Made by a program: the position numbers and the translations under genes. Below, piece after piece: positions 1 through 64,000 of a DNA stretch of 64,000 nucleotides. The notes below the pieces were generated by a model that saw only the letters and a list, made by a program, of their open reading frames with translations, was not told where the DNA came from and searched no databases. The stretch covers positions 497,184 through 561,183 of the forward strand of contig NZ_RKQK01000002.1 of assembly GCF_003814915.1 (NCBI RefSeq). The letters are read 5' to 3'. Every line of letters begins with the position of its first letter. The stretch's first letter is position 1. This stretch comes from Pacificibacter maritimus (GTDB lineage: Bacteria > Pseudomonadota > Alphaproteobacteria > Rhodobacterales > Rhodobacteraceae).

Positions 1-63
1 GCATGAAGCGGATGAATGGCGAATGCGGTCACTTAAGTCAATGCACCACGGCGACCGCCACGC

Positions 64-1152
64 TTAACGCGCGCGCCAAGTGAACAAGGATGACGCCAAA
101 AAGTTCCACATCGCCCCAGCCACGGCCCCTGCCAAGCTGGCCAGCGCCCAATTGTTGACGGTCTTATAGACAAGCTCTGCAAAGCCCACATTCATCAACG
201 CACCAAAGGCACAGACGAGATAAAAACTAAACAGGCCGCGCAACAGGGCTTTCCCCTTCAGCGCGCGATCGCGGTAAGTTACAAGGTTGTTGAGGAAAAA
301 GTTGGTGTTGATCGCCACAAACACCCCTGCCGCCTGCGCGAGCAAAAACGCATCAGGCATAAAGGCCAGCATCAAACGCACCACAGCCAACTGCACAAAG
401 ACGCCCGAAAACCCAACTGCGGCAAACATGATGAATCGCATTGACACAAGACCGCCGGTCATACGCACCAGTAACAGCGATAAGAATTCCAAGGTCACAG
501 CCGCATCCATTTTGGATTCACCCGCGTGGCGCGTGCGAAATGTATAAGGCACTTCGGCTGTTTTCCATGTGCCTTTCGAGGCCGCAAGAACATCGGATAG
601 AATTTTAAACCCTTCGGTCTGCAGCCCTGTGACCACCTGATTGAATGACAAACGGCGCAACATGAAAAAGCCGCTCATCGGATCGCTGGCGGTAATTTTC
701 AAAACCCGCCGCGTCAATGATGTCGCTTGATCACTTCCCCATTTGCGCAGTTTAGACAAACCATCGCCAGAAGATCCGCCTTCAACGTTGCGACTGCCGA
801 TCACGACATCCAAATCAGGATCGCTTTGCAATTTATCTAACATCACAGGCAGGCGTGTCTCATCATGCTGCAAATCTGCATCAATCACCGCGCAAAAAGG
901 CGCTGTAGATGATAGGATGCCTTCAATACAGGCCCCTGCCAATCCACGCCGACCAATGCGCTGAATGACACGCACATTCGCATGATCAAAGGCCAAAGCG
1001 CGCACCTCATCGGCTGTACCATCAGGGCTGTCATCATCCACATAGACCGCTTCCCAGTCACGCCCAGACAGCGCCTTTTGCAAAAGCTCAAACAAAGGAC
1101 GCACGTTGTCGCGTTCATTAAATGTCGGAATGACAATGGTCACATCATACAT
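64..1152 (-). CDS. Glycosyltransferase family 2 (dolichol/polyprenyl-phosphate mannose synthase type) fused to a GtrA-like membrane domain
   Basis: Probably transfers a hexose from a nucleotide sugar to a polyprenyl phosphate at the inner face of the membrane. The N-terminal GT-A domain has VDDDSPDGT at residues 38-46 and the DADLQHD metal-binding motif at 91-97, as in DPM1-type enzymes. From about residue 238 to the end the protein is hydrophobic with about four membrane segments typical of GtrA flippase-like domains. At 362 residues this is a normal length for the fusion. It is transcribed away from a family-39 glycosyltransferase 100 bases off, which fits a donor-making and donor-using pair. 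The lipid and sugar cannot be told from sequence. Confidence 0.88.
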   Translation of the reverse strand: MYDVTIVIPTFNERDNVRPLFELLQKALSGRDWEAVYVDDDSPDGTADEVRALAFDHANVRVIQRIGRRGLAGACIEGILSSTAPFCAVIDADLQHDETRLPVMLDKLQSDPDLDVVIGSRNVEGGSSGDGLSKLRKWGSDQATSLTRRVLKITASDPMSGFFMLRRLSFNQVVTGLQTEGFKILSDVLAASKGTWKTAEVPYTFRTRHAGESKMDAAVTLEFLSLLLVRMTGGLVSMRFIMFAAVGFSGVFVQLAVVRLMLAFMPDAFLLAQAAGVFVAINTNFFLNNLVTYRDRALKGKALLRGLFSFYLVCAFGALMNVGFAELVYKTVNNWALASLAGAVAGAMWNFLASSLFTWRAR

Positions 1153-1252
1153 GGGGCAGGCTCACAGGTTTTGCCCGTCTTGGGGCGCTTGTCTTTTTGG
1201 TAGCCGCCTTTTACTCTGATCCGCGTTCAAATTGAAAGCCCGAGGATATCAC

Positions 1253-2707
1253 ATGTTGTTTTCTACGCGTTATATCGCTCTTGGTTTTCTTATTTTACAC
1301 CTTAGTCTTGCCGCAGCCCTACCCTTGATCGACGACGAGGCCTATTACACGCTTTGGGCGCGTTGGCCTGCGGCTGGATATTACGACCACCCGCCTATGA
1401 TCGCTTATTTCATTCACTTGGGCGCGCAGATCTTTGGCGAAAACAGTTTTGGCATTCGCATTATTGGCCTCTTGGGCATAGCTTGCTCCAGTCTTTTGGT
1501 GGGCGACACGGCGCAGCGTTTAGGCCTAGGTCAGCGTCATGCCGCGCTTGCAGTAATGTTGTTCAATATCGGATTTTTACCGCTGGCCATCGGAAGCTTC
1601 GCGACACCTGATAGCCCCTCAACTCTATTTTGGATTGCAGGACTTTGGGCCGCGATTGCGGCAGTGCAAAGTCAAGCGGCTCCAGCGAAAACCTGCCTCA
1701 CTTGGTGGCTTGCGGCAGGGCTTTTGATCGGGCTGGGCGGCGCGTCGAAATTCACCAATGTGTTTTTGGGTTTCGGCCTGTTAGGGTGGCTCGTATCGAC
1801 CCGCGAAGGTCGTGCGTGGCTGCGACGCCCCTACCCCTATTTCGCTGTATGCGCCGCGATCTTGCCACTGATTCCTTATGTTAACTGGAACATCCAAAAC
1901 GACTGGTTAGGATTTGAACGCCAAGGGTCACGCCTGAACGCGGGCGGGTTCGACTTTGGCGATTTTACAGGCTACATCGCTGCTTTGTTGATCCTGCCAA
2001 CGCCACTCGTTGGCTGGTTTGCCCTGCGTGGCGTAGGTATAGGCAAAGCCCCGCAAATGTCGTTGCTGCTATGGAGCCTAGCGCCCGTGCTGGTTTACTT
2101 CGCATTTCACGCCACCCACGACACCGTGCAAGCCAATTGGTTAACGCCGATCCAAGGTGCCATCGCGATCTTGGCGTCAGTTGCACTTGCCAGCCTCACC
2201 CATCAACGTTTTTGGACGCGCATAACCGTGGTTAGTGGCACTGGCTTGAGCGTGATTTTACTGGGCGCGCTCTTAAACCCATGGGTGCCGCTCAGCACCG
2301 ATGACACGCCGCCCAATCAAGGGCGCGGCTGGAAGGCGGCACAGGTTGAAATTCAAAACTTGATTGATGACACTGGCGCGCAGTGGATCGCCACAACAGA
2401 CTACGCGCGTACAGGCATGTTGGCCTATCAATTTCCGAGTCTGCCAGTTTATGCCCTCACCGATCCACAGCGCTACGGCTTTCGCCCAGCTTTTGATCCC
2501 GCGCTGTGCGATGCTCCTGCAGTGTTGATCGAGAAAGCGGACGGAAATTCATCTAAAAGCACGCAGCTTCAAACACCAAGCGCTATAGCGGAGCAGATGT
2601 TTGAAACGTCGCGCCCCCTTCAGTTGGTGCAGCGCGCGCAGGGCGACAAAACATTGATGCTCTATCAGGCGACTGCCGCTCAAGGTCTGGTGGCTTTGGG
2701 CTGCTAG
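1253..2707 (+). CDS. Glycosyltransferase family 39 (ArnT/PMT-like) integral membrane protein
   Basis: This is a polytopic membrane protein of 484 residues. An acidic cluster DDE lies at residues 27-29, just after the first membrane helix, where family-39 transferases keep their catalytic/metal acidic residues in the first periplasmic loop. Such enzymes move a sugar from a polyprenyl-phosphate donor onto lipid A, protein or another acceptor in the periplasm. The ATG at 1253 is preferred to an in-frame TTG at 1232 because a GAGG-like ribosome site sits just before it. The divergent neighbour is a polyprenyl-phosphate hexose synthase type enzyme, the expected source of the donor. The acceptor is unknown. 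Confidence 0.85.
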   Translation: MLFSTRYIALGFLILHLSLAAALPLIDDEAYYTLWARWPAAGYYDHPPMIAYFIHLGAQIFGENSFGIRIIGLLGIACSSLLVGDTAQRLGLGQRHAALAVMLFNIGFLPLAIGSFATPDSPSTLFWIAGLWAAIAAVQSQAAPAKTCLTWWLAAGLLIGLGGASKFTNVFLGFGLLGWLVSTREGRAWLRRPYPYFAVCAAILPLIPYVNWNIQNDWLGFERQGSRLNAGGFDFGDFTGYIAALLILPTPLVGWFALRGVGIGKAPQMSLLLWSLAPVLVYFAFHATHDTVQANWLTPIQGAIAILASVALASLTHQRFWTRITVVSGTGLSVILLGALLNPWVPLSTDDTPPNQGRGWKAAQVEIQNLIDDTGAQWIATTDYARTGMLAYQFPSLPVYALTDPQRYGFRPAFDPALCDAPAVLIEKADGNSSKSTQLQTPSAIAEQMFETSRPLQLVQRAQGDKTLMLYQATAAQGLVALGC

Positions 2708-2875
2708 CCTATGGCCGCATAAGTGACAGGTGCTCAGATGTCGCACGAGCGAATACAGGCAGATTGATATGGCTCTAAACCGCCTTTGTCACCGCTGCCG
2801 CACGCTGCCCCTTTCCCTTGTCCGCCACATCCTTTAAACCACCACAAAACCATTTTCCGCACAGGAGCGTATCCC

Positions 2876-4531
2876 ATGGCTGCCAATAAATTCGTATACT
2901 TCATGGACGGCGTGTCCAAGACCTATCCCGGTGGGAAAAAGGTATTTGAAAACATCCGCCTCAACTTTTTGCCCGGTGTGAAAATCGGTGTTGTCGGTGT
3001 CAACGGTACAGGTAAATCTACGTTGATGCGCATCATGGCTGGTCAGGACAAAGAGTTCCAAGGCGAAGCATGGGCCGCAGAAGGCGCAAAAGTTGGCTAT
3101 TTGCCGCAAGAGCCTGTGTTGGATGAAACGCTCACCGTGCGCGAAAACGTGATGTTGGGGGTGGCGGAAAAGAAAGGCATCTTGGATCGCTACAATGAGC
3201 TGGCGATGAACTATTCTGATGAGACCGCCGAAGAAATGGCGACCTTGCAAGATGAGATTGACGCGCAAAATCTTTGGGATCTCGACAGCCAAGTTGACGT
3301 TTCGATGGAGGCTCTGCGCTGCCCTGCGGATGACGCGGATGTGGCGAGTCTGTCTGGCGGTGAACGCCGCCGCGTGGCTTTGTGTAAACTCTTGCTTGAA
3401 GCGCCAGACATGCTGCTGCTCGATGAGCCGACCAACCACTTGGACGCCGAAACCATCGCTTGGTTGCAACAGCACTTGATCGACTACAAAGGAACGATCC
3501 TTTGTGTGACCCACGATCGCTACTTCTTGGATGATATCACGGGCTGGATCTTGGAACTCGACCGCGGCGCTGGCATTCCTTACGAGGGCAACTATTCTTC
3601 TTGGTTGGAACAAAAAGCCAAACGTTTGTCGCAAGAGGCGCGTGAAGATAAATCCAAACAAAAGACGCTTGAACGCGAATTGGAGTGGATGCGTCAGGGT
3701 CAAAAAGCCCGCCAAGCCAAACAAAAAGCGCGTATCAACGCCTATAACGAACTCGCCAGCCAGTCGGAGCGTGACAAAGTCGGCCGCGCGCAGATCGTTA
3801 TTCCAAACGGTCCGCGCCTTGGAAATAAAGTGATCGAAGTCGAGGGCTTGAAAAAAGCCATGGGCGACAAGCTTTTGGTAGAAAACCTTGAATTCTCATT
3901 GCCGCCGGGTGGCATTGTGGGCGTCATCGGCCCGAACGGCGCGGGTAAATCGACGCTGTTCAAAATGCTCACGGGCCAAGAAAAACCTGATGAGGGCACC
4001 GTGGAATACGGCGACACTGTTAAGCTGTCATACGTGGATCAATCCCGTGATGATCTGGACCCGAATGCCAATGTGTTCGAAGCCATCGCGGACGGCCAAG
4101 ACATCATCATGCTGGGTGACGCGGAAATGAATGGCCGCGCTTACTGTTCTGCTTTCAACTTTAAGGGTGGCGATCAGCAGAAAAAAGTCGGCATCCTGTC
4201 AGGTGGTGAACGCAACCGCGTGCACATGGCGCGCCTGCTGCGCTCTGGCGGTAACGTGTTGCTGCTCGATGAGCCGACCAACGACTTGGACGTGGAAACA
4301 CTGCGTGCCTTGGAAGACGCGCTGACAGATTTCGCAGGCTGTGCTGTGGTGATCTCGCACGACCGCTTCTTCCTTGATCGTATCTGTACGCACATTCTGG
4401 CTTTTGAGGGCGACGCGCATGTGGAATGGTTTGAAGGCAACTTTGAAGACTACGAAGAAGACAAAAAACGCCGCTTGGGCCCTGATGCGCTTGAGCCTAA
4501 GCGTTTGAAGCATAAGAAGTTTGTTAGGTAA
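2876..4531 (+). CDS. ettA: Energy-dependent translational throttle protein EttA (ABC-F ATPase)
   Basis: Soluble ABC-F protein of 551 residues that binds the ribosomal E site and couples translation elongation to ATP level. It has two ATP-binding cassettes and no membrane part. Cassette 1 has Walker A GVNGTGKST (41-49), signature LSGGERRRV and Walker B LLLDEPTNHLD. Cassette 2 has GPNGAGKST, LSGGERNRV and LLLDEPTNDLD. The charged linker between them, rich in Lys/Arg/Gln (around WMRQGQKARQAK), is the P-site tRNA interaction motif region. The open frame extends 30 codons upstream, but MAANKF at 2876, preceded by AGGAG, is the usual EttA start. Palindromic hairpins follow the stop. Confidence 0.95.
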   Translation: MAANKFVYFMDGVSKTYPGGKKVFENIRLNFLPGVKIGVVGVNGTGKSTLMRIMAGQDKEFQGEAWAAEGAKVGYLPQEPVLDETLTVRENVMLGVAEKKGILDRYNELAMNYSDETAEEMATLQDEIDAQNLWDLDSQVDVSMEALRCPADDADVASLSGGERRRVALCKLLLEAPDMLLLDEPTNHLDAETIAWLQQHLIDYKGTILCVTHDRYFLDDITGWILELDRGAGIPYEGNYSSWLEQKAKRLSQEAREDKSKQKTLERELEWMRQGQKARQAKQKARINAYNELASQSERDKVGRAQIVIPNGPRLGNKVIEVEGLKKAMGDKLLVENLEFSLPPGGIVGVIGPNGAGKSTLFKMLTGQEKPDEGTVEYGDTVKLSYVDQSRDDLDPNANVFEAIADGQDIIMLGDAEMNGRAYCSAFNFKGGDQQKKVGILSGGERNRVHMARLLRSGGNVLLLDEPTNDLDVETLRALEDALTDFAGCAVVISHDRFFLDRICTHILAFEGDAHVEWFEGNFEDYEEDKKRRLGPDALEPKRLKHKKFVR

Positions 4532-4552
4532 CAAAACGCAAAGCGTTTTGTT
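4530..4552 (+). terminator. Hairpin overlapping the ettA stop codon
   Basis: A perfect 10-base inverted repeat (AACAAAACGC and GCGTTTTGTT) is separated by three A residues and begins within the ettA stop codon. No clear T run follows, so it may be an mRNA-end stabilising hairpin rather than a factor-independent terminator. Confidence 0.5.
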
Positions 4553-4555
4553 ACG

Positions 4556-4604
4556 GGAGGTGCGAGGCAGCAAGTTTTCAAAGAAAACATGCGTTCGCTC
4601 CTCC
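4556..4604 (+). repeat. Long imperfect inverted repeat downstream of ettA
   Basis: Arms GGAGGTGCGA (4556-4565) and TCGCTCCTCC (4595-4604) pair with one mismatch. Inside them GTTTTC and GAAAAC form a second stem. Together they give a tall hairpin between ettA and the terminator at about 4656. It could belong to the ettA 3' UTR or to a small RNA ending at that terminator. Confidence 0.5.
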
Positions 4605-4655
4605 TTGCAGCCCCAAACGTGATACTTGCGTCAAACGCCTAAAACCCCGAAGATA

Positions 4656-4688
4656 AAAAGGCCCCGTCTATTTGGCGGGGCTTTTTTG
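4656..4688 (+). terminator. Rho-independent terminator between ettA and the GIY-YIG gene
   Basis: GCCCCG (4661-4666) pairs with CGGGGC (4676-4681), extended by A-T pairs and followed directly by a run of six T. It lies upstream of the ATG at 4713. It therefore ends transcription from ettA, or from an RNA in the interval, and marks the next gene as a separate unit. Confidence 0.85.
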
Positions 4689-4712
4689 CTTAAACATTTT
4701 CTAGGGTTTTAT

Positions 4713-5603
4713 ATGGCACACGGTCGCTCAGTCCGCCTATTCCTCGCTGAAGGCACTCCGACAGGCATTTTAACCGCTGAAATCGTAAATTGGACCGGAC
4801 ATGTACTGTCTGCTCCGCGCACCCGCTTAGAAAACGCATTGAAGCGCGATGAATTAAAGAAAACAGGAATCTACATTTTATTTGGAACTCCTTTAGATTC
4901 GGATGTTCCTAAAGTGTATGTCGGAGAAGGTGATGACATTTCCCTTAGACTTTCCAGCCATTCACGCGATGACGACAAGGCTTTTTGGGAACGCTTTATA
5001 GCTGTAACAAGCAAAGACATGAACCTCACAAAAGCTCATGTTAAATATTTAGAAGGCCGCCTAATAAGCATACTGAAGGATGCCAAGAAATCGACACTCG
5101 CCAACAAAACGGAACCTAGCTTCGATCGCCTTCCCGAAGCAGACATTTCCGACATGGAAACATTTCTAGAAGAACTTCAACTTGTTCTTCCAGTCGTCGG
5201 TGTAGATTTCTTTCGCCGTCCATTGACAAAATCCAGCATCGCACACCAACCAGATAAGAAAGACGCTCCGACATTTGTGATTTCCCACGTCAAAAAGGGA
5301 ATCTCAGCGAAAGCCGAGGAAGTGGACGGCGAATTTGTCTTACTTTCTGGATCTAAAGGCGATTTAAATGAAGCCGCTTCATTCCATGAAAAGTTAAAAT
5401 CATTGAGGGATCAATCTCTCGCGACTGGACGAATAGTGAAGATCGCCAATAACGGTTTTGAAGTGACTGAACCAATTGGCTTTTCCAGCCCGAGCGCCGC
5501 AGCAGTTTTTCTTTTCGGGACATCCCGTAATGGTCGCACCGACTGGTTAATTGAGGGACAAGCTATAACCTATGGTGACTGGAAAAACGGGCAGCTAGAG
5601 TAA
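4713..5603 (+). CDS. GIY-YIG nuclease family protein with C-terminal DUF4357
   Basis: Predicted metal-dependent endonuclease-fold protein of 296 residues. GIY is at residues 52-54 and the YVG half at 69-71, followed by the expected catalytic Arg79 and Glu114 in KYLEGRL, so the active site looks intact. Residues about 240-295 match DUF4357 (short core FSSPSAAA and NGRTDW), a domain often attached to GIY-YIG or restriction-type proteins. The ATG at 4713 is chosen because an upstream in-frame ATG at 4626 would put a terminator inside the gene. Codon use is AT-richer than the neighbours, with many ATA, TTA and AGA-like codons, which suggests acquisition. No methylase or helicase partner is adjacent, and its biological target is unknown. 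Confidence 0.8.
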   Translation: MAHGRSVRLFLAEGTPTGILTAEIVNWTGHVLSAPRTRLENALKRDELKKTGIYILFGTPLDSDVPKVYVGEGDDISLRLSSHSRDDDKAFWERFIAVTSKDMNLTKAHVKYLEGRLISILKDAKKSTLANKTEPSFDRLPEADISDMETFLEELQLVLPVVGVDFFRRPLTKSSIAHQPDKKDAPTFVISHVKKGISAKAEEVDGEFVLLSGSKGDLNEAASFHEKLKSLRDQSLATGRIVKIANNGFEVTEPIGFSSPSAAAVFLFGTSRNGRTDWLIEGQAITYGDWKNGQLE

Positions 5604-5668
5604 CCCCGAGACCTCACCAAGGATCGGCAGGTCCCTATCCCCGTAGTTTTGCAACATTCCCCAGCCTT

Positions 5669-5751
5669 CAAAGATGCCCTGGCATCTTTGACGCGTCTGC
5701 CCCGCCCCCACGGGGCTGCGCGTTTCACGCTTACCCCTCGGGTCAGACGCG
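5669..5751. repeat. Cluster of strong inverted repeats in an intergenic stretch
   Basis: A perfect 10-base inverted repeat (CAAAGATGCC at 5669 and GGCATCTTTG at 5681, two-base loop) is followed by CGCGTCTG (5692-5699) pairing with CAGACGCG (5744-5751). The second pair encloses CCCCG/CGGGG (5700-5704 with 5711-5715). The interval 5604-5853 holds no convincing gene. It could encode a structured RNA or be a dispersed intergenic palindromic element. Confidence 0.45.
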
Positions 5752-5792
5752 CGGTGCGTGACTGTCGAACACTGCGCTTCTCCCTTTTCGAA

Positions 5793-5830
5793 AAACAAAA
5801 AACGCCAGAGGATCCCCCCAGCGTTTTCCC
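5793..5830 (-). terminator. Terminator of the small conserved hypothetical gene
   Basis: Read on the minus strand, AACGCTGG pairs with CTGGCGTT (with G-U pairs) and is followed by TTTTTTG and more T. It lies about 25 bases beyond the stop of the minus-strand gene at 5854, so it is the natural end of that transcript. Confidence 0.7.
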
Positions 5831-5853
5831 ATTTTCCGAAATGCCGCGTCCGC

Positions 5854-6165
5854 TTATGCAGCCGTGGCGTTCTTGTCTTCAACCACTTTCGCCTCAGTCG
5901 ATTCCTCTACTGCCTCGGCCCCCTCAACCACTTCACCCTCTGGCTCTGGCTCTGGCGCAGGCAGGGCCAAAGCTTCGTCGGGGAAGGTGTCGGGCAGAGC
6001 AAAGCTGATCTCATTTGTGACAGGGTTCACAGTCACAGCGGGCATGTCAGGCAAGGCGGCGATGGCCTCGTTGAGCTCACCGACAAGACGTTCAAAGGTC
6101 TGGCGCTGGGTTTCGATCACAACTTTGGATTTTGAGCCTCGGCCGAATTTCAAGAATTTGAACAT
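5854..6165 (-). CDS. Small conserved-type hypothetical protein with acidic, Pro/Glu-rich tail
   Basis: Protein of 103 residues with a basic N-terminus (KFLKFGRGSKSK) and a predicted helical middle around residues 20-40. A long acidic tail from about residue 70 is dominated by Glu, Pro, Ala and Val. I do not recognise a functional family. The ATG at 6165 is preceded by GAGGAC at good distance, and the frame ends just before a clear terminator, so it is a credible gene rather than a chance frame. There is no signal peptide or membrane segment, and the charged tail suggests a soluble, partly disordered protein. Confidence 0.65.
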   Translation of the reverse strand: MFKFLKFGRGSKSKVVIETQRQTFERLVGELNEAIAALPDMPAVTVNPVTNEISFALPDTFPDEALALPAPEPEPEGEVVEGAEAVEESTEAKVVEDKNATAA

Positions 6166-6372
6166 CTGGGTCCTCACTAATTTGTATTTGCACCTGCAGC
6201 ATAGCTCACAATCCATTGGGCAGGCACGGTGAAAAAATCCAAAGTTTCCCGTCATGCGATTTCAACGAAGGTGACCAAAGGCCCTCCTACTAAAATCAGA
6301 CCCACCAAGCTACGGCATAGTCAGACGGTAAAGCGCTAATTTGCTTAGAAAATGAGGGGGAGCGAATTGTCT

Positions 6373-6402
6373 TTGCACTGCGTCAAAAATGTGCTCTATA
6401 GG
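6373..6402 (+). promoter_or_regulatory. Putative promoter of the cold-shock gene with long 5' UTR
   Basis: TTGCAC (6373-6378) and TATAGG (6397-6402) are spaced by 18 bases. A start around 6410 would leave an untranslated leader of about 115 bases before the ATG at 6524, a length typical of cspA-type leaders. The rest of 6166-6523 shows no gene. Confidence 0.5.
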
Positions 6403-6523
6403 CCCTGCGACGTTATCTCTATCGACCCTTCTGTTTTCCCTTATCCGGCACTCAGTCTTCGATCAGACACCTGACACGCCGATCTGCCGCAATATCGTGG
6501 GCAGTGATTAAGGAGAAAATACA

Positions 6524-6730
6524 ATGGCTAATGGCACAGTAAAATGGTTCAATTCCACTAAAGGTTTCGGCTTTATCGAGCCAGAAGGTGGCAACAAAGA
6601 CGTGTTCGTACACATCTCTGCTGTTGAGCGTTCCGGCCTTACAGGTCTTCGCGACGGTGCGAAAGTTACTTTCGACATCGAAGCTGGCCGTGACGGTCGC
6701 GAATCTGCGATTAACTTGACTGTAGAATAA
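6524..6730 (+). CDS. Cold-shock protein (CspA family)
   Basis: Single-domain nucleic-acid chaperone of 68 residues that binds single-stranded RNA/DNA and melts RNA secondary structure. RNP1 (KGFGFI, residues 13-18) and RNP2 (VFVHIS, 27-32) are both intact, and the length is normal for the family. The ATG follows AAGGAGAAAAT, a strong ribosome site. The gene stands alone between a long leader and a strong terminator. Which cspA paralogue it is cannot be told, nor whether it responds to cold or growth. Confidence 0.95.
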   Translation: MANGTVKWFNSTKGFGFIEPEGGNKDVFVHISAVERSGLTGLRDGAKVTFDIEAGRDGRESAINLTVE

Positions 6731-6750
6731 TCTACACTCTCGTTTGAGAT

Positions 6751-6784
6751 AACGCTCGGTGCTTTTGCATCGGGCGTTTTTTTA
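6751..6784 (+). terminator. Rho-independent terminator after the cold-shock gene
   Basis: CGCTCGGTGC pairs with GCATCGGGCG (two G-U pairs) around a TTTT loop, followed by seven T. It lies 20 bases after the stop codon. Confidence 0.9.
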
Positions 6785-6805
6785 TGCCTAAATAGTGATT
6801 TGATG

Positions 6806-6838
6806 TAAAAAAAGGCGCGAGATTGCCCTCACGCCTTT
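6806..6838 (-). terminator. Rho-independent terminator of the PhnA-like gene
   Basis: On the minus strand GGCGTGAG pairs with CTCGCGCC (one G-U pair) and is followed by seven T. It serves the convergent minus-strand gene ending at 6876. The cold-shock gene and this gene therefore each have their own terminator. Confidence 0.85.
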
Positions 6839-6875
6839 TGTCGTTTCTAATCACACCAATTTCGCTGTGACGCAG

Positions 6876-7385
6876 TTACTTCTTTTTCACGAATTCAGTC
6901 AAAATCACGATCCGCTGGCTTTCCACACGGCCTTCTATATGACCCGCATTGTCAGCCACCAAAGAAATACCGCGCACAGCCGTGCCGCGCTTGGCAGTGA
7001 ACCCGCCTCCTTTGACGGGCAGGTCTTTGATCAGCACGACAGTGTCTCCCGCAGATAGGACCGCGCCATTACTATCGCGGTGAATTATATCAGGGCCGCC
7101 AGACTTAGCCCATTCTTCGACCTCAGGTTCAAGGTACAGCATTTCCAAAGCATCCGCTGCCCATGATTCCGTCGCATGGCGGGTGAGCAAGCGGTAAGAT
7201 AGCACTTTAACAGCATCCGATTCAGACCACATAGAAGTGGTCAAAGCATTCCAATGCCCCGCTGGCACAGCCTCGCCTTTTAGCCCCGCCGAACATGTGC
7301 CACACAGCTGCACAACATCGCTTCGAGGCTCCACAGAAACGGCCGTTACATCACCTTGAACTTCACAAATTTCACAACCAGACAT
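6876..7385 (-). CDS. PhnA/YjdM-like zinc-ribbon protein
   Basis: Protein of 169 residues. An N-terminal zinc ribbon has Cys4-x2-Cys7 and Cys28-x2-Cys31. A C-terminal beta-rich PhnA domain carries the family strings GDTVVLIKDL, KRGT and GHIEGR. Despite the name, PhnA proteins are not established as phosphonate hydrolases and their role is unclear. The ATG at 7385 gives the usual N-terminus ahead of the first Cys pair; the frame runs 16 codons further up but adds nothing conserved. The gene is divergent from tamA with a 147-base spacer. Confidence 0.85.
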   Translation of the reverse strand: MSGCEICEVQGDVTAVSVEPRSDVVQLCGTCSAGLKGEAVPAGHWNALTTSMWSESDAVKVLSYRLLTRHATESWAADALEMLYLEPEVEEWAKSGGPDIIHRDSNGAVLSAGDTVVLIKDLPVKGGGFTAKRGTAVRGISLVADNAGHIEGRVESQRIVILTEFVKKK

Positions 7386-7532
7386 AATGCCCTCCAAATG
7401 TTGTAATGTCTTTAGGCCCGCCCCCGAATCCAAGCAAGCAACAAACCGCCATTTGCCCTGTTTTCACTGGAAATCTAATCCAAAGGCGTCATATTAACTT
7501 TGGTAATCTTTGCGCAGGATTGGACCTCAAAC

Positions 7533-9311
7533 ATGGCATTTCACAAGACCTTATTGACCGTTGTGCTATGCGCAGGCTTGAATGCAGCCGCCCATGGGTT
7601 TGAGGCCGATTTAAAAACCACTGGCGCAACTGGTCTAAAAGACACTTTGAGTGCGGCATCTTCGGTTTTACAAGCCCAGCAAGAGGGAACGACAGCGCCA
7701 TCGGATATCATTGCGGCAGTACAATCAGACTACCGCACTTTGTTGGGCACGCTTTACCGCGCGGGCTATTACGCGCCCGTTATCCGAATTTCGGTCGATG
7801 GGCGCGAAGGCAGCACATTGTCACTGGTAACCCTGCCCGATCAGGTATCCAACGTGACGATCACTGTGGACACGGGGCCGAAATTCAAGTTCGGCGAGGC
7901 AACCGTTGGGCCGCTCGCAGCAGGCACAGAGATCCCGAGTAATTTCAGAACAGGACGCACCGCGGGATCGGGCCGCGTGGGCGGTGCGAAAGACGCAGCA
8001 ATAGATGCTTGGCGCGATGCATCTCACCCCAAAGCAGCCTTGAGTTCACAGTCAATCGTCGCCGATCATACGCAGAACAAACTAGACGTCGCTTTGGGCA
8101 TTGATCCTGGACCGAAGGCCACGTTTGGTCGGCTTACATTTGCGGGTACGAAAAAGGTCACCGATGCGCGTTTGGCCGAGATCACAGGTGACATCACAGG
8201 CAAACCTTTTGATCCCGCCACGTTAAATACGGTGAACTCACGCCTGCGCCAAACAGGTGCTTTTCGGTCTGTTAGCTTGGCAGAGGCCAAAACCCTAAAC
8301 GCAGACAACAGCCTAGACGTGACAGCGACGATCACAGATGCGACACCGCGCAGATTTGGTTTTGGGGCGCAAATCAGTTCGCTCGAAGGTGGCACTCTGT
8401 CTGGCTATTGGATGCACCGCAACATTTCAGGCAATGCCGACCGATTGCGATTTGACGCTGAAATCGCAGGTTTGGGATCGGACACTGGTGTGGACTACTC
8501 GCTATCAACATCATATCGACGCCCCGCCACAACACGCCCAGTTTTAACCTTAGTGACAGAAGCAGAATTCGCCCGCTTGGATGAACCAAACTATCTCTCA
8601 ACATCGGCAGAGTTTTTGATCGGGGCTGAGGTCAATTTGTCTGAAACCACCTATTTCACGGGCAGCATTGGGTACCGCTATTCGGATGTCACCGATGACA
8701 TTGGATCGCGGCAATTTTCACACGTGATTTTCCCAATTGAAGGTGCGCGAGATGCCCGTGACAATGCGCTTTCACCGACATCAGGTACCTATTTTTCAGC
8801 ACAGATCATGCCCTATCTTGGCATAGACGGATCAAAAAATGGTGCGCGTTTATTTGCAGATATGCGCGGCTATACCAGCCTAGGTGAAGACGACCGCTTT
8901 GTGTTTGCGGGGCGTTTTTTGGCGGGATCCATCTTGGGCAGTAACTTGACCGAAACACCCCCCGATCTTTTGTTTTACTCAGGCGGAGGGGGCACAGTGC
9001 GGGGGCAGCCTTATAAATCGCTCAATGTCACTTCAGGAGGCGTCACAACAGGGGGCGCAAGCTTTCTAGGGCTATCCACCGAAATTCGTGCAGGCATCAA
9101 CGACAACTTTTCACTCGTTGGATTCGCCGACGGCGGTGCCGTTGGCGCAAATTCCGTACCGGATGACACCATGGAATGGCATGCCGGTGCGGGTCTTGGG
9201 TTGCGCTATGATACAGGGTTTGGGCCGATTAGACTGGATGTGGCCACGCCTGTAGCAGGCGACACTGGCGAGGGTGTGCAGATTTACGTTGGGATTGGAC
9301 AAGCGTTTTGA
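7533..9311 (+). CDS. tamA: TamA outer-membrane assembly factor (BamA/Omp85 superfamily)
   Basis: Outer-membrane protein of 592 residues with an N-terminal signal sequence (about residues 1-22, hydrophobic core LLTVVLCAGL). POTRA-type periplasmic modules run to about residue 260, and a 16-strand Omp85 barrel fills the C-terminal half. The last residue is Phe, as expected for barrel recognition. TamA and TamB form a complex spanning the envelope that helps insert some outer-membrane proteins and is implicated in phospholipid movement. The next gene is tamB, translationally coupled by a TTGA overlap, which supports the assignment over other Omp85 proteins. An upstream in-frame TTG at 7500 is less likely. 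Confidence 0.92.
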   Translation: MAFHKTLLTVVLCAGLNAAAHGFEADLKTTGATGLKDTLSAASSVLQAQQEGTTAPSDIIAAVQSDYRTLLGTLYRAGYYAPVIRISVDGREGSTLSLVTLPDQVSNVTITVDTGPKFKFGEATVGPLAAGTEIPSNFRTGRTAGSGRVGGAKDAAIDAWRDASHPKAALSSQSIVADHTQNKLDVALGIDPGPKATFGRLTFAGTKKVTDARLAEITGDITGKPFDPATLNTVNSRLRQTGAFRSVSLAEAKTLNADNSLDVTATITDATPRRFGFGAQISSLEGGTLSGYWMHRNISGNADRLRFDAEIAGLGSDTGVDYSLSTSYRRPATTRPVLTLVTEAEFARLDEPNYLSTSAEFLIGAEVNLSETTYFTGSIGYRYSDVTDDIGSRQFSHVIFPIEGARDARDNALSPTSGTYFSAQIMPYLGIDGSKNGARLFADMRGYTSLGEDDRFVFAGRFLAGSILGSNLTETPPDLLFYSGGGGTVRGQPYKSLNVTSGGVTTGGASFLGLSTEIRAGINDNFSLVGFADGGAVGANSVPDDTMEWHAGAGLGLRYDTGFGPIRLDVATPVAGDTGEGVQIYVGIGQAF

Positions 9312-12300
9312 ACCATAAAATTCTCCTCTTTCCCGCTCTTTGTCTGCCCTTGGTGGCTGTGGCACAAACCGTTGCGGATCAGACAGAAACAGATCGTGAT
9401 CGTTCAAGGATTGTCGCCTTCTTAGAAGACAATTTATCAGGTGCTGGGCGCACAATACGGATCGAAAATTTCACAGGGCTTTTATCATCTCAAGCCAGCT
9501 TATCACGTCTGACGATCGCCGATGACCAAGGCGTTTGGCTGACATTGGATGACGTGGAACTGGATTGGAAACGCACGTCCCTCTTAGCTGGCAAGTTAGA
9601 AGTCACCAGCCTGTCAGCGGGTGAAATCAATGTTTTACGCAAACCTGATGCTGGGGAAACATCCCAAAGCCCAGAAGCAAAACCATTTAGCCTACCTGAG
9701 CTGCCCGTCAGCATTGTTATCGACGAAGTGAACGCGCCATTGGTGACACTTGGTGCAGATATTTTGGGCATCGGTGAACCTATCGATCTCTCTTTTCTTG
9801 GCGGCGTCAATCTGGCTGATGGCCAAGGATCGGCACAGCTCGAAATTCAACGGCTGTCTGGGCCGTCTGGTGCGTTTTTACTTGATGCATCTTATGACAA
9901 TGCCGACACACAACTCGCTTTAGACTTATCATTGACCGAAAGCAAAGGTGGCTTGATCACCACGTTGATCGGCTTGCCTGGTGCCCCCGATATGGCATTG
10001 ACAGCGCAGGGTGAAGGCCCGCTTGATACCTTTATTGCTGACATAACATTGGCCACAGAAGGCACCCCCAGACTGTCAGGTAAGCTTGGTTTATCGACTT
10101 TGGAAGACGATCAACAAGACCAAACCGCGCAAGATACTCCTGAGCCGAAAACACGAGTGTTTTCAGCAGATATCCAAGGCGATGTCTCCCCATTGTTCGA
10201 GACAGACTATGCTGAGTTTTTCGGCGTATCGACAGCCCTCAAGGTCGAAGGAACATCCTACCCAGACGGACGTTTGTCTCTTTCACCTTTCTCACTGAAA
10301 ACCAACAATCTGTCTTTGGGGGGCACAATCGATATTGGTACGGATTCCTTGCCAACATCCTTTGATATTTCAGGTTCGATTGCAGCAAAAGGCGGCAAGC
10401 CAACCTTGCTTCCGCTTACTGGCCCAAAGCGCGAAATCGACCGCGCAACCCTCTCAGCGCAATACGATGTAACACAGGGCGAGCAATGGACAGCCGAGGC
10501 CAACTTGCTTGGATTCAATCAAATCGGGGTGTCCATCCAAGATGTGACGATTGATGCTAATGGCACCGTATCGCGCAGCCGCAATCAAACCACATCTCAA
10601 CTGGTGCGTGCCGTTACCGCACAGATCGACATGGCGCTGAACGGGTTGGACGTTGCCGACACAAAGTTACAAACTGCAATTGGTGACGCTCTGTCAGCGC
10701 GCACCAGCTTGTCGTGGAACGATGAAGTGGGGTTTGTCATCAAAGATGCCCGATTTGAAGCGCAAGACACGGTGCTGCAATCATCTGGAACGCTCTCCAG
10801 TATTGCCGAAGGTTTGACCTTTGTAGGTCAAGCCAATCTGCGCGCACCAGATGTGTCACGTTTTGCCCCCTTGGCAGGTCGCCCCCTAAAGGGCGCGATC
10901 ACAGCGCAGATCGATGGGAGCTATGCCATTTTAGGTGGAGGATTTGATGCGCAGGCCTCAGCAGACACCCGCAACGCAGCCATCGGCATACCCAAAATCG
11001 ATGCGCTTTTGGGCGGGCAGGGTACTGTGACGCTAGATGCCAGCCGCGATGAAACAGGGATCAATCTGCGGTCATTCGATGTGAAAAGCAACGCTCTTTC
11101 TGCGCAAGCCAGCGGCGCGCTGAACTCGGATACAGCTACTCTCAACCTGTCCGCACAGCTTGACGATTTGGCGCGCCTCGATGCAGGCATTAGTGGCCCC
11201 GCAGCCCTGCGCGGAACGGTCAAGCGACGCGAAGCCAACGCCCCGTGGGAAACGGAAACAACCTTGAACGGACCTGGGGGGTCCACCGCGGAGCTATCGG
11301 GAACAGTCGCCCAAAACTTTAACACCGCCTCATTACGTGCCATTGGCTCTGTACCTTTGGGCTTAGCCAATACCTTTACCACAGCAACTTTATTGCAAGG
11401 CGATGCGGCCGTTGATATGCAACTTGTCGGCCCGCTTGAATTGGATTCAATTTCAGGAACGATCACCACGCAGTCAGGCCTGCGTGCGGTTGTGCCTGCT
11501 GCTGGTTTGTCATTCGTTTTCGACCCTTCCACCGTCACCTTATCCAATTCAACGGCGCGCCTTAACGCCAACGCGACATCAGATGCAGGTGGGCGCGTGA
11601 CGGCCTCTGGACAAATTGGGCTCACAGGAAGAATGCCTGCTGATCTGAACATCACGTTGAATAGACTTACAGTCGCCGACCCTGATCTATACACGACCGA
11701 AGCCACAGGCGCGCTGACCATCAACGGACCTTTGCTCGGGTCTCCTCGGCTTGAAGGCCGTATTGCTTTGGGGCGCACCGATATCCAAGTTGCACCAACG
11801 GCCTTTGGTTCTGGCGGCGATATTCCCGAAATTACGCACAAAAACGAGCCCGCCAATGTGCGTCAAACCCGTCAACGAGCAGGTGTTCTGGGCGATGGAT
11901 CCGATGGTGAAAGCTCTGGAACCAATCGTGCCATTGCCTTGGATTTAACCATCGACGCCCCCAACCAAATGTTCATCCGTGGACGGGGATTGGATGCAGA
12001 ACTGGGCGGCAGCCTTCGCTTACGCGGTAGCACCCGCAACATCGTGCCTGTCGGACGGTTTTCACTGAACCGTGGCCGCTTGAGCATCTTGGGAAAACGT
12101 CTGGACTTGGAAGAAGGCCAGCTTTCTTTGCAAGGTGATTTTGACCCCGTGTTTGAATTGGTCGCTGTAACAGACACCGACGACCTGATAATTAACGTGA
12201 TCACCTCAGGGCGTGTCAGCGCCCCAAAGTTGACACTTACCTCTGCGCCAGACTTGCCCGAAGATGAAATATTTGCGCAACTTTTATTTGGTCGCGCGTT

Positions 12301-12622
12301 ATCTGATATTTCACCGCTTCAAGCCGCACAGATGGCCGCAGCGATTGCGACATTGACGGGCGGGGGCAATGGGATTGTTGGCGACATTCGCGATGAAATC
12401 GGATTGGATGACTTGGATGTCACCACCTCTGACGAGGGCGATGCAGCACTACGACTGGGCAAATATTTGTCGGATGAAATCTATACGGATGTGACCATAG
12501 ACAGCTCTGGAAAATCGGTGATCAACCTGAACCTTGATGCTTCTGATACAGTGACCTTCAAAGGGTCTGCATCAGCTGATGGCGACACAAGCCTTGGGGT
12601 CTTTTTCGAGAAAGATTACTAA
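9308..12622 (+). CDS. tamB: TamB translocation and assembly module protein
   Basis: Inner-membrane-anchored periplasmic protein of 1104 residues, partner of TamA. It has an N-terminal signal/anchor (LLFPALCLPLVAVAQ). A very long beta-rich, Ser/Thr/Asp-rich body of repeating strands fits the hydrophobic groove architecture of AsmA/TamB proteins. The C-terminal 350 residues match the TamB domain, with strings such as GRFSLNRGRL and LFGRALSDISPLQ. The start is a TTG overlapping the TGA of tamA, so the two are translationally coupled. Its stop overlaps the stop of the convergent trxC by four bases. The domain order is complete with no frameshift. Confidence 0.92.
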   Translation: MNHKILLFPALCLPLVAVAQTVADQTETDRDRSRIVAFLEDNLSGAGRTIRIENFTGLLSSQASLSRLTIADDQGVWLTLDDVELDWKRTSLLAGKLEVTSLSAGEINVLRKPDAGETSQSPEAKPFSLPELPVSIVIDEVNAPLVTLGADILGIGEPIDLSFLGGVNLADGQGSAQLEIQRLSGPSGAFLLDASYDNADTQLALDLSLTESKGGLITTLIGLPGAPDMALTAQGEGPLDTFIADITLATEGTPRLSGKLGLSTLEDDQQDQTAQDTPEPKTRVFSADIQGDVSPLFETDYAEFFGVSTALKVEGTSYPDGRLSLSPFSLKTNNLSLGGTIDIGTDSLPTSFDISGSIAAKGGKPTLLPLTGPKREIDRATLSAQYDVTQGEQWTAEANLLGFNQIGVSIQDVTIDANGTVSRSRNQTTSQLVRAVTAQIDMALNGLDVADTKLQTAIGDALSARTSLSWNDEVGFVIKDARFEAQDTVLQSSGTLSSIAEGLTFVGQANLRAPDVSRFAPLAGRPLKGAITAQIDGSYAILGGGFDAQASADTRNAAIGIPKIDALLGGQGTVTLDASRDETGINLRSFDVKSNALSAQASGALNSDTATLNLSAQLDDLARLDAGISGPAALRGTVKRREANAPWETETTLNGPGGSTAELSGTVAQNFNTASLRAIGSVPLGLANTFTTATLLQGDAAVDMQLVGPLELDSISGTITTQSGLRAVVPAAGLSFVFDPSTVTLSNSTARLNANATSDAGGRVTASGQIGLTGRMPADLNITLNRLTVADPDLYTTEATGALTINGPLLGSPRLEGRIALGRTDIQVAPTAFGSGGDIPEITHKNEPANVRQTRQRAGVLGDGSDGESSGTNRAIALDLTIDAPNQMFIRGRGLDAELGGSLRLRGSTRNIVPVGRFSLNRGRLSILGKRLDLEEGQLSLQGDFDPVFELVAVTDTDDLIINVITSGRVSAPKLTLTSAPDLPEDEIFAQLLFGRALSDISPLQAAQMAAAIATLTGGGNGIVGDIRDEIGLDDLDVTTSDEGDAALRLGKYLSDEIYTDVTIDSSGKSVINLNLDASDTVTFKGSASADGDTSLGVFFEKDY

Positions 12623-13065
12623 GCCAAAGGTTTCGCTTTTTGCTGCACAAAACGCGCTATATCGCGCGCAGGTCTCGCCCCAGTTAGGCGCGCAATTTCT
12701 TTACCGCCTTGGTATAAAATCAATGCAGGAATGCCGCGCACATTATTCTTTTGAGACACGATAGGAAAGTCTTGGGTGTTGACCTTGGCAAATCGCGCAC
12801 GGCCTTTCAAAGCCACCGCTGCCTTGGCAAAGTCAGGTGCCATCTGGCGGCAAGGACCACACCAAGGTGCCCAAAAGTCCACCAACAAAGGCATGTCATC
12901 CAATTTGGCCGCTTTGGCCAAGGACGTCGGGTTCAATTCTGCCACCTTATCCGTCACCAACACAGCGCCGCATTTGCCGCATTTCGGGGTCGCATCCAAC
13001 TTTTCCGCAGGGACACGATTGGCTTGCCCACATTTCAAACAACTGAGTTTTACAGGATAGCTCAT
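12619..13065 (-). CDS. trxC: Thioredoxin TrxC (thioredoxin 2 with N-terminal zinc ribbon)
   Basis: Cytoplasmic thiol-disulfide reductase of 148 residues. The zinc ribbon has Cys9-x2-Cys12 and Cys29-x2-Cys32, followed by the thioredoxin fold with active site WCGPC (Cys69 and Cys72) and the cis-Pro region GIPAL. The extra Zn module separates TrxC from TrxA. It reduces disulfides in proteins such as ribonucleotide reductase and is often part of oxidative-stress responses. It is convergent with tamB (4-base overlap of the ends), and gcvP lies behind it on the same strand after a terminator. Confidence 0.93.
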   Translation of the reverse strand: MSYPVKLSCLKCGQANRVPAEKLDATPKCGKCGAVLVTDKVAELNPTSLAKAAKLDDMPLLVDFWAPWCGPCRQMAPDFAKAAVALKGRARFAKVNTQDFPIVSQKNNVRGIPALILYQGGKEIARLTGARPARDIARFVQQKAKPLA

Positions 13066-13111
13066 AGATGCCCTCTCTGATTGGCTGACCTCGCCTATAT
13101 CAAGCCAAAGC

Positions 13112-13150
13112 CAAAAAACACAAGGCCCCGATTGAACAATCGAGGCCTTG
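13112..13150 (-). terminator. Rho-independent terminator of the gcvTHP operon
   Basis: On the minus strand AAGGCCTCGATT pairs with AATCGGGGCCTT around GTTC (one G-U pair), then GTG and six T. It lies 15 bases beyond the gcvP stop. Confidence 0.88.
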
Positions 13151-13164
13151 GTAAAGTTATGGTG

Positions 13165-16011
13165 TTACTCAGCTGCTTCCACATAGTTTTCAAGCGGTGG
13201 ACACTGACAGATCAAATTGCGATCCCCATGCACGTTGTCCACACGCCCAACGGGGGGCCAGTATTTATCAACGCGAAAAGAGCCAGGCGGGAAACACCCT
13301 TGTTCACGACTATAGGGACGATCCCAATCCGCGACCAAATCATTCACCGTATGCGGCGCATGTTTCAACGGGTTATTATCAACAGGCCAAGTGCCTTTTT
13401 CGATCTGTGCAATTTCTGATCGGATCGACAGCATGGCTTCGATGAAACGATCTAGTTCGGCCTTGGTTTCAGATTCAGTCGGTTCGATCATCAAAGTGCC
13501 TGCCACGGGCCAAGACATCGTTGGTGCATGGAAACCGCTGTCCATCAGGCGTTTGGCGATGTCATCGACGGTTACGTGAACGCTATCATCAAAGGCACGC
13601 GGGTCGATGATGCATTCGTGGGCAACACGCCCCTGCTTTCCGCGGTAAAGCACAGGGAAAGCGGCATCCAAACGCGCAGCGATGTAGTTCGCGTTCAAGA
13701 TCGCAACCTTTGTGGCCTGCGTTAAACCAGCCCCGCCCATCAGCATGCAATAAGCCCATGAGATAGGCAAAATAGATGCCGAGCCATAAGGCGCCGCAGA
13801 CACGGGGCCAGTTTCACCGCCCAATTCAGGATGGCCCGGCAAGAAGCGTTCAAGGTGTGCTTTCACACCAATCGGACCCATGCCAGGTCCACCGCCACCA
13901 TGCGGGATGCAGAATGTTTTATGTAGGTTCAAGTGACTGACGTCCGACCCGATATCACCAGGTTTCGACAGACCAACCATAGCGTTCAAATTTGCCCCAT
14001 CTAGATAGACCTGCCCGCCAAATTCATGAGTGATGTCGCAGACATCTTTGACAGTTTCTTCGAACACACCGTGGGTCGAGGGGTAGGTGACCATACAGGC
14101 TGCAAGCTTATCACCCGCAGCTTCCGCTTTTGCGCGGAAATCATCCAAATCGATATCGCCATTCTCGGCACTTTTCACGACAACAACCTTGAGACCACAC
14201 ATCTGTGCAGTCGCGGGATTTGTACCATGCGCCGACATCGGGATCAGGCACACATCACGCCCACCTTGTCCATTGGCGCGGTGATAGGCCATGATGGTCA
14301 AAAGACCTGCATATTCGCCTTGCGCACCAGAGTTTGGCTGCATGGACATGGCGTCATAGCCCGTAATTTCGCAGAGCTTAGCTGCCAAATCGTCGATCAT
14401 CTCCTTGTAGCCTTCGGATTGATCTTGCGGTGCAAAGGGATGGATCGTGTTAAATTCTGGCCATGTAACAGGCATCATTTCGACGGCCGCATTCAGTTTC
14501 ATCGTGCACGACCCAAGCGGGATCATTGCACGATCCAGCGCCAAATCGCGGTCGGCCAAACGGCGCATGTAACGCATCATTTCGCCTTCGGCACGGTTCA
14601 TGCCAAAGATCGGGTGCGTCAGGTAATCACTTTCGCGCAGGAGTGCTGCGTCAAAGCCCAATTCTGTCGGCTCACGAGTTGCTAGAGCTTCGTGGCCAAA
14701 AGCACGCCAGACTTTTTCGATGATCTCGGCATCGACCATTTCATCAACGGAAATGCCAATTTTGGTTTTGCCAACAGGGCGCAGATTGATCCCCTCGGCC
14801 ACAGCAGATCGCAAGATCACGCCCTGCATCGCACCAACGTCAACGGTGAAAGTGTCATAAAAGGCCGCGGGGGCGATTTTAAACCCAGAAGATTTCAGAC
14901 CCTCAGCCAAACGCACCGCGTTGAAGTGGATGCTTTCCCCAATCGCGCGCAGGCCTTGCGGCCCGTGAAACACCGCATAAAAAGATGCCATAACAGCCAG
15001 TAAAGCTTGGGCTGTACAAACGTTGGATGTCGCTTTTTCGCGGCGAATATGCTGTTCGCGGGTTTGCAATGATAAACGATACGCCCGCTCGCCACGCGCA
15101 TCTATGGACACACCAACAATGCGACCAGGCATAGAGCGTTTGATTTTATCGGCACATGACATGAACGCCGCGTGCGGACCACCAAAGCCCATAGGCACGC
15201 CAAAGCGCTGTGCAGATCCAACAGCAATATCTGCCCCCATCGCGCCAGGATCTTTGATCATCGTCAAGGCCATCAAATCGGTCGCCATGATCGCGATCGC
15301 TTTGTGGTCATGCAGTGCGCCGATTTCGGGTGTAAAGTCCCGCAGATCTCCGTAAGTGCCTGGATACTGGAAAATTCCGCCGAACACTTTAGAGGCATCC
15401 AAATCATCGACCGCCCCAATGATAAGTTCGATCCCCAAAGGTGCTGCGCGGGTTTTCATCACCTCGATATTTTGCGGGTGGCAGTTTTCGTCAATGAAGA
15501 AGCCTTTGACCTTAGATTTTGAAACACGCTGCGCCATGGTCATGGCTTCGGCGCAGGCTGTCGCCTCGTCCAACAACGAAGCATTGGCGACAGGTAGGCC
15601 TGTCATATCGGACACCATTGTTTGGAAGTTCAGCAAAGCTTCAAGGCGGCCTTGTGCGATTTCAGGCTGGTAGGGCGTGTAAGCCGTGTACCATGCAGGA
15701 TTTTCCAAAATATTGCGCTGAATGGCAGGTGGGGTGGCTGTCGCGTAATACCCCTGCCCAATCAAAGAGGTCATGACCTTGTTTTTGCCCGCGACCTTGC
15801 GCATTGCGCCCAGAACTTCGTGTTCTGTCATGGGCCCCCAAGACAAAGGTTCAAGCTGACGGATCGCCATAGGCACGGTTTCGTCGATCAGGTTTTCCAG
15901 TGACGTGGCCCCAACAACTTTCAGCATATCATCCATCTCGGCAGGGGACGGACCGATGTGACGACGATTGGCAAAATCATAGGGATTGTAAGTAGACGGA
16001 GTGTAAGCCAC
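13165..16011 (-). CDS. gcvP: Glycine dehydrogenase (decarboxylating), P protein of the glycine cleavage system
   Basis: PLP enzyme of 948 residues that decarboxylates glycine and passes the aminomethyl group to lipoyl-GcvH. It has the fused alpha-beta form in one chain. The PLP lysine is Lys698 in [14 protein letters not shown]. The GTG start at 16011 has AAGGAA upstream and gives the normal N-terminus; an open frame 25 codons longer has no support. It is the last gene of gcvT-gcvH-gcvP, under the riboswitch at about 17.7-17.9 kb. The operon breaks down glycine to CO2, ammonia and a one-carbon unit on tetrahydrofolate. Confidence 0.96.
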
Positions 16012-16101
16012 GAGGCATTCCTTTTCGAGTAAACCTTGATGCAAGCGCGAGCATGCGAGCAATGCATGGGGGCACAGGAGATCCACGCGCCCCCAATCAA
16101 T

Positions 16102-16461
16102 TTAGCCAATAAAGGCTTTGTATTCAGCTTCCGACATGAATTCATCAAGCACAGAAAGGTCATCAATTTTCATTTTGAAAAACCATGCATCGCCGATTGC
16201 ATCTTCATTCACTTTGGATGGCTCATCGACCAAAAGTCCGTTCACCTCAACAATTTCACCGTCAAGCGGCGCCAAGATATCTGAAGCGGCTTTAACACTT
16301 TCGATCACACAAATTTCTTCGTCTTTGGTCACTGTGGTGCCTTCTTCGGGCAATTCAACAAACACAACATCGCCCAATTGAGTGGCTGCATGTTCTGTGA
16401 TGCCAACGACGACCAGATCGTCTTCGACGCGGAGCCATTCGTGTTCTTCAGTGAATTTCAT
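16102..16461 (-). CDS. gcvH: Glycine cleavage system H protein (lipoyl carrier)
   Basis: Small lipoyl-carrying protein of 119 residues that shuttles the aminomethyl intermediate between GcvP, GcvT and the lipoamide dehydrogenase (L protein). The lipoyl attachment site is Lys57 in the motif ESVKAASD. It is flanked by gcvT upstream and gcvP downstream in the same operon. Full length and intact. Confidence 0.96.
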   Translation of the reverse strand: MKFTEEHEWLRVEDDLVVVGITEHAATQLGDVVFVELPEEGTTVTKDEEICVIESVKAASDILAPLDGEIVEVNGLLVDEPSKVNEDAIGDAWFFKMKIDDLSVLDEFMSEAEYKAFIG

Positions 16462-16502
16462 AGGTCTGATCCTTAGGTAGAATATCTAGAGTGTAACTGT
16501 AT

Positions 16503-17630
16503 TTAGCGTTTGTAGGTCGAGGGGCGAAACGCCATTGATGAAACTGTGACAGGCAAACGTTTGCCGCGCAGTTCCGCAAAAATTTCGGTCCCGTCAGTCG
16601 TATATTCGGTTGGGACATAGCCCATTGCAATAGGGGCTTGCACAGTGGGGCCGAAACCACCCGATGTTATGACACCGATCTGGTCATTGCTGTCGGATGA
16701 GGCAAACAAAGGCGTGCCTTCGCGCATTGGGGCGCGGCCTTGGGGCAACAAGCCCACGCGCAACTTGTCTGGGCCGTTTTCCAGTTCAGCTAGAATGCGA
16801 TCAGCGCCAGGAAATCCACCAGCACGCGCACCGCCCGTGCGACGGATGCCTTGTATCGCCCAAGCAATATTGCCTTGAACGGGCGAGGTGGTCGTGTCGA
16901 TATCGTGACCGTAAAGGCACAAACCCGCCTCGAGACGCAGACTGTCGCGCGCACCAAGGCCGATTAATTCGACTTCATCCATTTCAACCAACTTTGCGGC
17001 AACATCGGCTGCGATTTGTGCAGGGATCGAGATTTCAAAACCGTCTTCGCCTGTATAGCCAGACCGCGAAATCCACCATTCGACACCGTTCACATCCATG
17101 CGGTGACTGTCCATAAACCGCATGTCGGTGACAGTGGGCACAAGGCGCGCCAAAGCTGTTTCGGCAGCGGGGCCTTGCAGTGCCAAGAGCGCGCGATCTG
17201 TGATTTCGGTCACGGTCACATGGTCTGGCAAAGTCGCTTTCATATGGGCAATATCTTGGGACTTGCAGGCCGCATTGACGACCAAAAATAAATGATCGCC
17301 CGTGTTTGCGATCATCAAATCATCCAAGATACCACCCGCTTCATTGGTGAAAATCCCGTATCTCTGGCGCAAAGGTTTGAGGCCCGCAACAGACACAGGC
17401 ACGATGGTTTCAAGTGCAAGCGTCAATGCCTCAAGACCTTCGGTCGATGTCAAAGCCACCTGCCCCATATGCGACACATCAAATAGGCCTGCAGCGCTGC
17501 GCGTTTGCAAATGTTCTTTCATAACGCCCGCGGGATATTGCACCGGCATATCATAGCCTGCGAAAGGCACCATTTTACCGCCATTGGCCACGTGAAAATC
17601 GTAAAGGGGAGTCCGCTTTAGATCCGTCAT
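16503..17630 (-). CDS. gcvT: Aminomethyltransferase (glycine cleavage T protein)
   Basis: Transfers the methylene group from the aminomethyl-lipoyl H protein to tetrahydrofolate and releases ammonia. At 375 residues it has the usual size and begins TDLKRTPLYDFHV. It contains the folate-binding region GLFDVSHMGQ and the GYTGEDGFE motif. It is the first gene of the operon, about 80 bases after the riboswitch on the minus strand, with gcvH following closely. No defect seen. Confidence 0.96.
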   Translation of the reverse strand: MTDLKRTPLYDFHVANGGKMVPFAGYDMPVQYPAGVMKEHLQTRSAAGLFDVSHMGQVALTSTEGLEALTLALETIVPVSVAGLKPLRQRYGIFTNEAGGILDDLMIANTGDHLFLVVNAACKSQDIAHMKATLPDHVTVTEITDRALLALQGPAAETALARLVPTVTDMRFMDSHRMDVNGVEWWISRSGYTGEDGFEISIPAQIAADVAAKLVEMDEVELIGLGARDSLRLEAGLCLYGHDIDTTTSPVQGNIAWAIQGIRRTGGARAGGFPGADRILAELENGPDKLRVGLLPQGRAPMREGTPLFASSDSNDQIGVITSGGFGPTVQAPIAMGYVPTEYTTDGTEIFAELRGKRLPVTVSSMAFRPSTYKR

Positions 17631-17699
17631 TTTGTACGCTCCAAGTGCACTTTTGCACTGATTTCAAAACCGGAATAAAAGCCGGCACCACGACAAAGC

Positions 17700-17880
17700 C
17701 ATCCTTTGCCTGATGCCCCCTCTGTCCTTGCGCCTGAGATCGTTATCCCTTCGGCGGGTGCATCCGCACCACTCTCCAGAGTGTATTGTCTTCGAAGGTC
17801 CTGTTGCCTGAGAGTTTACCGGGGCGGTTGCTCCTTCGGCACATGTACAAATCACTTTGCCATGTTCTCCCAACGAAGAT
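17700..17880 (-). promoter_or_regulatory. Tandem glycine riboswitch controlling gcvTHP
   Basis: Two glycine aptamers lie one after the other in the 5' leader of gcvT on the minus strand. Aptamer 1 (about 17875-17790) has the conserved GCCGAAGGAGCAA segment and CTCTCAGGCAA with ACAGGAC. Aptamer 2 (about 17785-17712) repeats the plan with GCCGAAGGGA, ATCTCAGGCG and AAGGACAGAG. This is the familiar architecture that turns on glycine cleavage genes when glycine is abundant. The stretch between the aptamers and gcvT holds the expression platform. Confidence 0.92.
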
Positions 17881-17889
17881 TGTGCGTAA

Positions 17890-17918
17890 TCTCTAGGTGA
17901 CAGAATTGATTCAGGCAA
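17890..17918 (-). promoter_or_regulatory. Putative promoter of the glycine riboswitch and gcv operon
   Basis: On the minus strand TTGCCT (17918-17913) and TAGAGA (17895-17890) are spaced by 17 bases, placing the start near 17883, immediately before aptamer 1. The gltX terminator lies just upstream. Confidence 0.5.
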
Positions 17919-17950
17919 GTCTTCGCTGACATTTGCGCGCATTTGTTCAA

Positions 17951-17989
17951 AAGAAAACCCGTCAAAGCGCAAGGCCATGACGGGTTTTA
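17951..17989 (-). terminator. Rho-independent terminator of gltX
   Basis: AAAACCCGTCA and TGACGGGTTTT form an 11-base perfect stem, followed on the minus strand by TTTTCTTTTG. It lies about 25 bases after the gltX stop and separates gltX from the gcv promoter. Confidence 0.85.
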
Positions 17990-18011
17990 CAGCAATTAAA
18001 CGCCCCTGCAC

Positions 18012-19334
18012 CTATAATGTTGGCGCTTTTTGCAAAAGTTGCATAACGTTCGACATATCTGGTCCACGTTCTAACCCTGTGACCGCTTTGCGCAGAGGCA
18101 TGAACAGGCCTTTGCCTTTGCGACCAGTGGCGTCCTTCACGGCTGTCGTCCAGTCTTTCCACGTCGTTTCGGTGTAGGGCAAGTCAGGCAGCATCGCGAA
18201 GGCTTCGCGGATAAAATCCTGATCTTCGTCAGCAACAAGTGGAGATGCGCCATCGCGGAACAGTTCCCACCAGCCAGCCATATCGGCTTTTACTGTGATG
18301 TTCTCGCGCACAACGCTCCAAAACAATTCTGCTTGTTCAGCGGGCACACCAAGGGCTGCGATATCATCTGCAACATCTGCGTAAGGGCGTGCCAAGTTAA
18401 CTTGGGCTGTCAGCGGTAACAGGTCTTTTTCGTCGAATTTTGTCGGCGCAGATCCAAAGGTAGAGATGTCAAACCCTTCGATCAATTCCGCCATTTCAGA
18501 CCGCACTTCGACAGGTTGCGACGACCCTGTGCGCGCCATCAATGACATCAAGGCCATCGGTTCGATGCCCTGACCACGCAAATCGCGCAAAGACAATGTA
18601 CCAAGGCGTTTTGACAAAGCTTCGCCTTGTGGACCCGTTAACAAAGAGTGGTGCGCAAAGCTTGGCACCGTGCCGCCCAGCGCTTTGATGATCTGGATTT
18701 GCGTGGCCGTATTGGTCACGTGGTCTGAGCCACGCACAACGTAAGTCACGCCGTAGTCGATATCATCACAAACAGAGGCAGGCGTGTACAAAAACTGCCC
18801 ATCGGCTTTGACAAGCACAGGATCAGAGACAGAACCACAATCGATAGAAATATCGCCTAAGATGCCGTCAGCCCACTCAACGCGCTCTTGATCCAGTTTG
18901 AAACGCCAGTGTCCATCGCCACGCTCAGCGCGCAGGGCGTCTTTTTCGGCATCGCTCAGGTTTAAACCTGCACGATCATATACGGGCGGTTTGCCCATAT
19001 TGAGCTGTTTCTTGCGCTTTAGATCAAGTTCAACTGGGGTTTCAAAACATTCGTACAAACGCCCCGCCGCTTTCAATTCATCCATCGCCGCTGTGTAGCG
19101 GTCCAAGCGATCCGACTGACGCTCTGTGCGGTCCCACGAAATACCAAGCCAAGTTAGGTCTTCTTTCAAGGCATCAATATATTCTTGTTTCGAACGCACT
19201 GGATCAGTGTCATCGATACGCAAAATGAATTCGCCGCCTGCTTTACGCGTGATCAAGTAGTTGAAAAGCGCAGTGCGAAGGTTGCCGACGTGGATATAGC
19301 CTGTGGGGCTTGGTGCAAAACGTGTGACGGTCAT
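18012..19334 (-). CDS. gltX: Glutamate--tRNA ligase (class I, HVGN variant)
   Basis: Charges tRNA with glutamate. At 440 residues it is one of the shorter alphaproteobacterial GluRS forms. It starts TVTRFAPSPTG and has HVGN (residues 15-18) where the canonical HIGH stands, and ALSKRLG where KMSKS/KLSKR stands. Both variants are usual in one of the two GluRS paralogues of this class. In these bacteria Gln-tRNA(Gln) is normally made by transamidation of Glu-tRNA(Gln), so a paralogue may favour tRNA-Gln. A tRNA-Gln gene is in this window at 41 kb. The ATG at 19334 is chosen over a frame 20 codons longer. Confidence 0.93.
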   Translation of the reverse strand: MTVTRFAPSPTGYIHVGNLRTALFNYLITRKAGGEFILRIDDTDPVRSKQEYIDALKEDLTWLGISWDRTERQSDRLDRYTAAMDELKAAGRLYECFETPVELDLKRKKQLNMGKPPVYDRAGLNLSDAEKDALRAERGDGHWRFKLDQERVEWADGILGDISIDCGSVSDPVLVKADGQFLYTPASVCDDIDYGVTYVVRGSDHVTNTATQIQIIKALGGTVPSFAHHSLLTGPQGEALSKRLGTLSLRDLRGQGIEPMALMSLMARTGSSQPVEVRSEMAELIEGFDISTFGSAPTKFDEKDLLPLTAQVNLARPYADVADDIAALGVPAEQAELFWSVVRENITVKADMAGWWELFRDGASPLVADEDQDFIREAFAMLPDLPYTETTWKDWTTAVKDATGRKGKGLFMPLRKAVTGLERGPDMSNVMQLLQKAPTL

Positions 19335-19443
19335 GGTGATCTCCTGTTGTGCTTGCTCTTTCATATTGCGGCCAAAGAGTCCATATCTGAGCATGCGCCT
19401 GCCCTAAATCTAAGCGCCGCTTGAGACAAATGGAGCCCTGTGA

Positions 19444-19863
19444 ATGCCCGACGCCCTGCTAAACGCCACCGCCCCAGATCTGGATGCCATCGAATCCATC
19501 GCTCGGATGACAATTGCCAATCTGCCTGCCGCGCATAAAGTGATGGCAGCATCCGTGGGAATCAATGTGATGGATTTTGTGCCAGAAGACCTGATGGCAG
19601 AAATCGGACTTGAGGATCCCTTTGCCTTAACTGGGCTCTATACAGGACTGCCGATGCCAGAAAAATCCAGCATGGATGAAGCGCCTTCATCAGATATGAT
19701 CTGGCTCTTTCGCCGCCCTATCTTGGATGAATGGTGCCTGCGCGGGGATGTGACCCTGCAACAAATGGTAGCCCATGTGACAGTTCACGAATTGGCACAT
19801 CACTTTGGTTGGTCCGATGAACAGATCGCCACAATCGACACAACTTGGGACTACGGCCTTTAA
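19444..19863 (+). CDS. Metallopeptidase family protein (minimal zincin fold)
   Basis: Short putative zinc protein of 139 residues with a HExxH motif, HELAHHFG, at residues 115-122. It matches the small 'Zincin_1'/metallopeptidase family common in alphaproteobacteria and actinobacteria. There is no signal peptide, so it is probably cytosolic. No substrate is known and protease activity is unproven for this family. Its stop overlaps by four bases the stop of the convergent Hsp70-like gene. The ATG at 19444 lies about 110 bases from the divergent gltX start. Confidence 0.85.
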   Translation: MPDALLNATAPDLDAIESIARMTIANLPAAHKVMAASVGINVMDFVPEDLMAEIGLEDPFALTGLYTGLPMPEKSSMDEAPSSDMIWLFRRPILDEWCLRGDVTLQQMVAHVTVHELAHHFGWSDEQIATIDTTWDYGL

Positions 19864-21101
19864 GCCATCTGCCTTTGCCCCGCCGCGATTGCCAATCCAT
19901 CGACCACAGCTGTGAAGGCTTCGGATTGGATCGCACGGGCGTTTGGAAGCACACTGCGCACAGCATCTGGAACGATAGACATTAAACTCGTGCCTCCAAC
20001 GTAGACCACTGCGCCAATGGCATCTGGGGCGAGCCCTGCCAAAGCCAGCGTTTCTTGAACCGCTTGTGCAAGTTCGGTTTTGTAGCCCGCCAAAGATGCA
20101 GTCATCAAAGTGTCGTCCAAAGTGGCACTCAGCCCTTTTTCAACCAATCCCAGACCAATCACGCCCTGCCCATCGGTATTGACCGCAATTTTGCCTGCTT
20201 CCACGGCGAAGGCGACGTCATGGCCCAGCTCGGCTTCGATCACCTCGTACAGACGGTCAATTTTATCTGGCTCAACCGCATGACGCTGCAAATCTTTGAC
20301 CAAGCGCAATGTGTCTTTTGTGTAGAGAAACGGGATTTTCTGCCAAGTGGCCAGATCATTGAATAGCGTCGCAGGCACAGGCAAAAGCCCATCAGCCAAG
20401 GCGCGTTTCACTTGGGTGCCCGCGCCGAACAGCGGCATGACATGATCCAGCGACAAGGCGCGATCCAGATGCGTCCCCCCAAGGCGCACACCGTAAGATG
20501 CCAACACATCCGCCTTACCGTCTTGCTTCCGAAATAGGGTAAAATCCGATGTCCCGCCGCCGATATCTACAACCAGTCCGATTTCACCTGCACCCAAATC
20601 TTTTGCGGCCAAAGCGGCGGCTTCGGGTTCGGGCAAAAAGTCGATATTTTTAAAACCTGCGCGTGTGTATGCCTCGTGCAAATCGACCAAGGCTTGCGCA
20701 TTGGCTGCATCATTTTTTGAATGGAACCGCACGGGTCGCCCCGAAACAACGCCGGTTACTGGCTGGCGAATCTTATCTTCGGTGCGTGTGCGCAACTCGG
20801 TTAAGAATTGCGCAATCACATCCAACAGGCTTTGGCGTTTGGGGCCAATCAAACGGGTTTCGCGCAGCAAGGGCGTGCCCAAAACAGATTTGAGCGCGCG
20901 CATGTAGCGCCCTTCATCCCCATCAATCAAAGCTTGATTGGCCGCTGTGCCAAGCCGCATTTTACCGCGCGCATCAAAAAACACCGCAGTCGGGAGTGTC
21001 TTAGACCCTTGCTCGACATCCACCAGCCAAGGCTGACCATTGACGTTCAGCCCAACCGCCGAATTTGAGGTTCCGAAATCAATACCGACAGTTAAATCCA
21101 T
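19860..21101 (-). CDS. Hsp70 family protein (YegD-like)
   Basis: Actin-like ATPase of 413 residues with the Hsp70 phosphate-1 motif GIDFGTSNSAV at residues 6-16 and phosphate-2 motif [11 protein letters not shown]. It has only the nucleotide-binding domain. The substrate-binding and lid domains of DnaK are absent, as in YegD-type proteins, so a partner-regulated or non-chaperone role is likely. The ATG at 21101 puts the motif at the N-terminus; 37 extra upstream codons look non-coding. It sits downstream of nadE on the same strand, with a double hairpin between. Confidence 0.88.
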   Translation of the reverse strand: MDLTVGIDFGTSNSAVGLNVNGQPWLVDVEQGSKTLPTAVFFDARGKMRLGTAANQALIDGDEGRYMRALKSVLGTPLLRETRLIGPKRQSLLDVIAQFLTELRTRTEDKIRQPVTGVVSGRPVRFHSKNDAANAQALVDLHEAYTRAGFKNIDFLPEPEAAALAAKDLGAGEIGLVVDIGGGTSDFTLFRKQDGKADVLASYGVRLGGTHLDRALSLDHVMPLFGAGTQVKRALADGLLPVPATLFNDLATWQKIPFLYTKDTLRLVKDLQRHAVEPDKIDRLYEVIEAELGHDVAFAVEAGKIAVNTDGQGVIGLGLVEKGLSATLDDTLMTASLAGYKTELAQAVQETLALAGLAPDAIGAVVYVGGTSLMSIVPDAVRSVLPNARAIQSEAFTAVVDGLAIAAGQRQMA

Positions 21102-21209
21102 AGGGGCGCACTCTTGCATCGAAAGATAAAGTGCGGGTGTACGGCAAGGGGTCCAAGGGCACAAGCCAACACAAGCAGTTTCACGGCTGCGCAAGATTTT
21201 TTTGCCCCT

Positions 21210-21253
21210 CAAGCGCCCCCACCGCCATACGATATGGCGGGCGAAAGCGCTTG
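21210..21253 (-). repeat. Two-tier inverted repeat between nadE and the Hsp70-like gene
   Basis: CAAGCGC (21210-21216) pairs with GCGCTTG (21247-21253) around an inner perfect stem CGCCATA/TATGGCG (21223-21229 with 21233-21239). It begins within ten bases of the nadE stop. No T run follows on the minus strand, so it is more likely an mRNA 3'-end stabiliser or Rho-linked terminator than an intrinsic one. Confidence 0.45.
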
Positions 21254-21259
21254 ATAAAG

Positions 21260-22918
21260 CTATCCCTGATCGCGCCAGCGGTTGGCGATTGGGTATCGAC
21301 GATCCAACCAGAATGCGCGGGGCGACAAACGTGTGCCTGGTGCGGATTGGAACCGTTTATATTCGGAAATATACAACAGATGTTCGACACGTTTTACAGT
21401 CGCACGATCAAATCCAGCATCAACCAATTCGGCCACGCTTTGCTCACGATCGACAAGACCCTCTAGAATAGCATCCAGCACCTCATAGGGCGGCAAGCTG
21501 TCGTCATCACGCTGATCTGGACGCAGCTCGGCTGAGGGCGGTTTGTCGATGATAGACACGGGGATCACTTCGCCTGCGGGTGCTGCCATCCATGGACGGT
21601 GGTTTTCATTGCGCCAACGACATTGATCAAACACGCGGGTTTTATACATGTCTTTAATAGGATTGTAGCCACCGTTCATATCACCATAAATCGTACAATA
21701 TCCGACAGCGACTTCGGATTTATTGCCCGTGGTCAAAAGCATTTCACCGAATTTATTGGACAAAGCCATCAACAAAAGTCCGCGCAAACGCGATTGCACG
21801 TTTTCTTCTGTGGTGTCCTCATCACGGCCCTCAAACAAGGGGGCTAATGTCTGTGTGATCGCATCTCGCCCCGCTTTGATCGGCACAAAATCGTAATGGC
21901 ACCCCAAACGATTGGCGATGTCTTTAGCGTCATCCAAAGAACCTTGGGACGTGTACTCACTGGGCAGCATCACGCAGCGTACATTTTCAGGCCCCAACGC
22001 ATCCGCGGCAATGGTGGCGACTATCGCAGAATCGATGCCCCCAGACAGGCCAAGTAGAACCTTTTTGAACCCTGTCTTGCCCATGTAGTCGCGCAAAGAG
22101 TCCACCATCGCGCGGTAGTCTTGCTCAAAGGCATCGGGATGCGGGGTGATTTCGCCCGTTTCTGCAGCCCAAAGCCCATCGGTTTTAACAAAATCCACAT
22201 GGCGCAGCGCTTCGTCGAAAACCGGCATTTGATGGGCGATTTCACCATGACGGTTCAGCACGAAAGATCCACCATCAAACACCTGATCATCTTGGCCACC
22301 CACCATGTTGAGATAAACCAAAGGCAGATCAGTTTCAGTCACGCGTGCAACCATATGGGACAAGCGGCGATCAAATTTATTGCGGTAATAAGGTGATCCG
22401 TTGGGCACCAGCAAGATTTCTGCGCCCGTTTCGGCCAAAGCTTCAGGCACATCTGGGTGCCAAGCATCTTCGCAGATTGGCGTGCCGATACGAATGGGGC
22501 CGACACGGTACGGGCCATGCACATCGCCGCTTGCGTATAAACGCACTTCGTCAAACACAGTCTCGTTTGGGCGGTGGTGTTTCAATACGATGGTCTGCAC
22601 TTTACCTTCAGCCAAAACCCAATAGCCATTGTACAGCTTATCGCCCCGCGCATAGGGGCCACCAATGCCCAGCGCTGGTCCATCTAGGGTCATTTCCGCC
22701 AGTGCTTCAATCGCGCGCATCGCGTGTAGCGTAAATGCGGGTTTCATCACCAAATCTTGCGTCTGATAGCCCGTGATGAACATTTCAGCGAAAGCGATCA
22801 TATCGGCTTTGGCGGATTTTGCAGTCGCATAGGCTGCGCGTGCCGCATCGGCATTGGCATCAATCGCACCAAGCGTCGGGTTCAACTGCGCAAGTGTCAG
22901 GCGGAATCTGTCGGTCAT
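21260..22918 (-). CDS. nadE: Glutamine-hydrolysing NAD+ synthase
   Basis: Makes NAD+ from deamido-NAD+, ATP and glutamine. It has two domains in 552 residues. The N-terminal nitrilase-type glutaminase has the Glu45 (FAEMF), Lys (VLKHHRPN) and Cys (ICEDAW) triad. The C-terminal ATP pyrophosphatase synthetase has the P-loop LSGGIDSAI. Both halves look intact. The start at 22918 (MTDRFRLTLAQ) fits the family; a longer frame to 23356 overlaps the upstream region and the opposite MORN gene. Cytosolic housekeeping enzyme. Confidence 0.94.
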   Translation of the reverse strand: MTDRFRLTLAQLNPTLGAIDANADAARAAYATAKSAKADMIAFAEMFITGYQTQDLVMKPAFTLHAMRAIEALAEMTLDGPALGIGGPYARGDKLYNGYWVLAEGKVQTIVLKHHRPNETVFDEVRLYASGDVHGPYRVGPIRIGTPICEDAWHPDVPEALAETGAEILLVPNGSPYYRNKFDRRLSHMVARVTETDLPLVYLNMVGGQDDQVFDGGSFVLNRHGEIAHQMPVFDEALRHVDFVKTDGLWAAETGEITPHPDAFEQDYRAMVDSLRDYMGKTGFKKVLLGLSGGIDSAIVATIAADALGPENVRCVMLPSEYTSQGSLDDAKDIANRLGCHYDFVPIKAGRDAITQTLAPLFEGRDEDTTEENVQSRLRGLLLMALSNKFGEMLLTTGNKSEVAVGYCTIYGDMNGGYNPIKDMYKTRVFDQCRWRNENHRPWMAAPAGEVIPVSIIDKPPSAELRPDQRDDDSLPPYEVLDAILEGLVDREQSVAELVDAGFDRATVKRVEHLLYISEYKRFQSAPGTRLSPRAFWLDRRYPIANRWRDQG

Positions 22919-23065
22919 GGCACGGCCCTTTCGAATTTGCTTTACGTTTAGCAGACTGAGCAGCAAGGGAAAGCCGATCCCAGCAAAAACATTTGCCCAT
23001 AGGGGGCAGACTGCATAGGTTGCACTCAATTCGTGTCCTCTAAATCTCGTATCAGGAAATTCAAC

Positions 23066-24604
23066 GTGACCAATCGCCTTCTGACCGCAGCCCTGCTCAC
23101 CTTGACCGTCAGCCTGACGCATCCGATCACCGCCTTGGCGCAGGATGGCAAGGTCCAGACCAAACAATACGATGAGGGTGGCATCTATGAGGGCACGTTC
23201 AAAGACGGCCAACGCCACGGTGTTGGCACCTACACTTTGCCCAATGGCTATGAATACACGGGTGAATGGGACGAAGGCGAAATCAAAGGGCAAGGCATTG
23301 CGCGTTACCCAGATGGATCGGTCTATGAGGGCGCCTTTGAGCGGGGCAAACAACATGGATTCGGCAAAATCATCGGCGCGGATGGCGGCACCTATGAAGG
23401 CGATTGGAACAGCGGCGTTATCGAAGGATCGGGCGTGGCGACATACGCCAGCGGCGTGACCTACGAAGGCGATTTTCTAGCCAACAATCACCATGGCATG
23501 GGCCGCATGGAAAGCCCGACAGGCTATGTCTATGAGGGCGCTTGGGTTGACGGACTAAAAGAAGGCAAGGGCAAGATCACCTATCCCGATGGCGCAACCT
23601 ATGACGGTCAAATGGCCAATGACAAACGTGAAGGCCAAGGCGTTTTGATCCTGTCAGACGGGCTGACTTTAGATTGCCAATGGGTCGCGGGCCAATGCAC
23701 AGGCACGGGCACGATTACGCAGCCGAACGGCGATGTTTACACGGGTGATCTGGTCGACGGAAAACGCCAAGGCACAGGCAAAGTGACCTACGGCAATGGC
23801 GATGTCTATGAGGGCGACTTCGCCGACGACAAGCGCACAGGCACAGGCACATTTACGGGCACCGATGGGTATATCTATACGGGGTCTTGGGTCGATGGAC
23901 GTATAGAAGGACAAGGTGAAGTCACCTATCCTGATGGGTCTGTTTACACTGGTGAGTTTTTGGATGATCTGGCGCATGGTGCTGGCAAAATCACCTATCC
24001 AAACGGAACGACCTATGAAGGCGCTTGGTCTTACGGCGTGATCGATGGCATGGGGCGCGCTGAATATGCAAACGGCATGATCTATGAGGGCATGTTCAAG
24101 GATGCCCAAAACCACGGCACGGGCAAAATGACCTATACAGATGGGTTCATCTATGACGGCGAATGGGTCAACAGCCAACGTGAAGGCCAAGGCACAGCGA
24201 CCTATGCGGATGGCACAACCTACACAGGCAATTTTTCCGCAGGCCAGCGCAATGGCCAAGGCACCCTTACCACGCCTACAGGCTACACTTACACTGGCGA
24301 GTGGAAAGACGGTGAAATCAACGGCATGGGCAAAGCCACCTATGAAAACGGGGATGTGTACGAAGGCATGTTTGCTGCTGGCAAACGCAATGGCCAAGGC
24401 AGCATTACCTATGCATCGGGTGAGACCGCAACAGGGCTATGGGCTGATGGGGCTTTGATGCCCACAGAGACATCCGATGATCAAACCGCGCCAGAAGACG
24501 CTGCGCCAGAACCAGCGAACGAAGATGACGCCGCCGCACCCGCTGAGACATCTTCCGAGCTTAACGCTGAGGCTGATCCAGATGCGAATCCAACACCTGA
24601 GTGA
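23066..24604 (+). CDS. Exported MORN-repeat protein
   Basis: Protein of 512 residues with an N-terminal signal peptide (core LLTAALLTLTVSLTHPITALA). It then has about 18 consecutive 23-residue MORN repeats of the form YEGxFxxGxxxGxGxxxxxxG up to about residue 455, and an acidic Ala/Glu/Asp/Pro tail. MORN arrays fold as long beta hairpins and mediate lipid or protein contacts; bacterial versions have no firm single role. The GTG at 23066 is preferred because AGGAAA precedes it by about eight bases. A GTG at 23033 would add 11 residues including basic ones and remains possible. Repeat 8 is degenerate, with Cys residues. Confidence 0.82.
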   Translation: MTNRLLTAALLTLTVSLTHPITALAQDGKVQTKQYDEGGIYEGTFKDGQRHGVGTYTLPNGYEYTGEWDEGEIKGQGIARYPDGSVYEGAFERGKQHGFGKIIGADGGTYEGDWNSGVIEGSGVATYASGVTYEGDFLANNHHGMGRMESPTGYVYEGAWVDGLKEGKGKITYPDGATYDGQMANDKREGQGVLILSDGLTLDCQWVAGQCTGTGTITQPNGDVYTGDLVDGKRQGTGKVTYGNGDVYEGDFADDKRTGTGTFTGTDGYIYTGSWVDGRIEGQGEVTYPDGSVYTGEFLDDLAHGAGKITYPNGTTYEGAWSYGVIDGMGRAEYANGMIYEGMFKDAQNHGTGKMTYTDGFIYDGEWVNSQREGQGTATYADGTTYTGNFSAGQRNGQGTLTTPTGYTYTGEWKDGEINGMGKATYENGDVYEGMFAAGKRNGQGSITYASGETATGLWADGALMPTETSDDQTAPEDAAPEPANEDDAAAPAETSSELNAEADPDANPTPE

Positions 24605-24625
24605 TACAACGATTTAACCGCCCCC

Positions 24626-25288
24626 TCACCAGGGAACAACCTGCCCAGCCCAGTCGTAGAACCCGCCCGTTTCGGCGGGCGTCAATTGATCAAGCACTTG
24701 CATCATATTTTGCGCCGCCTGATCGGGAGACACGGTGTTATGCGCCGCTTGGTAGTTGGCCGTAAAAGCTGTCGCGACAGTTCCAGGATGGTAAGCAATA
24801 ACGCAGGCTTGCTTGTGTGATCGACCGAGTTCAATCGCGGCAGATCGCACCACTTGATTGGTCGCAGCCTTGGCCGCACGGTAACTGTACCAGCCGCCCA
24901 TATTATTATCGCCGATAGACCCAACGCGTGCTGTCAGCACCGCCACTTTTGATGGGTGGTTTTTGGGCAAAATCCGTGGCAACTGGCGCAAGATCATCGC
25001 AGGACCAATGGTATTGACCGCAAACTGATCGGCCATGGCCTGAACCGTGAGCGCCTTTAACGACTTTTCAGGAGCGTTTCCCGCCCCGTGTAATTGCCCT
25101 GTGGCGATGACGACCAAATCAAAGGGGCCTTCAACCTTCTCAAAGACCGCATCAATACTGTCGGGATCTCGCAAGTCCATGCCATCCGCGCTGCGTGACA
25201 AACCCAAAACGTAATGGCCTTGATGGCGCAAAAGCGCAGCGACAGCCCCGCCGATACCCCCAGTATCCCCCACAATCAAAACCTGCAT
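24626..25288 (-). CDS. SDR family NAD(P)-dependent oxidoreductase
   Basis: Short-chain dehydrogenase of 220 residues. The Rossmann nucleotide motif VGDTGGIGGA lies at residues 6-15, and the catalytic Tyr and Lys are in YSYRAAK. Its short length and overall layout resemble the CsgA/C-factor type SDR group. Substrate unknown. The ATG at 25288 starts directly with the first beta strand. It is convergent with the MORN gene 22 bases away and divergent from the leuA leader. Confidence 0.88.
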   Translation of the reverse strand: MQVLIVGDTGGIGGAVAALLRHQGHYVLGLSRSADGMDLRDPDSIDAVFEKVEGPFDLVVIATGQLHGAGNAPEKSLKALTVQAMADQFAVNTIGPAMILRQLPRILPKNHPSKVAVLTARVGSIGDNNMGGWYSYRAAKAATNQVVRSAAIELGRSHKQACVIAYHPGTVATAFTANYQAAHNTVSPDQAAQNMMQVLDQLTPAETGGFYDWAGQVVPW

Positions 25289-25379
25289 AAAATACTCCTT
25301 TGTTAGGGATACGTTTGAAAATGGAAAAAGATCACAATTTGGGGTTTTCTTTACGGGTCGCGTGATTATAGTCGCGCCT

Positions 25380-25466
25380 ATGTTGATGACTGACCATATG
25401 CCGACCGCTGACCGCATTCTTCGTGCGACCCGCCGTCCTGCGTTACTTCTTCTTAGCTGCTTCTGA
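25380..25466 (+). CDS. Putative leuA leader peptide with a run of leucine codons
   Basis: A 28-codon frame ends ...ALLLLSCF, with four consecutive Leu codons (TTA CTT CTT CTT) four codons before the stop. This is the signature of an attenuator peptide for a leucine biosynthesis gene, and leuA follows 85 bases downstream. No ribosome site precedes the ATG. A TATAGT at 25367-25372 would start transcription at or next to 25380, so the peptide may be read from a leaderless message, as known for trp leader peptides in some alphaproteobacteria. Alternative in-frame ATGs are at 25386 and 25398. Confidence 0.65.
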   Translation: MLMTDHMPTADRILRATRRPALLLLSCF

Positions 25467-25506
25467 GCGTGCCTTTGGCGCGACGCTCAGAAGTGAAAAG
25501 CGCGCC
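25460..25506 (+). promoter_or_regulatory. leuA attenuator hairpin region
   Basis: CTTCTGAGCGT (25460-25470) and ACGCTCAGAAG (25483-25493) form a perfect 11-base stem that starts at the leader-peptide stop codon. A second possible stem, GGCGCG (25477-25482) with CGCGCC (25501-25506), would compete in part. No T run follows, so the mode of attenuation (intrinsic, Rho or translational) is not clear. Confidence 0.55.
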
Positions 25507-25551
25507 TCATTCAACACATTTCCAATTTGCTAAGATTTAGAGAGTAGTCCT

Positions 25552-27129
25552 ATGACAACTGTATCCGATAAAAACCGCGTTTTGATTTTTGATACGACCC
25601 TGCGGGATGGCGAACAATCCCCTGGTGCTACGATGTCCCACACTGAAAAACTGGAAATCGCCAGTCTTTTGGATGAAATGGGCGTCGACATCATCGAAGC
25701 AGGCTTTCCGATCGCATCACAAGGCGACTTTGAAGCCGTGTCCGAGATTGCGAAGAATTCCAAAAATTCTGTGATTTGTGGCCTTGCCCGCGCCAGTTTC
25801 AACGATATTGATCGCTGCATGGAAGCTGTAAAACACGCAGCCCAACCACGCATTCACACCTTTATCGGCACATCGCCATTGCACCGTGACATCACGGCAC
25901 TGTCGATGGACGCGATGGCCGACAAAATTCACGACACAGTCACCCATGCGCGCAATCTGTGTGACAACGTGCAGTGGTCGCCCATGGATGCGATCCGCAC
26001 CGAACATGATTATCTGTGCCGCGTTGTTGAGATCGCCATCAAAGCGGGGGCGACAACGATCAATATTCCAGACACAGTTGGCTATACAATTCCGCGCGAA
26101 AGCTCTGACATCATCAAGATGTTGCTTGAACGTGTGCCTGGCGCTGATGAAATTGTCTTTGCCACCCATTGTCACAACGATTTGGGCATGGCGACGGCTA
26201 ACTCTTTGGCAGCGGTTGAAGCTGGCGCGCGCCAAATCGAGTGTACGATCAATGGCTTGGGCGAACGTGCGGGCAACACCGCTTTGGAAGAAGTGGTGAT
26301 GGCACTGAAAGTGCGCAATGACATCATGCCCTATGCTACAAAAATAGACACAACCAAGATCATGAACATCTCTCGCCGCGTGTCGCAGGTCTCTGGTTTT
26401 GTGGTGCAGCCCAATAAAGCAATCGTCGGCAAAAACGCCTTTGCGCATGAATCAGGCATCCACCAAGACGGCATGCTGAAAAATGCGGAGACCTTCGAAA
26501 TTATGCGTCCTGCGGATGTGGGCCTGTCGGGCACATCCTTGCCGCTTGGTAAGCATTCTGGCCGCGCAGCTTTGCGCGCCAAGTTGGAAGAACTTGGGTT
26601 TGAACTGGGTGACAACCAGTTGAAAGACGTCTTTGTGCGCTTCAAAGAATTGGCAGACCGCAAGAAAGAAGTGATGGATGATGATGTCATCGCTTTGATG
26701 CAAGACGCAGGATCTGAAAGTCAAAACGAATACATCAAAGTCAAAAGCCTGCGTGTAATCTGTGGGTCGGCCGCCCCGCAAACCGCAGAGATTACGTTGG
26801 ATATTGACGGTACAGAACAGTCTTGCACCTGCGAAGGTGACGGACCAGTTGATGCCACATTCAAAGCGATCAAAGAGCTGTTTCCAACAGAGGCGCGTTT
26901 GCAATTGTACCAAGTATCTGCGGTCACTGAGGGCACAGATGCGCAGGCAACGGTGTCAGTGCGCTTGGAAGAAGACGGACGCATCGCAACAGGCCAAAGC
27001 GCAGATACAGACACTGTTTTTGCCTCGGCCAAAGCCTATGTCAACGCGGTCAACCGCCTCATCGTGCGCCGTACAAAATCCGCTCCTGGATCAGACACCA
27101 AAGAAGTCAAATACACTGACGCGGGCTAG
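25552..27129 (+). CDS. leuA: 2-isopropylmalate synthase
   Basis: First committed step of leucine synthesis: condenses acetyl-CoA with 2-ketoisovalerate. At 525 residues it has the HMGL-like TIM barrel with FDTTLRDGEQSPGA near residue 11-24. The metal-binding HCHND motif lies around residue 206, and a C-terminal LeuA regulatory domain (leucine feedback) runs from about 390. The ATG follows the leader peptide and hairpin described upstream, so expression is probably set by Leu-tRNA level as well as feedback. It is followed by a strong terminator. Confidence 0.96.
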   Translation: MTTVSDKNRVLIFDTTLRDGEQSPGATMSHTEKLEIASLLDEMGVDIIEAGFPIASQGDFEAVSEIAKNSKNSVICGLARASFNDIDRCMEAVKHAAQPRIHTFIGTSPLHRDITALSMDAMADKIHDTVTHARNLCDNVQWSPMDAIRTEHDYLCRVVEIAIKAGATTINIPDTVGYTIPRESSDIIKMLLERVPGADEIVFATHCHNDLGMATANSLAAVEAGARQIECTINGLGERAGNTALEEVVMALKVRNDIMPYATKIDTTKIMNISRRVSQVSGFVVQPNKAIVGKNAFAHESGIHQDGMLKNAETFEIMRPADVGLSGTSLPLGKHSGRAALRAKLEELGFELGDNQLKDVFVRFKELADRKKEVMDDDVIALMQDAGSESQNEYIKVKSLRVICGSAAPQTAEITLDIDGTEQSCTCEGDGPVDATFKAIKELFPTEARLQLYQVSAVTEGTDAQATVSVRLEEDGRIATGQSADTDTVFASAKAYVNAVNRLIVRRTKSAPGSDTKEVKYTDAG

Positions 27130-27165
27130 AAACTGGCGCAACGCGTAGATACACAGCAACGGTAC

Positions 27166-27196
27166 CAAAGGCGCACAGCCATGTGCGCCTTTTTCC
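27166..27196 (+). terminator. Rho-independent terminator of leuA
   Basis: AAAGGCGCAC pairs with GTGCGCCTTT around AGCCAT, with further T residues. It lies about 40 bases after the leuA stop. The remaining stretch to 27357 shows no gene. Confidence 0.9.
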
Positions 27197-27357
27197 GTAT
27201 AACGCTTTGAAAAATAAACGTGGGTCAGGAAAAGCATGCCACCTCATCATGACCGATATGCGTGCAAGCTGTGACGTAGCGTTACGGGCTTATATGGGGT
27301 TGAACCCGAGGAACCGAAGGCGCAAATCAAGCCCAAACGCATAAAAGGATAAACGAT

Positions 27358-28335
27358 ATGAAAAGCGCAACGCATTCAAAATTTGGCGACCCCGTCGAGG
27401 TTATGCAATTCGCAGAAACAACCGCGCCTGTGGCTCAAGAGGGCGAGGTTTTGATCCGAACTATCCTCTCTCCGATCCACAATCACGACCTTTGGACTGT
27501 GCGCGGCGACTACGGTTACAAACCAGAACTGCCCGCAGTTGGTGGTACAGAAGCGGTGGGCATCGTCGAAGCTGTCGGCGCTGGCGTTGATGACGCCTTG
27601 ATCGGAAAACGCGTGGCTGCTGCTGGCATTCACGGCACATGGGCCGAAAAATTCACAGCCCCCGCGCAAGGCGTGGTGCCGCTGCCAGATGCGATTCCCG
27701 ACGACGCCGCAGCACAGCTTATCGCAATGCCGTTTTCTGCTATTTCGCTTTTGGATTTCATCACCGTTTCTGAAGGTGATTGGATCGTTCAAACCGCAGC
27801 CAACGGCGCGGTGGGCAAAGTTTTCGCTGCATTAGCTGAAGCAAAAGGCTTCAAAACACTCAATCTGGTGCGCCGCCAAGATGCCGTGGCCGAACTGGAA
27901 GCCCTAGGCATGACCAACGTGATCTCGACAGATCAAGACGGCTGGAAAGACCAAGCCAAGGCTGTGATTGGCGAAGCTGGCGCGACAGCCGCTGTCGATT
28001 CTGTTGGCGGATCTTTGGCGGAAGACTTGGTGGATTTGCTGGGCTGGGAAGGTCAGTTGATCACATTCGGCACAGCCACAGGCGCGCCTTTGACGTTAAA
28101 TTCAGGGATGTTGATCTTTAAACACATCACGCTCAAAGGCTTTTGGGGCGCGAAGGTCAGCGAACATATGGCGCCTGAAAAACGCGTCGCTTTGATCACA
28201 GAATTGGCCACACTCGCAGCCCAAGGCAAATTGCCCCTGTCGTCTGGCGGCGACTACGCACTTGAAGATGTAAAAGACGCCATGAAGGCCGCACAGGTCA
28301 CAGGGCGTGCGGGCAAAGTGATGCTCAGGCCATAA
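27358..28335 (+). CDS. Medium-chain dehydrogenase/reductase (quinone oxidoreductase-like)
   Basis: MDR-superfamily protein of 325 residues with an N-terminal GroES-like domain (strings PIHNHDL and GGTEAVG) and a C-terminal Rossmann domain around TAANGAVGKVFAALAEAKG. The structural-zinc cysteine cluster is missing, as in quinone oxidoreductase/enoyl-reductase type members. It probably uses NADPH on an alkene, quinone or similar substrate. The ATG is preceded by AAAGGATAAACG. It stands alone between the leuA terminator and an inverted repeat. Confidence 0.85.
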   Translation: MKSATHSKFGDPVEVMQFAETTAPVAQEGEVLIRTILSPIHNHDLWTVRGDYGYKPELPAVGGTEAVGIVEAVGAGVDDALIGKRVAAAGIHGTWAEKFTAPAQGVVPLPDAIPDDAAAQLIAMPFSAISLLDFITVSEGDWIVQTAANGAVGKVFAALAEAKGFKTLNLVRRQDAVAELEALGMTNVISTDQDGWKDQAKAVIGEAGATAAVDSVGGSLAEDLVDLLGWEGQLITFGTATGAPLTLNSGMLIFKHITLKGFWGAKVSEHMAPEKRVALITELATLAAQGKLPLSSGGDYALEDVKDAMKAAQVTGRAGKVMLRP

Positions 28336-28343
28336 CAAACTTA

Positions 28344-28371
28344 GGCGCGCAGCAGGTTTGCGGCGCGCCTA
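28344..28371 (+). terminator. GC-rich hairpin after the oxidoreductase gene
   Basis: AGGCGCGC and GCGCGCCT form a perfect 8-base stem nine bases after the stop. There is no T run, so it may be a Rho-dependent end or a stabilising hairpin. Confidence 0.45.
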
Positions 28372-28392
28372 CCTAAAGACCTGCAATAGCAA

Positions 28393-29540
<1,148 letters not shown>

Positions 29541-29597
29541 TCACAAGCCGCTTAGGCGCGGATTTCCGTGCCTTTGCCTGCGACCTAAAGGTTCGGA

Positions 29598-30548
29598 GTG
29601 AACGTGGCCAAAGACACTGGAACATCAGACGATTTCATTCGCCCTTTGCGCAGACTTTTGTCTACGCTGGTGATCCTCGTGCTGATCGGCTTGTTCATTT
29701 TGTGGCGCATTGACAGCCCGCGCGTCGAGCGTATGCGCGCGCAACTTGTTGACACAATAGTACCGTCCTTTGAATGGGCTTTGGTGCCTGTGACCAAGTC
29801 CATTGAAATGGTCGAAAACTTTCAAAGCTACAGTCGCATTTACGCGCAAAACCAAGAGCTGCGCCGTGAATTGCGCCAAATGCAGGCGTGGAAAGAAGCC
29901 GCACTTCAACTGGAACAGAAAAACGCCAAATTGTTGGACCTCAACAAAGTGCGCCTAGATCCGAAATACACCTATATCACAGGCGTGGTGATGGCCGATA
30001 GCGGGTCGCCGTTTCGGCAGTCGGTGCTTTTGAACGTTGGCGCACGTGATGGCATTATGGATGGCTGGGCGACAATGGACGGCGTTGGTTTGGTGGGGCG
30101 CATATCGGGGCTGGGCGCTAACACAGCCCGCGTGGTGCTGCTGACTGATAGCAATTCGCGCCTGCCCATCACCATTCAGCCCTCCGGCCAACGCGCTATC
30201 TTATCAGGAGATAATACAGCACGTCCGCCTTTGGAATTTATCGAAAGCCCTGAATTGGTCCGCCCTGGTGACCGCGTTGTGTCTTCGGGCGATGGCGGTG
30301 TTTTCCCTGCGGGGCTTTTGATCGGCCAAGTGGCATTGGGGGCAGATCGACGCCTGCGGGTTGTCTTGGCAGCCGATTACGAACGATTAGATTACCTGCG
30401 CGTTCTTCGTAGCCTTGAAAGCGAACAAATTATCGACCCCGGTTCGCTTATTTTACCCGTCGCGCCAATTGTCACCCCCAAAGCTCCCGACAACACCACA
30501 AGCGAAACAGCTGACCAGCTTGAAACATCAGAGGGCAGCAATGGGTGA
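29598..30548 (+). CDS. mreC: Rod-shape determining protein MreC
   Basis: Bitopic inner-membrane protein of 316 residues. It has a short cytoplasmic N-terminus, one membrane helix at about residues 17-36 (STLVILVLIGLFILW), a periplasmic coiled coil at about 65-110, and the MreC beta-barrel domain. The C-terminal tail is rich in Thr/Pro/Ser. It activates PBP2 and connects MreB filaments to wall synthesis. The GTG at 29598 has AAAGG six bases before it; a GTG at 29604 is the alternative. Its end overlaps mreD by 8 bases. Confidence 0.93.
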   Translation: MNVAKDTGTSDDFIRPLRRLLSTLVILVLIGLFILWRIDSPRVERMRAQLVDTIVPSFEWALVPVTKSIEMVENFQSYSRIYAQNQELRRELRQMQAWKEAALQLEQKNAKLLDLNKVRLDPKYTYITGVVMADSGSPFRQSVLLNVGARDGIMDGWATMDGVGLVGRISGLGANTARVVLLTDSNSRLPITIQPSGQRAILSGDNTARPPLEFIESPELVRPGDRVVSSGDGGVFPAGLLIGQVALGADRRLRVVLAADYERLDYLRVLRSLESEQIIDPGSLILPVAPIVTPKAPDNTTSETADQLETSEGSNG

Positions 30549-31080
30549 ATATTGGGGCGTTAAAAAATGGGCTTACCGCTGCGCTTTCGTTTTGCTCAGC
30601 CTTGTCGCCCTCTTCATCTATCTACTGCCACTAGAGTTTGGCGAAGGGCGCTGGCCTGGACCTGATCTAATCGTAGCTTTTGCTTTCGCTTGGGTACTGC
30701 GTCGACCAAGTTATGTGCCGATCTTGCTCATTGGCCCTGTCTTTTTGATTGCCGACTTTATGTTGGTCCGCCCTCCGGGACTTTGGGCAGCGTTATGCGT
30801 GCTAGGAATAGAATTTTTGCGCCGCCGCGAAGGCCGATCCCGTGACATTCCTTTCCCTGTTGAATGGGCGATGATATCGGCTGTGCTTTTGGGGTTGGCA
30901 GTCATCTACCGCGTCTTACTCAGCGTCTTTTTGGTACAGCAAGCATCATTTGGCCTAGTGATCTTACAACAGCTTTCGACGCTGTTTATATATCCTCTCG
31001 TGGTTTTTATCTCGACATCCGTGATGGGTGTGACCAAAATCACAGCAGCAGAAGCAGAAGTTTTAGGGTTTAGTCGATGA
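30541..31080 (+). CDS. mreD: Rod-shape determining protein MreD
   Basis: Small polytopic membrane protein of 179 residues with about five hydrophobic helices, the usual size and place for MreD. It is a component of the elongasome linking MreC and PBP2. The ATG at 30541 overlaps the mreC end, and its own stop overlaps the mrdA ATG (ATGA), so translation is coupled along the operon. A longer open frame into mreC is not used. Confidence 0.9.
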   Translation: MGEYWGVKKWAYRCAFVLLSLVALFIYLLPLEFGEGRWPGPDLIVAFAFAWVLRRPSYVPILLIGPVFLIADFMLVRPPGLWAALCVLGIEFLRRREGRSRDIPFPVEWAMISAVLLGLAVIYRVLLSVFLVQQASFGLVILQQLSTLFIYPLVVFISTSVMGVTKITAAEAEVLGFSR

Positions 31081-32996
31081 GAAGATCACCCACAGACACC
31101 GCTGAAAGCGCTCGCAAAATTTCGCGCCGCGCGCTGTTTTTGGGCGGCAGTCAACTCGCCTTTATGGGCGCCTTGGGGCTGCGGATGCGTTATATGCAGG
31201 TCGATCAAGCCGAAGAGTTTCGTCTTTTGGCAGATGAAAACAGATTAAAAATCCATCTTTTGCCCCCTGCTCGTGGCCTAATCCATGATCGAAGCGGCAC
31301 AGTAATCGCAGAAAACGAACAGACCTTTCGCATTGTGATCCGCAAAGAGGATGCAGGTGAACTGGATATCGTTTTGGCTGAACTTCAGCGCCTTATCGGC
31401 CTGTCTCAAGAAGACCAAGATCGCGTACGTAAAGAGCTAAAAGATGCAGGACCATCAGCACCCGTTACCATTCTAGACCGCCTGACATGGGAGGCGTTTT
31501 CAGCAGTGGCAGCCAATGCACCCGCCCTGCCCGGCGTGTCACCTGAAGTCGGTTTGTCCCGCAACTATCCGTTGAAGGATGATTTTGCGCACCTCACTGG
31601 TTATGTTGGCCCTGTGTCAGATTACGATCTGTCACGCATGGATCGCATCGATCCTTTGATGCGTATTCCGAAATTTCCCATCGGAAAATCTGGCATTGAA
31701 AACATGTTAGAAGACTCCTTGCGCGGGTCGGCAGGCACGGTGCGCGTGGAACAAAATGTGCATGGTCGCATCATACGTGAACTGGAACGCAAAGAAGGCG
31801 AACCAGGCTCGAATGTGCAAATGACCATCGACCACAGACTACAAAACTTTGTCCAAGCAAGGTTGGCAGGTGAAAGCGCCTCTGCGGTCATTATAGATGT
31901 GGAAACGGGCGATGTTCTTGCAGCGGGGTCAACGCCAGCTTTTGATCCCAATCTGTTTGTGCGCGGTATTTCTGTTGCCAATTATAATGCGCTTTTAGAA
32001 AACATATACCGCCCTCTTCCTTCAAAATCTGTGCAGGGCGCTTACCCGCCTGGATCGACCTTTAAAATGGTCACCGCCTTGGCCGCATTGGAAGCAGGTG
32101 TGGTGACGCCAGACGAAACTGTGCGGTGCCCCGGCTACGTCGAAGTGGGGGGGCGCAGGTTTCACTGCTGGAAACGTGCAGGGCATGGCAACGTCAATCT
32201 CACGGGCTCCCTACGCCATTCATGTGATGTCTATTACTACGAATTGGCCCAGCGCGCGGGTATCGAAAACATTGCAGCTATGGGCCGTAAATTGGGATTG
32301 GGGGATCGTTATGATCTGCCGCTTCCAGGCCTGTCATCGGGCTTGATGCCCGACAAACAATGGAAACGCGATAACCGTGGAGCAGAATGGGTTGTGGGCG
32401 ATAGCTTGAATGCTTCAATCGGTCAGGGCTTTGTCTTGACGACCCCGATGCAGCTTGCGGTGATGACCGCGCGCTTGGCCACTGGGCGTGCAGTGGTGCC
32501 GCGCCTCATCAAGTCGATAGACGGGATTGAACAGCCTATATTCGGCAATGAGCCCCTAGATATAAATGAAAATATGCTCAGGTCCGTGCGTCAAGGCATG
32601 TATGAAGTGACCAATAACTCACGCGGTACGGCTTATGCTTCGCGCATCTCTGCCGATGGCATGCGCATGTCAGGCAAAACAGGCACGAGCCAAACACGCA
32701 ACGTGGTGGTGAATAATAAAAATGTACCATGGGAAGAACGCGATCACGCCCTGTTCGTCGCCTTCGCGCCCCATGATGCTCCGAAATATGCGCTGTCTGT
32801 CGTTATTGAACACGGCGGCGGCGGGTCGTCTGCTGCGGCGCCTGTGGCACGCGATTTGATGCTGTTCGCGCAGCACGGAACCGTGCCGCCCCTCAGCTCA
32901 TATCCTCAGTCTCAACAAGGAACGATCCGCGAACGACTAAAAAATCTAACGCTTCGAGAAGACACGTTGCAAGGCGGGGAACGCACCAGCGCATGA
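31077..32996 (+). CDS. mrdA: Penicillin-binding protein 2 (elongasome transpeptidase)
   Basis: Monofunctional class B PBP that cross-links lateral-wall peptidoglycan with RodA. At 639 residues it has one membrane helix near residues 22-43 and a dimerisation/pedestal domain. The transpeptidase domain has the SxxK serine at Ser327 (PPGSTFKM) and the KTG motif in MSGKTGTSQ. It overlaps mreD and rodA by four bases on each side. Beta-lactams of the mecillinam type target this family. Confidence 0.95.
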   Translation: MRRSPTDTAESARKISRRALFLGGSQLAFMGALGLRMRYMQVDQAEEFRLLADENRLKIHLLPPARGLIHDRSGTVIAENEQTFRIVIRKEDAGELDIVLAELQRLIGLSQEDQDRVRKELKDAGPSAPVTILDRLTWEAFSAVAANAPALPGVSPEVGLSRNYPLKDDFAHLTGYVGPVSDYDLSRMDRIDPLMRIPKFPIGKSGIENMLEDSLRGSAGTVRVEQNVHGRIIRELERKEGEPGSNVQMTIDHRLQNFVQARLAGESASAVIIDVETGDVLAAGSTPAFDPNLFVRGISVANYNALLENIYRPLPSKSVQGAYPPGSTFKMVTALAALEAGVVTPDETVRCPGYVEVGGRRFHCWKRAGHGNVNLTGSLRHSCDVYYYELAQRAGIENIAAMGRKLGLGDRYDLPLPGLSSGLMPDKQWKRDNRGAEWVVGDSLNASIGQGFVLTTPMQLAVMTARLATGRAVVPRLIKSIDGIEQPIFGNEPLDINENMLRSVRQGMYEVTNNSRGTAYASRISADGMRMSGKTGTSQTRNVVVNNKNVPWEERDHALFVAFAPHDAPKYALSVVIEHGGGGSSAAAPVARDLMLFAQHGTVPPLSSYPQSQQGTIRERLKNLTLREDTLQGGERTSA

Positions 32997-34141
32997 GTTA
33001 TCTAGAGCAAAACCTGAAAACCGTTCCGACAGGCATTTCCAAGGTGCTATATATCAATTGGCCGCTGGTGGTCCTGCTGACTGCGGTCGCCAGTGTCGGG
33101 TTTATCATGCTCTACTCCAACGCGGGGGGGTCTTTTACCCCTTGGGCTGAACCGCAAATGAAGCGCTTTGGTGTGGGCATGGTTTTGATGCTGATCATCG
33201 CCATGGTTCCTATTTGGTTTTGGCGCACGGTTGCGGGTGTTGGCTATGCGCTATCCTTGGTTCTTTTGCTGGTGGTAGAATTTTTCGGTGATGTCGGCAT
33301 GGGCGCGCAGCGCTGGATCGACCTTGGCTTCATGCGCTTGCAACCTTCCGAATTGATGAAGGTGACCTTGGTCATGTTTTTGGCGTGGTATTATGACTGG
33401 CTGGATGTCAAAAAAGTCTCGCACCCTCTTTGGGTAGCAATCCCCGTTATCATGATATTGCTGCCTACAGCTTTGGTTTTGAAACAACCTGATCTTGGGA
33501 CAGCGCTTTTGCTTGTGTTTGGAGGCGCGATTGTGATGTTCGCCGCGGGCGTCAGCTGGTGGTATTTTGGTGCAGTTGCTGCCGCTGGCGCTGGACTTAT
33601 CGCCGCAGTTTTTCAATCAAGGGGTCAAAGCTGGCAATTGCTCAACAACTATCAGTACCGTCGCATTGACACCTTTTTGGACCCATCTTCAGATCCACTT
33701 GATTCAGGGTATCACATCACCCAAGCCAAAATTGCTTTGGGGTCGGGCGGCTGGACGGGCCGTGGGTTTATGCAAGGCACGCAGTCACAACTGAACTTTT
33801 TGCCTGAAAAACACACCGACTTTATCTTTACCACCTTGGCCGAAGAATTTGGGTTTCTTGGCGGGATTTCATTGTTGCTGCTTTATGCAGGTGTCATCGG
33901 GTTTTGCCTTATTTCGGCGATGAATAACAAGGACCGCTTTGGCGCTTTGGTCACGCTGGGCATCGCGGCTACATTCTTTTTATTCTTTGCGGTGAATATG
34001 TCGATGGTAATGGGGTTGGCCCCTGTTGTTGGCGTGCCGTTACCGATGGTGTCTTACGGCGGTTCTGCGATGCTGGTGCTTATGGTCGCCTTTGGCATCG
34101 TGCAATCCGCCCATGTTCATCGCCCGCGTCGCAAATCGTAG
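32993..34141 (+). CDS. rodA: RodA peptidoglycan glycosyltransferase (SEDS family)
   Basis: Polytopic SEDS protein of 382 residues that polymerises lipid II for cell elongation. It has about ten membrane helices. SEDS landmarks are GAQRWIDLG (about residue 104), QPSELMKV, QPDLGTALL and EKHTDFIF, near the catalytic Asp loop. It ends the mre operon, its ATG overlapping the mrdA stop. Length and motifs separate it from FtsW by operon context. Confidence 0.95.
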   Translation: MSYLEQNLKTVPTGISKVLYINWPLVVLLTAVASVGFIMLYSNAGGSFTPWAEPQMKRFGVGMVLMLIIAMVPIWFWRTVAGVGYALSLVLLLVVEFFGDVGMGAQRWIDLGFMRLQPSELMKVTLVMFLAWYYDWLDVKKVSHPLWVAIPVIMILLPTALVLKQPDLGTALLLVFGGAIVMFAAGVSWWYFGAVAAAGAGLIAAVFQSRGQSWQLLNNYQYRRIDTFLDPSSDPLDSGYHITQAKIALGSGGWTGRGFMQGTQSQLNFLPEKHTDFIFTTLAEEFGFLGGISLLLLYAGVIGFCLISAMNNKDRFGALVTLGIAATFFLFFAVNMSMVMGLAPVVGVPLPMVSYGGSAMLVLMVAFGIVQSAHVHRPRRKS

Positions 34142-34174
34142 CCGTAAGCCACATTCAATATCAAAGGGGCGCTT

Positions 34175-35107
34175 ATGCCGTTGAACATTCTTTTTTCTGG
34201 CCCAGAACCCCTTTGGGATGAGTACAAAGACATCTTACCAAAGGGACTTAAAGACCACGACATAAACGCGCATATAAGCACTGATCTACCCGCAGAAAGC
34301 GTAGATTACATTGTTTATGCGCCCAATGATTCATTGACGGACTTCACCCCTTTCAAACATGCCAAAGCGGTTATGAGCCTTTGGGCAGGGGTCGAAACCA
34401 TTGTGAACAATCAAACCCTCACACAGCCTTTGTGCCGCATGGTGGATGACGGGCTAGAACTCGGTATGCGTGAATGGGTCGCAGGCCATGTTTTGCGTCA
34501 TCACTTGGGGTTGGACCGTCATATTCACGGGTTGAAAGGTCAGTGGGATAAAACAGCGCCCCCTTTGGCACGCGATCGTAAGGTTACAATTTTAGGACTG
34601 GGGATGCTCGGCACGTCAGCCGCAAAGACCTTAGTCGATTTGGGCTTTGATGTGACGGGCTGGTCGCGCAGCCCTAAAACCATGCAAGGTGTCACCTGTT
34701 TGCATGGCGATGCGGGACTAAAGCAGGCACTTATCGACGCTGAAATCTGCGTGACATTGCTTCCAAACACGCCATCTACACAAAATATTTTGAACGCAGA
34801 ACGCATGAACTGGATGCCAAAAGGCGCGGTCATTCTAAATCCAGGGCGTGGCGTTTTAATAGATGACGATGCTTTACTTGACGCGCTTGCCTCAGGGCAA
34901 ATCTTACATGCCACATTGGATGTCTTTCGTGTCGAACCCCTGCCCCAAGATCATCCGTTTTGGCATCACCCGCAGATCACTGTGACCCCGCATATCGCAG
35001 CGCAAACACGCGCTGAAACTGCGTCTTTTGTGATTGCCCAAAACATACGACGCAGTGAAATAGGTGCCACTCTGCTAAATCTGGTGGATCGCAGCGCAGG
35101 ATATTAA
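34175..35107 (+). CDS. D-isomer 2-hydroxyacid dehydrogenase (glyoxylate/hydroxypyruvate reductase A-like)
   Basis: NAD(P)-dependent enzyme of 310 residues with the Rossmann motif LGLGMLGTSAA. The catalytic residues of this family are in NPGRGVLIDD (Arg), DVFRVEPLP (Glu) and TVTPHIAA (His). Layout and size are those of GhrA, which reduces glyoxylate and hydroxypyruvate. It is 33 bases after rodA and could be co-transcribed, though functionally unrelated. The substrate assignment is by family only. Confidence 0.85.
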   Translation: MPLNILFSGPEPLWDEYKDILPKGLKDHDINAHISTDLPAESVDYIVYAPNDSLTDFTPFKHAKAVMSLWAGVETIVNNQTLTQPLCRMVDDGLELGMREWVAGHVLRHHLGLDRHIHGLKGQWDKTAPPLARDRKVTILGLGMLGTSAAKTLVDLGFDVTGWSRSPKTMQGVTCLHGDAGLKQALIDAEICVTLLPNTPSTQNILNAERMNWMPKGAVILNPGRGVLIDDDALLDALASGQILHATLDVFRVEPLPQDHPFWHHPQITVTPHIAAQTRAETASFVIAQNIRRSEIGATLLNLVDRSAGY

Positions 35108-35129
35108 CCCGCGTCGCGCCTTGTGAAGA

Positions 35130-35933
35130 TTACCGCAAAATCGGCGGCTTGCTTGGGTCCATTCCAGGTGCAGACGGGCCAGAAGATTGCTGTTCAGGTT
35201 CAGGCAGGTCGAACCGCAAACCATGGCGCGCAAGTGTCGCACAAAGTGGATCACTGGCATCAAAAAAGGCCACATCCAATGCGCCAGCTTCAATACCTGA
35301 AAACGTCAAGGCCTCGGCGACCAATTGCGCCAATGCGCCATCCGCACCCGGCACTGTGTCAACATAGGCCAAAAGGTGCGATTTCGCGCCGCCTTCATAG
35401 GTGACCCCAGCCAGATATGCGACCCGCGCTAATCCGCCCGCAATCGCCAATTTCGCATCAAGTGCTGTGATCAACCGTTCGGGCAGGCCATGTGGTGGAG
35501 TAATTTCTTCTGGCTTTGCTTCTGCTTCGGATGGCGCGTGATCCAGTGTATTTTTCAGCCAATCCATTGCATCAGGCGGTAATAGAATTTCCGATGGTGC
35601 AACAGTTAAGTTTACCCCCAAACCTATGCCTTGTCCCGCCAGCATGCCTGCCAAAACGCGTCCTGATAAAGCCGCGTAAGGCGCAGAACCTGCAAATTCT
35701 GCCAAGCGTTCTTCGCGATCAAACACCAATACATAACTCTGATCTTCCACAGGAAAAACACGCGGCTCGATAGGTGCATCGCCTTGATGTTCTTTCTCTA
35801 AAAGCAAGAACAATTCACCATCCGCAAGCCGTTCAAAGAATCGCAAGCGCTCTGTGTCGTCATTCGGTGCGGCTTCCATCGCGGCATGGGCCAGATCAAT
35901 GGGCGTGATGTCGTGGGATGGCTGATCGGTCAT
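35130..35933 (-). CDS. SseB family protein
   Basis: Soluble protein of 267 residues. The N-terminal part (about 10-130) matches the SseB N-terminal domain, with FFERLADGELFLLL and VFDREERLAEFAG. A second domain follows, ending in a Pro/Ser-rich tail. The function of SseB-domain proteins in bacteria outside secretion systems is not known, and no secretion genes are near. The ATG at 35933 starts ahead of the domain; an open frame to 36047 seems non-coding. It is convergent with the dehydrogenase. Confidence 0.78.
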   Translation of the reverse strand: MTDQPSHDITPIDLAHAAMEAAPNDDTERLRFFERLADGELFLLLEKEHQGDAPIEPRVFPVEDQSYVLVFDREERLAEFAGSAPYAALSGRVLAGMLAGQGIGLGVNLTVAPSEILLPPDAMDWLKNTLDHAPSEAEAKPEEITPPHGLPERLITALDAKLAIAGGLARVAYLAGVTYEGGAKSHLLAYVDTVPGADGALAQLVAEALTFSGIEAGALDVAFFDASDPLCATLARHGLRFDLPEPEQQSSGPSAPGMDPSKPPILR

Positions 35934-36060
35934 AAAGGCTCCTGTCACGTTCCCCTGACTCGATGCCAAAATCGCGGCCAGCGTGGGGAAATCTGTTCGT
36001 GCCTCACTCCGTATTGCGCTCAATCGCCTGTGGCAAGGGTCAGACACAAGGCCAGCTTGC

Positions 36061-36657
36061 TTAATCTAGTAATTCGCGCACCTTTTGTTGCAAGCGCGGT
36101 ATCATTTCAGTTTCGAACCATGGCTGGCGCTTAAACCACATCGCATTGCGAGGACTGGGATGCGGCATCACGAGCTCTGGCCCGTTAATCGAAAACGTTT
36201 TCATCACGGACTGCGAAATCGTATGACGCTTTTGATCTGGCAGATGCCAAGCCAATGCATGCTTGCCCAAAATAATGGTCAATTCAATATCGGTCATCGA
36301 TGCAAGGGCCGCGCTGCGCCATGTCTGAGCGCAGATATCTCGCGGCGCAAGATCCCCGCGCGCGCCACTGCCAGGAAAACATAATCCCATCGGCAAGATG
36401 CCCAAACGCGGGTCATCGTAAAACTGCTCCCGCCCGACCCCAAGCCATCTGCGCAACCGATCCCCCGATGGATCATCAAACGCTTTACCGCTGATATGTG
36501 CCAACCGCCCCGGCGCTTGGCCAGCAATCAAGATTTTAACCCGTGACGAAATCTTGAAAATCGGTCGAGGACCAAGTGGCAGATCACTGCATAAAGTACA
36601 GCCCGCCATGCTACGTTTGAGATCATTCATCTTTGCGTTTTGTTCCAACCGCCTCAC
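36061..36657 (-). CDS. Uracil-DNA glycosylase superfamily protein
   Basis: Protein of 198 residues related to the UDG superfamily. Motif 1 is GQAPGRLAH followed by FDDPSGDRLRRWLG, and motif 2 is MPHPSPRN near the C-terminus, where the catalytic histidine loop stands in family 4/5-type enzymes. A Cys pair (CTLC) near the N-terminus hints at a metal site, but the four-Cys iron-sulfur pattern of family 4 is not complete. It could excise uracil or be a divergent member. The GTG start at 36657 has GGAA before it; an ATG nine codons in is the alternative. Confidence 0.72.
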   Translation of the reverse strand: MRRLEQNAKMNDLKRSMAGCTLCSDLPLGPRPIFKISSRVKILIAGQAPGRLAHISGKAFDDPSGDRLRRWLGVGREQFYDDPRLGILPMGLCFPGSGARGDLAPRDICAQTWRSAALASMTDIELTIILGKHALAWHLPDQKRHTISQSVMKTFSINGPELVMPHPSPRNAMWFKRQPWFETEMIPRLQQKVRELLD

Positions 36658-36858
36658 CCCATTTCCACGCTATACAAGGCCTCTATTTAGCAACCACAAG
36701 CTTTGTCCTGATCGCGCGGCTGGGCAATAATTGATCGATACACGAATAAATTACCATACGGCAATCTATATGCCGCCTTGGTTACTTGCGTGATCAGGCC
36801 CCATCAAGTAACCCACAGATAACGAATTTGAGACCCAGAATGGGGTTGGAGGGCAAAA

Positions 36859-38139
36859 ATGTACAGAGTGTGGAATTTTATAACCGGATATTCGGTTCTA
36901 TTGATTTTAGGCGCGGTGATCGCGCTGATTTGGGCCAATATTGACGCCCATTCTTATCACGCGCTGGTGGATTTCGTTATCGTTGATGACTTCTTCATCG
37001 GCCACCCGCATATGGATGAGGCGGGTCATGTACATCGCACTTTGACATTGCACTACTTGTTTAACGATCTTTTGATGGCCTTCTTTTTTGCCATTGCCGC
37101 CAAAGAAGTTTGGGAAGCTGTCATTCTAAAAAATGGCTCTTTGCGTGGTAAAAAAGCCGCGACACCTTTGGTTGCGACGCTCGGCGGTATGGTTGGCCCT
37201 ATCGCGATTTACCTTGGTCTTGCCGCTGTTCTTGGATCTGACACATACGATGCTGTGAAAAACGGTTGGGCTGTTCCTGTGGCTACAGATATTGCTTTTG
37301 CATACCTTGTGGGCCGCATCGTTTTTGGCGCAGGCCACCCTGCTATTCGTTTCCTTTTGTTGCTTGCCATTGCGGATGATGCTGCAGGTCTTGTGATCCT
37401 TGCTATTTTCTACCCCACGTCTGAATTGGCCGTCGAATGGTTGCTTTTGTCAGCCTTTGCCGCATTGGCTGTGTTTTTCTTGGCCAACTGGCTGCCACGC
37501 CGTTTGGATCGCGGCAACGAGCTGCGCAAGAATTCAACATGGGTCCGTCAAAAGCTGCACTTCTGGCCATACCTCATCGCCGGTTGTTTTTCTTGGTACG
37601 GCTTCATGATGGCTGGTATTCACCCTGCTTTGGGTCTGTTGCCAATCGTGCCAACGATCCCCCATGCAGATCGCGCTTTCGGGATCTTTGCAGCCGCAGA
37701 AGAGCACCTGACAGACCTTTTGAACGACATTGAACACAAGTTGAAAGTACCTGTAGAAGTCATTCTGTTTTTCTTCGGTCTTTTGAATGCTGGCGTTGAA
37801 TTTAACGCAATCGGATCGCCAACTTGGTTGGTTCTGGCTGGCCTTTTGATTGGGAAACCTTTGGGTATTTTGATCATGGGCGCTCTGGCGGCACATGTCT
37901 TCAAACTGGGGCTGCCCGCAGGAATGCGCACGATCGACTTGTTGGTGATTGGCTGCGTGGCTGCGATTGGATTTACAGTATCCTTGTTCATCGCCTCAGT
38001 CGCCTTTGACAGCACGTCAATGTTGAACGGAGCACCTGTTCAAGATGCAGCGAAAATGGGAGCCTTGCTGTCATTCGCAGCGGCGGGTGTTTCGATTATC
38101 GCGGGCAAACTATGCCGTGTGGAAAAGAAGACACATTAA
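36859..38139 (+). CDS. nhaA: Na+/H+ antiporter NhaA
   Basis: Inner-membrane antiporter of 426 residues exchanging sodium for protons in pH and salt homeostasis. About 12 helices are seen, with the family motifs VPVATDIAFA (helix IV, Thr-Asp) and LLAIADDAAGL, whose paired Asp residues bind the ion. It has a longer first periplasmic loop (HPHMDEAGHVHR) than the E. coli form, giving a larger protein. It is single, followed by its own terminator. It suits a marine lifestyle. Confidence 0.93.
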   Translation: MYRVWNFITGYSVLLILGAVIALIWANIDAHSYHALVDFVIVDDFFIGHPHMDEAGHVHRTLTLHYLFNDLLMAFFFAIAAKEVWEAVILKNGSLRGKKAATPLVATLGGMVGPIAIYLGLAAVLGSDTYDAVKNGWAVPVATDIAFAYLVGRIVFGAGHPAIRFLLLLAIADDAAGLVILAIFYPTSELAVEWLLLSAFAALAVFFLANWLPRRLDRGNELRKNSTWVRQKLHFWPYLIAGCFSWYGFMMAGIHPALGLLPIVPTIPHADRAFGIFAAAEEHLTDLLNDIEHKLKVPVEVILFFFGLLNAGVEFNAIGSPTWLVLAGLLIGKPLGILIMGALAAHVFKLGLPAGMRTIDLLVIGCVAAIGFTVSLFIASVAFDSTSMLNGAPVQDAAKMGALLSFAAAGVSIIAGKLCRVEKKTH

Positions 38140-38167
38140 TTTTCAGCGCAAAACCGCGCTAAGAGTT

Positions 38168-38210
38168 GGAAATGGGGCTGAATTCTTGCGAATTTGGTCC
38201 CATTTTTTTA
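38168..38210 (+). terminator. Rho-independent terminator of nhaA
   Basis: AAATGGG pairs with CCCATTT, with an inner GAATTC/GAATTT part-stem, followed by TTTTTTT. It is about 30 bases after the nhaA stop. The rest of the spacer to 38337 is AT-rich with no gene, and probably carries the kps-type promoter. Confidence 0.8.
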
Positions 38211-38337
38211 TTAAAGGATGTTCACAGCTAGATTCTCATCCGATCAAGCGACATAGTGTATAAAAAATAAACAAATAAACTCTCATTAACAAAAGTCCGT
38301 TAAGGATAAATGAGCGCAGCAGTTTCGAGGCAAATGC

Positions 38338-38991
38338 ATGCTCGAGTTCGATAATGTCAGCAAGTCCTTTTGGACGGGCACCCAGCGCAAGGTCATCCTT
38401 GAACGCGCGTCGTTTCGCGTGGAGTTGGGCAATTCGCTTGGTATTTTGGCCCCGAATGGAACGGGCAAGACCACGATCATCAATATGATGAGTGGTCTGG
38501 AAAAACCCGATGACGGCGAAATCCGCCGCGGCTGTCGCGTGTCATTTCCGCTTGGATTTATGGGTGGTTTGATTAGCAAACATACAGGGCGTGAAAACGT
38601 GCGCTTTATCGCCCAGCTTTACGATCTTGATCCCGACTATGTCGAAGCATTTTGTCGCTGGCTTTGCGAGATAAATGAGTATTTCGAGATGCCTGTCGGA
38701 ACCTATTCATCGGGGATGCGGGCGCGCCTGTCATTCGCCCTTCTCTTAGCGCTCGACTTTGATATCTATTTGATCGACGAAGGTATGCCATCAACTGCGG
38801 ATGTTAACTTTAACCGAAAAGCAGGCGCAATCTTGCGCGAACGGCTTGAAAAAGCGACAATTATTGTCGTATCGCATCAGGCCTCCACTTTGGAAAAATT
38901 CTGTCGATCCGCAGCCGTTCTCCGAAAAGGACAACTGCATATGTTTGACACTTTAGAAGAGGCAAAAGTACTCTATGACTACGAAGCCTAA
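38338..38991 (+). CDS. Polysaccharide ABC transporter ATP-binding protein (KpsT-like)
   Basis: ATPase of 217 residues for capsule or exopolysaccharide export. It has Walker A APNGTGKTT, the signature variant YSSGMRARLS, and Walker B in DIYLIDEGMP, all in the order and with the short length of KpsT/CtrD proteins. It would pair with a KpsM-type permease, which is not next to it. The next gene overlaps by 17 bases and encodes the KpsE-type export protein, so both are made together. The exported polymer is unknown. Confidence 0.85.
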   Translation: MLEFDNVSKSFWTGTQRKVILERASFRVELGNSLGILAPNGTGKTTIINMMSGLEKPDDGEIRRGCRVSFPLGFMGGLISKHTGRENVRFIAQLYDLDPDYVEAFCRWLCEINEYFEMPVGTYSSGMRARLSFALLLALDFDIYLIDEGMPSTADVNFNRKAGAILRERLEKATIIVVSHQASTLEKFCRSAAVLRKGQLHMFDTLEEAKVLYDYEA

Positions 38992-40813
38992 AGCCCAGAA
39001 GTTTCGTGTGCGCAGATCCCCCCGTGCAGCCAGTGTGTCTGATGCGGCGGCGCGCGCTATGGCGGCAGAACAAGCGCCAGCGGTAGAACACCCGAGCCAA
39101 GCCGCCCCCACGCCCGCAGCCAGCGCCCAGCCCAGCAATGTAGATGATGCGCGCCTATTCGATAATGAAGCAGATGCAGACGGTTTTGGCGATATGCCGT
39201 TTCCTGGCTCGGCGGCACAGAATGCAACCACAGCTCAAGCCGCGCAACGACGTGTCTCACGCGGGGCGATTTCCAATACCTTGGGCGACAAATCCAGTTC
39301 TCCCCAATCTTCCAGACCGCAGGGGCATCAAGAAAATACCGCTCAAACAGGCGATGTGACCCCAGCGGATGAAATGGGCGTCGATCAAGCCATAGATGCT
39401 ATTCGCCGCGAAGGCTTAACGGGGCGGCAATTGCGCATGGCACGTCGTCTGGCGCAAAAGCACAATCTGGCCCCGACATCTGATTTCGACGCCGTACGCT
39501 TACTGCGCGCTCAAGGGATAGATCCGTTCCAACGCACAGCGATGCTAGATATGGTCACAACCGAAGATGAACAGGCACAACTGCCCGCGACCACAGGCAA
39601 CAAACTGCCCAAGACCATCGAAACAGCCAAAGCGTCTCTACCGCCAGAGTTGATGGAACGCCTGTCTCGCGAAAATGAGATTTCGCAAATTCAGCAAGAT
39701 ATCGCAAAACGTAGACGCCGCAAAACTCTCTTGTTGGCATCCAGAATTGCTGTGTTTGTGGGTATTCCCACATTCCTTGCGGGGCTGTATTACTACACCA
39801 TCGCGACACCAATGTATGCGACCAAATCATCATTTGTTATTCAACAAGCAGATGCCGCTGGCGGTGCCGCAAGTGGTGGATTGTTGTCTGGTACGTCCTT
39901 TGGCGGATCACAAGATTCCATCGCAGTACAAGACTATTTGGAAAGCCGCGATGCTATGCTCCGCCTTGATGCCGATGTTGGATTTAAAAACCATTTCGCA
40001 TCGGAAGCCATCGACCCAATCCAGCGCCTTCCAGCGCAACCGACAAACGAAAAGGCCTATAAAGTCTACAAAGACCGTGTCTCTATTGGCTATGACCCCA
40101 CCGAGGGCCTTTTAAAAATGGAAGTGGTTGCAGCCGATCCAGAGGTTTCAAAACAGTTCAGTGACGCCCTGATCACATACGCCGAGGAGCGCGTCGACAA
40201 TTTGACCCAGCGCAAACGCGAAGACCAAATGAAAGGTGCTCGTGAAAGCTTGGAAGATGCCGAGAGGAAAATGCAAGAAGCACAAGAAAGCGTTGTGGTT
40301 TTGCAAGAACAACTTGGCGTTATTTCTCCTGAAGCTGAAACAGGTGCGCTGATGGGACAAATTTCAACCTTTGAAACCCAGCTACAACAAAAGCAATTAC
40401 AACTTCAGCAACTTCTAGACAACGCACGCCCCAACCAAGCGCGCGTTGAAGGCACCCGTGGAGACATCGGACGCCTAGAAAATATCGTTGCGAATTTGCG
40501 GTCTCAAATGACACAGGCCACAGGCACATCAGGATCGTTGGCGCGCATATCGGCTGAATTGCGCATGGCCGAAGTTGATCTACAAACACGCCAGATGATG
40601 ACGCAACAAGCGGTACAATCCCTAGAAGCTGCCCGTGTGGAAGCCAACCGCCAAACGCGGTATTTGTCACTCAGCTCTAGCCCCGTGGCCCCAGATGAGC
40701 CAACTTATCCGCGCAAGTTCGAAAATACAGTTTTGGCATTCTTGCTGTTTTCGGGCATTTATCTTTTGGCCTCATTGACCGCCGCCGTATTGCGTGAACA
40801 AGTCTCAGCCTAA
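38975..40813 (+). CDS. Capsule polysaccharide export inner-membrane protein (KpsE/CtrB-like)
   Basis: Protein of 612 residues. Residues 1-240 are a cytosolic, low-complexity segment rich in Ala, Gln, Ser and Pro with a basic start. A membrane helix lies at about 250-272 and is followed by a large periplasmic part with coiled coils (about 415-560, many Gln/Glu). A PDEPTYPRKF motif and a final helix come near 585-606, the plan of polysaccharide co-polymerases of the PCP-3 type. The long N-terminal extension is about 200 residues more than E. coli KpsE. It links the ABC exporter to the outer-membrane channel. Confidence 0.82.
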   Translation: MTTKPKAQKFRVRRSPRAASVSDAAARAMAAEQAPAVEHPSQAAPTPAASAQPSNVDDARLFDNEADADGFGDMPFPGSAAQNATTAQAAQRRVSRGAISNTLGDKSSSPQSSRPQGHQENTAQTGDVTPADEMGVDQAIDAIRREGLTGRQLRMARRLAQKHNLAPTSDFDAVRLLRAQGIDPFQRTAMLDMVTTEDEQAQLPATTGNKLPKTIETAKASLPPELMERLSRENEISQIQQDIAKRRRRKTLLLASRIAVFVGIPTFLAGLYYYTIATPMYATKSSFVIQQADAAGGAASGGLLSGTSFGGSQDSIAVQDYLESRDAMLRLDADVGFKNHFASEAIDPIQRLPAQPTNEKAYKVYKDRVSIGYDPTEGLLKMEVVAADPEVSKQFSDALITYAEERVDNLTQRKREDQMKGARESLEDAERKMQEAQESVVVLQEQLGVISPEAETGALMGQISTFETQLQQKQLQLQQLLDNARPNQARVEGTRGDIGRLENIVANLRSQMTQATGTSGSLARISAELRMAEVDLQTRQMMTQQAVQSLEAARVEANRQTRYLSLSSSPVAPDEPTYPRKFENTVLAFLLFSGIYLLASLTAAVLREQVSA

Positions 40814-40993
40814 CGGCAGGCACCCTCAAACACAGAACAGGCGCGCCCATGCGGCTGTTCCGAGCTTCAATGCCCTCTCAAGGTGCCACGCCCTAAGTTG
40901 CGCGCAAAGACACGAGAAGCCGCATTGGTATCCATCCCAGAAGGCCTTCGTTAAAAATTTTAGTTCAAGGTTACATTTTTGCGTAAAAAAGGG

Positions 40994-41022
40994 TTGCACA
41001 GCCTGCGTCGAAAGACTAATCA
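40994..41022 (+). promoter_or_regulatory. Promoter of tRNA-Gln
   Basis: TTGCAC (40994-40999) and TAATCA (41017-41022) are spaced by 17 bases, 11 bases before the tRNA. The preceding spacer from 40814 holds no gene. Confidence 0.6.
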
Positions 41023-41033
41023 ACGCGTCAAGT

Positions 41034-41108
41034 TGGGGTGTAGCCAAGCGGTAAGGCAACGCTTTTTGGTAGCGTGTACCGTAGGTTCGAATCCTACCAC
41101 CCCAGCCA
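41034..41108 (+). tRNA. tRNA-Gln (anticodon TTG)
   Basis: A full cloverleaf can be drawn. The acceptor TGGGGTG pairs with CACCCCA, the anticodon stem is ACGCT/AGCGT with loop TTTTGGT (anticodon TTG), and the T arm is GTAGG/CCTAC with loop TTCGAAT. The discriminator is G, followed by encoded CCA at 41106-41108. Confidence 0.95.
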
Positions 41109-41492
41109 TTTCCACAGTAGCATAAAACATAACACTGGCCGCGCAGGTCCGCTGTGAATGTCCCCGTTTATGCACGCCCCTCAGGGATCGCCTCGGGTGT
41201 GACGGGACACGCAGTCTGAATTGCGGCAGGTTAGGTGATCGAGCCTCCACCAACGCTACGATGGGGCTTCCTTAGGGTTTAGAGGGATTAGGCACGAGAA
41301 CTCCGCGACATAATAAATAATGAACAAGAAAGGCTGGAGCGGCCCGTAATTCTTCCTCATGCACAATCTCTCCTCCCTTACCTAGAGGCCAATCACCTCA
41401 CCCCGAGTAGATCTCTCATGGACCTTCATCCGTTTCAGATAGCCCTCGCATCGAGTCGTTTGATGCAGAGGTAATAAATGGGTGGATGATGC
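41109..41492. other. Gene-poor stretch after tRNA-Gln
   Basis: No complete gene is seen. One 61-codon open frame on the plus strand, 41292-41474, is bounded by a TAG and has no start codon. Its translation (RELRDIINNE near the front, HPFQIALASS near the end) looks protein-like, so it may be the 3' remnant of a lost gene. No integrase or attachment repeat was recognised. Confidence 0.35.
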
Positions 41493-42068
41493 TTACACTT
41501 TCTCAGACGGACGCATCAAAGCCAATCTACTGCGCAAGACATATGCAGCTAAAACCCCAGCCGCGAAGCTAAAAAAGTGTGCTTCCCAACTGACCCCAGG
41601 CTGACCCGGCAGAACGCCCCAAATCATCGAACCATATGCTAGGACAATCCCTGCGGCAGCTAAAAAAGGAACGATACGCTTTTCAATTAGGCCCCGAGCC
41701 ATCAGAAAGCCAAACCAACCAAAAATTAGGCCAGAGGCACCGATATGAATTCCAGTCGCGCCGAACACCCATATGCCAAGACCTCCAAGCACAATGATAA
41801 TCGCTGATGCCACTAGAACTACTTTACGGGCTGTAGCGGTCATAATTCCGCCAAGGATTACCAAAGGAAATGAATTGCTGGCCGCGTGACTAAGTGAGCC
41901 GTGCAGAAGAGGCATGAAAAGCACCCCATCCAAACCCTCAAAGGATCGAGGGCGCAGACCAAACCAGTCATTGAGACGGTAGCCTAAGATGAGGTTCACC
42001 ACTTCTACAGCCCAGATTGCGCCCAAGAGCACAGCAAGCCAAAAGAACCGTTTCATATAGTTTCGCAA
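41493..42068 (-). CDS. Rhomboid family intramembrane serine protease
   Basis: Membrane protein of 191 residues with six hydrophobic segments. The rhomboid residues are present: HGSLSHAASN in the second helix, catalytic Ser in GASGLIFG, and catalytic His in WEAHFFSF. It would cleave transmembrane segments of other proteins; the substrate is unknown. The TTG at 42068 has AAGGG at ideal distance, while an ATG at 42056 lacks one, so the start is uncertain by four codons. Single gene beside the tRNA. Confidence 0.85.
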   Translation of the reverse strand: MRNYMKRFFWLAVLLGAIWAVEVVNLILGYRLNDWFGLRPRSFEGLDGVLFMPLLHGSLSHAASNSFPLVILGGIMTATARKVVLVASAIIIVLGGLGIWVFGATGIHIGASGLIFGWFGFLMARGLIEKRIVPFLAAAGIVLAYGSMIWGVLPGQPGVSWEAHFFSFAAGVLAAYVLRSRLALMRPSEKV

Positions 42069-42250
42069 TTTTAGCCCTTGCCTCTAATATCCGAATGCCA
42101 CCTGAAATAGCCTGTACCACACATCTCTTTATCCACACGCTGCCAACGTTCTAGAACGACTCTCAGCAGCAAAACCAATCAGCCCAGCCCTTTATTCGGA
42201 TCGAGTTTCCAATAAGCAAGGGCAGAGAGCACTTCATGCTTGGGGTCGTA

Positions 42251-42544
42251 TTAGCCAGCATGCGCCAGACCATCTTGTATCGCCTTCCAACGCCGTTGTG
42301 CGGAGGCACAAATATCATCATTGATTTTCATGATGCCGAGCGGTGCTGCGTCGTTCTGGTTCTTCGGCCAACTCTTTGGGTAAGAACTCCAGTCACTCCA
42401 TGCATCTAGCGCCTCATTCGTCGTCTTTTGGCTCACATGATCGCATTGCCATCCGTATAGATTTCGTGCGCAAAGCCGGAGCATGGCTTTAACCTCTGGC
42501 ATGGTATCAGTGAAGGCCTTTAGTGGTGTAGGCAAAAGCACCAT
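42251..42544 (-). CDS. Hypothetical small protein
   Basis: A 97-residue frame from the ATG at 42544; a TTG at 42586 would add 14 residues. The product has several Trp residues and a polar C-terminal half (WPKNQNDAAP). I recognise no family, and there is no signal peptide and no good ribosome site. It lies in the gene-poor stretch between the rhomboid and sulfatase genes and might be a remnant. The neighbouring interval 42069-42250 shows nothing. Confidence 0.35.
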   Translation of the reverse strand: MVLLPTPLKAFTDTMPEVKAMLRLCARNLYGWQCDHVSQKTTNEALDAWSDWSSYPKSWPKNQNDAAPLGIMKINDDICASAQRRWKAIQDGLAHAG

Positions 42545-42607
42545 ATTTGCAACGCGGGAGAAGAACCTGTGATCCTGCACGACCAAATTGGTCTGCGGAT
42601 AAAAAGA

Positions 42608-44254
42608 TCATCCACGCCCCACGGGTGTTAGGCTGTCAAAGGCGATACCGGTGGTCTCTTCATATTCCTTCTCGTCCCAGAATCCGATCAGAATGCCCCC
42701 TTCGGCGGCTTTCTTTTGCCGCGCCAAAACGGCTGGAGTCGCTGTGATCCTCGTGTGGTGGCGCGTGGCCCAATCCAGCAGGGCGGCTTCCATCCGCGTG
42801 CGAACGGCGGCGTGCTCTGCTTCTTGGGAGGCTCCCAAATCGCAGAGTTCATGAGGATCAGATTGCAGATCAAACAAAACAGGCCTGAAGCCTTCGCAGC
42901 GGATGTATTTCCAGCGTCCGTCGAAGATCATCGTGGTATGGGCATCTTCCTGCGGCTGGTCCAGCGTGCGCGCCATATCGGACCAATGGTAATCGTGCTG
43001 ACTGATGGCGTAGCGGCGCGAAAATCCGTCTGTGCCGTGCAAAATCGGCGTCAGGTCGCGACCCTCGATCACATGAGGTTTGGGTGCACAGCCAAGCGCG
43101 TTCATAAAGGTCGGCGCAAGGTCGATCATCTCGACCAGTTTGTCTGTGACCAAACCACGGGTGTCATTCGCCTCCTTGCGGGGATCAGCAATAATCAACG
43201 GCACTTTCACTGCCATTTCATGGTAGAAATCCTTATCACCCATGTAGTGATCGCCCATGTAATCGCCGTGATCCGATGTGACCGCGATGATCGTGTTCTC
43301 GCTCAGCCCTGTCTCGTCCATCCATGCAAACAAGCGCCCCAGATTATCGTCGAGCTGTTTGATCAGCCCCATATAGGCGGGGATCACGTGTTTGCGCACG
43401 TCGTCACGCGCGAAACTTTGGCAAACACGCGCTTTGAGGTAGGCCTGCATCAAAGGGTGGTCGGTGTCATGTTCGGCCCCGTCGCGGATCGGGGGCACAA
43501 TATGGCAATCGTCATACATGTCGTGATAGGGCGCGGGCACGATATAAGGCCAATGCGGTTTGATGTAGCTCAGATGGCACATCCAAGGCCGACCGTCTTC
43601 TTTGGCCCCTTTCATAAAGTCGATTGCCCGGTCGGTCATATAGGCCGTCTCGGAGTGCTCTTCGGGGATATTGGCCTCTAGTCGAGAGTGCTTGAGCAAC
43701 CACGCCGAGAGCAGATCACCGTGTTCATTCAGGCCCGAATTTGCGAAATCTTCCCAAGGGTTATCCGAGACAAAGCCCTTGGATACGAGGTAATCATCAT
43801 AAGCCGACCAGTTTTGCCGCGCGCTGTCGGGGTGAAGGCCGTCGTCACGCTCGAACGGCTCGAATCCGCATTCCGACACGCGCACGCCAATTTCGCTTGC
43901 GGGATCAATTCCAAGCCACGCCATTCCTTCCGCATCAGCAGTCATGTGGGTCTTACCCACAAGCACCGCCCGCGCGCCGACTTCGCGCAGATGGTCGCCC
44001 AAGGTCGGTTCGCCCACACGCAGGGGCATCCCGTTCCAAGTTGAACCATGGCTGCGCACATAGCGCCCCGTATAGGCCGACATCCGAGATGGTCCGCAGA
44101 CAGGTGATTGCACATAGGCATTGGTGAAACGCACACCACGGGCGGCCAGTGCGTCGATATTGGGGGTGTGCAAATGCGGGTGACCGTAACAGCTTAGGTA
44201 ATCAAACCGAAGCTGGTCTGCCATAATCCACAAAACGTTTGGTTGATCGGTCAT
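42608..44254 (-). CDS. Sulfatase / phosphonate monoester hydrolase family enzyme
   Basis: Alkaline-phosphatase-superfamily hydrolase of 548 residues. The formylglycine motif CGPSR has Cys53, followed by MSAYTGRY. Metal ligands are seen in MADQLRFD near the N-terminus and in VTSDHGDYMGDH. It has no signal peptide, so it acts in the cytosol on an imported substrate. The closest layout is the arylsulfatase/phosphonate monoester hydrolase group. Its ATG overlaps the stop of the MarR gene by four bases, and a TRAP transporter lies divergently, which suggests uptake and then hydrolysis of a sulfate ester. It needs a formylglycine-generating enzyme from elsewhere. Confidence 0.88.
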   Translation of the reverse strand: MTDQPNVLWIMADQLRFDYLSCYGHPHLHTPNIDALAARGVRFTNAYVQSPVCGPSRMSAYTGRYVRSHGSTWNGMPLRVGEPTLGDHLREVGARAVLVGKTHMTADAEGMAWLGIDPASEIGVRVSECGFEPFERDDGLHPDSARQNWSAYDDYLVSKGFVSDNPWEDFANSGLNEHGDLLSAWLLKHSRLEANIPEEHSETAYMTDRAIDFMKGAKEDGRPWMCHLSYIKPHWPYIVPAPYHDMYDDCHIVPPIRDGAEHDTDHPLMQAYLKARVCQSFARDDVRKHVIPAYMGLIKQLDDNLGRLFAWMDETGLSENTIIAVTSDHGDYMGDHYMGDKDFYHEMAVKVPLIIADPRKEANDTRGLVTDKLVEMIDLAPTFMNALGCAPKPHVIEGRDLTPILHGTDGFSRRYAISQHDYHWSDMARTLDQPQEDAHTTMIFDGRWKYIRCEGFRPVLFDLQSDPHELCDLGASQEAEHAAVRTRMEAALLDWATRHHTRITATPAVLARQKKAAEGGILIGFWDEKEYEETTGIAFDSLTPVGRG

Positions 44255-44772
44255 TGCGTATCCTCTTGCGCCATTTGGCCTGCCAATAAATCTTCTGCAG
44301 GAACCCGCAGAAAGTCTTCCAGCCTATCGAGAAATCCTGCGAATTCGCGGATTTCAGTATCGGAAAAAACCTCTTTCAGGGCCGCACGACGTTTGGCCAT
44401 AACAGGGGCCGCCGTGTCATAGGCAGCGCGCCCTTGCTCAGTTAGCTCAACAATGGTTTGTCGCCCGTCCCGCGCATCCCGCTGCATCGTCACATATCCC
44501 TTTTTGCGCATCTCAGGCAGGGCGCGGCTCAGCAAGGAATGATCCGCCCGCTGAATCGCTGCCAGATCGCGAATTGTCAAAGGGCCTGCTTCGGCAAGAT
44601 CCCAAAGCGTGCGCCATTCAACGACCGACAAACCACCAGCCAACTCAAGAAAGTTTCTGCTTTGAGTGCGTGACGCTGCATAGACGGCTGGCAAGCGTGA
44701 AAAGATATTCAACCCTTCGCGTTCCTTGCGGGAACGGATTTGATTGGCATTGCTCTTAATCTTTGTTGTCAT
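44251..44772 (-). CDS. MarR family transcriptional regulator
   Basis: Winged-helix regulator of 173 residues. The core includes LTIRDLAAIQRADHS (recognition region) and the wing MQRDARDGRQT. The ATG at 44772 has AAGG upstream; longer open frames reach into the intergenic promoter. It is translationally coupled to the sulfatase and divergent from the TRAP receptor gene. It probably represses both directions from the 166-base spacer, where an ATTAT-N7-ATAAT repeat (44822-44840) could be its operator. Ligand unknown. Confidence 0.87.
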   Translation of the reverse strand: MTTKIKSNANQIRSRKEREGLNIFSRLPAVYAASRTQSRNFLELAGGLSVVEWRTLWDLAEAGPLTIRDLAAIQRADHSLLSRALPEMRKKGYVTMQRDARDGRQTIVELTEQGRAAYDTAAPVMAKRRAALKEVFSDTEIREFAGFLDRLEDFLRVPAEDLLAGQMAQEDTQ

Positions 44773-44938
44773 CGCTTTTTGTGCCTTACTTGTTTGGCTG
44801 CTCTCATTGCTTGGTACAAACATTATCGTAAAAATAATACGTGACAAGTCATATATTTTCTGCAAGCCTCACCACAGGATCGGTGTGAGCCGGACCTGCG
44901 CATTTGTGGAGGAATGCGCGGAAATCAGGGAGAACAAC

Positions 44939-45994
44939 ATGATGAAATCAACACTTTTGGGTGTGGTCGTCGCACTTGCGCCGTTTGCTGCATCCGCGCA
45001 GGTCACACTGACGGCCGAGACGACAGCACCGGGCTCGACCCCCCATTACATCGACACCACGCTGGCCGCCGTGCTTGATAGCGCAGGCGTGGCCGCAATG
45101 CAGATTACCGAAGGTGCGACCTTGACCAATTCGGTCCAAGCCGTTGCAGAAGGACGGTTGGACATGGCGCCCGCGCCGCTGATCCTGCCGTTTCTTTTGT
45201 CGCGTGGCATCGGGCCCTATAGTGGCGTTGATCCCGAGGATGGCGCCGCAATCGCCGCCAATCTGCGGGTTTTGTTCTGGAACTCTGGCTCTGCGCAGAT
45301 ATTCGGCTATTACAACAACAATCCAGTCGAAGACATCCGTAATCTGGCCGGCAAACGCATCTGGAACGGGCCACCACGCGGTGCAGCGCTGACCTCGGGC
45401 CGCGCAATGATCCAATTGCTGTCCGGTGGGAAGGAGGGCGAAGACTACGAGGGAATCCAGAACGATTGGCCTGATACGGTATCAAGCATCACGGGCGGCG
45501 GGGCAGATGCATGGACCATACCCGAAGGCCTGCCATCAGGTCGTCAAATCGCGATTGCTGCAGCGGGCGGCACTACCATCCATGACGTTCCGTCTGATCT
45601 TCTTGCGAGCGAATTGGGCCAACAAATTATGGCTGCTCCGGGCCATGCGCCCTATTCGGTTCCGGTTGAAGATTTCCGTGCGGCCTATGCAGGCAATGAT
45701 ATCACCATTGTCACCGACGATGACACCTTCGACAGCTTTGCCACAGCATTCGGCCAGATCGTAAACGTGTCGATGGACGACGAATTGGCCTATCAAATCA
45801 CCAAAGCCTACCTCGAAGGCCAGAAGCGCTTTCTCGAAGGATCGCCACGCGGGCCTTTCTTGATGCTGAGCTTTGGCGATGTTGACGGCACATCCCAAGG
45901 GGCCTGTGGCGCAGTTCAGATCAAGATGCACGAGGGTGCGATCCGCGCCTTTGAAGAGGCAGGTCATAGCGTCGCAGACTGTCTGCGCCCCTAA
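44939..45994 (+). CDS. TAXI family TRAP transporter solute-binding protein
   Basis: Periplasmic receptor of 351 residues with a signal peptide (residues 1-21, ...FAASAQ). It has the TAXI-type ligand fold seen from TAETTAPGSTPHY through the central FWNSGSAQIFGYYNN and GKRIWNGPPRGAA strings. It delivers a small carboxylated compound to the fused membrane subunit encoded next. Two ATG codons overlap at 44939; AGGGAG precedes. A hairpin follows the stop. The ligand is unknown, but the sulfatase across the divide suggests a sulfated organic acid or similar. Confidence 0.85.
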   Translation: MMKSTLLGVVVALAPFAASAQVTLTAETTAPGSTPHYIDTTLAAVLDSAGVAAMQITEGATLTNSVQAVAEGRLDMAPAPLILPFLLSRGIGPYSGVDPEDGAAIAANLRVLFWNSGSAQIFGYYNNNPVEDIRNLAGKRIWNGPPRGAALTSGRAMIQLLSGGKEGEDYEGIQNDWPDTVSSITGGGADAWTIPEGLPSGRQIAIAAAGGTTIHDVPSDLLASELGQQIMAAPGHAPYSVPVEDFRAAYAGNDITIVTDDDTFDSFATAFGQIVNVSMDDELAYQITKAYLEGQKRFLEGSPRGPFLMLSFGDVDGTSQGACGAVQIKMHEGAIRAFEEAGHSVADCLRP

Positions 45995-46006
45995 TCTACA
46001 AGCTCA

Positions 46007-46044
46007 GGAAAGGCCGGCCACCGTTTGGAACGGCTGACCTTTCC
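46007..46044 (+). repeat. Hairpin between the TRAP receptor and permease genes
   Basis: GGAAAGG (46007-46013) pairs with CCTTTCC (46038-46044), with further inner pairs after one mismatch. Position and lack of a T run fit an mRNA hairpin that protects the abundant receptor message from 3' decay. Confidence 0.5.
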
Positions 46045-46096
46045 AACCCGCGCATATCTTCAGTGCTCGACCATTCCTATGGGGAAGAAAAACATC

Positions 46097-48397
46097 ATGA
46101 CTTTGCACCCTGAACGCCCGCCAATGGGCAAGCGTATCGCCGTGTTCCTTGCGTTGATCTTGGTCTTTTTCGGCATGTTGAACACCATGCCAGAAATTTC
46201 TGGCCTGCAAGACTTGGCCCGTGACATCACTGGACAACGATTTTTTAGGGTCTCGAACTTTCCGCCCGAATATTTTTATCCACCGGTATTCTTGCTGATG
46301 ATGACGATCGTTGCGCTAGATGCCAGCGTCTACCGCGCGTGGCGCAAGGACAAACCCCATCTGGCATGGCTCGGGCTTTTGCTTGATGCTGGGTTGCTTT
46401 TGGCGGCGTTTCTGGCGGCGTTCGGTTTTATGGTCGAAATCGACTCCATCTGTCTGATCGATCAGATCAGTGGCGAGCGCGCACGCCTGATCCAAGATGC
46501 CGCCGAACGCTCTGCGGGCGTAATCCCGGGGATGTCCTTTGAGGCAGAAGTCCCGTCGTGTCAGGCGCGTTTCGGGGTCTGGATTATTCCCCTGCTGTTC
46601 ACCATCATCACTCTGTTTTTCCTCTATAACATTCGCGTCTGGGGCCTGCCGCTGGTGGCTGTTGCCAGTGTCGTTGTGCTTTACACGATCGGCACCGCGC
46701 TGATCTGGGTGTTTGATCTGTCTGACAACAACTTCTTGCTCACCAAGCTGGGGGCGGATGGCGGCGATCCTTTGGCCGCCGCGATTCAGAAGGCCACCAA
46801 TGTCTTTGTTACACCCGACGGTTTCATGGGCCGTTTCATGGATATTATCGTCAATCAGGTCTTCCCCTATGTCGTCTTGGGCGCGCTGTTTGGCACCTCT
46901 GCGGGGGGCACGTCTCTGATCAAACTGGCAGTGCGGGTGACGCGCAACTTGCGCGGAGGACCAGCGCACGCGGCCATTGTGTCCTCTGCGATGTTTGGAA
47001 CGATCACAGGAGGGCCTGTGACCAACGTGTTGTCCACAGGGCGGCTGACGATTCCAATGATGCGCCGCAACGGGTTTTCCAAGGAATTTGCTGGTGGTGT
47101 TGAGGCCGCGGCCTCCTCGGGCGGGCAGATCATGCCGCCTGTTATGGGCGTGGCGGCCTTCGTCCTCGTGGCGCTGACGGCGGTACCCTATACGAAAGTC
47201 ATCACCGCTGCCTTTCTGCCTGCAATGTTCTTTTTCTTTTCGATCTTTCTGGCGGTGATTTTCCAAGCGCGGCGCGAAAAGGTCGTGGCGATGCGTGAAG
47301 TCCCCGAGGACCTGATCATGGAGCGTCAGGACTGGCTAAACCTGATCATCATCATCGTGCCGATCCTGACCATCCTCTTCCTGCTTTTGGGCAATAAGGA
47401 CAACATCGGCGGTGGGCTGTTTTCCATGCTTTTGCCTGACGCCGTGATCCGCACGATCACCAATTCTACGGGCGATGCTGTTTCTGCGGGCTGGTGGGCG
47501 GTTGCGATTTTGATACCGCTACTGCTACTCGACCCTGAAACCCGCGCCAAACCGTCCAAAATTCTCGTCTCCCTCGCTGACGGTGGGATTCTGATCTCAA
47601 GACTGTTTTTGTTGTTGTTTGCAGTCTCCATCATCTCGGCGTTTCTGAACGAAAGCGGTCTCACCGGAGAGTTGACCCGCGCCGTGACCTCATGGCTCGA
47701 ACAGGCGCAAGTGATCCGCATTTTTGGCTTTGAACTGCAAGTCGTGGGTGGCGTATATCTGATGCTGGCACTGACCTGCGCGATGTTCTGCGCCATTATG
47801 TTGGGCATGGGCATGCCGACGGTGCCAGCTTATGTGAACGTGGCATTACTGCTTGGGCCGCTGCTGGCAAACCTTGGTGTCAGCTTCTTCACCGCGCATA
47901 TGTTCGTGTTCTACTTCGCCGTGGCCTCTGCGATCACCCCACCTGTCGCCGTCGCTGCCTTTGCCGCCGCATCTATCACGGGTGCGGAGCCGATGCGCAC
48001 TGGTGTCGCCGCGGTTCGTGTGGGCATTGTGATGTTCACGATCCCCTTCATCTTCGCGTGGTATCCCGAACTGTTGCTGATCCCCGAGGCCGTGACGATT
48101 ACTGATGATAGCGGTGCGCGCGCCTTGATCCAAGGCTACAGCGGCGAAGTCGACATGGCCGCATTGGCATGGTTGTCCGCACGTTTGATCCTTGCGCTTT
48201 ACCTGATGGCATCGGCTTTGGCGCGCTTTGATCGAGGCCCTATCCCCTCTTGGGAAGTCGCCTGCCGCCTTGGCCTCGCCGTGTTGATCCTGTGGAAGAC
48301 CGCGCCCGTGATGTGGTTTGGCATCATCGCAGGGTCGGGCATTATTGCGCTGCATATTGTTCTATCAAGGAGACAAGATGCGACCGCCAGAGCTTGA
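46097..48397 (+). CDS. TRAP transporter fused permease subunit (4TM-12TM)
   Basis: Membrane protein of 766 residues joining the small DctQ-like and large DctM-like subunits, as in TAXI-TRAP systems. Many hydrophobic helices are seen, with large-subunit strings FGTITGGPVTNV, EAAASSGGQIMPPVMG, GMGMPTVPAYVNVA and ASAITPPVAVAAFAAA. It moves the substrate inward driven by the sodium or proton gradient. The ATG at 46097 has GGGGAAG upstream; an in-frame ATG at 46079 is the alternative. Its end overlaps the DUF3237 gene by 20 bases. Confidence 0.9.
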   Translation: MTLHPERPPMGKRIAVFLALILVFFGMLNTMPEISGLQDLARDITGQRFFRVSNFPPEYFYPPVFLLMMTIVALDASVYRAWRKDKPHLAWLGLLLDAGLLLAAFLAAFGFMVEIDSICLIDQISGERARLIQDAAERSAGVIPGMSFEAEVPSCQARFGVWIIPLLFTIITLFFLYNIRVWGLPLVAVASVVVLYTIGTALIWVFDLSDNNFLLTKLGADGGDPLAAAIQKATNVFVTPDGFMGRFMDIIVNQVFPYVVLGALFGTSAGGTSLIKLAVRVTRNLRGGPAHAAIVSSAMFGTITGGPVTNVLSTGRLTIPMMRRNGFSKEFAGGVEAAASSGGQIMPPVMGVAAFVLVALTAVPYTKVITAAFLPAMFFFFSIFLAVIFQARREKVVAMREVPEDLIMERQDWLNLIIIIVPILTILFLLLGNKDNIGGGLFSMLLPDAVIRTITNSTGDAVSAGWWAVAILIPLLLLDPETRAKPSKILVSLADGGILISRLFLLLFAVSIISAFLNESGLTGELTRAVTSWLEQAQVIRIFGFELQVVGGVYLMLALTCAMFCAIMLGMGMPTVPAYVNVALLLGPLLANLGVSFFTAHMFVFYFAVASAITPPVAVAAFAAASITGAEPMRTGVAAVRVGIVMFTIPFIFAWYPELLLIPEAVTITDDSGARALIQGYSGEVDMAALAWLSARLILALYLMASALARFDRGPIPSWEVACRLGLAVLILWKTAPVMWFGIIAGSGIIALHIVLSRRQDATARA

Positions 48398-48836
48398 ATT
48401 CGCGTTTCACCTTGAGGTCAGCCTTGGCCCTATCCGCGAAATGGGGGCTGGTCGTGCCGGTCACCGCCGGATCATTCCGATCATTGGCGGTACGGTGAGC
48501 GGCCCCAAGGCATCTGGGCGCATTTTGAACCTTGGGGCCGATTGGCAGACGATCTTCGCAGATCAGACGGCAGAGCTTGATACGCGTTATGCATTTGAGA
48601 CCGATGACGGGGCTTTGATCGAAGTCTGCAACTACGGTTTTCGCCACGGCCCGCCTGCGGTTATCGCCGCCATAGCGCGGGGCGAAGATGTGGCCCATGA
48701 CAGTTATTTTATGCGCACCCATGCCCGTCTAGAAACCGGTGATCCGCGCTATGACTGGGTCAATCGAACGCTGTTTGTCGGAACTGGTGAGCGCAAGGAG
48801 GCCAGCGTGATCATGGATCTATACGCGCTCACCTGA
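48378..48836 (+). CDS. DUF3237 domain protein
   Basis: Protein of 152 residues that matches DUF3237 over its full length, with IPIIGGTVSG, GADWQ and the late TLFVGTGERK. The family forms a small beta barrel of unknown function and is often found with transporters and enzymes for aromatic or other organic compounds. AAGGAGACAAG before the ATG is a strong ribosome site, inside the end of the TRAP permease gene, so it is co-expressed. It may process or bind the imported compound; this is inference. Confidence 0.8.
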   Translation: MRPPELEFAFHLEVSLGPIREMGAGRAGHRRIIPIIGGTVSGPKASGRILNLGADWQTIFADQTAELDTRYAFETDDGALIEVCNYGFRHGPPAVIAAIARGEDVAHDSYFMRTHARLETGDPRYDWVNRTLFVGTGERKEASVIMDLYALT

Positions 48837-48905
48837 GAATGGGCGTCTTGGTTTTAAAACGGGCCAGCCACCTCTAGGGTGCTTTTGACATGGGAAACAT
48901 TATTG

Positions 48906-49436
48906 ATGGCGCTCAATCAGCAGATTCAACTTGAACCTAAAGGCCTAGAACTAGGTGAACATTGGCGAACCGGCGTAGATGGGGAGCACGCAATTGGTCA
49001 TCCCTTGCCGAGAGCACTCATTGACCTTTGAGCCCCCATCAAGGGCCCCGCCTTTTTCAACGGCTCCGTGCGCATCAAAGTGATGGAACGCACGCCCTTG
49101 ACGGACAAAGAGGGTCGTCAAAAGGTTCTGACGCTGTTTGGTTTGACCTCTGGCAAGGACGGTATCGTCGCGCAAGACACCAACTATCGCAGGCGTTTTG
49201 CAGGGCGATGTATACCATTTGCCGATGATGGTTTGGGCAATCTTTTCGTGATTGATACGGTGACGGGGCAGATTAAATTCTGGCATCACAAATGCCAAGA
49301 CGGGGAAACCAATCCAAAGGCGTTGGCCCTTGTTGCAAAAGACTTTGATGCGTTCCTATCCAATTTGGATCTCTTCAAGGAAGAGCACAGTCCAGCGCTG
49401 TTGCAAGGCATCAAAAATGTGCGGTTAGACTTTTGA
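48906..49436 (+). pseudogene. SMI1/KNR4 (SUKH) family immunity-like gene, interrupted
   Basis: One frame runs from the ATG at 48906 to the stop at 49434-49436 but is broken by a TGA at 49029-49031. Before it the product ends LPRALIDL; after it the frame resumes with GPAFFNG and later PFADDGLGNLFVIDTVTGQIKFW. This is the central and C-terminal core of a SUKH domain. Intact SUKH proteins have a few residues including an Asn-Gly-Gly turn right at the break, so a small deletion creating the TGA is likely. Restart at 49068 would give a 122-residue truncated product. SUKH proteins are immunity factors for polymorphic toxins. Confidence 0.6.
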
Positions 49437-49469
49437 CCGCTAAGCAACATTAATATAGGTGTTTTACCC

Positions 49470-49721
49470 ATGAAGCTCGCTGAAATGAAAACCTATTTGG
49501 CCGCTCATGGTGTCGAAGATGGAACCGCCTACAGTCATGGCGGACTTGGCGGGGGCGACATCCATGGCATCGAAGAAATCGATGGCGTCTGGTACACCTA
49601 TTACAGCGAACGCGGCAGCAAAGGCGGATATCGCGCTTGGCCCAGCGAAGAAGATGCCGTGGCCTTTGTTGTGAAAGATGCCGAAAAATTCGCGCGCGCC
49701 TATAAATTTTGGAAAGAGTGA
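49470..49721 (+). CDS. Small hypothetical protein, candidate immunity gene
   Basis: A soluble, acidic 83-residue protein with a Gly/His-rich middle (SHGGLGGGDIHG), a beta-like part with WYTYYSERGSKGG, and a helix EEDAVAFVVKDAEKFARA. I do not recognise the family. Size, charge and position between a SUKH fragment and a GAD-like/DUF1851 gene suggest an immunity-type protein. It is followed within a few bases by another small gene, then by the DUF1851 gene, so the three may be one unit. Confidence 0.6.
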   Translation: MKLAEMKTYLAAHGVEDGTAYSHGGLGGGDIHGIEEIDGVWYTYYSERGSKGGYRAWPSEEDAVAFVVKDAEKFARAYKFWKE

Positions 49722-49733
49722 AAAAGAGTGAAT

Positions 49734-49910
49734 ATGTCCGTACCCCCTGACAAGATTCCTGCCTATTGCGCGCGCCATGGACTGGAAGAAAACAGAGATT
49801 ATGTTTTAAAAGACTTTGCCGTCCGCGCGCGTGGTACCTTTGAGCAAGCTGCCGAATGGATCATAGCGCAGGCCAGATTGGCACGATCTCAAATGGGCCC
49901 TAGCCAATGA
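49734..49910 (+). CDS. Very small hypothetical protein upstream of the DUF1851 gene
   Basis: A 58-residue frame from the ATG at 49734 (a GTG at 49728 would add two residues). The product looks like a small alpha/beta domain with a C-terminal helix (FEQAAEWIIAQARLARSQ). Its TGA overlaps the ATG of the next gene, which supports real, coupled translation. No family recognised. Confidence 0.5.
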   Translation: MSVPPDKIPAYCARHGLEENRDYVLKDFAVRARGTFEQAAEWIIAQARLARSQMGPSQ

Positions 49911-50602
49911 CATACATTAGCGAAATCAAAGGCCGCAGCGGTAAAGATCATATCGATAGCGTGCTGAAACGGTCAGGGCCTCTCATCGGTGCATCCGTCG
50001 TGCCCGAGGCCACGCTGGAGGCTTGGACTGGGGTCCTGCCTGACATCTTGATCGATTTTTGGCGCAATCACGGTCTCGGGGCGCTTCAGGGCGGGGTGAT
50101 GCGCCTGTGCGTGCCGGATGAGTTTGATGGCCTTTTATCCGAGGTTTTTCAGGCAGACAAAGATTTTTCACACAAAGACTGCCATGTTATTGGCTACGGT
50201 CCCTTTGGAAATCTGATTGTCTGGAGCGCGCGCCACTGGATCGTCAGAATAGATCTGCTGCATGGGCGCGTCTCCGCATCTGGGCTGACTGACCCCAGCA
50301 AAAAGCATAATGAGAATGCATCGATTGTCGCCCATCTGTTGGGCCATCAGCCCGACAGTCTGGATGTGGTGGACGACGACGGTAAAAAGATGTTCAAACC
50401 TGCCGTCAGCGCGCTTGGTCCACTGAAGACGGGTCAGGCATTCGGTTTTTTCCCAGCCTTGGCAATGGGCGGTGCGCCGCAGATCGCAAACCTCAAGATC
50501 GTGCCAGCGCTGGAACATTTTGTAGTCCTCGCACAGCTTCAAAAATTCCATCTGGTTGACTATCTTGGCAGCGCGCCAGGCGCCCTAAGAACAATCGGGT
50601 AA
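49907..50602 (+). CDS. GAD-like / DUF1851 domain protein (Tdi1-type immunity protein)
   Basis: Protein of 231 residues. The N-terminal half has the GAD-like fold strings (LPDILIDFWRNHGLG, FGNLIVWSARHW). The C-terminal half is DUF1851 with LGPLKTGQAFGFFPALAMGG and LEHFVVLAQL near the end. This two-domain plan is that of Tdi-type immunity proteins guarding against type VI secreted DNases. No toxin or secretion gene is in the window, so it would be an orphan immunity gene. The ATG overlaps the previous stop (ATGA). Confidence 0.8.
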   Translation: MTYISEIKGRSGKDHIDSVLKRSGPLIGASVVPEATLEAWTGVLPDILIDFWRNHGLGALQGGVMRLCVPDEFDGLLSEVFQADKDFSHKDCHVIGYGPFGNLIVWSARHWIVRIDLLHGRVSASGLTDPSKKHNENASIVAHLLGHQPDSLDVVDDDGKKMFKPAVSALGPLKTGQAFGFFPALAMGGAPQIANLKIVPALEHFVVLAQLQKFHLVDYLGSAPGALRTIG

Positions 50603-50903
50603 CATCGCTAAGCATTTGGTCCGTATCCAGTTTGGTACCCCTGCGATCCTATCAAAGACTGCACCAAAACTGGTACCTTTTCAGACTTTTGTACTTGTCT
50701 TGCAGTAATGGATTTGGGTGAAGGACAGTCACCAATGAAGATCGCCGCGGCGGTCAAACTGGGCACCTTGCTGCCCTTCTCAGTTTTGCAGGACGTAAAG
50801 GTGATTGGCCCAGATCCCCCTGTTACTCTGACCCAAAGTTGACGTGCAGCGATTGATTGCCTCCGCAATGCAGCGCCAAATACGGAAGTTGCTCAAAGTA
50901 TAT
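50603..50903. other. Intergenic stretch between the immunity-like genes and imuA
   Basis: About 300 bases without a supported gene. A 44-codon plus-strand frame (50708-50842) and an 86-codon minus-strand frame (50608-50868) both read through the same bases. Neither matches a family I know nor has a convincing ribosome site. KpnI-like GGTACC sequences occur twice with part-inverted flanks, perhaps a mobile-element scar. Confidence 0.3.
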
Positions 50904-50918
50904 GTTCTCCGTATGTTC
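50904..50918 (+). promoter_or_regulatory. LexA (SOS) box of the imuA-imuB-dnaE2 cassette
   Basis: GTTC-N7-GTTC, the alphaproteobacterial LexA operator, is exact here (GTTC at 50904 and 50915). It ends six bases before the imuA ATG at 50925, so LexA would block transcription start until DNA damage. Confidence 0.88.
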
Positions 50919-50924
50919 TCATCA

Positions 50925-51476
50925 ATGCGAGTCGATCTTCGAAATATCTTTCCTCTCCGCCCCGCCAGGGTTCATGAGGTTTGCGGGCCCACTGCGATAA
51001 GCTTTGCGGCCATGGCAGCATCAGGTCCGTGCCTATGGATCCGTGAGGGCTGGCTTGGCGACACGATCACGCCTCAGGGGCTCCTGCGCTATCTTGATCC
51101 CACGCAGCTTCTTCTGGCGCGCCCTAAGGATCAGATCGATGCCTTGGCCGTGGCCGAGGAGGCATTGAAAGACGGTGTGCTCCCCTATGTTATCCTCGAA
51201 ATCACCCGCCCACTCGATCTGCGCGAGGGGCGGCGGCTGCAACTGGCGGCCAAGGCGGGCGGCACGACTGGGCTCTGTATCATCCCTGAAGGCATGGGCT
51301 CCAACGCGACCCACACCCGCTGGCGGGCTACGCCGAGCTTTGATGCCGCAGAGGAAGACTCGACTCTCATGCGCTGGGAGATTATTAAGAACAAATCAGG
51401 AACAAATGGAGCCTGGAATGTTCGATGGGATCAGAAAGCGCGTCGTGTGCATGTGGTTTCCGCGGTTGCCGAGTGA
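50925..51476 (+). CDS. imuA: ImuA mutagenesis accessory protein
   Basis: Protein of 183 residues, a diverged RecA/SulA-like factor that works with ImuB and DnaE2 in damage-induced mutagenesis. It begins near VDLRNIFPLRPARVHEVCGP, and the typical body follows (LDPTQLLLARPKDQIDALAVAEEAL, cut here into short strings such as RPKDQIDAL). The ATG at 50925 is chosen because the LexA box covers 50904-50918, making the longer open frame implausible. An ATG at 50913 lies in the box. Its end overlaps imuB. Confidence 0.83.
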   Translation: MRVDLRNIFPLRPARVHEVCGPTAISFAAMAASGPCLWIREGWLGDTITPQGLLRYLDPTQLLLARPKDQIDALAVAEEALKDGVLPYVILEITRPLDLREGRRLQLAAKAGGTTGLCIIPEGMGSNATHTRWRATPSFDAAEEDSTLMRWEIIKNKSGTNGAWNVRWDQKARRVHVVSAVAE

Positions 51477-52872
51477 CCGCGTTCTGCGTGCGCGTCCCGT
51501 GTCCGGCCCCTTTGCAATCACCCACAAATCCAACAACACCGAACGAATTTATTGCCTCAACAGCCCTGCAGAGCGCGCGGGGCTGACCCGCGGGATGAGC
51601 TTTGCCGATGCCCGCGCTTTTTGCCCCGACCTGATCAGCCAACCCGCGCGTCCTGATCTTGATGCCCACTTCCTCGCGATCCTGCGTCGGTGGGCGACTC
51701 GCTATTGTCCCTGGGTCGGATGGGATGGCGCGGATGGGCTCGTGCTCGATGTGACCGGATCGACCCATTTGTGGGGCGGCGAAGAGGCGATGTGCGATGA
51801 CATGCGGGCGCGGGCGGCGCGGGCAGGGCTTTCGGTCGGCCTTGGCCTCGCCGACACGCGCGGTGCTGCTTGGGCCTTTGCCCATTACGGAGGCGCGGGC
51901 AAGACACTCGAACACCTTCCGGTTGCTGCGCTGCGCATCAATACCCAAGTGGTCACCGGACTACAGCGCCTCGGTCTGCGCACCATCGGCGATCTCTCCA
52001 CTGCGGCTCGCGCGCCCTTGGCACGCCGTTTCGGGCCAGAGATGATGCTGCGTCTCGACCAAGCCATGGGCAGGGTGCCCGAACCCGTTACACCCGAAAA
52101 AGAACCACCGCGTTTCGTCAACCGCATGAGTTTGCCTGAACCGATAGGCCTGACCGAGGACGTCATGGGCATCACCGAACGCCTACTGGTGCCGCTCTGC
52201 GACAAGCTCAACCGCTTCGAGATGGGCGCGCGCAAACTCTCCCTCACGCTGCGCCGTGTCGATCAGAGCAGCCGAGAGGTCGAGTTGCGCCTTGCCGCAC
52301 CCATGCGCGATCCTCATCGCATTCTACCGTTGTTCGAGCGCGGTGTGGGCGAGGTAGACGCTGGCTTTGGTATTGACCAGATCCGCCTCAAAGCCACGCA
52401 GGTCGAACCGCTCGCGGTGCAACAGATCGGCAGCGTCCAAGCCTCCCCCGACCGTCTCGCCGATCTGATAACTCGCATCGGCACGCGTATCGGCCTCGAC
52501 AACGTGCAACGCTATCTTCCTGCCGACAGCCACATTCCGGCACGCGCTTTTCGCATCGTCCCAGCCGCATACACTCGCCCCGACAGCAGCTGGTCCACGT
52601 GCCGTCCACGCCCGCTGCGCCTGTTCCCGCCCGAACCAATTGCGGGCAGAGGTCATACCCCGCCCGACCGTTTTCGCTGGCGACGCATGACGCTGACCAC
52701 GGGGCGCGCCATCGGCCCCGAACGCATCGCACCCGAATGGTGGCTCGAAGGTGATACATGGCGCACGGGGTTGCGCGATTACTGGAAAGTGGACACGCGC
52801 GAAGGCCGCCGCCTGTGGCTCTTTTATACGCCACAAAATCCCAGCTGGTGCGTGGAGGGGGAATTCGCATGA
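51418..52872 (+). CDS. imuB: ImuB, catalytically inactive Y-family polymerase-like adaptor
   Basis: Protein of 484 residues related to DinB polymerases that bridges DnaE2 and the beta clamp. The Y-family body is present (WFPRLPSD, SFADARAFCPDL, helix-hairpin-helix region LGLRTIGDLSTAAR). The catalytic acidic motif is replaced (DVTGSTHLWGGE instead of the Ser-Asp-Glu type), as in all ImuB. A clamp-binding-like LRLFPP stretch lies near residue 400. The ATG at 51418 overlaps imuA by about 60 bases, with GGAG before it. The stop overlaps the dnaE2 start. Confidence 0.9.
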   Translation: MFDGIRKRVVCMWFPRLPSDRVLRARPVSGPFAITHKSNNTERIYCLNSPAERAGLTRGMSFADARAFCPDLISQPARPDLDAHFLAILRRWATRYCPWVGWDGADGLVLDVTGSTHLWGGEEAMCDDMRARAARAGLSVGLGLADTRGAAWAFAHYGGAGKTLEHLPVAALRINTQVVTGLQRLGLRTIGDLSTAARAPLARRFGPEMMLRLDQAMGRVPEPVTPEKEPPRFVNRMSLPEPIGLTEDVMGITERLLVPLCDKLNRFEMGARKLSLTLRRVDQSSREVELRLAAPMRDPHRILPLFERGVGEVDAGFGIDQIRLKATQVEPLAVQQIGSVQASPDRLADLITRIGTRIGLDNVQRYLPADSHIPARAFRIVPAAYTRPDSSWSTCRPRPLRLFPPEPIAGRGHTPPDRFRWRRMTLTTGRAIGPERIAPEWWLEGDTWRTGLRDYWKVDTREGRRLWLFYTPQNPSWCVEGEFA

Positions 52873-55800
52873 GCTACGCCGAACTTTGTGTCACCTCTAA
52901 CTTCACTTTTCTCACCGGCGCCTCACATCCCGAAGAACTGGTGTTGCGCGCCGCAGAGCTGGGTCTTGAGGCGCTGGCGATCACCGATCGCAACACACTC
53001 GCCGGAGTCGTGCGCGCATGGTCGGCGCTCAAGACGCTCCGCGAAGAGGCGGCCGAAAGCCTGCGTATCCGCCCCTCGCACCAAATTGATTCCTGTTCGC
53101 GTCAAGAGATCGGGTCGCCCAAAGACCTGCCTACGTCACAGGCCTCGAAACTGCCGAGGCTCATCGTCGGTAGCCGTCTCGTGCTACGCGATTGTCCTGT
53201 GGAATGGCTGGCGCTGCCCACTGACCGCGCCGCTTACGAGCGCCTTTCGCGGCTGCTTACACAGGGCAAACGGCGCGCAGGCAAGGCAGAATGCCATCTC
53301 GATCTGGCCGATCTCGAGGCGGGCTGTCTGGGCATGATCCTCATTGCGATGCCGCCACGTAATTTACACCATGCGCGCGCACCGCTTGAGCGGCTCCGCC
53401 ATCGCTTCCCCGGCCATGTATTTTTGGGAGCAGCTCCCTGTTATGACGGTTCTGATCAAGGCTGGTTCGACCGCTGCTCGGCGCTTGCGCAGCGCTGTGC
53501 AACGCCCATGGTGGCGGTCGGGGACGTGCTTATGCACCACGGGCGCAGGCGCAGGCTTACCGATGTGCTGACCTGCCTACGCGAGGGGCTGACCATTGAC
53601 CAAATCGGCACCCGCGCGCTACCCAATGCTGAACGCCGCCTCAAGGGGGGCGCCGACATGGCGCGGCTTTATCGCAACCATCCGGCTGCGCTGCGGCGCA
53701 CTGTGGAGATTGCCGCACGCTGCGGGTTTGATTTATCCGAGCTGAGCTACGAATACCCCGACGAGATGTCCGACGGCGAAAGCCCGCAAGCCCGTCTCGA
53801 ACGCCTTGCCCGCGAAGGGATCAAACACCGCTATCCCCACGGAGCGGCCCAGCGGGTGCATGATCTCATGCGCAAAGAATTGAGCCTCGTAGGGGAACTG
53901 GGCTACGCGGCCTATTTCCTCACCGTTCATGACATCGTGGCGCAGGCTCGATCGCGCGGCATCCTCTGTCAGGGGCGTGGCTCGGCCGCCAATTCCATCC
54001 TTTGTTACCTCCTTGGCATCACCGATGTGTCGCCCGACATGATCGGCATGGTGTTCGAGCGCTTCATCTCCCGTCATCGTGGCGAACCGCCCGACATCGA
54101 CGTGGATTTCGAACATGAGCGCCGCGAAGAGGTGATCCAGTGGATCTACGAAAAATATGGACGTCACCGCGCGGGGCTTTGCGCCACCGTCATCCATTTC
54201 CGCACCCGCGCCGCCATTCGCGAGGTGGGCAAGGTCATGGGGTTATCGCAAGACCTCACGGCGCGGCTCTCAGGCGACATCTGGGGGCAGAGCAACTCTG
54301 GAGCGGATATGGAGCGGGTAAAAGAGTTGGGCCTCAATCCCAAGGACCAGCGACTGGCGCAGACTATTAAACTCATCGGCGAGATCATCGGCTTTCCGCG
54401 CCACCTCTCACAGCATGTAGGAGGCTTCATCATCACGCGCGGGCGGCTCGACGATCTTTGTCCCATTGAGAATGCCGCCATGGAGGGGCGCACCTGTATA
54501 GAATGGGACAAAGACGATATCGACGCTTTGGGCATTCTCAAGATCGATATCCTGAGCCTTGGAATGCTTACATGCCTGCGCAAAAGCTTCGATCTTCTGG
54601 AGGCGCATGAGGGGGTGCGGCGGACCCTCGATACCGTGCCCCAAGAGGACCGCGCGACCTATGACATGCTCACCCGCGCCGATGCGGTGGGCGTGTTTCA
54701 GGTCGAAAGCCGCGCCCAGATGAACTTCCTTCCGCGGATGCGCCCCTCGACTTTTTACGATCTGGTGATCGAGGTCGCCATCGTCCGCCCCGGCCCCATT
54801 CAAGGCGGGATGGTCAAACCCTATATCCGGCGGCGGCAGGGGCTTGAGGCTCCCGAACCCTTTGGTCCTGCGCTCCAAGAGGTTACGCGCAAAACGCTTG
54901 GGGTGCCGCTTTTCCAAGAGCAGGCGATGCAGATCGCAGTTGTCGGGGCGGGCTATTCGGCGGAAGAGGCTGACAAGCTTCGGCGCTCTCTCGCCTCCTT
55001 TCGGCGCATGGGCACCATCGGCGAGCATCGCGAGCGGTTCGTGCGCGGCATGATGCGCAATGGCTATTCACATGAGATCGCGCAGGCCTGTTTCGGTCAG
55101 ATTGAGGGTTTTGCCGATTACGGGTTCCCCGAAAGCCACGCAGCCGCCTTTGCCATGCTGACCTATGTGTCGTCTTGGCTCAAATGCCACCACCCAGCGG
55201 TGTTTGCCTGTGCTCTTCTAAATTCCCAACCGATGGGCTTTTACGCCCCAGCGCAGATCGTTCGGGACGTGCGCGAACACGGTGTCGAGGTGCGGCCAGT
55301 TTGCGTGAACCACTCGGGCTGGGACAACCTCTTGGAGCGGCGGGCCGATGGCGCGTTAGCGTTGCGGCTCGGGTTTCGCCAAATCAAAGGCTTTCGCGAA
55401 GAGGACGCGGCCTGGATCACAGCGGCGCGCGGCAATGGCTATCAAGACCCAGAAAGCGTCTGGCTCAGGGCGGGCGTCGCGCCCACCGTGCTCGAACGGT
55501 TAGCCGAGGCTGACGCGTTCATCAGCATGGGGCTCACGCGGCGCAATGCCTTGTGGCAGGTGCGCGCGATCCTTGCCCCCAAGCCTTTGCCGCTCTTTTC
55601 CGATCCGATGGACGGCGAAGGCATCCGCGAGGCTGAGGTGTGCCTACCGTCCATGCATATGGGCGAGGAAGTTGTGGAGGATTACGTCTCCACCCGCCTC
55701 ACTCTACGCGCCCATCCGATGGAGCTTTTGCGACCATCAATCCCGGGGCTCACGCCCCATGACCGACTGCCAACGGCGCCCCTAGCGCGCATCACTGTCT

Positions 55801-56177
55801 GCGGTCTCGTCATAACTCGCCAGCGCCCTGGCACGGCCTCAGGCGTGATTTTTCTGACACTTGAGGATGAAACCGGCGTCTCCAATGTGGTCGTCTGGCC
55901 TAAGGTCTACGAACGGTTCCGCCGCACGGTAATGGGCGGGCGGTTATTGCGTGTCAGCGGGCGGCTGGAACGCGAAGGCATCGTCGTTCATCTCATCGCC
56001 GATCATATCGACGATCTGTCGCACAGGCTTTCAGACCTTGGCCACCCGATGGAGGAGGCCGTGGGCATCACTCAGCCCCAAGCGGACGACGCCCCCCGAC
56101 CGCCGCGCTACCCGCCCCGCGCCATGCACCCGCGCGATCAGGCAAAACGCCTGTTTCCGAGCCGCGATTTCCATTGA
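52869..56177 (+). CDS. dnaE2: Error-prone DNA polymerase DnaE2 (ImuC)
   Basis: C-family replicative-type polymerase of 1102 residues that performs translesion synthesis with ImuA and ImuB. The N-terminal PHP domain begins CVTSNFTFLTGASHPEEL. The polymerase active-site acidic motif lies in PPDIDVDFEHERR, and a C-terminal OB fold (GLVITRQRPGTASG, FLTLEDETG) follows. A short polar insertion around residues 95-115 is not usual. The ATG overlaps the imuB TGA. The three genes form one SOS-controlled transcript and are visibly richer in GC than the surrounding genome. Confidence 0.95.
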   Translation: MSYAELCVTSNFTFLTGASHPEELVLRAAELGLEALAITDRNTLAGVVRAWSALKTLREEAAESLRIRPSHQIDSCSRQEIGSPKDLPTSQASKLPRLIVGSRLVLRDCPVEWLALPTDRAAYERLSRLLTQGKRRAGKAECHLDLADLEAGCLGMILIAMPPRNLHHARAPLERLRHRFPGHVFLGAAPCYDGSDQGWFDRCSALAQRCATPMVAVGDVLMHHGRRRRLTDVLTCLREGLTIDQIGTRALPNAERRLKGGADMARLYRNHPAALRRTVEIAARCGFDLSELSYEYPDEMSDGESPQARLERLAREGIKHRYPHGAAQRVHDLMRKELSLVGELGYAAYFLTVHDIVAQARSRGILCQGRGSAANSILCYLLGITDVSPDMIGMVFERFISRHRGEPPDIDVDFEHERREEVIQWIYEKYGRHRAGLCATVIHFRTRAAIREVGKVMGLSQDLTARLSGDIWGQSNSGADMERVKELGLNPKDQRLAQTIKLIGEIIGFPRHLSQHVGGFIITRGRLDDLCPIENAAMEGRTCIEWDKDDIDALGILKIDILSLGMLTCLRKSFDLLEAHEGVRRTLDTVPQEDRATYDMLTRADAVGVFQVESRAQMNFLPRMRPSTFYDLVIEVAIVRPGPIQGGMVKPYIRRRQGLEAPEPFGPALQEVTRKTLGVPLFQEQAMQIAVVGAGYSAEEADKLRRSLASFRRMGTIGEHRERFVRGMMRNGYSHEIAQACFGQIEGFADYGFPESHAAAFAMLTYVSSWLKCHHPAVFACALLNSQPMGFYAPAQIVRDVREHGVEVRPVCVNHSGWDNLLERRADGALALRLGFRQIKGFREEDAAWITAARGNGYQDPESVWLRAGVAPTVLERLAEADAFISMGLTRRNALWQVRAILAPKPLPLFSDPMDGEGIREAEVCLPSMHMGEEVVEDYVSTRLTLRAHPMELLRPSIPGLTPHDRLPTAPLARITVCGLVITRQRPGTASGVIFLTLEDETGVSNVVVWPKVYERFRRTVMGGRLLRVSGRLEREGIVVHLIADHIDDLSHRLSDLGHPMEEAVGITQPQADDAPRPPRYPPRAMHPRDQAKRLFPSRDFH

Positions 56178-56591
56178 GAGGCGCATTCGTTTGACCTGAG
56201 GCGCGGATGCAAAGCATCACGCGCTTGAGCTTCATGGTAAGCTATTGGAGATGCAGAACATAACAAAAGCCCGCCCATCCACACCCTACGCCGTAACGAC
56301 TAAATACAATGGGCTTTGGCAACAAACGGCGGATTGCGGACTTGCGCTGCACGCGCGCATTCGACAAGGCAGCGTGAAGAAAGCGGACAGTTGGACCTAC
56401 AAGCACACTGTGCGAAATTTGAAAATGTAGCGAATAGCAGATTTAAGCCCAAACTATTTTACAGCGCCCAGTACTGCACCCTCAGCTTTAGAGCATTCTG
56501 AAGTTCTCATACGGAAAAATGTCTCATAACCGGCCCTAAGGCTTCTATAGTTCGCGCAGGTTCGATCTGCCTGCTATACACTTCAACCTTC
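56178..56591. other. Intergenic stretch between dnaE2 and the LysR gene
   Basis: About 410 bases with no supported gene. A 61-codon frame at 56245-56430 lacks a ribosome site and is not protein-like. The segment around 56320-56400 (GGCGGATTGCGG, AGCGGACAGT) resembles low-level intergenic sequence, not a known element. Confidence 0.4.
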
Positions 56592-57503
56592 CTATTTTGC
56601 TCTTTGCGGCGCGTTCGCTTTCAGTTCCCTATCAACCATGTCCAAAAATGCCTCACCAAGACTGGACAGTGGTTTGTGTTTTGGCAAAAGCACGCGGTAG
56701 CTGTAAGGGATTTGGGGCTCAAATGGCCGCAATTCGATCAGCCCAAGGTCGCGCAGGCCGCATGCGGTGACCTCGTCGATAATGGAAAGCCCTGCGCCGT
56801 TCGCAACCATATTTCCAAGCGCCATGGACAGTTGCGCTTCAATTTGAACTTTCCGTGTGACGTTGTTTGCAACAAAGAAGGCGTCGATCTGGTCTCTGCG
56901 GGGGTTGTCGCGGCCAAAAGACACAAAACTTTGCCCTTCGAAGTCCTGCGGCGTGAGCACCTCGCGGTGTAAAAGGTCGTGACCCCGTGGCAGAACGGCA
57001 ACCAAAGGCGCATCATGCAGAACCTTAGCGGTGACACCCGGATGTTCGGTGCCAAGTTCCGCCAAACCAAAATCATATTGCTGGGACGCCACGCATTGAA
57101 TCACCCGCTGCGAGCCTTCGATCTGCATGCTGACTGATATATCTGGGCGATCCTGACAGAATTTCGCAATCATACGCGGTAGAAAACTCATCGCCATGGC
57201 TGGCAGGCTGACCAAACGCAATGATCCGCGCCTGAAGTTTCCGATGTCGCGGGCGGCTTCTGCAATCGTGTCAATTCCGATGAAGGACCGATTGACCTCT
57301 TCGTACAACGCCAAGGCCTCAGGCGTGGGATAGAGCCGCTTTTTCTCACGTAAAAACAAAGGATAACCGACGCTATGTTCCAAATCTGAAATCAAACGAC
57401 TGGCTGCGGGCTGTGTCACATTGATGCGTTTGGCGGCGTCAGTGACGCTGCCTGTGTCAATCAGCGCGCGAAAGGCTTCTAGCTGTCGATGTTGTATTTT
57501 CAT
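56592..57503 (-). CDS. LysR family transcriptional regulator
   Basis: LysR regulator of 303 residues. The N-terminal helix-turn-helix covers about residues 15-45 (SVTDAAKRINVTQPAASRLI) and the rest is the periplasmic-binding-like effector domain. It is divergent from the ABC transporter and oxidoreductase genes, 168 bases away. It most likely activates them in response to the imported compound or a metabolite. Complete. Confidence 0.9.
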   Translation of the reverse strand: MKIQHRQLEAFRALIDTGSVTDAAKRINVTQPAASRLISDLEHSVGYPLFLREKKRLYPTPEALALYEEVNRSFIGIDTIAEAARDIGNFRRGSLRLVSLPAMAMSFLPRMIAKFCQDRPDISVSMQIEGSQRVIQCVASQQYDFGLAELGTEHPGVTAKVLHDAPLVAVLPRGHDLLHREVLTPQDFEGQSFVSFGRDNPRRDQIDAFFVANNVTRKVQIEAQLSMALGNMVANGAGLSIIDEVTACGLRDLGLIELRPFEPQIPYSYRVLLPKHKPLSSLGEAFLDMVDRELKANAPQRAK

Positions 57504-57671
57504 GAGTATTTGCCCTGTTTACAGAAAATCATAACATTTGCGTATGATGTGGGCAATATAATGAATTTGACTGATGTTGCGTTGAAGGCATTACTGGCGG
57601 TTGTAAACACAAGCGGGTCTGCACAAAAAGAATCCGCACTTACACCAACACCGACTCGGAGGTCGACCAAC

Positions 57672-58700
57672 ATGTATAAATCGATTATGGCTGTGAGCCT
57701 GCTCGCTCTATCAACTACAGCCGCTTTGGCGGAAGACAAAACGCTCTATCTTGGCGCCTATGGCGGCTCGACAGAGACTTTGTTCAACGAAACACTGATC
57801 CCTATGTGGGAAGAAAAAACGGGCGCAAAAGTTGTCTACGTGCCTGGAAAATCCACCGACACGCTTGCAAAACTGCGCGCTCAAGAAGGTGCACAGGAAC
57901 TTGACGTTGTCTTCATCGACGATGGCCCCATGACCCAAGCCATTGGCTTTGGCTACTGTGAGACAGTCAATGAAGCCACGTTTGACGGCCTATACGACGC
58001 GGCACGTATGCCCGAAAACAAGGCGGTCGGCGTTGGCATTATCGCCACGGGCCTTGCATACAACACGGAAATCTTTGCTGAAAAAGGTTGGGATGCACCG
58101 ACATCTTGGACAGATCTGGCCGATCCGAAATACAAAGACATGTTGTCTATCCCACCGATCACAAACGGCTATGGCTTGCACGCTTTGATCGCGACGGCGA
58201 TGATGAATGGCGGCGGTGTTGATGACATCGAGCCTGGCTTTAAAGCCTTTGAAGACACTATCGCAGAGAACGTCAAAGTGTTTGAGCCTTCATCAGGCAA
58301 AATGTCTGAACTGTTCCAAACAGGTGAAATCGCTTTGTCCGTTTGGGGCTCTGGCCGTTTGAAAGCATTGGCTGACTCTGGGTTCCCAGGCGCGTTTGCC
58401 TACCCTGAGGAAGGTGGCATCAAATTGTTGGTCACAACTTGCCCTGTGATCGATTCCGATGTGCCTGAATTGGCACAAGACTTCGTTCAATTCGTGACCT
58501 CTCCAGAAGCTCAAAAATTGATCGCGACGACGCTTGCATGGGCGCCTGTGAACAAAAGCGTTGAGTTGACCGAGGAAGAAAGCTCTGCTTTGCCAGTTGG
58601 TGCTGACATCGTAGATAACCTGATTGAGGTCGACTACGCGATCGTCAACTCATCACGTGGCGAGTGGACCAAATCTTGGACACGTCGCATCGAGCAATAA
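57672..58700 (+). CDS. ABC transporter substrate-binding protein (polyamine/opine type)
   Basis: Periplasmic binding protein of 342 residues with a signal peptide (residues 1-20, ...LSTTAALA) and the bilobal fold of the spermidine/putrescine and iron-binding cluster. Strings are YGGSTETLF, DVVFIDDGPM and FVQFVTSPEAQ. It is the first gene of a rightward unit whose ATPase and two permeases match the same family. The ligand is unknown; the following oxidoreductases suggest an amino-acid derivative or opine. Longer upstream frames are not used; the ATG at 57672 gives the signal peptide. Confidence 0.87.
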   Translation: MYKSIMAVSLLALSTTAALAEDKTLYLGAYGGSTETLFNETLIPMWEEKTGAKVVYVPGKSTDTLAKLRAQEGAQELDVVFIDDGPMTQAIGFGYCETVNEATFDGLYDAARMPENKAVGVGIIATGLAYNTEIFAEKGWDAPTSWTDLADPKYKDMLSIPPITNGYGLHALIATAMMNGGGVDDIEPGFKAFEDTIAENVKVFEPSSGKMSELFQTGEIALSVWGSGRLKALADSGFPGAFAYPEEGGIKLLVTTCPVIDSDVPELAQDFVQFVTSPEAQKLIATTLAWAPVNKSVELTEEESSALPVGADIVDNLIEVDYAIVNSSRGEWTKSWTRRIEQ

Positions 58701-58735
58701 GTCTCACCGAACGATACTTAAAATCAGGAAAAATC

Positions 58736-58765
58736 AGGCGCGCGCATCACACCTCGTGCGCGCCT
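58736..58765 (+). repeat. GC-rich hairpin after the binding-protein gene
   Basis: AGGCGCGCGCA and TGCGCGCCT pair (nine pairs with a two-base bulge) around TCACACCTCG, between the binding-protein stop and the ATPase ATG. There is no T run. This is a likely 3' stabilising hairpin that raises binding-protein yield relative to membrane parts. Confidence 0.5.
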
Positions 58766-58792
58766 GTGACCTCTCATACTCAGGGCCGACAC

Positions 58793-59839
58793 ATGTCTTT
58801 TCTAAAATTTGATTCACTCCGCAAAGAATTCGGAGATTTCGTCGCAGTGCACGATATGAGCCTCAGCGTCGAGCGTGGTGAATTCATTTCACTGCTTGGC
58901 CCGTCAGGCTGCGGCAAAACCACTACCTTGCAAATGGTTGCAGGCCTTTTGTCGCCCACCTCTGGAAAAGTTATTCTAGATGGCAAAGACATCACCAACA
59001 CACCACCCAACAAACGCGGGCTGGGGATCGTGTTTCAAAGCTATGCTTTGTTTCCGCATATGTCCGCTTTGGACAACGTTGCTTTCGGTCTTGAAATGCG
59101 CGGCGTTGGCAAGGCGGAACGGCTTGAGCGAGCGCACAACGCATTGAATCAAGTGAAATTGGGGCAGTTCGTGGACCGCTTTCCAAAGGATATGTCAGGC
59201 GGTCAACGGCAACGTGTCGCCTTGGCGCGCGCCTTGGTGATCGAGCCGCCAGTGCTGTTGTTGGATGAGCCTTTGTCCAACTTGGACGCGAAACTGCGCG
59301 AAGACATGCGCATCGAATTGCGTTTGTTGCAGCAAGACCTCGGCGTCACCACAATTCTCGTGACCCACGACCAAGAGGAAGCCCTGTCGATGAGTGACCG
59401 CATCGTGGTCATGCAGCAAGGCGATGTATCACAAGTCGCGGCACCGCTTGATCTCTATGAGCGCCCTCTCAACAGTTTTGTCTCTGATTTTGTTGGCAAA
59501 ACAAACATCCTCCAAGGCAAAGTCACTGACAAAAATGTAGTGTCTGTTAACCAAATCGCGGTGTCCGTCAACACCGAAGCGCATGTGGTTGGCGCGGATG
59601 TGGCGCTGTCTATTCGACCCGAAAAATTTACCATGTCCAGCGACAACGCCGGCCTGCCCGTGCGTGTTAAGGCCTCGATTTTCATGGGCGCGAGCTGGCT
59701 TTACAGCGTTGAAAGCGACATGGGCGAGCTGCTTGTCACCCAACCCAACACAGGAAGCGCAGGGTTTGCCCGTGGCGATTCGGCATATCTTGCTTGGGAA
59801 GAAGGCGCTCTCACAGTGTTTGGCGGAGTGCAAGCATGA
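58793..59839 (+). CDS. ABC transporter ATP-binding protein (PotA-like)
   Basis: ATPase of 348 residues. Walker A GPSGCGKTT is at 36-44, signature MSGGQRQRV, Walker B LLLDEPLSNLD, and the H-loop is in LVTHDQEEAL. A C-terminal TOBE domain starts at about residue 240, as in spermidine/putrescine and similar importers. The ATG at 58793 gives the normal start; a longer open frame reaches back into the binding-protein gene. Its TGA overlaps the next ATG. Confidence 0.92.
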   Translation: MSFLKFDSLRKEFGDFVAVHDMSLSVERGEFISLLGPSGCGKTTTLQMVAGLLSPTSGKVILDGKDITNTPPNKRGLGIVFQSYALFPHMSALDNVAFGLEMRGVGKAERLERAHNALNQVKLGQFVDRFPKDMSGGQRQRVALARALVIEPPVLLLDEPLSNLDAKLREDMRIELRLLQQDLGVTTILVTHDQEEALSMSDRIVVMQQGDVSQVAAPLDLYERPLNSFVSDFVGKTNILQGKVTDKNVVSVNQIAVSVNTEAHVVGADVALSIRPEKFTMSSDNAGLPVRVKASIFMGASWLYSVESDMGELLVTQPNTGSAGFARGDSAYLAWEEGALTVFGGVQA

Positions 59840-60699
59840 GCACTGAGAAAACCCCAAACACCCCGTATCTTTTGACGGCCCCAGGCGTTCTGTTTTTCGC
59901 AGCCCTCTTAGGGGCGCCGATGATCATGACACTGCTGCTGAGCCTGCATTCCTATGATTTTAACCTTGGCGTTCAATCCGATTGGACCTTTGGCAACTAC
60001 GCGGAAGTGATCGGCGATCCGTATTTCCAAAAGATCTTTGGCCGTACCTTTGGTCTGGCCCTTTGGGTGACCGTGATCTGCGTCGCCATTGGCGTGCCTG
60101 AGGCCTATGTTTTATCGCGTCTTAACCCGCGCTGGCGCTCGATCTTTTTGCTGATCGTGCTAGGCCCGCTGTTGATTTCCGTGGTCGTCCGTACGCTCGG
60201 CTGGGCCTTGTTTTTCGGCGGCAGTGGCATACTGAGCATGGTCTCTCAAGCTTTGGGATTTGGCGACGAACCTGTCAGTTTGATGTTCACTTTTACGGGC
60301 ATGACCATCGCGCTTGTGCATGTTCTGGTGCCTTTCATGGTGATTTCCGTTTGGGCCTCTTTGCAAAAGATTGACCCTCAAAGCGAAGATGCCGCCTACA
60401 GCCTTGGCGCGTCCAAAATGACCGTTTTGCGCCGCATCACCTTGCCGCAAGCCATGCCGGGTATTCTGTCGGGCAGCATCATTGTTTTCGCGCTTACTGC
60501 CAGCGCCTTTGCGACCCCAGCCATCATCGGTGGACGACGTCTCAAAGTGGTGGCGACTGCGGCTTACGACGAATATCTCAGCACGCTCAATTGGCCGCTG
60601 GGTGCGGCGATTGCCGTCCTTCTTCTTATTGCAAATATCGCGATTATCGTCAGCTACAACAAGCTGGTAGAGCGCCGTTTTGCCAAAGTATTTGAATAG
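59836..60699 (+). CDS. ABC transporter permease (PotB-like)
   Basis: Inner-membrane permease of 287 residues with six helices. The EAA-type coupling motif is seen at EDAAYSLGASKMTVLRRITLP. The ATG at 59836 overlaps the ATPase stop (ATGA). It forms the membrane channel with the second permease encoded next. Confidence 0.92.
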   Translation: MSTEKTPNTPYLLTAPGVLFFAALLGAPMIMTLLLSLHSYDFNLGVQSDWTFGNYAEVIGDPYFQKIFGRTFGLALWVTVICVAIGVPEAYVLSRLNPRWRSIFLLIVLGPLLISVVVRTLGWALFFGGSGILSMVSQALGFGDEPVSLMFTFTGMTIALVHVLVPFMVISVWASLQKIDPQSEDAAYSLGASKMTVLRRITLPQAMPGILSGSIIVFALTASAFATPAIIGGRRLKVVATAAYDEYLSTLNWPLGAAIAVLLLIANIAIIVSYNKLVERRFAKVFE

Positions 60700-60708
60700 G
60701 AACCTGTC

Positions 60709-61503
60709 ATGAGAACCCTTGGACCTATTGCCCTGATTTTTCACGCCATATTCGTCGCCTTCATCATGGCGCCGCTGCTGATGGTGATCGCTGTCTCCTT
60801 CACTGACAAAGGCTATCTATCCCTGCCCACAGACGGTCTGTCTTTGCGCTGGTTTAAAGCCATCTTGGACAATCCCGACTTTATCGAAGCCTTTGGGATG
60901 TCGGTATGGTTGGCGCTATTTTCGGCGACTGTTGCTGTGATCATTTCCGTGCCTGCGGCTCTGGCCTTGGCGCGTCATAAATTTCCAGGTCGCGAATTGA
61001 TCTCGGCGTTTTTGCTATCCCCCTTGATGATCCCGCATCTGGTTTTGGGCGTCGCCTTCTTGCAATTCTATTCCAGAATCGGCTTGGGCGGATCGTTTTA
61101 CGGCCTTGCAGCCGCACACATCATCTTGGTCACACCCTATGCTTTGCGTTTGGCCTTGGCCTCGGCCACGGGCATGTCGACAGATGCAGAACACGCCGCG
61201 ATGACACTTGGCGCGTCCAAGTTCACAGTGTTTCGCCGCATCACAGTGCCGCTCATTTTGCCCGGCATTGCGGGTGGTTGGATTTTATCTTTCATCACCA
61301 GCTTTGATGAGCTGACGATGAGCGTGTTTGTCGCCTCGCCCTCAACGCAAACCCTGCCTGTGAAGATGTACAACCACATCACTCAAACCATTGATCCGCT
61401 GATTGCCTCTGTGTCGACCGTGCTGATCGTTTTGACCTTCTTGTTGATGCTGATTTTGGATCGCTTTTATGGCCTCGACAAAATCTTCATCGGGAAAGGG
61501 TGA
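60709..61503 (+). CDS. ABC transporter permease (PotC-like)
   Basis: Second permease, 264 residues, with six helices and an EAA-type loop at AEHAAMTLGASKFTVFRRIT. It is separated by nine bases from the first permease and by three from the oxidoreductase gene, so it sits in the same operon. Completes the importer. Confidence 0.92.
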   Translation: MRTLGPIALIFHAIFVAFIMAPLLMVIAVSFTDKGYLSLPTDGLSLRWFKAILDNPDFIEAFGMSVWLALFSATVAVIISVPAALALARHKFPGRELISAFLLSPLMIPHLVLGVAFLQFYSRIGLGGSFYGLAAAHIILVTPYALRLALASATGMSTDAEHAAMTLGASKFTVFRRITVPLILPGIAGGWILSFITSFDELTMSVFVASPSTQTLPVKMYNHITQTIDPLIASVSTVLIVLTFLLMLILDRFYGLDKIFIGKG

Positions 61504-61506
61504 GTC

Positions 61507-62601
61507 ATGCCCGTGGTTATTGTCGGTGGTGGGATCGTGGGTCTGTCCATAGCCTACGGCCTGTTGAAAACCGATCAATCTGTGGTCGTTCTGGATGGTG
61601 CCGAAGAAGATTTTCGCGCCTCACATGGGAACTTTGGTCTGGTCTGGGTCCAAGGCAAGGGTGCGAATGCACCAGCCTATGCGTCATGGACCCGCCAGTC
61701 TGCAGCCCTTTGGCAAGATTATGCAGCTGATTTGCTTGAAGAAACCGGCGTTGATGTCTCGCTCAGTCAAACCGGCGGCATCGAATACTTCACCGATGCG
61801 GCTGAACTTGAAGCTTATGTCGCGCGTTTGACACAGCTGCGTGACGATTTAGGCGGTGACTACCCGTTTGACGTTTTGGACAGAGAGGCGGTGAAAGAAC
61901 GCGTGCCTGAAGTTGGCGAGAAAGTCATTGGCGGCGTGTTCTCAACCATGGACGGACATGTGAACCCTCTCAAATTGCTGCGCGCGCTCACAATCGCTGT
62001 GCGCAAGGCGGGCGGTGACATCTTTACGGGTGTGCAGGTCGTTGACATTGAGGCGGGGGACGATGGCTTCGCGGCTGTGCTCAAAGATGGCACCAAAGTG
62101 GATGGGGAGCGTCTTATCTTGGCGGCTGGACTTGGCGCTTTGCAACTTGGTCATAACCTTGGGTTTTCCATGCCCATTCGCCCGCAACAGGGTCAGGTTT
62201 TGATCACCGAAAAGCTGCCCTATTTCTTAAAATATCCCTCAGGAACACTGCGGCAGGTCAATGAAGGTGGCGTGCAAATTGGCGCCAGCAAGGCCGAAGT
62301 GGGGATGATAGATAGCATCGACATTCCAACGGTCGCCAAACTGGCCAAACACGCCACCGATATTTTTCCACATTTGGGCAAGGTGAAGCTTGTGCGCAGT
62401 TGGGCCGCCTTGCGCATCATGTCCCAAGATGGGCTGCCAATTTACCAACGTTCCACCAAATTCCCTCGCGCGTCCTTTGTGACTTGCCACAGCGGCATCA
62501 CGCTGTCGGCTGCTCATGCGCGCCTTCTTCCCGATTGGATACTCGAGCGCAACACAGCGCCCGATTTGTCCCACTTTAGCGAAAGTCGTTTCCATGTTTA
62601 A
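61507..62601 (+). CDS. FAD-dependent oxidoreductase, DAO family (opine oxidase B/HcnC-like)
   Basis: Flavoprotein of 364 residues with the FAD motif VGGGIVGLSIA at residues 6-16 and the amino-acid-oxidase plan of the D-amino acid oxidase/glycine oxidase family. With the small ferredoxin-like and the second flavoprotein that follow, it resembles the catalytic subunit of opine oxidases, hydrogen-cyanide synthase and hydroxyproline dehydrogenase complexes. It would oxidise the amine of the imported compound. Its end overlaps the next gene by 8 bases. Confidence 0.85.
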   Translation: MPVVIVGGGIVGLSIAYGLLKTDQSVVVLDGAEEDFRASHGNFGLVWVQGKGANAPAYASWTRQSAALWQDYAADLLEETGVDVSLSQTGGIEYFTDAAELEAYVARLTQLRDDLGGDYPFDVLDREAVKERVPEVGEKVIGGVFSTMDGHVNPLKLLRALTIAVRKAGGDIFTGVQVVDIEAGDDGFAAVLKDGTKVDGERLILAAGLGALQLGHNLGFSMPIRPQQGQVLITEKLPYFLKYPSGTLRQVNEGGVQIGASKAEVGMIDSIDIPTVAKLAKHATDIFPHLGKVKLVRSWAALRIMSQDGLPIYQRSTKFPRASFVTCHSGITLSAAHARLLPDWILERNTAPDLSHFSESRFHV

Positions 62602-62890
62602 GCCGCTTGAGACACCCCCTAGCGATGAGCAGCTGTCTTTTACCTTCGATGGCAAACCTGTCGCCGCCACGCGCGGCATGAGCGTTGCAGGCGCCCTGTT
62701 TCAAAGCAGCACCGATGCCATCCGTAACACGCCCGTCAGCGGCTCGGCACGTGGTCCGTTTTGCATGATGGGGGCCTGCTATGACTGTTTGGTGCAGATT
62801 GATGGCGTGACCGTTCAAGCCTGCCAAATTCCGGTGACCGACGGCCTTGTGGTCTCGCGGGTTCCCAATACGCACAAAGGGGCAGAATGA
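62594..62890 (+). CDS. (2Fe-2S)-binding protein (opine oxidase/HcnA-like)
   Basis: A 98-residue protein with the plant-type ferredoxin-like cysteine set C-M-M-G-A-C-Y-D-C and a later Cys in VQACQ, matching the small 2Fe-2S subunit of such oxidases. It passes electrons between the two flavoprotein subunits. The ATG overlaps the previous gene by 8 bases, and its TGA overlaps the next ATG (ATGA), so all three are coupled. Confidence 0.85.
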   Translation: MFKPLETPPSDEQLSFTFDGKPVAATRGMSVAGALFQSSTDAIRNTPVSGSARGPFCMMGACYDCLVQIDGVTVQACQIPVTDGLVVSRVPNTHKGAE

Positions 62891-64000
62891 TGCAGAGCCA
62901 ATTTGATATCGTCGTCGTGGGCGCTGGACCCGCGGGCATGTCCGCCGCGGTTGAGGCAGCAAAGCACGGCGCAACTGTGTGTCTTTTGGATGAACAGCAG
63001 CGCGCAGGCGGGCAAATTTACCGCAATGTGGCGCAGACCACGCCCGCGCAAGCCAAAATTCTGGGCAAGGATTACCTTGCTGGTGGGCGTCTTGTGCAAG
63101 AGCTCGGTCAGAGTGCCGTCGATCACCGCGCAGGCGTCACTGTCTGGAATGTCGGCGAAGACGGGGCTGTCACCTACAGTCGCAATGAACAAGCGGGGCA
63201 AGTGCGCGGGCAACATGTGATTATCGCTAACGGTGCCACCGAACGCCCTGTGCCTATTCCGGGCTGGACCTTGCCGGGGGTGATCACCGCAGGGGCCGCG
63301 CAGATCATGATGAAAAGCGACGGGCTTGTGGCGCAAAACGCTGTGCTCGTGGGCTCAGGGCCTTTGCTGTACTTGGTGGCCACGCAATTGTTGGCCGCAG
63401 GTGCGCCGCCCAAAGCCTTGGTGGAAACGCAAACACGTCGGAACCTGATGTCCGCTTTGCCGCATTTTTTCGGTGCTGTGAAAGACTGGAAACAGCTGGT
63501 CAAAGGCATGCGGTTTTTGGTGACTTTGAAGCGCGCAAAAGTCCCACGGTACACCGCTGCCAGCGAGATTGCCGTTGAGGGCACTGATCATGCGCAGGCC
63601 GTGACATTTCGTGCTGGTGGCAAGGATCACCGTATCGAAACTGATATGGTTTTGTTGCACCAAGGCGTTGTTCCCAATACGCAAATCAGCCGCTCTTTGA
63701 AGTTGGATCATCGGTTCGACGACATCCAAAGGTGTTTTCACCCTGTCACAGATGCCTTGGGGCAATCCTCGCATCCTTTGTTTTCCATAGCGGGCGACGG
63801 GGCTGGCATTGGCGGCGCAAAAGTTGCGGCGATCTCAGGCCGTTTGGCAGCTTTGAATGCCTTAGCCAGCATTGGCAAAATCGACGCGGGACTGCGTGAC
63901 ACGCAAGCCGCAGGCCTTATCAGATCCCGCCAGTCCGAGCTGTCTATTCGGCCATTTTTGGATGTGCTTTACACCCCGCCAGAGGAGGTTTTCGCGCCCG
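62887..64000 (+). CDS. FAD/NAD(P)-dependent oxidoreductase (opine oxidase A/HcnB-like), partial
   Basis: Frame of at least 371 codons running off the right edge of the window with no stop. The N-terminal dinucleotide motif is VVVGAGPAGMSAA and the second is LVGSGPLLY. The pyridine nucleotide-disulfide reductase-like layout (GATERPVPIPGWTLPGV) is the one found in HcnB and opine oxidase subunit A. In related proteins a C-terminal Cys-rich BFD-like domain follows, which would lie beyond the window. The ATG overlaps the 2Fe-2S gene stop. Confidence 0.85.
   Translation, partial: MMQSQFDIVVVGAGPAGMSAAVEAAKHGATVCLLDEQQRAGGQIYRNVAQTTPAQAKILGKDYLAGGRLVQELGQSAVDHRAGVTVWNVGEDGAVTYSRNEQAGQVRGQHVIIANGATERPVPIPGWTLPGVITAGAAQIMMKSDGLVAQNAVLVGSGPLLYLVATQLLAAGAPPKALVETQTRRNLMSALPHFFGAVKDWKQLVKGMRFLVTLKRAKVPRYTAASEIAVEGTDHAQAVTFRAGGKDHRIETDMVLLHQGVVPNTQISRSLKLDHRFDDIQRCFHPVTDALGQSSHPLFSIAGDGAGIGGAKVAAISGRLAALNALASIGKIDAGLRDTQAAGLIRSRQSELSIRPFLDVLYTPPEEVFAP

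Follow-up and report, generated by a model that had tools for sequence, protein, structure and literature searches.

A candidate aryl-sulfate utilisation module in Pacificibacter maritimus and its relationship to hydroxycinnamate catabolism

Background

The closest described enzymes to the sulfatase considered here are SpAS1 and SpAS2 of Silicibacter pomeroyi, the latter of which we take to be structure 4upl. SpAS1 is structure 4UPI (PMC5488252). In this branch the residues K101 and H103 mark arylsulfatases, whereas phosphonate monoester hydrolases (PMHs) have Tyr and Thr or Asp at the same places (PMC5488252). The known sulfatase maturation systems are FGE and anSME, as reviewed in PMC3920027. 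TAXI-TRAP transporters, such as that of the Vibrio cholerae glutamate-binding protein (PMC11574862), consist of an NMT1_3 binding protein and a fused TRAP permease.

The best comparison for the catabolic genes discussed below is the cou/tar p-coumarate cluster of Rhodopseudomonas palustris, with TarPQM, CouPSTU, CouAB and CouR. TarPQM are encoded by RPA1782-1784 and CouR by RPA1794 (PMC3610893); the available part of this account mentions no sulfatase or TAXI-TRAP. By these numbers the DUF3237 gene RPA1785, which adjoins TarPQM in numbering, falls inside the cou/tar locus. The couAB genes are presumably RPA1786-1787. Other members of the DUF3237 family come from sphingomonads. PinX belongs to this family and has PhcF and PhcG as relatives (PMC12607616), and all three are described as decarboxylases of phenolic dimers in phenylpropanoid-dimer catabolism (PMC12607616, PMC12997858).

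Zosteric acid is the p-(sulphooxy)cinnamic acid of Zostera marina (PMC12138599). Among the texts accessible to an open-access literature search, we found nothing on the use of zosteric acid by bacteria, nor on arylsulfatase genes in hydroxycinnamate clusters. The acesulfame system was considered as a precedent and set aside, as the accessible part of its description has a metallo-beta-lactamase-type hydrolase and an ABC importer instead.

Organisation of the locus

The window is a stretch of 64,000 nucleotides from the genome of Pacificibacter maritimus, below called the host. The original prediction described two divergent sets of genes, and its gene order, orientation and coordinates were confirmed for all five. 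On the minus strand, the gene of an arylsulfatase-type hydrolase of 548 amino acids (42608-44254; PF00884, Sulfatase, 159.5 bits in a Pfam search, above the gathering score) overlaps by 4 bp the gene of a MarR-family regulator of 173 amino acids (44251-44772). The regulator has the MarR winged-helix domain, with Pfam scores of 39.7 bits for PF12802 and 36.9 bits for PF01047, both over the cut-off. On the plus strand lie the genes of a TAXI-like TRAP solute-binding protein of 351 amino acids (44939-45994) and a fused TRAP permease of 766 amino acids (46097-48397). The permease scores 332.4 bits with TIGR02123, over the cut-off of 320.65, and 190.3 bits with DctM (PF06808), over the gathering score. 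Behind the importer, and overlapping the permease gene by 20 bp, is the gene of a DUF3237 protein of 152 amino acids (48378-48836, plus strand; PF11578, 165.8 bits, above the gathering score).

The binding protein scores 56.4 bits with PF16868 (NMT1_3), above the gathering score, and its start looks by eye like a signal peptide. The binding protein and fused permease are thus of the same kinds as in TAXI-TRAP transporters. However, the TIGR02122 score is 38.5 bits, below the cut-off of 84.35, hence the name TAXI-like, and sequence search found no solved relative from which a ligand could be read.

The MarR gene probably starts with the ATG at 44772 rather than the TTG at 44865, since the latter would place a conserved operator, described below, inside the gene. 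With this start the intergenic spacer is 44773-44938.

Further along, the window contains a SUKH-like fragment (49068-49436) and a GAD-like protein with a T6SS Tdi1 immunity C-terminal domain (49907-50602). In the region 50844-56177, an open reading frame with an impB/mucB/samB (IMS) domain (51175-52872) stands between two others. The only domain seen here is IMS, and we presume that the region may be an imuA-imuB-dnaE2 cassette.

Conservation of the four-gene core

Scanning named genomes yielded 69 loci; six were too distant and were set aside, two were added from genome searches, and 65 were analysed. The close relatives were picked by short peptide patterns, so that the loci are a non-random sample; the carrier genomes are related, the counts below are not independent and all p-values are rough.

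In 59 orthologue loci the upstream sequence extends over 5 kb or more (six shorter ones being left out); the MarR, TAXI and TRAP genes are all kept beside the sulfatase gene in 40 of them. The MarR gene alone is kept in two (L072 and L078) and none of them in 17. For one of these 17, L064, the unit is present elsewhere in the genome, on a different contig (L132). Because 40 of 59 loci keep these genes together, the four-gene core arrangement is not due to chance. Beyond the four genes, the neighbours vary between most loci, as expected of a module moving as a block. The Rhizobiales-type loci L081, L082 and L084 have neither TAXI-TRAP genes nor a hydroxycinnamate cluster nearby.

The original prediction tied the genes on the two sides of the spacer to a single substrate, with no established role for DUF3237, and proposed linkage in relatives as a test. 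The core came through: the MarR gene, the importer and the sulfatase, which by eye has no signal peptide, make up one unit that relatives retain as a whole and that shares a single operator. The DUF3237 gene, far less often kept in place, failed the test.

Two further arrangements were observed. In Hoeflea halophila (L078) the MarR gene, the sulfatase gene and the operator (with one mismatch) are retained, and nearby DctP- and DctM-type TRAP genes replace TAXI-TRAP. A second sulfatase-TAXI-TRAP unit (L075:3-4154) lies on the same contig as the orthologous one.

Candidate operator

The spacer contains a single conserved palindromic operator, reported here as new: CGTGACAAGTCATATA, with the core TGAC-AA-GTCA, at 44840-44855 (plus strand), which we consider the putative binding site of MarR. 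The pattern TGACAAGTCAYATA is present in all 41 aligned spacers, with the full 16-base form in 39; outside the operator the spacers are mostly variable. At most one mismatch being allowed, the 16-base operator has 39 sites in 38 of the 51 carrier genomes, compared with two for the reversed control pattern. All site-bearing genomes except G248 (37 of 38) have exactly one site, as does the host in a whole-genome scan.

The sites track the linked MarR gene. By locus content (L132 being used for G274), the gene is carried by 39 of the 51 genomes, and 38 of these 39 have an operator site; the remaining one, G279 (L071), has a weaker site. The operator is absent from all 12 carrier genomes without a sulfatase-linked MarR gene. 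It is thus likely that MarR acts locally, on this divergent pair alone. A scan of the spacer for sigma-70-type promoters gave one weak site (44811-44838, plus strand, 9 of 12 positions; 0.3 sites expected), ending 2 bp before the operator; a more extensive overlap between the operator and the two promoters was read by eye only.

We also considered whether this MarR is a CouR-type hydroxycinnamoyl-CoA sensor. This is not supported: its closest solved relative is not CouR, which does not occur among its 29 PDB matches at E <= 0.001. Control of the hydroxycinnamate cluster by the operator of the module was rejected: the host cluster region (L142) contains no site with up to three mismatches, and thus the module and the host cluster are not co-regulated by the MarR of the module.

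Sulfatase signature and maturation

The window enzyme has the motif C53-G-P-S-R, which fits the nucleophile motif C-x-P/S-S-R, together with K101-T-H103, as in type I arylsulfatases of the AS branch of the alkaline phosphatase superfamily. CGPSR and K101/H103 are conserved in 64 of 65 rows, the window enzyme included and L174 being placed among the controls; the remaining row, L092, lacks the N-terminus. The enzyme belongs to the same branch as SpAS1 and SpAS2, with a near full-length alignment and the same K101/H103 and numbering. However, it falls in a separate clade, whose nearest paralogues are 54-63% identical, and has its own MarR and operator.

The original prediction called the enzyme formylglycine sulfatase-like. 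This label is an assumption, as neither FGE nor anSME was found in the host. The host genome (99.94% complete) has no match to PF03781, the FGE profile. Some match exists in 35 of the 51 carrier genomes and none in 16, but short and weak matches are included, and it is unsafe to consider them all true FGEs. Searches for anSME in 18 genomes (the 16 without PF03781 and two others) gave no match over the cut-off; matches below it occurred in nine of the 18, the host having none. The host (G000) encodes two type I sulfatases with cysteine motifs, yet has no FGE or anSME match; the motif of the second is C-A-P-G-R. If the absence of both known maturases in the host is correct, the question of how some bacteria activate such sulfatases could be addressed here directly.

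Association with the hydroxycinnamate cluster

In loci of the Marivita type, the sulfatase gene stands among genes of DctPQM, a MarR regulator, a short-chain dehydrogenase (SDR), an acyl-CoA synthetase (the CoA ligase), an enoyl-CoA hydratase and an acyl-CoA dehydrogenase; 4-hydroxybenzoate hydroxylase, PcaQ and DUF3237 genes are also found around it. The gene kinds are the same as those of the cou/tar cluster. In the clusters of relatives, PobA and PcaQ exceed curated cut-offs (627.9 over 538.7 and 322.6 over 303.8). The best match of the cluster DctP protein is 7nr2 (8e-116), which we take to be an aromatic-acid binding protein. The CoA ligase and hydratase are generic by best match. The three best PDB matches of the cluster MarR are all CouR: 6c28, which is so named, and 3FM5 and 5CYV (PMC4737184).

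The host has its own cluster at C2:70000-89900, about 0.45 Mb from the window, with pcaB, pcaG, pcaH, pcaD and pobA. The best match of its MarR is again CouR, and its PcaQ is just below the cut-off (297.9 versus 303.8).

Linkage was defined as at least three of seven cluster markers in loci flanked by 12 kb or more of sequence. By this definition the sulfatase gene is in or beside the cluster in 11 of 54 orthologue loci, compared with 0 of 20 paralogue controls (Fisher p 0.023). The linkage label requires four changes on a quick sulfatase tree, which has long branches and an outgroup that does not form one side of a branch. The CoA-ligase gene occurs in 9 of the 11 genomes of the family with a sulfatase orthologue, compared with 79 of 237 without (Fisher p 0.0018; 0.0043 without the genome of the window), at most five candidates being scored per genome. 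At E <= 1e-60 the ligase is found in 44 of the 51 carrier genomes and is missing from seven.

We propose, with confidence evenly divided for and against, that the locus is a self-contained aryl-sulfate utilisation module whose likely substrate is a sulfated hydroxycinnamate, the DUF3237 gene being a displaced member of the cluster. The TAXI-type TRAP transporter would import a small aryl sulfate, probably carrying a carboxylate as well, and the cytosolic arylsulfatase would cleave the sulfate ester. MarR would repress both divergent promoters from the one operator and be released as the substrate or product accumulates. The freed phenol would enter the p-hydroxycinnamate-to-protocatechuate cluster of the host, with its CoA ligase, enoyl-CoA hydratase, acyl-CoA dehydrogenase, SDR, PobA and pca genes. 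If so, the likeliest substrate is a sulfated hydroxycinnamate such as zosteric acid or a close relative. The proposal draws on the linkage and the conserved operator of the core, the arylsulfatase residues, the association with the cluster and its CoA ligase, the CouR-like identity of the cluster MarR and the fold of DUF3237. Several findings weigh against it: most loci lack cluster linkage, seven carriers lack the ligase and 16 lack DUF3237, the module MarR is unlike CouR and its operator is missing from the host cluster region, the Rhizobiales-type loci have neither importer nor cluster, and neither known maturase was found in the host.

A different possibility is a general scavenger that obtains sulfur by desulfating a wide range of aryl sulfates, and whose occasional placement in the cluster reflects a shared habitat rather than one pathway. 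This is consistent with the 43 of 54 loci that have no cluster linkage. Moreover, among the 20 paralogous arylsulfatases (54-63% identity), a TAXI-like gene adjoins the sulfatase in nine and a DctP/DctM pair in two, so that sulfatases of this branch commonly come with an importer of their own. On the other hand, cluster linkage appears at several separate places of the tree, the CoA ligase co-occurs with the sulfatase orthologue, and the DUF3237 gene is found in either place, cluster or TRAP side. Neither does a dedicated MarR with one genomic site fit well with general scavenging, which we regard as a serious but minority prospect.

DUF3237 genes

The predicted fold of the window DUF3237 protein (pLDDT 93.6) matches that of RPA1785 with a Z score of 24.1 over 152 residues and an rmsd of 1.7. 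Below the DUF3237 structures, the model resembles Diels-Alderases, allene oxide cyclases and dirigent proteins (Z about 9-11). The likeness to PinX, PhcF and PhcG is by description, through the DUF3237 family label.

We considered DUF3237 as a member of the core unit and rejected this. Of the 40 core loci, six have it at the end of the permease gene, facing that gene in one (L076) and broken in three (L033, L034, L037). At E <= 1e-15 it is present in 35 of the 51 carrier genomes and absent from 16. The 30 best copies show where it resides: 19 have at least one cluster marker in 1.5 kb flanks, although in one of these (L127) the only marker is a MarR at 39%; five are on the TRAP side, and six have neither. 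For three of these six (L134, L139, L140), the cluster was not found over about 19-20 kb around the gene. Thus DUF3237 belongs mainly to the p-hydroxycinnamate cluster (CouR-like MarR, CoA ligase, TRAP genes, PobA, pca genes) and is found only occasionally behind TRAP genes, contrary to the unit as first described. The window copy, the only one found in the host genome, appears to belong to hydroxycinnamate catabolism and not to the sulfatase unit.

An intact DUF3237 gene behind or facing the TRAP permease occurs in the host and in G274, G267, G283 and G284, and in all five it is the sole genomic copy. The genomes of all three broken TRAP-side copies have an intact copy in the cluster. The association of sole-copy status with intactness has a Fisher p of 0.018, based on eight related genomes. 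The cluster regions of the host, G284, G267 and G274 lack DUF3237; that of G267 is divergent, in G274 the region breaks off about 1.1 kb beyond the last marker, and the full cluster of G283 was not located. The best tree and its bootstraps require the TRAP-side copies to have arisen twice; the starred branches alone force one origin.

It could be argued that the gene behind the TRAP genes is a hitch-hiker with no role. This concerns only the DUF3237 part and is compatible with any of the other readings. Both the three broken copies and the absence of the gene behind TRAP in most loci speak for it. However, a hitch-hiker would not be expected to be intact just where it is the sole copy and broken just where another is intact, nor to have arrived twice, as on the best tree, and we consider it unlikely. 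Under the displaced-member reading, a cluster without DUF3237, a barrel family whose characterised members are decarboxylases of phenolic lignin dimers, would draw on the copy behind the TRAP genes.

Substrate and implications

The module probably acts on a sulfated hydroxycinnamate, with zosteric acid (4-sulfooxycinnamate) as the named candidate. A more specific version is a dedicated Rhodobacterales route for sulfated hydroxycinnamates: intact import, cytosolic desulfation, the CoA-dependent pathway, DUF3237 as a step of that pathway not assigned before, and a sulfatase matured by neither known system. We offer this complete route tentatively, as something that may well fail in one of its parts.

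The substrate may instead be another sulfated phenolic carboxylate, such as 4-sulfooxybenzoate, a sulfated phenylpropanoate or a lignan- or flavonoid-type sulfate, with DUF3237 acting on the desulfated product. Indeed, PinX, PhcF and PhcG act on phenolic dimers (PMC12607616, PMC12997858), and PobA and the pca genes belong to the same cluster. However, the CouR-like regulator, together with the CoA ligase, hydratase and DctP-type importer, points to hydroxycinnamates, even with the generic best matches of ligase and hydratase, and this makes such substrates rather improbable. Finally, a phosphonate monoester or phosphodiester hydrolase unit, an option left open by the original prediction, is very improbable: the superfamily is the same and, once 4upi and 4upl are set aside, the closest solved structures are those of PMHs, but the enzyme has Lys and His of arylsulfatases at the discriminating positions instead of the Tyr and Thr/Asp of PMHs.

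The sulfated-hydroxycinnamate reading provides a substrate class and an operator, both testable, for an arylsulfatase clade and for a TAXI-type transporter that is uncharacterised, and it places DUF3237 of Rhodobacterales in a pathway. If it is true, such bacteria would exploit the sulfated phenolics that seagrasses and algae contain by taking them up whole.
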